Source: Deltaproteobacteria bacterium (GTDB lineage Bacteria > Myxococcota_A > JAADFL01). Taken from it: a stretch of DNA of 14,626 nt. A model generated the notes under the pieces. The model did not search any database, was not told the origin of the DNA, and was given only the letters and a program-made list of their open reading frames with translations. Position 1 is the first letter of the stretch; the number at the start of each line of letters is the position of its first letter. The stretch covers positions 1 to 14,626 of the forward strand of contig JAADFL010000178.1 in the NCBI GenBank assembly GCA_013152945.1, given 5' to 3'. This document shows positions 1 to 14,626 of this stretch, one piece after another. The position numbers and the translations under genes were made by a program.

Positions 1-103
1 CCCGGCTTTGACCGGCTTTACGTTGGATTAGTAATGTCAACTTTCGTGCCAAGAACCGCCTTCAATGATTACGATAGGTTAGAGATGAGCCCTGGCTCTA
101 AAA

Positions 104-142
104 GTGACCAGAATCCGGTTTGGGTGACCAAGATCCGGTCAC
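104..142. repeat. GTGACC direct repeat with hairpin, possible IS end
   Basis: Two 16-base direct repeats, GTGACCAGAATCCGGT (104-119) and GTGACCAAGATCCGGT (124-139), lie 20 bases apart and differ at two positions. The second copy also forms a perfect hairpin: GTGACC (124-129), a 7-base loop, GGTCAC (137-142). Closely spaced repeats of this sort occur at the ends of some insertion sequences, notably the IS21 family. No transposase is visible in the window, so an IS end is only a hypothesis; a protein-binding site is an alternative. Confidence 0.5.
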
Positions 143-211
143 TTGCATGCTGTAAGTGCCTTGCCTGCCTGCCTGCGATGCGCCCCTGTCGCCCGCCGCC
201 CCGAGCCGCCT

Positions 212-473
212 CCGTCCCCTCTGGGTCCCCGTCCCCTCTGGGTCCCCCCTCTGGGTCCTGGCTCCGCCGACCCCGTGTCGCCAGCCACCCCGAACCCCCT
301 CCGTCCCCTCTGGCCGTCCCCTCTGGCCGCCCTCTGGCCGGTCCCCTCTGGCCTCCCCGTCCCCTCTGGCCTCCGTCCCCTCTGGGTCCCCGTCCCCTCT
401 GGGTCCCCCTCTGGGTCCTGGCCCCGCCGACCCCGTGTCGCCAGCCACCCCGAACCCCCTCCGTCCCCTCTGG
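212..473. repeat. ~101-bp direct duplication within the array
   Basis: The segment 212-313 (102 bases) recurs at 373-473 (101 bases). By eye the copies differ only by one missing C in a C-run and one T-to-C change (GGCTCC versus GGCCCC). Each copy holds three CCCTCTGGG units, then the non-octamer stretch around CCGCCGACCCCGTGTCGCC, then another octamer. The near-identity suggests a recent duplication by slippage or unequal recombination. Confidence 0.9.
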
Positions 474-500
474 GTCTCCCTCTGGGTCTCCCCTCTGGGT
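216..500. repeat. C-rich CCCTCTGG repeat array
   Basis: The octamer CCCTCTGG occurs 14 times between 216 and 500, mostly inside GTCCCCTCTGGGTCC or GTCCCCTCTGGCC units with irregular spacing. Open frames run through it on both strands, but they are proline/serine-rich or glycine/arginine-rich translations of the repeat, change character abruptly at its edges and have no convincing start signals, so I do not call a gene here. The plus strand is strongly C-rich and the minus strand G-rich. C-tracts at 216-219, 227-230, 233-236 and 244-249 (spacers 7, 2 and 7) satisfy the standard G-quadruplex rule on the minus strand. The same pattern recurs at 377-409. Confidence 0.9.
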
Positions 501-543
501 CATAAATTCATTATTGCTCTGCTTAGGCTTAACCTGTTATTTG

Positions 544-549
544 TATAAA
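544..549 (+). promoter_or_regulatory. possible -10 box before the large lipoprotein gene
   Basis: TATAAA at 544-549 lies in the AT-rich stretch between the C-rich array and the gene starting at 599. I see no good -35 hexamer at 16-18 bases upstream, so this is weak. The transcription start would fall near 556, leaving a leader of about 43 bases that contains the GGAGG at 586-590. Confidence 0.25.
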
Positions 550-598
550 GCACGTGATTTCGGATTTCATACCCGAGCACACACCGGAGGAATGTTGC

Positions 599-3226
599 AT
601 GGAAAAAAAATATTGCATGGAAAAAATAATCTCCATTACAGCGATCCTTGTTCTTTCGCTTGGTGGATGGGGCTGTAAGAAATCGACAATATCACCCTAT
701 GCCGGACAGAAGGTAGCGCCGGTGCCACCTGGATGGAGGCCGCCTCCGCCCATAGGCACCAAAGGATACATGGGACCGCCTCCCAGCGCGCCGATGCGCA
801 TGTCTCCATATTCGGCACCCACATCCAAAGGCGTACGAAGGCAGAGGAGGCTCAAGAGAACCAGTGATCAGCCGTTCAAAAAGGAACTCGCCAAATTCAT
901 GCAGGACAGGAAAGGCAAGATTCTCTTCATTTACAAGAAGGGTTTTCGTGAAAATTTTGGAGATCTTGAAAAGAGGATCGTGTACTATGATGACAAGAAA
1001 GTTAAAGAATCCGCTGTAATGCTTTCGAAACCGGCGGGTCAGGATGACTCCGAAAAAGCCCTTGCAAAATACCTTGAGGACAAGGGGGTGAAATATGTGC
1101 TCATCGACCGGTACGTGATTCATACCGTTGGTTGGCTCGACGATAATGCCGACCAAATCCTCCACAGGATGAGCTGGGGATGGCCACTCCGCCGATTCCA
1201 CCCCAAACTGCTGGGCCGAACATTCCTCTTGTACGTCATAGCACCGCCGTTCATCCTTAATCAACACGACGGCCAAGCCATGGTTGACTATGCCAGGGCG
1301 GCATTGTCCGGCAATCGAATAGAATTGAAGACATCACCTATTTTGGACCACGCCGGAGGAAATGAAGATATCGAAGTGGCAATAAGCCTAAGAAAATTCT
1401 CTGCCACCCGGATCCCGGGCAGTGTCAAGAGGGGAATCAACAAGAAGACGGGCAAACCAAGGTACAGGAGGGCCGGCCTTCATGGAAGACGCATAATAAT
1501 CAGATGGGCATCCGGAACAAATCTAAAGGATGCCCTTGACAGGGCGGTTACAGGACTCAAGAGGGGTTGGAAGACAAGAAGAAAAAATGCAAAAACCCGA
1601 TATGGTGTAGACCTTGCAGAAGATCTTGCACAGGCTATATCCGGTATGGAAATAGAACTGGATGTAGTTTATGACAAGGCGAGAATCACGGACCGGACCG
1701 AAAGAAGGCTTCACGAAGCAATCGAAATGGGTGTCGACGGTATTTTCCTCGAATATATGAAAAATGGCCACTTGAGACGTTACAAATTGCCGCCTGCATA
1801 CCCTATTCAGCGCCTCGATTATGGCGACAAGTGGAAGCTGAAGGGTCCGGTGATACTAGCCAGACATTTGAGCCAGGCATGGGCAAAACTGGCACCCGAT
1901 GCATGGAAAGATGACAATGTAACCTTCGGCAGATTCAGAACGAGGTCATTTCTCGAAGCTGAACCAGGCGGCAAAGTAGTGTCGACATATCGAGGCACTC
2001 CCTTGATTTACCTCCACCAGGTCACAAGAAACAACCTTATCAATGCACTGAAACTCGGCTGCAACTATCTTGTTCGCAACCAATTGCCGGACGGCCAGTT
2101 CAGGTACAAATATTGGGCTCACCGGGACAGGTGGGTCAGGGGTAACAATATTGTCCGACACGCACTGAACCCATACACGGTGCTTATGGCCGAACAATTT
2201 GCACCCGATCCCAAATGGACGGCTTCTGCAAAAAAGGGAATTGATTATACACTTCATCACATGAAATGCGAAGGTCAGGAAGATTCGAGGATTTGCTACA
2301 TCTGGCACAAGGATACACCGGCCAAGTATGAAAACGCCAAGGTCGGCACGGTAGCGGTTACTATCCTGTCAATGCTAAGACTCAATGATTTTGAAAAGCT
2401 CACAACAGGTTACAGGGATACACTGCGCAGTCTGGGCAATTTCCTGGTCTACATACAGGATCCGAATGGACATTTCAGGCAATACTATGTTCCTGCAGAT
2501 CATCCATATTATGGCTGCACCAATGCCATCTTCCCAGGCGAAATCATGTTTGCCCTGTCAAGGCTCTATTCCTATTTCAAGGATGATAGATTTAAAACCG
2601 CCTTTGAAAAGGCTTTCCGATATTACAAGGAGTGGTGGAAGTTACAAAAGGCCAAAGAGCAAAAAGACGGAACCTACACTGAAGAGGAACGGGCCGACAT
2701 GGTGGGCTTCGTGCCATGGCAATGCATGGCCATGGAAGACGCGTACGGATGGAGCAAAGACAAGAAATATGCGGACTTCGCCTTGGAACTTCAACTTTGG
2801 ATGGACGGTCACTTCCTATATACCCCCATGCGTTCCGCATACCCGGACTACCTGGGGGCTTCGTTCAAGTTCCACGGTGAGCAACCAGCAATCAATAGCT
2901 GCGGTTATACAGAGGGATGTGCAGCGACCTATTCCATTGCAAAGAGAACCGGAACCAACAGGCCTTTGTTGCGTGATCACCTGCTCTGGGGCTTGAGATT
3001 CGCCATGCAACTACAATACAGGGACATTAAAACTACAGCATATTTCCTTCCCAACCCGGCAGTGGTTCTCGGAGGATTCAGATATTGCCTTAACAGACTC
3101 AGGCTACGAAACGACTACTCGTACCATGCACTATCCGCGATATACCAAGGACTGAAATTCCTCGATCCCGGTGATTATGCATATGCAAAGGACCCCGGCA
3201 TGATGTTCCCGGATTCACAAAAGTAA
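599..3226 (+). CDS. Lipoprotein, AMMECR1-like plus helical-toroid domain
   Basis: 875 residues, exact function unknown. ATG 599 is chosen because GGAGG (586-590) sits 8 bases upstream; a GTG at 554 would add 15 residues before the signal peptide. Residues 8-26 form a hydrophobic signal ending in Cys26; the lipobox (GGWGC) is imperfect, so lipidation is likely rather than certain. Residues 30-75 are a Pro-rich linker. Residues ~255-455 resemble the AMMECR1 fold: an EIELDVV strand (351-357), MGVDGIFLEY (377-386) and the terminal APDAW...FRTRSFLE segment (432-453). Residues ~475-860 look like an alpha/alpha toroid of the glycan-epimerase or glycoside-hydrolase kind, with repeated helices and motifs such as LPDGQFRYKY (496-505) and DPNGHFRQYY (621-630). 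Known toroids of this type act on glycans or prenyl substrates; I cannot assign a substrate. It stands alone and converges on the minus-strand block. Domain calls are from pattern only. Confidence 0.8.
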   Translation: MEKKYCMEKIISITAILVLSLGGWGCKKSTISPYAGQKVAPVPPGWRPPPPIGTKGYMGPPPSAPMRMSPYSAPTSKGVRRQRRLKRTSDQPFKKELAKFMQDRKGKILFIYKKGFRENFGDLEKRIVYYDDKKVKESAVMLSKPAGQDDSEKALAKYLEDKGVKYVLIDRYVIHTVGWLDDNADQILHRMSWGWPLRRFHPKLLGRTFLLYVIAPPFILNQHDGQAMVDYARAALSGNRIELKTSPILDHAGGNEDIEVAISLRKFSATRIPGSVKRGINKKTGKPRYRRAGLHGRRIIIRWASGTNLKDALDRAVTGLKRGWKTRRKNAKTRYGVDLAEDLAQAISGMEIELDVVYDKARITDRTERRLHEAIEMGVDGIFLEYMKNGHLRRYKLPPAYPIQRLDYGDKWKLKGPVILARHLSQAWAKLAPDAWKDDNVTFGRFRTRSFLEAEPGGKVVSTYRGTPLIYLHQVTRNNLINALKLGCNYLVRNQLPDGQFRYKYWAHRDRWVRGNNIVRHALNPYTVLMAEQFAPDPKWTASAKKGIDYTLHHMKCEGQEDSRICYIWHKDTPAKYENAKVGTVAVTILSMLRLNDFEKLTTGYRDTLRSLGNFLVYIQDPNGHFRQYYVPADHPYYGCTNAIFPGEIMFALSRLYSYFKDDRFKTAFEKAFRYYKEWWKLQKAKEQKDGTYTEEERADMVGFVPWQCMAMEDAYGWSKDKKYADFALELQLWMDGHFLYTPMRSAYPDYLGASFKFHGEQPAINSCGYTEGCAATYSIAKRTGTNRPLLRDHLLWGLRFAMQLQYRDIKTTAYFLPNPAVVLGGFRYCLNRLRLRNDYSYHALSAIYQGLKFLDPGDYAYAKDPGMMFPDSQK

Positions 3227-3478
3227 CGATAAATCCCAAGCACCCAAACAGGAAAGAAGCAAAGAGGCCATGAGCAAAATTGTCATAGGGGTGTCTGAAC
3301 AATCAAAGAGATTGCATCAGCTTGTGCGTTGAAATAAGAAAAATTCCTGATTGATTGTGAAATTCGGGTCCGATCCCGCCCTTGCATTAACATAAACAGG
3401 ACGCGGGAAATCAAAATAATATGTGCCGATATGCCGAATTGCCGGGTGAGCGGCTATGCCTCTCCTATATCTCCTGAC
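3227..3478. other. convergent intergenic gap with imperfect hairpin
   Basis: 252 bases lie between two convergent stop codons. The clearest structure is an imperfect inverted repeat at 3374-3408: TCCCGC and CCT pair with AGG and GCGGGA across a 15-base loop, with two unpaired bases on the right arm. It lacks a T-tract on either strand, so it is not a textbook terminator, although it could end transcription from either side. Three TGCCG units spaced about 9 bases apart occur at 3423-3445. No convincing gene or RNA was seen. Confidence 0.35.
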
Positions 3479-4162
3479 TTATTGTTCCTTGGTAGCCTTA
3501 GCCTTACCCTGCAGCTTGAGGCCGTGGCAACGCATCGCCCTTGCACTGAGCATCTTGTAAAGCTTACTGCTGCCCTTGAGCTTGGCCCTTTCATCGCCGA
3601 ACAACAAAGACAATTCATGGTACCCGGCCGGGCCACTCGACTTGTATATAGCGATAACCTGCCATGGCCCGAGTTTGGCGGCAACGCACGCATCTTTTCC
3701 CTGCTCCTTCATGACCTGCCTAACAATAACAGAGGCATTGGCTAAATATCCCTTCAAATTGCCGAATACCGCAGCCATGATCCTTGGTATGAAGGCATTG
3801 ATTCTTTTCTCCGCACCCTTTTCAAATGTGGCACGCCACTCGTGAGAAGACACCAGCCCTGATTCCTCACCCACCCTCACGCTGAAAGGCGTTCCTTCAG
3901 GCGTACGGATATCCATCTTGTGCATGGTCAAACCAAGTATGTGCGGTTCCGTACCCAAATCATTGTAGTTGAGTTTTTTGTACCTAGCCTCCACCGTATC
4001 CCATTTTTCCACGCCCGCCTTCAACAAGGCACTGATCTTGGCATTGTTTTTTGGCTTGGTCGCCTTTTCGGTTTGGACAACCTTTTCGTGTTTGCAAGAT
4101 AACGCCATCAGGAAAAGGCAAAGAAAAAGGGCCACGGGCCGGAATAAACGGATTTTCTTCAT
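3479..4162 (-). CDS. Lipoprotein of unknown function, operon gene 4
   Basis: 227 residues. The ATG at 4162 follows GGAG by about 7-8 bases, 17 bases after the ATPase gene stop. Residues 1-22 are a clear lipoprotein signal with lipobox ALSC and acylated Cys23. The mature part opens with a Lys-rich stretch (24-42). The rest has predicted amphipathic helices, a hydrophobic stretch around INAFIPRIMAAVFGNL (121-136), two further cysteines (159 and 212) and a basic C-terminus. I do not recognise the family. As last gene of a tight operon with a membrane-anchored secretion-type ATPase and another lipoprotein, it probably works in the same envelope process. That role is inferred only from position. 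Confidence 0.8.
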   Translation of the reverse strand: MKKIRLFRPVALFLCLFLMALSCKHEKVVQTEKATKPKNNAKISALLKAGVEKWDTVEARYKKLNYNDLGTEPHILGLTMHKMDIRTPEGTPFSVRVGEESGLVSSHEWRATFEKGAEKRINAFIPRIMAAVFGNLKGYLANASVIVRQVMKEQGKDACVAAKLGPWQVIAIYKSSGPAGYHELSLLFGDERAKLKGSSKLYKMLSARAMRCHGLKLQGKAKATKEQ

Positions 4163-4179
4163 GTTGATGCTCCTTTCCT

Positions 4180-5910
4180 TTACCCCAAAACCCTTTTCAA
4201 TTCCTCAAGGGTCGTCAAGCCTCTCAATGCCTTTTCTGCCCCGTCCGCGATCATGGGCCGCAACACCGCATCTTTTAATATGCTGAATTCCATTGCCCTA
4301 TCTCCCTTGGACGCATTAAGCCTGGAACGAACCTGGTCAGTCATCTTCAACAGCTCATCCAGTACAAGCCTCCCTTGGTAACCTGCCATTCCACATGCCT
4401 GGCAACCATGTCCGGCCATCCACTCGGTCTTGTCCGGTAGGCTTTGTCCATTCTTGGCCAATTCTTCCGCCATCCAGTTACGCAATGGCTCGGACGGCCT
4501 GGAAGGTCCGATGCAAGACATGCATGACCTTTGGACCAGCCTTTGCGACAAGACTCCCTGCACGGATGAGTACAGCACGAAAGGTTCTACCCCTAACTCA
4601 AGCAATCTTTCGAATACACCTGGCGGAGAAGGTGAATGAACAGTGCTAATGAGCAAATGACCGGTTTGACCAGCCTGTATGGCCAGCTTTGCAGTCTCCG
4701 GGTCCCTTATCTCTCCGACAACGATTACTTCCGGGTCCTGCCGAAGTATGGAGCCCAATACCTTGTCATAGGTCAAGCCCTTGTCACGGTCTATCTGAAT
4801 TTGTGTTACACCATCTATCTCGTGTTCAACAGGATCTTCGACAGTCACGATGTTGACAGTGCCCTTTGTCTGCTCCCTTATGTAATTCAGGGCCGAGTAT
4901 ATGGTCGTGGTCTTTCCGCTTCCCGCAGGTCCGCAAAGAAGTATGGTTCCATGTCTACGGTTGAGCATCTCCTTCAAATTGGACAAGGTATCATCGGATA
5001 GGCCGAGCTGTATCAAGTCATATCGCAGGCCTGATGTGTCGAACACACGGAGTACCACCTTTTCCGAATCATGGCTCGGGGTGACCGAGACCCTCAAGTC
5101 GGTGGCCACTCCCTCGGCCCTGAACAACACCTGTCCGTCCTGTGGAATTCTCCTCTCGTATATCTTCATGTTGGCCATTACCTTGATTACGTTTATGACC
5201 GCCATCTCCTGCTCTATCGGCAATTCAATGACCTTGTACAACTTGCCGTCTATCCTGAAGTTGACGGCAACGGCTTTTCCTTCCCTGCCGATATGAATAT
5301 CACTAGCCCTCCAGCGCACGGCCCTGGCCGTTATCCTTTCCACTATCCTGTTGGTGTCACCGGGATCGTTCTTCAGCAATTTGTTTATTTCGGACTGGAA
5401 TTCCTCAATGGGAAGCTTGCCCGGCGGAGGCGGCAAGCCTTCCTCCATGTCCAGACTCTTGGGTTCTACCCGGGCTCTGATCCCCCTTACCCCGGAAATA
5501 ATGAACAGAGCGGCAATCACCAAGAATACACCAAGAAGTATGTAACGCCATTTTGCAAGGGCGATGAACCTTGGAGATGAACGACGTTTCAACTCTTTTT
5601 TCATTTCCTCATGTGCCTTGTGCAACCCGGACAACCGGTCCTGCCACTTGTTTCTTTCCTGTTCATTCGGAGCAGTGGCGAACTTCCTATTCAATTCCAA
5701 CTGCTTCATGTCGTAAGAGGCGACCTCGTCTTCCAGCATCTTGGTGGGAAATAGTCTCTTGTCCGAGTAACTCGTCGGCTCTACGAACTTACCGAGGTAG
5801 TTATCTATGGCAGCCGAAATATCTATTGAATCCAGACCGGCCAATGAAAAAGGCATGATAAAAAAAATACCAAGGATGGCGATCACCGACCCGGTTACTA
5901 TCTTTACCAA
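4180..5910 (-). CDS. Membrane-anchored GspE/PilB-like secretion ATPase
   Basis: 576 residues. The start is TTG at 5910, with AAGGA about 9-10 bases upstream; no in-frame ATG keeps the first membrane segment. The C-terminal two thirds is a type II secretion/type IV pilus assembly ATPase: RASDIHI (201-207), Walker A GPAGSGKTT (327-335), Asp box VTVEDPVE (355-362), Walker B VIVVGEIRD (395-403), His box HLLISTVHS (418-426), and a zinc tetracysteine (Cys463, 466, 503, 506) as in GspE/PilB. Such ATPases power pilin assembly or protein export from the cytoplasmic face. The N-terminus is unusual: instead of an N1D/MshEN domain it has membrane segments at ~6-25 and ~122-142, with a charged, probably coiled-coil region (~55-112) between them that should lie outside the cytoplasm. 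No gspF, pilin or secretin is nearby. Family assignment is firm; the partner machinery is unknown. Confidence 0.93.
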   Translation of the reverse strand: MVKIVTGSVIAILGIFFIMPFSLAGLDSIDISAAIDNYLGKFVEPTSYSDKRLFPTKMLEDEVASYDMKQLELNRKFATAPNEQERNKWQDRLSGLHKAHEEMKKELKRRSSPRFIALAKWRYILLGVFLVIAALFIISGVRGIRARVEPKSLDMEEGLPPPPGKLPIEEFQSEINKLLKNDPGDTNRIVERITARAVRWRASDIHIGREGKAVAVNFRIDGKLYKVIELPIEQEMAVINVIKVMANMKIYERRIPQDGQVLFRAEGVATDLRVSVTPSHDSEKVVLRVFDTSGLRYDLIQLGLSDDTLSNLKEMLNRRHGTILLCGPAGSGKTTTIYSALNYIREQTKGTVNIVTVEDPVEHEIDGVTQIQIDRDKGLTYDKVLGSILRQDPEVIVVGEIRDPETAKLAIQAGQTGHLLISTVHSPSPPGVFERLLELGVEPFVLYSSVQGVLSQRLVQRSCMSCIGPSRPSEPLRNWMAEELAKNGQSLPDKTEWMAGHGCQACGMAGYQGRLVLDELLKMTDQVRSRLNASKGDRAMEFSILKDAVLRPMIADGAEKALRGLTTLEELKRVLG

Positions 5911-5939
5911 TTTTTGCGATCCTTTCCGGCCGAGTTTAC

Positions 5940-7088
5940 CTATTTATCGCAAACATCGCCTATACCGTCCTTGTCCTCGTCCGCTTGCTCAGGGTTGGGT
6001 GAATCAGGACAGTTGTCACAAGCATCCCCTATTCCATCGAAATCCGTGTCGACCTGGTCCTGGTTGGCAATATTCGGGCAGTTGTCCAGGCCGTCTCCCA
6101 ACCCGTCTCCGTCTGTGTCAGACCATTGTTGGCGATCATAGGGAAATGCATCTTCATCGTTCTTTACAGAGTCGTTGTCCTTGTCTTCATCGAAATCGTC
6201 CGATACTCCATCACCATCGAGATCATGGTCTGCTGTAGCGCTCAAGATGACAGGTGGTATTTCAGTCCCCAGTCCCACGGGAACATTGGGCACAATCAAT
6301 GTCTGAAGTCCTGTTCCGGACACAAACATCGTATAGACCCCGGTTTCGAGTTGCCCTGTTCTGAAGCGCCCGCTCGAATCGGAGACCGCAGTGTAGTTCA
6401 AACTTCCTTCCCTGAATACCACCATTGCCCCTACTGCCGGGCCTTTCCCCCTAACATAGACCGAACCCGCAATCTGCAGGTTGGTAGCCTGGCGCAGTTC
6501 GATGTTCATTTCGTTCGAGTCCTTGATTTGGATAGTTGCAATACCCTCACCGTGTCTTATTGCAAAAAGATTCGAAGCGCCCTTTTGTACTCGACGCAAT
6601 GAAAATGTACCGTCCAGGCCCGTCCTTGTACTTATCCTCGAGAATGGAATAAAAACCTCTGCCCCGATGGAAGGATTACCACCTTTTATCGTAACCTTGC
6701 CCCTTATCTCAATTATCGGCGGCTCAAGGTGAATCCTCCCCAGGTAGAGGGCATCGGAGTCACTGTTCAACCCGACTCCTTCCACCCTTGCCGCAAGACC
6801 TTCGACCGGGTCGAAAAGGTCGAGGACCACCGGACCAGCAGGGACATCTTTGAATATGAACATCCCGCCGGGACCTGCCTTTGACAACACCTGACTTCCG
6901 GTAACAAGACTCACGAGGCAATTATTCAGGTTTTCTGCCCCGTTCTTGGAACTCTTCTGTGGAATAATACTTACTTCACCGGGGTTGAGGCCAAGCGCAG
7001 GATTGTTCACATCGAAGTTGCAACCCGGACCGGCTATCAGTACAGCCACAATAATCAACGATGAAAAAATTACTGTTTTCTTCTTCAT
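5940..7088 (-). CDS. Lipoprotein, CarboxypepD_reg-like and TSP3 repeats
   Basis: 382 residues. The ATG at 7088 is preceded by AGGAGGGG, which overlaps the stop codon of the upstream gene, implying translational coupling; an upstream TTG at 7103 would lie before this SD. Residues 4-22 are a signal ending at Cys23 (AGPGC, an imperfect lipobox). Residues ~41-283 hold about three Ig-like carboxypeptidase-regulatory-type repeats, marked by a Gly plus Phe strand (DGTFSLRRV 159-167; SGRFRTGQL 239-247). Residues 287-382 are thrombospondin type 3-like calcium-binding repeats: DHDLDGDGVSDD (287-298), DTDGDGLGDGLDNCP (324-338), DTDFDGIGDACDNCP (347-361), DEDKDGIGDVC (370-380). Such tails occur on secreted or outer-membrane proteins and bind Ca2+. 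It is probably an envelope structural or adhesive partner of the neighbouring ATPase and PEGA protein. No enzyme motif is seen. Confidence 0.88.
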   Translation of the reverse strand: MKKKTVIFSSLIIVAVLIAGPGCNFDVNNPALGLNPGEVSIIPQKSSKNGAENLNNCLVSLVTGSQVLSKAGPGGMFIFKDVPAGPVVLDLFDPVEGLAARVEGVGLNSDSDALYLGRIHLEPPIIEIRGKVTIKGGNPSIGAEVFIPFSRISTRTGLDGTFSLRRVQKGASNLFAIRHGEGIATIQIKDSNEMNIELRQATNLQIAGSVYVRGKGPAVGAMVVFREGSLNYTAVSDSSGRFRTGQLETGVYTMFVSGTGLQTLIVPNVPVGLGTEIPPVILSATADHDLDGDGVSDDFDEDKDNDSVKNDEDAFPYDRQQWSDTDGDGLGDGLDNCPNIANQDQVDTDFDGIGDACDNCPDSPNPEQADEDKDGIGDVCDK

Positions 7089-7096
7089 GGCCCCTC

Positions 7097-8602
7097 CTAC
7101 CAAGTTCCAGTCACACCAAAAGTAAAACCGTCCCGGATCACCCCGGTAACAGGCATCACTCTGCCCTGGTCTCTTGATCCGGAATCATTACCTTCCAGCA
7201 GGTCCCATACGAGAAGCCCCAAGCCTCCTGCGGCAAAGGCCCCTGTCAGGCTCCAGAACACAGTGGCGGCAAGGCCGTAATCATCAGCATCCTGCTTGTA
7301 AGCAGATGCCCTGATACGGTTGTGAACAGAGAGGCTGTTGCCGTCGTCCTCTGCCGACATTCCCTTTGACGTATATACCGAGCCGCCGATAATGCAAAGC
7401 GCGCTTGCTCCAAAAAGACCATATGCCACAGGCATGACCCAGACAGGCGTCCCTTTCCTCGTTCCCGGTCCGGACGACGTTGCCGATACAGGTTGCCCGA
7501 CCACGGGTACGGCTTTTTTTGTCGCTTCAACAACCTGTTTTCGCTCCTCCTGGTTCTTCGAAACTTCGGGAGTTTTCCGCTTTTCTTCCTTGCTGACCGT
7601 TGCTTCAGTGGGTGGGCCGGATTTTTCTTTCTTCTCCACCTTTGAAACAGGAACCGAAACGCCTTTTGTCACCTTTGCATGCTTTTCAGACTCGGCCTTT
7701 TTCTGTATGGCGTTTGCCTTTTGTTCCATAGTTTTCTCTTGCACCCGTTTTACTTCACCCTTTTTCTTTATGGGCACCAATGGCGGCAATGCCGGTTTCT
7801 CCTCATTGTCCTTGGCGCTTGCAACTCCGGATGCCGCTTTGTTTTCAGTTACTGTAGAACCTTTTTCCAGGATAACCGCCAGTGTCTTCTTTCCCCTTGG
7901 AACCGGCAGGACCTTTTTCCACACCTTGAAGCCGTTCTTTACAACCTTCAACCTCCGGATACCGTTCGCCACGTGAACATATTTTTTCAGGGGTGAAACA
8001 CCAACCAGCATATCATCCACGTACACCAATGCGCCGGGCTCCGACACGTTCAGCTTCAACCTGCCCTTCAACGCCGGATCGACACCGGTGAGCAAATATT
8101 TTACGGCCCTTCTCGTTGTTCTGCGAAGGCCGGGACGTCCGGCCAGTTTTTCACGCAAATGAGCCCTTACAGGTTGCCCCTTGGCAACGTCCACCAAAAG
8201 CATCTTGATACTGAAAGATCCCTTGGGGCCCTTCTTGACCATGGGAAGAATCGCCAGATCCGCCTTCAGCGCTTTTCCAAGGTCGATCGCACAGTTCAAA
8301 TCCGTACAGCTTTCGAAAGCAGCAGAGACTCCCTTGGTCAGCTCCCTGGTATTTGCTGCAGCCCGTTTGGTGGAATAACCCTTGAGCCGGTTCACAGCAA
8401 CGGTTATCCACTTGACCAGGTCGTTTTTCAGGTTCTGGCTTACGCCCCTGCCGTCAACCGGAAACACTGCAACATTCAATTGTCTCTTCAATCGTTTGCC
8501 GTAAGCCCCTCCTTCAAAAATCGTGAAGAACAAAACAGCAATACCAATTGATATAATCATGACCCTGTACCGGACGGAAGCAAGTTTTCTTCCTTCCCTC
8601 AT
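7097..8602 (-). CDS. TolB-like/PEGA-domain membrane protein
   Basis: 501 residues. I chose ATG 8602, with GGAGGGTGG just upstream; an earlier ATG at 8659 would put 19 charged residues before the signal segment and has its SD too close. Residues 12-30 are a signal or membrane anchor. Residues ~41-170 resemble the N-terminal domain common in myxobacterial PEGA proteins, with VAVFPVDGRG (44-53) and a Cys99/Cys104 pair before a GKALKADLAILP segment (109-120). Residues ~182-248 are a PEGA domain (LKLNVSEPGALVYVDDMLVG, 182-201), associated with surface-layer or envelope proteins. Then comes a long Lys/Glu/Val-rich linker (251-380) and two hydrophobic segments (~388-410 and ~444-467). First gene of the four-gene operon, 104 bases downstream of the ABC permease. 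The linker could span the periplasm. Function unknown. Confidence 0.85.
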   Translation of the reverse strand: MREGRKLASVRYRVMIISIGIAVLFFTIFEGGAYGKRLKRQLNVAVFPVDGRGVSQNLKNDLVKWITVAVNRLKGYSTKRAAANTRELTKGVSAAFESCTDLNCAIDLGKALKADLAILPMVKKGPKGSFSIKMLLVDVAKGQPVRAHLREKLAGRPGLRRTTRRAVKYLLTGVDPALKGRLKLNVSEPGALVYVDDMLVGVSPLKKYVHVANGIRRLKVVKNGFKVWKKVLPVPRGKKTLAVILEKGSTVTENKAASGVASAKDNEEKPALPPLVPIKKKGEVKRVQEKTMEQKANAIQKKAESEKHAKVTKGVSVPVSKVEKKEKSGPPTEATVSKEEKRKTPEVSKNQEERKQVVEATKKAVPVVGQPVSATSSGPGTRKGTPVWVMPVAYGLFGASALCIIGGSVYTSKGMSAEDDGNSLSVHNRIRASAYKQDADDYGLAATVFWSLTGAFAAGGLGLLVWDLLEGNDSGSRDQGRVMPVTGVIRDGFTFGVTGTW

Positions 8603-8680
8603 GATTTCACCACCCTCCAAGTTTAGTCGAGCCTCTCTCTTTTTTCTCGTATAATCCATTCCTATTAACAGAACCCAAGC

Positions 8681-8710
8681 AGTTTAGCAGCATGGTTCTC
8701 TGTGCGTCAA
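8681..8710 (-). promoter_or_regulatory. candidate promoter of the four-gene operon
   Basis: On the minus strand, TTGACG (8710-8705) and TAAACT (8686-8681) are separated by 18 bases, placing transcription start near 8674. The -35 hexamer overlaps the stop codon of the ABC permease. A second possibility is TTGGGT (about 8680) with TTATAC (about 8654), also 18 bases apart. Either start lies upstream of ATG 8602. No strong terminator separates the permease from this operon, so read-through is also possible. Confidence 0.35.
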
Positions 8711-9522
8711 TAGTGAGTAAGTGTTCCATCTTTCTTGGCTCTTTTGACAGCCAGAGAAAATGATACCAAACCAACCGGCAAGGTGACTACCGTAAGTATA
8801 ACCAATGCATACAATGATTCAAGGGCATCGGACCATGGCCTGCCTGCGACCAGGACCAACCTGATCGCCTCCAGGGCATGTGTAATGGGCAATATTTCCG
8901 AAAACGGCCTTAACCAGTCCGGCAGCACCGAAATCGGGTAGATCACACCGCCCAGCAGGTAAGACAGTCCGCTCACCATCCATGTTATGGGTTCAAATCG
9001 TTTGAACACCATGATGAACGACGCCCCCAGGATACCTATCCCTGCAAAGGACATGACAGTCAACAACATCACGACAAGAGAGACGGGGATTCCAGAGGCA
9101 TGCAATGGAACGTCAAAGAAAATATTCCCCACCAGGAGCAGCAGGAAGACGCGGAATGATGTGAATATAAAAGGATACAATGAAGAGTATGCCACAAGTC
9201 CCGAAATACTCGTCCTGGTTACGAGCATTGCCTCCATGGTGCCGAGTACCTGGGCCTGTCTTATCTGCTGGGAAAATGCAGTCAACGCCACTGTCAAAAA
9301 ACTGGAGAAGGCTATTCCAGTCAAAGCAAAAGAAAAATAATCGCCCCCGTATTTGGCAAGCCGAGGCTCGGCGGAAGGACCTATCAACTTTGCAAGAAAA
9401 TAAAATGAAAAAACAGTGAACAGCATGCCCGTAAACTGAAATATGAAGTTGAGCCGGTAACTCAGCTCTTGTATGAAATCCCTCTTCATGAAGGCCAGGG
9501 CCTTTGAAAGGATCTTCACCAT
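8707..9522 (-). CDS. ABC-2 type transporter permease
   Basis: 271 residues. It has about six membrane segments (roughly residues 24-45, 61-84, 106-133, 144-167, 175-196 and 235-258) and the ABC-2 signature region GGVIYPISVLPDWLRPF (~191-207) followed by an ITHALEAIR motif. This is the membrane half of an exporter of the multidrug/polysaccharide/NatB type; the substrate cannot be read. The ATG at 9522 lies only 1 base after GGAGG. The GTG at 9519 has better SD spacing and overlaps the upstream ATPase stop as GTGA, so the true start may be 9519. The overlap implies translational coupling to the ATPase gene. Confidence 0.92.
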   Translation of the reverse strand: MVKILSKALAFMKRDFIQELSYRLNFIFQFTGMLFTVFSFYFLAKLIGPSAEPRLAKYGGDYFSFALTGIAFSSFLTVALTAFSQQIRQAQVLGTMEAMLVTRTSISGLVAYSSLYPFIFTSFRVFLLLLVGNIFFDVPLHASGIPVSLVVMLLTVMSFAGIGILGASFIMVFKRFEPITWMVSGLSYLLGGVIYPISVLPDWLRPFSEILPITHALEAIRLVLVAGRPWSDALESLYALVILTVVTLPVGLVSFSLAVKRAKKDGTLTHY

Positions 9523-10334
9523 TCCTCCTGCCCGAATACCTTTTCGACCTCGGGCATTACCTGTTCCACCTCTCCAAAAGCTGCACAGGTTCCTTTTTTC
9601 AACAACAAGACCTGGTCGGCAACCTCGCTCGCTTCCTCGAGATCGTGTGTAGCCATGATAAGTGTAATCTTCTCATTCTCCAGCATATCCTGCTTCAAAA
9701 ACTTCCTCATCCCGGCGGCCGAACCCGGGTCCAGGCTCCGGGTAGGCTCATCGACGAGCAGAACTTTGGGCCGGTTGAGCAAGGCCCTTGCCAGGGCGAG
9801 TCTCTGCTTGATACCTGTGGACAGATCCCTAAAAGGCCTTTTTGCTTCATTTGAAACATGTACCTTTTCCAGAACCTCGTTTACGCGTTCTTTCTTTTCT
9901 CTTCCACGAAGGTCCTGCAACATGGCAAAGAACTCGATATTTTGCCATGCACTCAATCGCCAGTAGAAAGATCTTTCGTCGCATATGGCGAAACCAATCA
10001 GTTTCTGCACCAGGTCGGTCTGTCTCTTGACGTCCAGGCCCATGACCATGGCGCGTCCAGAGTCAGGCTCCACCAACCCGGAAAGAACCTTGAGCAAAGT
10101 GCTCTTGCCCGCGCCGTTCGGTCCAAGCACTGCCAAGGCGCTGCCTTTTCTTACAGTAAAATCTATGCCGTCCAGGGCCTTTATGTATTCCCCTCTCCCA
10201 AACGGAGCCTTCAAGAGATCGAGCCAGCCCCTGGCTGTTGGAAAACTCTTGGACAGATTATCGACCAGTACACCGGCACGATCCTCTTTTTCGCTGCGGT
10301 CCTGACCTTCCAATCTAATCCCCATCAAGCTCAT
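9516..10334 (-). CDS. ABC transporter ATP-binding protein
   Basis: 272 residues. Complete nucleotide-binding domain: Walker A GPNGAGKST (71-79), a divergent signature LSTGI (171-175, usually LSGGQ) before KQRLALARAL, Walker B VLLVDEP (191-197) with catalytic Glu196, D-loop, and His230 in the H-loop (MATHD). The LSTGI signature and the WRLSAWQNIEFF segment (125-136) are common in ATPases paired with ABC-2 permeases, which fits the overlapping next gene. The start is ambiguous: ATG 10334 or ATG 10325; a weak GGGA fits the latter better. A possible promoter facing this gene is TTGCAC (10405-10400), 17 bases, TAGACC (10382-10377), overlapping the divergent apbE-like promoter. The transported compound is unknown. 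Confidence 0.94.
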   Translation of the reverse strand: MSLMGIRLEGQDRSEKEDRAGVLVDNLSKSFPTARGWLDLLKAPFGRGEYIKALDGIDFTVRKGSALAVLGPNGAGKSTLLKVLSGLVEPDSGRAMVMGLDVKRQTDLVQKLIGFAICDERSFYWRLSAWQNIEFFAMLQDLRGREKKERVNEVLEKVHVSNEAKRPFRDLSTGIKQRLALARALLNRPKVLLVDEPTRSLDPGSAAGMRKFLKQDMLENEKITLIMATHDLEEASEVADQVLLLKKGTCAAFGEVEQVMPEVEKVFGQEEW

Positions 10335-10350
10335 TCCCGGCCGGTCGCCG

Positions 10351-10379
10351 TTGACACCAAGCCCTTATGGAAATACGGT
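10351..10379 (+). promoter_or_regulatory. candidate sigma70-type promoter of apbE-like gene
   Basis: TTGACA (10351-10356), a 17-base spacer and TACGGT (10374-10379). The -35 is consensus and the spacing ideal; the -10 keeps only TA...T. Transcription would start near 10386, ahead of the GGAGGT at 10407-10412. It would exclude an earlier GTG-like or ATG start (10351 or 10405) for the coding region. Confidence 0.5.
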
Positions 10380-10419
10380 CTATCAAAGCCTTGATGGATG
10401 TGCAATGGAGGTAATTTAC

Positions 10420-11565
10420 TTGAAAGCGAAAAAACACGCAAAGAATAGTATCATACGCAATCCCTATTACACGATCATCTTGATGATCGTATCCCTTGTG
10501 GCCGTACTCGCATATATATGGAAAACCACACCGGCTCAAGATGACGGGAACGAGCCTGGCTCCGGTTCCGTTTCAAAAAAACAAAATATTACCAACCAGA
10601 GAAAGGCTTTCTTTCAAACCGGTAACCATGAATTTTTTACATCGTCCAGGACCTTGCTGGGGACCGTTGTGACCATCCAGGCGGGAACGGATGACCCCAA
10701 GAAAGCAGTGGCCATGGTGCGTGCCGGTTTCAAGGAAATCAGGAGGCTACTGACATTGCTCGGTCCTACCGGGCCAGGAAGACCGGTATCCGAAATAAAC
10801 GCATCATCCGGGGGCCCTCCGGTCAAGGTGGGCACAGATCTCATGAATGTTCTTGTCGCTTCCAAGAAAATTGCCGATCTCACAGGAGGAGCATTCGACC
10901 CGACCTGGGCCGTACTCGCGCCCTTTCGGCACTCCGACAAGAAAAACTCCAAGAGTTTGGACCAATCCAAAGTTGCTTCGGCTGTAAAACTGGTTGATTA
11001 TCAATTATTGATCCTGGACCGGGAAAATTCAACGGCCAGGCTCGAAAAAAAAGGTATGGCCTTGGACCTGGCTGAAGTCGCCAAGGGATATGCTGCGGAC
11101 AGGGCCGCACAGGTTCTCGCCGGTATGGGCTGCAAGTCAGCACTGATAAACGTGGGCGGAAATATACATGCCCTCGGCGGTCATGATTCGAAGCCTTGGG
11201 AAATAGGTATCAAGGACCCGAGTAACAGCAAGAAACTGTTGGGCACGGTTGCTGTCAGAGACATGGCTTTGGCCACTTCCGGCAATTTGGAAAAATCCTT
11301 TTCCGGGGATGGCCCGAGGTATCACCAAATATTGGATCCAAGGACTGGAATGCCTGCCAGGAACACCAAGGCTGTTTCGGTTATCGCTCCCACAGGAATC
11401 GAGGCCGGGGCCCTTAAAGCTGCTTTTTTCGTCATGGGACCGAAAGATGCATTGAAACTTGCTAACAAGCTTGAAAACATCGAGATGCTCATTGTCGATC
11501 CAAACGACAGGATAATGATGACACCGGGATTTACCAAGGTCTTCAAGATAAACCACGGAAAATAG
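10420..11565 (+). CDS. apbE: ApbE-like FAD:protein FMN transferase, metal site altered
   Basis: 381 residues from TTG 10420, chosen because GGAGGT (10407-10412) is 7 bases upstream; the alternative ATG 10405 overlaps that SD. Residues ~15-35 form a membrane anchor with the catalytic part on the far side, as expected for ApbE, which moves FMN from FAD onto Thr/Ser of target proteins such as Nqr or Rnf subunits. Family motifs in order: LLGTVVTI (79-86), SEINASSGG (124-132), GGAFDPTWAVL (156-166), LDLAEVAKGYAAD (215-227), NVGGNI (244-249), ATSGN (285-289), YHQILDPRTG (301-310). Two departures stand out: the usual GGD is GGN, and the Mg-binding ADALATA-type motif reads AGALKAA (329-335), so both the Asp (Gly330) and Thr (Ala334) metal ligands appear lost. 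It may be weakly active, use another metal geometry, or be non-catalytic. No flavinylated target is nearby. Confidence 0.88.
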   Translation: MKAKKHAKNSIIRNPYYTIILMIVSLVAVLAYIWKTTPAQDDGNEPGSGSVSKKQNITNQRKAFFQTGNHEFFTSSRTLLGTVVTIQAGTDDPKKAVAMVRAGFKEIRRLLTLLGPTGPGRPVSEINASSGGPPVKVGTDLMNVLVASKKIADLTGGAFDPTWAVLAPFRHSDKKNSKSLDQSKVASAVKLVDYQLLILDRENSTARLEKKGMALDLAEVAKGYAADRAAQVLAGMGCKSALINVGGNIHALGGHDSKPWEIGIKDPSNSKKLLGTVAVRDMALATSGNLEKSFSGDGPRYHQILDPRTGMPARNTKAVSVIAPTGIEAGALKAAFFVMGPKDALKLANKLENIEMLIVDPNDRIMMTPGFTKVFKINHGK

Positions 11566-11580
11566 TTTTAAGCGAAATAA

Positions 11581-12117
11581 TTATTTTGTTCCGGGCGAGC
11601 TCAAGTGTTCTGCCACTGCCTTCAATGTTTCTTCGTTTAGCGCTCTGACGCAAAAGGTCCAGTCACGGCCCGAGGATATCTGGTGGTTCTGTGACAGCAA
11701 TGCATTATCTAAAGTTGCATACAAATCGGAATGTGTCGAAAGCGAGGCAGAACCTGCTCCGAAACCTACCAACATCCTGGCTGCCTTGGAACCCGGGTTG
11801 TAATCGGTTATCTTGACAATCAGAAGATACTTGTCCTGTCCGGGCTTGAATCCCTCACGGGTATTGATTGCCCGAGCTTCGAACCCGGCATTGACAGCCA
11901 TTTGGACGATATTGTTTTCCATGAAGTCACCTACCTGATTTCGTTGTTTGACCTGGCTCTCGGACAAGCCTGGATCGCTTGCATTGCGGTCTATTACGAT
12001 ATCCAGTTTGACCTTGTCTCCATTTGCCAGGTTGGGAGCCTTGAAGCGCGGGCCGCAACCAAAGGCCACAAGGGTGAACAGCGCCATGCCACCTGTAGCA
12101 AATAGTAATCTCTTCAT
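11581..12117 (-). CDS. DUF4410-like lipoprotein
   Basis: 178 residues. The ATG at 12117 follows a strong AAGGAGGT with about 6-7 bases spacing. Residues 1-20 are a signal peptide with lipobox AFGC and Cys21. The mature domain has a strand-rich pattern with LLIVKITDYNPGSKAARMLV (98-117) then GFGAGSAS (118-125), the segment I associate with DUF4410, a family of small lipoproteins of unknown role. Two more residues of note are Cys156 and a short charged C-terminus. It converges with the apbE-like gene, the stops only 15 bases apart, and is transcribed alone. Family call moderate; function unknown. Confidence 0.82.
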   Translation of the reverse strand: MKRLLFATGGMALFTLVAFGCGPRFKAPNLANGDKVKLDIVIDRNASDPGLSESQVKQRNQVGDFMENNIVQMAVNAGFEARAINTREGFKPGQDKYLLIVKITDYNPGSKAARMLVGFGAGSASLSTHSDLYATLDNALLSQNHQISSGRDWTFCVRALNEETLKAVAEHLSSPGTK

Positions 12118-12158
12118 GCGATAACCTCCTTCGAGACTTGTTCGAAATATGTTAATTA

Positions 12159-12187
12159 CTATTATTAACCGGCTTGAAAAAAGTCAA
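12159..12187 (-). promoter_or_regulatory. candidate promoter of the DUF4410-like gene
   Basis: On the minus strand TTGACT (12187-12182), a 17-base spacer and TAATAG (12164-12159). The -35 matches consensus at five of six positions and the spacing is ideal; the -10 is weak, in an AT-rich stretch. Predicted start is near 12152, giving a leader of about 35 bases with the strong SD. Confidence 0.45.
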
Positions 12188-12224
12188 TGGGGCTTTGTTT
12201 TCATTTGGCGGCGCCCACCCGGGG

Positions 12225-12247
12225 TATCATTGGTTTTGATAATGATA
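12225..12247. repeat. operator-like inverted repeat
   Basis: TATCATT (12225-12231), 9 bases, AATGATA (12241-12247) form a perfect 7-base dyad, immediately followed by the palindrome TCAATTGA (12249-12256). It lies about 40 bases upstream of the candidate -35 of the DUF4410-like gene. It might be a regulator site. It has no GC stem or T-tract expected of a terminator. Confidence 0.35.
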
Positions 12248-12267
12248 TCAATTGAGTCACACCCTCC

Positions 12268-12343
12268 GTCCCTGCCTGTCGCTGCCTGTCGCCGTCCCTG
12301 CCTGTCCTGCCTGTCGCCGTCCCTGCCTGTCCTGCCTGTCCGG
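12268..12343. repeat. C-rich tandem repeat, three 25-26-bp units
   Basis: Three tandem units at 12268-12293, 12294-12318 and 12319-12343, each GTCCCTGCCTGTC followed by a second CTGCCTGTC, giving six CTGCCTGTC copies. The first unit has one extra G and the last ends in CCGG rather than CGCC. It lies 3' of mltG and upstream of the DUF4410-like gene. In composition and CCGTCCC phrasing it resembles the array at 216-500. No coding function is supported. The gap 12118-12378 otherwise holds the promoter and inverted repeat described separately. Confidence 0.88.
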
Positions 12344-12378
12344 GTGCTGTCAGGGATCCCGCCTGGGTGTTGAGAAAA

Positions 12379-13416
12379 TCAATGTCTTTCTTTTTCCTTT
12401 GCATTAAAGTACCGGCGTTGCCATTTTTCCACCGCCTTGTTGTGCTCCTGCAAAGTAACGGAAAAAACATGGGTTCCATTGTTCCTTGACACGAAGAACA
12501 TGTAAGGCACCTTTGCAGGATACAGGGCCGCCCTTATTGCATCTCCACCGGGACTGGCTATGGGTCCGGGCGGAAGTCCCTGCCTGGTATAAGTATTGTA
12601 CGGGTGGTCGGTAAGCAGGTCTTTCCTGGTAATATTTCCATTGTAGTTCCTTATTCCATAAATCACCGTGGGATCGGATTGGAGCTTCCAGCCTTTCTTC
12701 AACCTGCTGTGAAACACGGCGCTTATCATGGGCCGTTCCCTTGGATCGCCTGTCTCCTTCTCTATAATAGATGCCAAGGTAACCACCTGGTTCATGGTCA
12801 TACCCAGTTCCTTGGCCCTTTTATCGTAATCCCGGGTCCATTCCTTCTTGAACCTGTCCACCATGGCACTTACTATTGAAGAAACAGCCAATCCCTTTGC
12901 AAACCGGTAAGTGTCCGGGAACAGGTAACCCTCGAGGTTGGGCGCACCCTGTATGCCGAACTTGGCGGCTGACTTTTTATCAAGTACCACTGCGAGAAAC
13001 CTGTCAGCTCTTGCAAGCCCTGACTTTTCCAGGAGACTCGCGATCTCTTTTGCCCTGTACCCTTCCGGAATAGTCACCTTGTATGTGACTACTCCTCCCT
13101 TCACCAGCTTTCGCAGTATCTCTTCAGGCGACATTGAAGGAGACAAGGAATACTCGCCTGACTTGATTGCCTTTCCTCGACCATTGAAGCGCATCAGGAG
13201 TTTCATCCATGTACGGCTCTTGACCAAACCTTTCCCTGCAAGGTCTGTTGCAACATGGGATGGCAATGTTCCGGGCTTTACAACGAATACGATTTCATTG
13301 GTCGAACCGGGTGACAAGGGGGTTTCTGCAAATGACCTGAACTTCAAGTAAACAATGGAAGCAGCCATGGCCGATACCAGGATTGCCAGTAAGAATATTA
13401 TCAAGGTTTTTTTCAA
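12379..13416 (-). CDS. mltG: Endolytic murein transglycosylase MltG
   Basis: 345 residues, normal for the family. MltG is an inner-membrane lytic transglycosylase that cleaves nascent peptidoglycan strands and helps set glycan length. It has an N-terminal membrane anchor (4-24), a LysM-like region with VKPGTLPSHVATDLAGKGLV (46-65), NLEGYLFPDTYRF (160-172), the active-site segment LASIIEKET (214-222) with the catalytic Glu expected at 219, and LQSDPTVIYG plus LPPGPIASPG motifs. All expected motifs are present. The start is TTG 13416, overlapping the ruvX stop as TTGA, with GGGAG 6 bases upstream, so translation is coupled to ruvX. The yqgF-mltG pairing occurs in other bacteria, which supports both calls. 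Confidence 0.96.
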   Translation of the reverse strand: MKKTLIIFLLAILVSAMAASIVYLKFRSFAETPLSPGSTNEIVFVVKPGTLPSHVATDLAGKGLVKSRTWMKLLMRFNGRGKAIKSGEYSLSPSMSPEEILRKLVKGGVVTYKVTIPEGYRAKEIASLLEKSGLARADRFLAVVLDKKSAAKFGIQGAPNLEGYLFPDTYRFAKGLAVSSIVSAMVDRFKKEWTRDYDKRAKELGMTMNQVVTLASIIEKETGDPRERPMISAVFHSRLKKGWKLQSDPTVIYGIRNYNGNITRKDLLTDHPYNTYTRQGLPPGPIASPGGDAIRAALYPAKVPYMFFVSRNNGTHVFSVTLQEHNKAVEKWQRRYFNAKEKERH

Positions 13417-13838
13417 CCACTGCTCCCGAAGCGCAGGCTGTCCAGGTATCCCTGTAGTATAAGTTGGGCCGCGACCTGGTCTATCTTCTTCTTCCTCTTT
13501 TGCCTTGACATGTCGGCTTCGAGCAATGCTCTTTCAGCACCCACCGTGGTAAGCCTTTCGTCCCAAGGTTCGACAGGCAGGCCTGTAAGTGCTTTGACCT
13601 TCGAGGCAAACTCCCTGGCAGACCTTGCCGAAGGGCCTTCGGAACCATTCATGTTGAGAGGAAGACCAAAGACAATCTTCACGGCTCCCGTTGCACCAGC
13701 CACGCGACCCACGGCAGCGGCCAGGTCTTTTTCTTTCCTGCGTTCCAGTGTTTCAAGAGGCTGGGCGGTCCATCCCAATTCGTCGCTGATTGCCATGCCT
13801 ATCCGCTGCTCACCGATATCGAGTCCCAGTATACGCAT
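13413..13838 (-). CDS. ruvX: RuvX/YqgF pre-16S rRNA nuclease
   Basis: 141 residues, typical for the family. YqgF/RuvX is an RNase H-fold nuclease implicated in 16S rRNA 5' maturation and called a putative Holliday junction resolvase. Motifs: ILGLDIGEQRIGMAISD (3-19) with Asp7, VFGLPLNMNGSEG (56-68), WDERLTT (92-98) with Glu94, and KIDQVAAQLILQGYLD (118-133) with Asp120, so the acidic catalytic residues are intact. ATG 13838 fits the family start; a TTG at 13841 is adjacent. No SD is visible in front, and a candidate promoter places transcription start right at the start codon, so the mRNA may be leaderless. First gene of a two-gene unit with mltG. Confidence 0.95.
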   Translation of the reverse strand: MRILGLDIGEQRIGMAISDELGWTAQPLETLERRKEKDLAAAVGRVAGATGAVKIVFGLPLNMNGSEGPSARSAREFASKVKALTGLPVEPWDERLTTVGAERALLEADMSRQKRKKKIDQVAAQLILQGYLDSLRFGSSG

Positions 13839-13847
13839 CAAAAAGTA

Positions 13848-13876
13848 AGCCTATCCATGGCGAGGTGGCATGTCAA
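13848..13876 (-). promoter_or_regulatory. candidate promoter of ruvX-mltG
   Basis: On the minus strand TTGACA (13876-13871), a 17-base spacer, TAGGCT (13853-13848). Consensus -35 and ideal spacing, with a poor -10. The expected transcription start, 6-7 bases downstream, falls at 13841-13840, on the TTG/ATG start region of ruvX. Confidence 0.45.
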
Positions 13877-13983
13877 ATAGCTTAGCCATCCATCATTCGA
13901 AATACATGATTCATCGCTTGCAGTAGATACACGACTTATGATAAAGGCGATTCAAATGATTAACCTACTGGGAGGGTGTGATC

Positions 13984-14484
13984 ATGGCAAAAAACATTCT
14001 TTCCGAAAAGGCACTTCTGGAAATCGTGGAAGAGATGAAGAAAAACTTCACCACTGCCGAATTCGTTGACAAATTCAAAGAGAAGCACAAAGACGACTGG
14101 CAGAAGGTGCATGACAAGTTTTCAGGCGGCCAGCGATTCCTCAAGGCCAGGCTCACCGATGTGGAGCAGGACACGATTGGGTACGTCAGGCATGCATTGA
14201 CCAAGCTCGCCAAGACTTACAAGGACAAGCTCCAGAAGAACAAGGACGGCACCTTTTTGATACCAGTCAAGAAGAAACCGGCCAATAAGGCTGCAAAAAA
14301 GCCGGCTAAAAAAGCCGCAAAGACACCAGCAAAGAAAACCACAAAAAAACCGGCAAAGAAGGCCGCAAAGAAACCGGCAAAGAAACCGGCAAAGAAACCG
14401 GCAAAGAAAAACACAAAAAAACCGGCTAAAAAGGCTGCAAAGAAACCGGCAAAGAAGGCCACAAAAAAGACGGCTAGAAAATAG
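13984..14484 (+). CDS. Histone H1-like DNA-binding protein
   Basis: 166 residues. ATG 13984 follows GGGAGGG by about 7-8 bases; a GTG at 13978 overlaps that signal. Residues 1-95 are a mostly helical, charged head domain I do not recognise. Residues 97-166 are a Lys/Ala/Pro tail with eight PAKK units (e.g. AKKPAKKPAKKPAKK, 128-142), as in eukaryotic linker histone tails and bacterial H1-like proteins. Such tails bind DNA through charge and can compact the nucleoid or alter transcription. The tail is encoded by near-perfect 12-base repeats (AAACCGGCAAAG), three in a row at about 14379-14415, so its length may vary between strains. A TATGAT at 13937-13942 may be its -10 box. It is transcribed alone, divergently from ruvX. 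Confidence 0.85.
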   Translation: MAKNILSEKALLEIVEEMKKNFTTAEFVDKFKEKHKDDWQKVHDKFSGGQRFLKARLTDVEQDTIGYVRHALTKLAKTYKDKLQKNKDGTFLIPVKKKPANKAAKKPAKKAAKTPAKKTTKKPAKKAAKKPAKKPAKKPAKKNTKKPAKKAAKKPAKKATKKTARK

Positions 14485-14492
14485 CCGGTTTT
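14471..14492 (+). terminator. terminator hairpin overlapping the H1-like stop codon
   Basis: CGGCTA (14471-14476), loop GAAAA, TAGCCG (14482-14487), then GTTTT. The perfect 6-base stem and short T-run fit an intrinsic terminator. The right arm begins with the TAG stop codon of the H1-like gene, so the hairpin includes the last coding bases. Confidence 0.5.
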
Positions 14493-14558
14493 ACTCGCCG
14501 AAAATTCATGTAAATCCCCTGCAAAGCCGCATCCTGCATGCTGAGAGGCAAGCGGAAA

Positions 14559-14624
14559 TCAAAGGCTCCTGGCCTGAAAGATTAGGCGCTTCATCTCTGC
14601 CACGGCCTCCATCATGCCTACAAG
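14559..14624 (-). CDS. possible 3' end of a minus-strand gene
   Basis: An open minus-strand frame enters from the right edge and stops at TGA 14561-14559. It gives 21 residues ending MKRLIFQARSL, with a helical, protein-like composition. Too short to identify. The gap 14493-14558 shows nothing definite. Confidence 0.3.
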   Translation of the reverse strand, partial: LVGMMEAVAEMKRLIFQARSL

Positions 14625-14626
14625 TA

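Follow-up and report, generated by a model that had tools for sequence, protein, structure and literature searches.

Among described systems, the closest to the locus considered here are the GspE/PilB ATPases (PF00437) of type II secretion and type IV pili, in which an N1/MshEN domain docks on GspL/PilM. For its surface proteins, comparison may be made with outer membrane exchange in Myxococcus, a two-gene surface system in which TraB carries TSP3 repeats together with a beta-barrel and an OmpA domain, and TraA a PA14-like part and MYXO-CTERM (PMC6372800). PEGA, in turn, is a domain of cell-surface proteins (PMC2447325). The locus lies on contig C178, which belongs to a genome bin of 4.84 Mb and 94% completeness, the whole stretch of DNA analysed (14,626 nt) being referred to here as the window. 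A first-pass annotation had proposed that four of its genes may be a single, undescribed envelope system, and the sequence bears out each of the four ORFs on the minus strand, with the coordinates it gave (Table 1). Its statement that no named system is known with this gene set holds: none was found, including in the literature, where nothing relevant turned up on PEGA in combination with lipoproteins or TSP3, on TM-anchored GspE, or on DUF1318 with AsmA. Apart from TSP3 repeats, the parts of TraA and TraB are absent here, and Pfam revealed no OmpA or PA14 domain in genes 1-4. The reading that we favour, with a probability of about 0.65, is that of a composite operon, in which a recurring PEGA-lipoprotein tandem has gained a rare self-anchored GspE-type ATPase, with gene 4 an orphan; the contacts and topology in this reading rest on prediction.

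Table 1. Features of the locus in the window, and of the paralogous pair on contig C201 (positions on that contig).
Feature	Position	Strand	Basis or remark
DrrAB-type ABC ATPase	9516-10334	-	
DrrAB-type ABC-2 permease	8707-9522	-	
Gene 1, PEGA protein, 501 aa	7097-8602	-	Domain and sequence reading; paralogues on C201, C141
PEGA domain of gene 1	7883-8059	-	PF08308 match
Gene 2, TSP3 lipoprotein, 382 aa	5940-7088	-	
TSP3 repeats of gene 2 (calcium-binding type)	5943-6224	-	
Gene 3, membrane-anchored GspE/PilB-type ATPase, 576 aa	4180-5910	-	
N-terminal module of gene 3, in place of N1/MshEN domain	5488-5907	-	Hydropathy, AlphaFold2
T2SSE ATPase core of gene 3	4192-5355	-	Contains Walker A (GPAGSGKTTT) and Walker B (VVGEIRD) motifs and four cysteines
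Shine-Dalgarno of gene 4, AAAGGAAAGGAG	4170-4182	-	Motif at 4181-4170, overlapping gene 3 stop TAA (4182-4180)
Gene 4, orphan lipoprotein, 227 aa	3479-4162	-	
C201 PEGA protein	351-1745		3 nt ahead of the lipoprotein gene
C201 lipoprotein, 946 aa	1749-4589		

The close packing that the annotation had described was confirmed by the sequence, with 8 nt between genes 1 and 2 (7096-7089), 29 nt between genes 2 and 3 (5939-5911) and 17 nt between genes 3 and 4 (4179-4163), and with the Shine-Dalgarno of gene 4 lying over the ATPase stop codon. Gene 1 has a GGAGG ahead of its ATG at 8602, and gene 3 starts with a TTG at 5910, preceded by AAAGGA. As to the internal promoters or terminators that the annotation had named as able to split the genes, no strong minus-strand terminator-like site was found between the four genes, and counts of promoter-like and terminator-like sites across the region were within chance. 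Signal and TM prediction likewise bears out the proposed placement of all four products in the envelope. Together, the tight packing and the Shine-Dalgarno over the stop codon suggest coupled expression, making a functional link between all four genes plausible in this lineage.

The PEGA/TolB-like description of gene 1 survived in part. PEGA (PF08308) was matched above its cut-off, and the TolB-like half is based on a DUF2380 match below threshold (18.1 bits vs a cut-off of 30.1), the 'TolB-N-like' region with this match also having a conserved pair of cysteines. The N-terminus of the protein is predicted to be a signal peptide or TM segment, providing a hydrophobic export segment, and the PEGA domain is followed by a long K/E-rich linker, two C-terminal hydrophobic helices and an aromatic C-terminus. 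Gene 2 encodes a lipoprotein with Cys23, an FDxNNP motif, CarboxypepD_reg sandwiches and a TSP3 rod that carries no distal head domain; CarboxypepD_reg and TSP_3 were both matched above cut-off. Of the two calcium-binding surface lipoproteins that had been claimed, it is the one that has repeats of a calcium-binding type; the other, gene 4, has none. A candidate assignment of gene 2 as MtsC (NCBIfam) was set aside, its 61 bits being far below the cut-off of 350.

If the tandem is defined as a PEGA gene placed immediately upstream of a gene whose lipoprotein product combines a C..F(D)xNNP start with CarboxypepD_reg and TSP3, it occurs in the window and twice more in the same genome, on contigs C201 and C141, neither copy having a GspE gene or a fourth gene. 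On C141, the PEGA protein has a caspase-like N-terminal half (a label given by eye, with no Pfam match), and 122 nt further on begins a lipoprotein gene, which the contig end cuts off. All three PEGA proteins can be aligned across the TolB-N-like region, the PEGA domain and the C-terminal helices, and the three lipoproteins have in common their C..F(D)xNNP start, a CarboxypepD part and a TSP3 part. What follows the TSP3 part varies: the window protein has no further part, whereas on C201 there is an extension that is cysteine-rich and globular, and on C141 there are DT repeats with a kelch-like stretch. The C141 locus (L098 3869-7723, G000) has a sigma-70-family factor and an anti-sigma-like gene of the zf-HC2 type ahead of the caspase-like/PEGA fusion, which lies directly upstream of the TSP3 lipoprotein; it is apparently a regulated version of the PEGA-TSP3 lipoprotein pair. 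In this genome, lipoprotein genes follow PEGA genes far more often than they follow other genes. Of 21 PEGA genes examined, 15 had a neighbour on the same strand no more than 300 nt away, and in nine of these a lipobox protein followed, as against 7 of 70 other genes (Fisher p = 8e-5), this background coming from crude gene calling on fetched genome stretches that are a non-random sample.

Across the phylum, single-sequence searches with genes 1 and 2 gave partial relatives only, and a profile built from the three lipoproteins retrieved near full-length relatives in two genomes of distant families, G334 and G297. In both, a PEGA/TPR-like protein, a Ser/Thr kinase and a CarboxypepD/TSP3 lipoprotein stand in a row. 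These loci resemble the window in combining a PEGA protein with a homologous stalk lipoprotein in an operon-like arrangement; they differ in the intervening kinase, in having a TPR-like region where the window has the TolB-N-like region, and in the absence of an ATPase. The G297 lipoprotein also bears a distal NHL head, whereas gene 2 has none. In G334, the end of contig C112 (L178) and the start of C71 (L177) carry the same lipoprotein sequence, so the kinase is probably followed by a tandem of two TSP3 lipoproteins that are paralogues. As a rule, the PEGA-lipoprotein tandem gives a way into the phylum's many PEGA proteins that still lack characterisation, as it predicts that each works with its neighbouring lipoprotein.

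The annotation had offered gene 3 as an energy source, and its catalytic motifs are indeed intact. T2SSE (PF00437) was matched with 351 bits, and the protein shares with the type II secretion and type IV pilus ATPases the GspE/PilB core, Walker A and B, Asp and His boxes and the four-cysteine motif. In the PDB, sequence comparison gave GspE (4pht) as its best relative and fold comparison gave PilB (5tsh), to which the core is 38% identical. It departs from these ATPases at the N-terminus, where a hydrophobic anchor, a helical hairpin and a TM helix replace the N1/MshEN domain. Pfam gave no match before residue 186, and the module there comprises a hydrophobic helix (residues 2-23), helices at 48-110 and a second hydrophobic helix at 113-141 (AlphaFold2 mean pLDDT 74, low at residues 1-47 and 138-164). 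The positive charges (RGIRAR) after the second helix would put the core on the cytoplasmic side of the membrane, with the helices on the periplasmic side. Scaffold genes are also missing, with no GspF/PilC platform, pseudopilin or secretin gene beside gene 3 in the window. The architecture is a real variant, of predicted topology and putative function. A search for anti-phage defence components with PADLOC gave generic P-loop matches and none at family level.

Among 377 genomes of the phylum, an end-to-end relative of gene 3 was found in 'Myxococcales bacterium isolate SURF_8' alone, the other matches listed being confined to the core, and SURF_8 again provided the sole full-length relative in a scan of 84,980 species made with two peptide patterns. 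A tree of the core unites the window and SURF_8 ATPases with support of 100/100, although both are long branches, which tempers the composite reading; their common N-terminal layout speaks for real kinship. Other GspE matches were considered as family members and rejected: the top ORFs recovered all lacked the pair of hydrophobic helices (the motif filter skipped some loci, including SURF_8, which was read by eye), and the Omnitrophota, Anammoxibacter and betaproteobacterial matches (L071-L074) are ordinary cytoplasmic GspE/PilB proteins, at least two of them in pilus or type II secretion loci.

In SURF_8, the ATPase gene opens a different operon. It overlaps a DUF748/AsmA gene by 4 nt, after which come genes for two lipoproteins, the first with DUF1318 and the second with PD40/TPR; there is no PEGA or TSP3 gene. 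A genome of SURF_8's family, G001, has the same DUF748/AsmA, DUF1318 and PD40 order behind a divergent gene, and does so without the ATPase. As the PEGA-TSP3 pair also occurs elsewhere without it, both known homes of the ATPase are envelope-lipoprotein operons that exist independently. The DUF748/AsmA operon (L185 4151-12001, on contig C263 of G001; L070 9263-17236, in SURF_8) is conserved in this part of the phylum and recalls YdbH-YdbL.

That the SURF_8 ATPase again lies alongside outer-membrane lipoproteins counts to some extent against the composite reading, as the enzyme may serve such lipoproteins. Taken further, gene 3 might be the founding member of a family of GspE-type motors, self-anchored and equipped with a periplasmic coupling hairpin of their own, whose task would be to drive lipoprotein systems of the outer membrane instead of pili and which would plug into different envelope operons, PEGA-TSP3 here and DUF748-DUF1318-PD40 in SURF_8; we consider this proposal rather doubtful. 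Should the enzyme indeed link cytoplasmic ATP hydrolysis with envelope lipoproteins by way of its TM helix and periplasmic hairpin, it would represent a motor of the GspE family that operates free of any pilus or type II secretion scaffold. A working arrangement can be sketched in which the gene 2 lipoprotein would sit in the outer membrane, its TSP3 repeats forming a stiff, calcium-dependent stalk, and the gene 1 protein, after export, would be retained at the inner membrane through its C-terminal helices and act as the periplasmic partner of the lipoprotein (a tether, sensor or maturation factor). Gene 3 is predicted to form a hexamer anchored by its own TM helix, with a cytoplasmic core and a periplasmic helical hairpin. 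That such a hexamer could dispense with GspL or PilM-PilN adaptors and transmit ATP-driven motion across the membrane to some envelope partner is a tentative suggestion and the least supported of these steps.

An undescribed four-component envelope machine, confined to the window's own class and in which the ATPase drives the PEGA linker and two lipoproteins, is unlikely. The gene packing with its Shine-Dalgarno over the stop, the predicted envelope placement of all four products and the lack of a matching known system argue for it. Conversely, the quartet was found in none of 356-377 phylum genomes, and nor was a pairing of the ATPase with PEGA or with TSP3, these counts applying at phylum level since the nearest comparison genomes are 'same phylum' as the window; within the same genome, two further loci have the PEGA-TSP3 pair and no ATPase. 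The conserved co-occurrence that the annotation had proposed as a check thus failed at phylum level, where homologs are scattered and only the PEGA protein and TSP3 lipoprotein recur jointly. The quartet as a four-part system is weakly supported, and as a set conserved across the phylum it is rejected. Gene 4 has a lipoprotein signal, yielded no domain in Pfam and is present in 1 of 356 phylum genomes, namely its own; AlphaFold2 from the single sequence gave no usable model (pLDDT 40). An assignment of gene 4 as LolB1_Flavo (NCBIfam) was set aside at 18.7 bits, far under the cut-off of 50. As a four-gene system, the finding is weaker than it first appeared, and it is the PEGA-lipoprotein tandem and the self-anchored ATPase that are noteworthy.

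Transcription might also begin further upstream. The DrrAB-type ABC transporter genes lie on the same strand, 104 nt upstream of gene 1 and with no strong terminator in between, and could share a transcript with genes 1-4. A six-gene unit would then have the transporter export a small molecule or lipid whilst the downstream genes build or sense an envelope partner. We regard this as improbable, given that no ABC genes adjoin the paralogous pairs on C201 and C141 and that a promoter-like site (TTGACG-18-TAAACT, 8710-8681) falls at the gap, though such sites occur at chance frequency. That gene 3 acts in trans, as an accessory assembly ATPase for a type IV pilus or type II secretion platform encoded elsewhere in the genome, is very unlikely: its GspE/PilB-like core, closest in the PDB to PilB and GspE, and the presence of PilC/GspF (T2SSF) platforms at two loci only, C210 and C192, would allow it, but each platform already adjoins its own GspE/PilB, and gene 3 has a membrane anchor of its own and no N1/MshEN docking domain. 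A Tad-like pair occurs on C158, and no platform of C210, C192 or C158 is near gene 3. Three further GspE/PilB-like ATPases of the genome (G000), on C9, C77 and C143, have no adjacent platform gene, those of C77 and C143 forming a separate clade of their own.

Elsewhere in the window and close to the contig edge, G+C-rich tandem repeats occupy 208-626, just before an 890-aa lipoprotein-like gene; a 160-base unit is present there in 1.8 copies, together with sub-repeats of 12-18 bases (CCCCTCTGGGTCC). At 13978-14484, a 168-aa protein ends in a lysine/alanine/proline-rich tail with AKKPAKK repeats, in the manner of histone H1-type bacterial proteins. Between a DUF4410 lipoprotein gene and an MltG-like gene, the 25-base sequence CCGTCCCTGCCTGTCCTGCCTGTCG is repeated three times, nearly perfectly, at 12266-12340.
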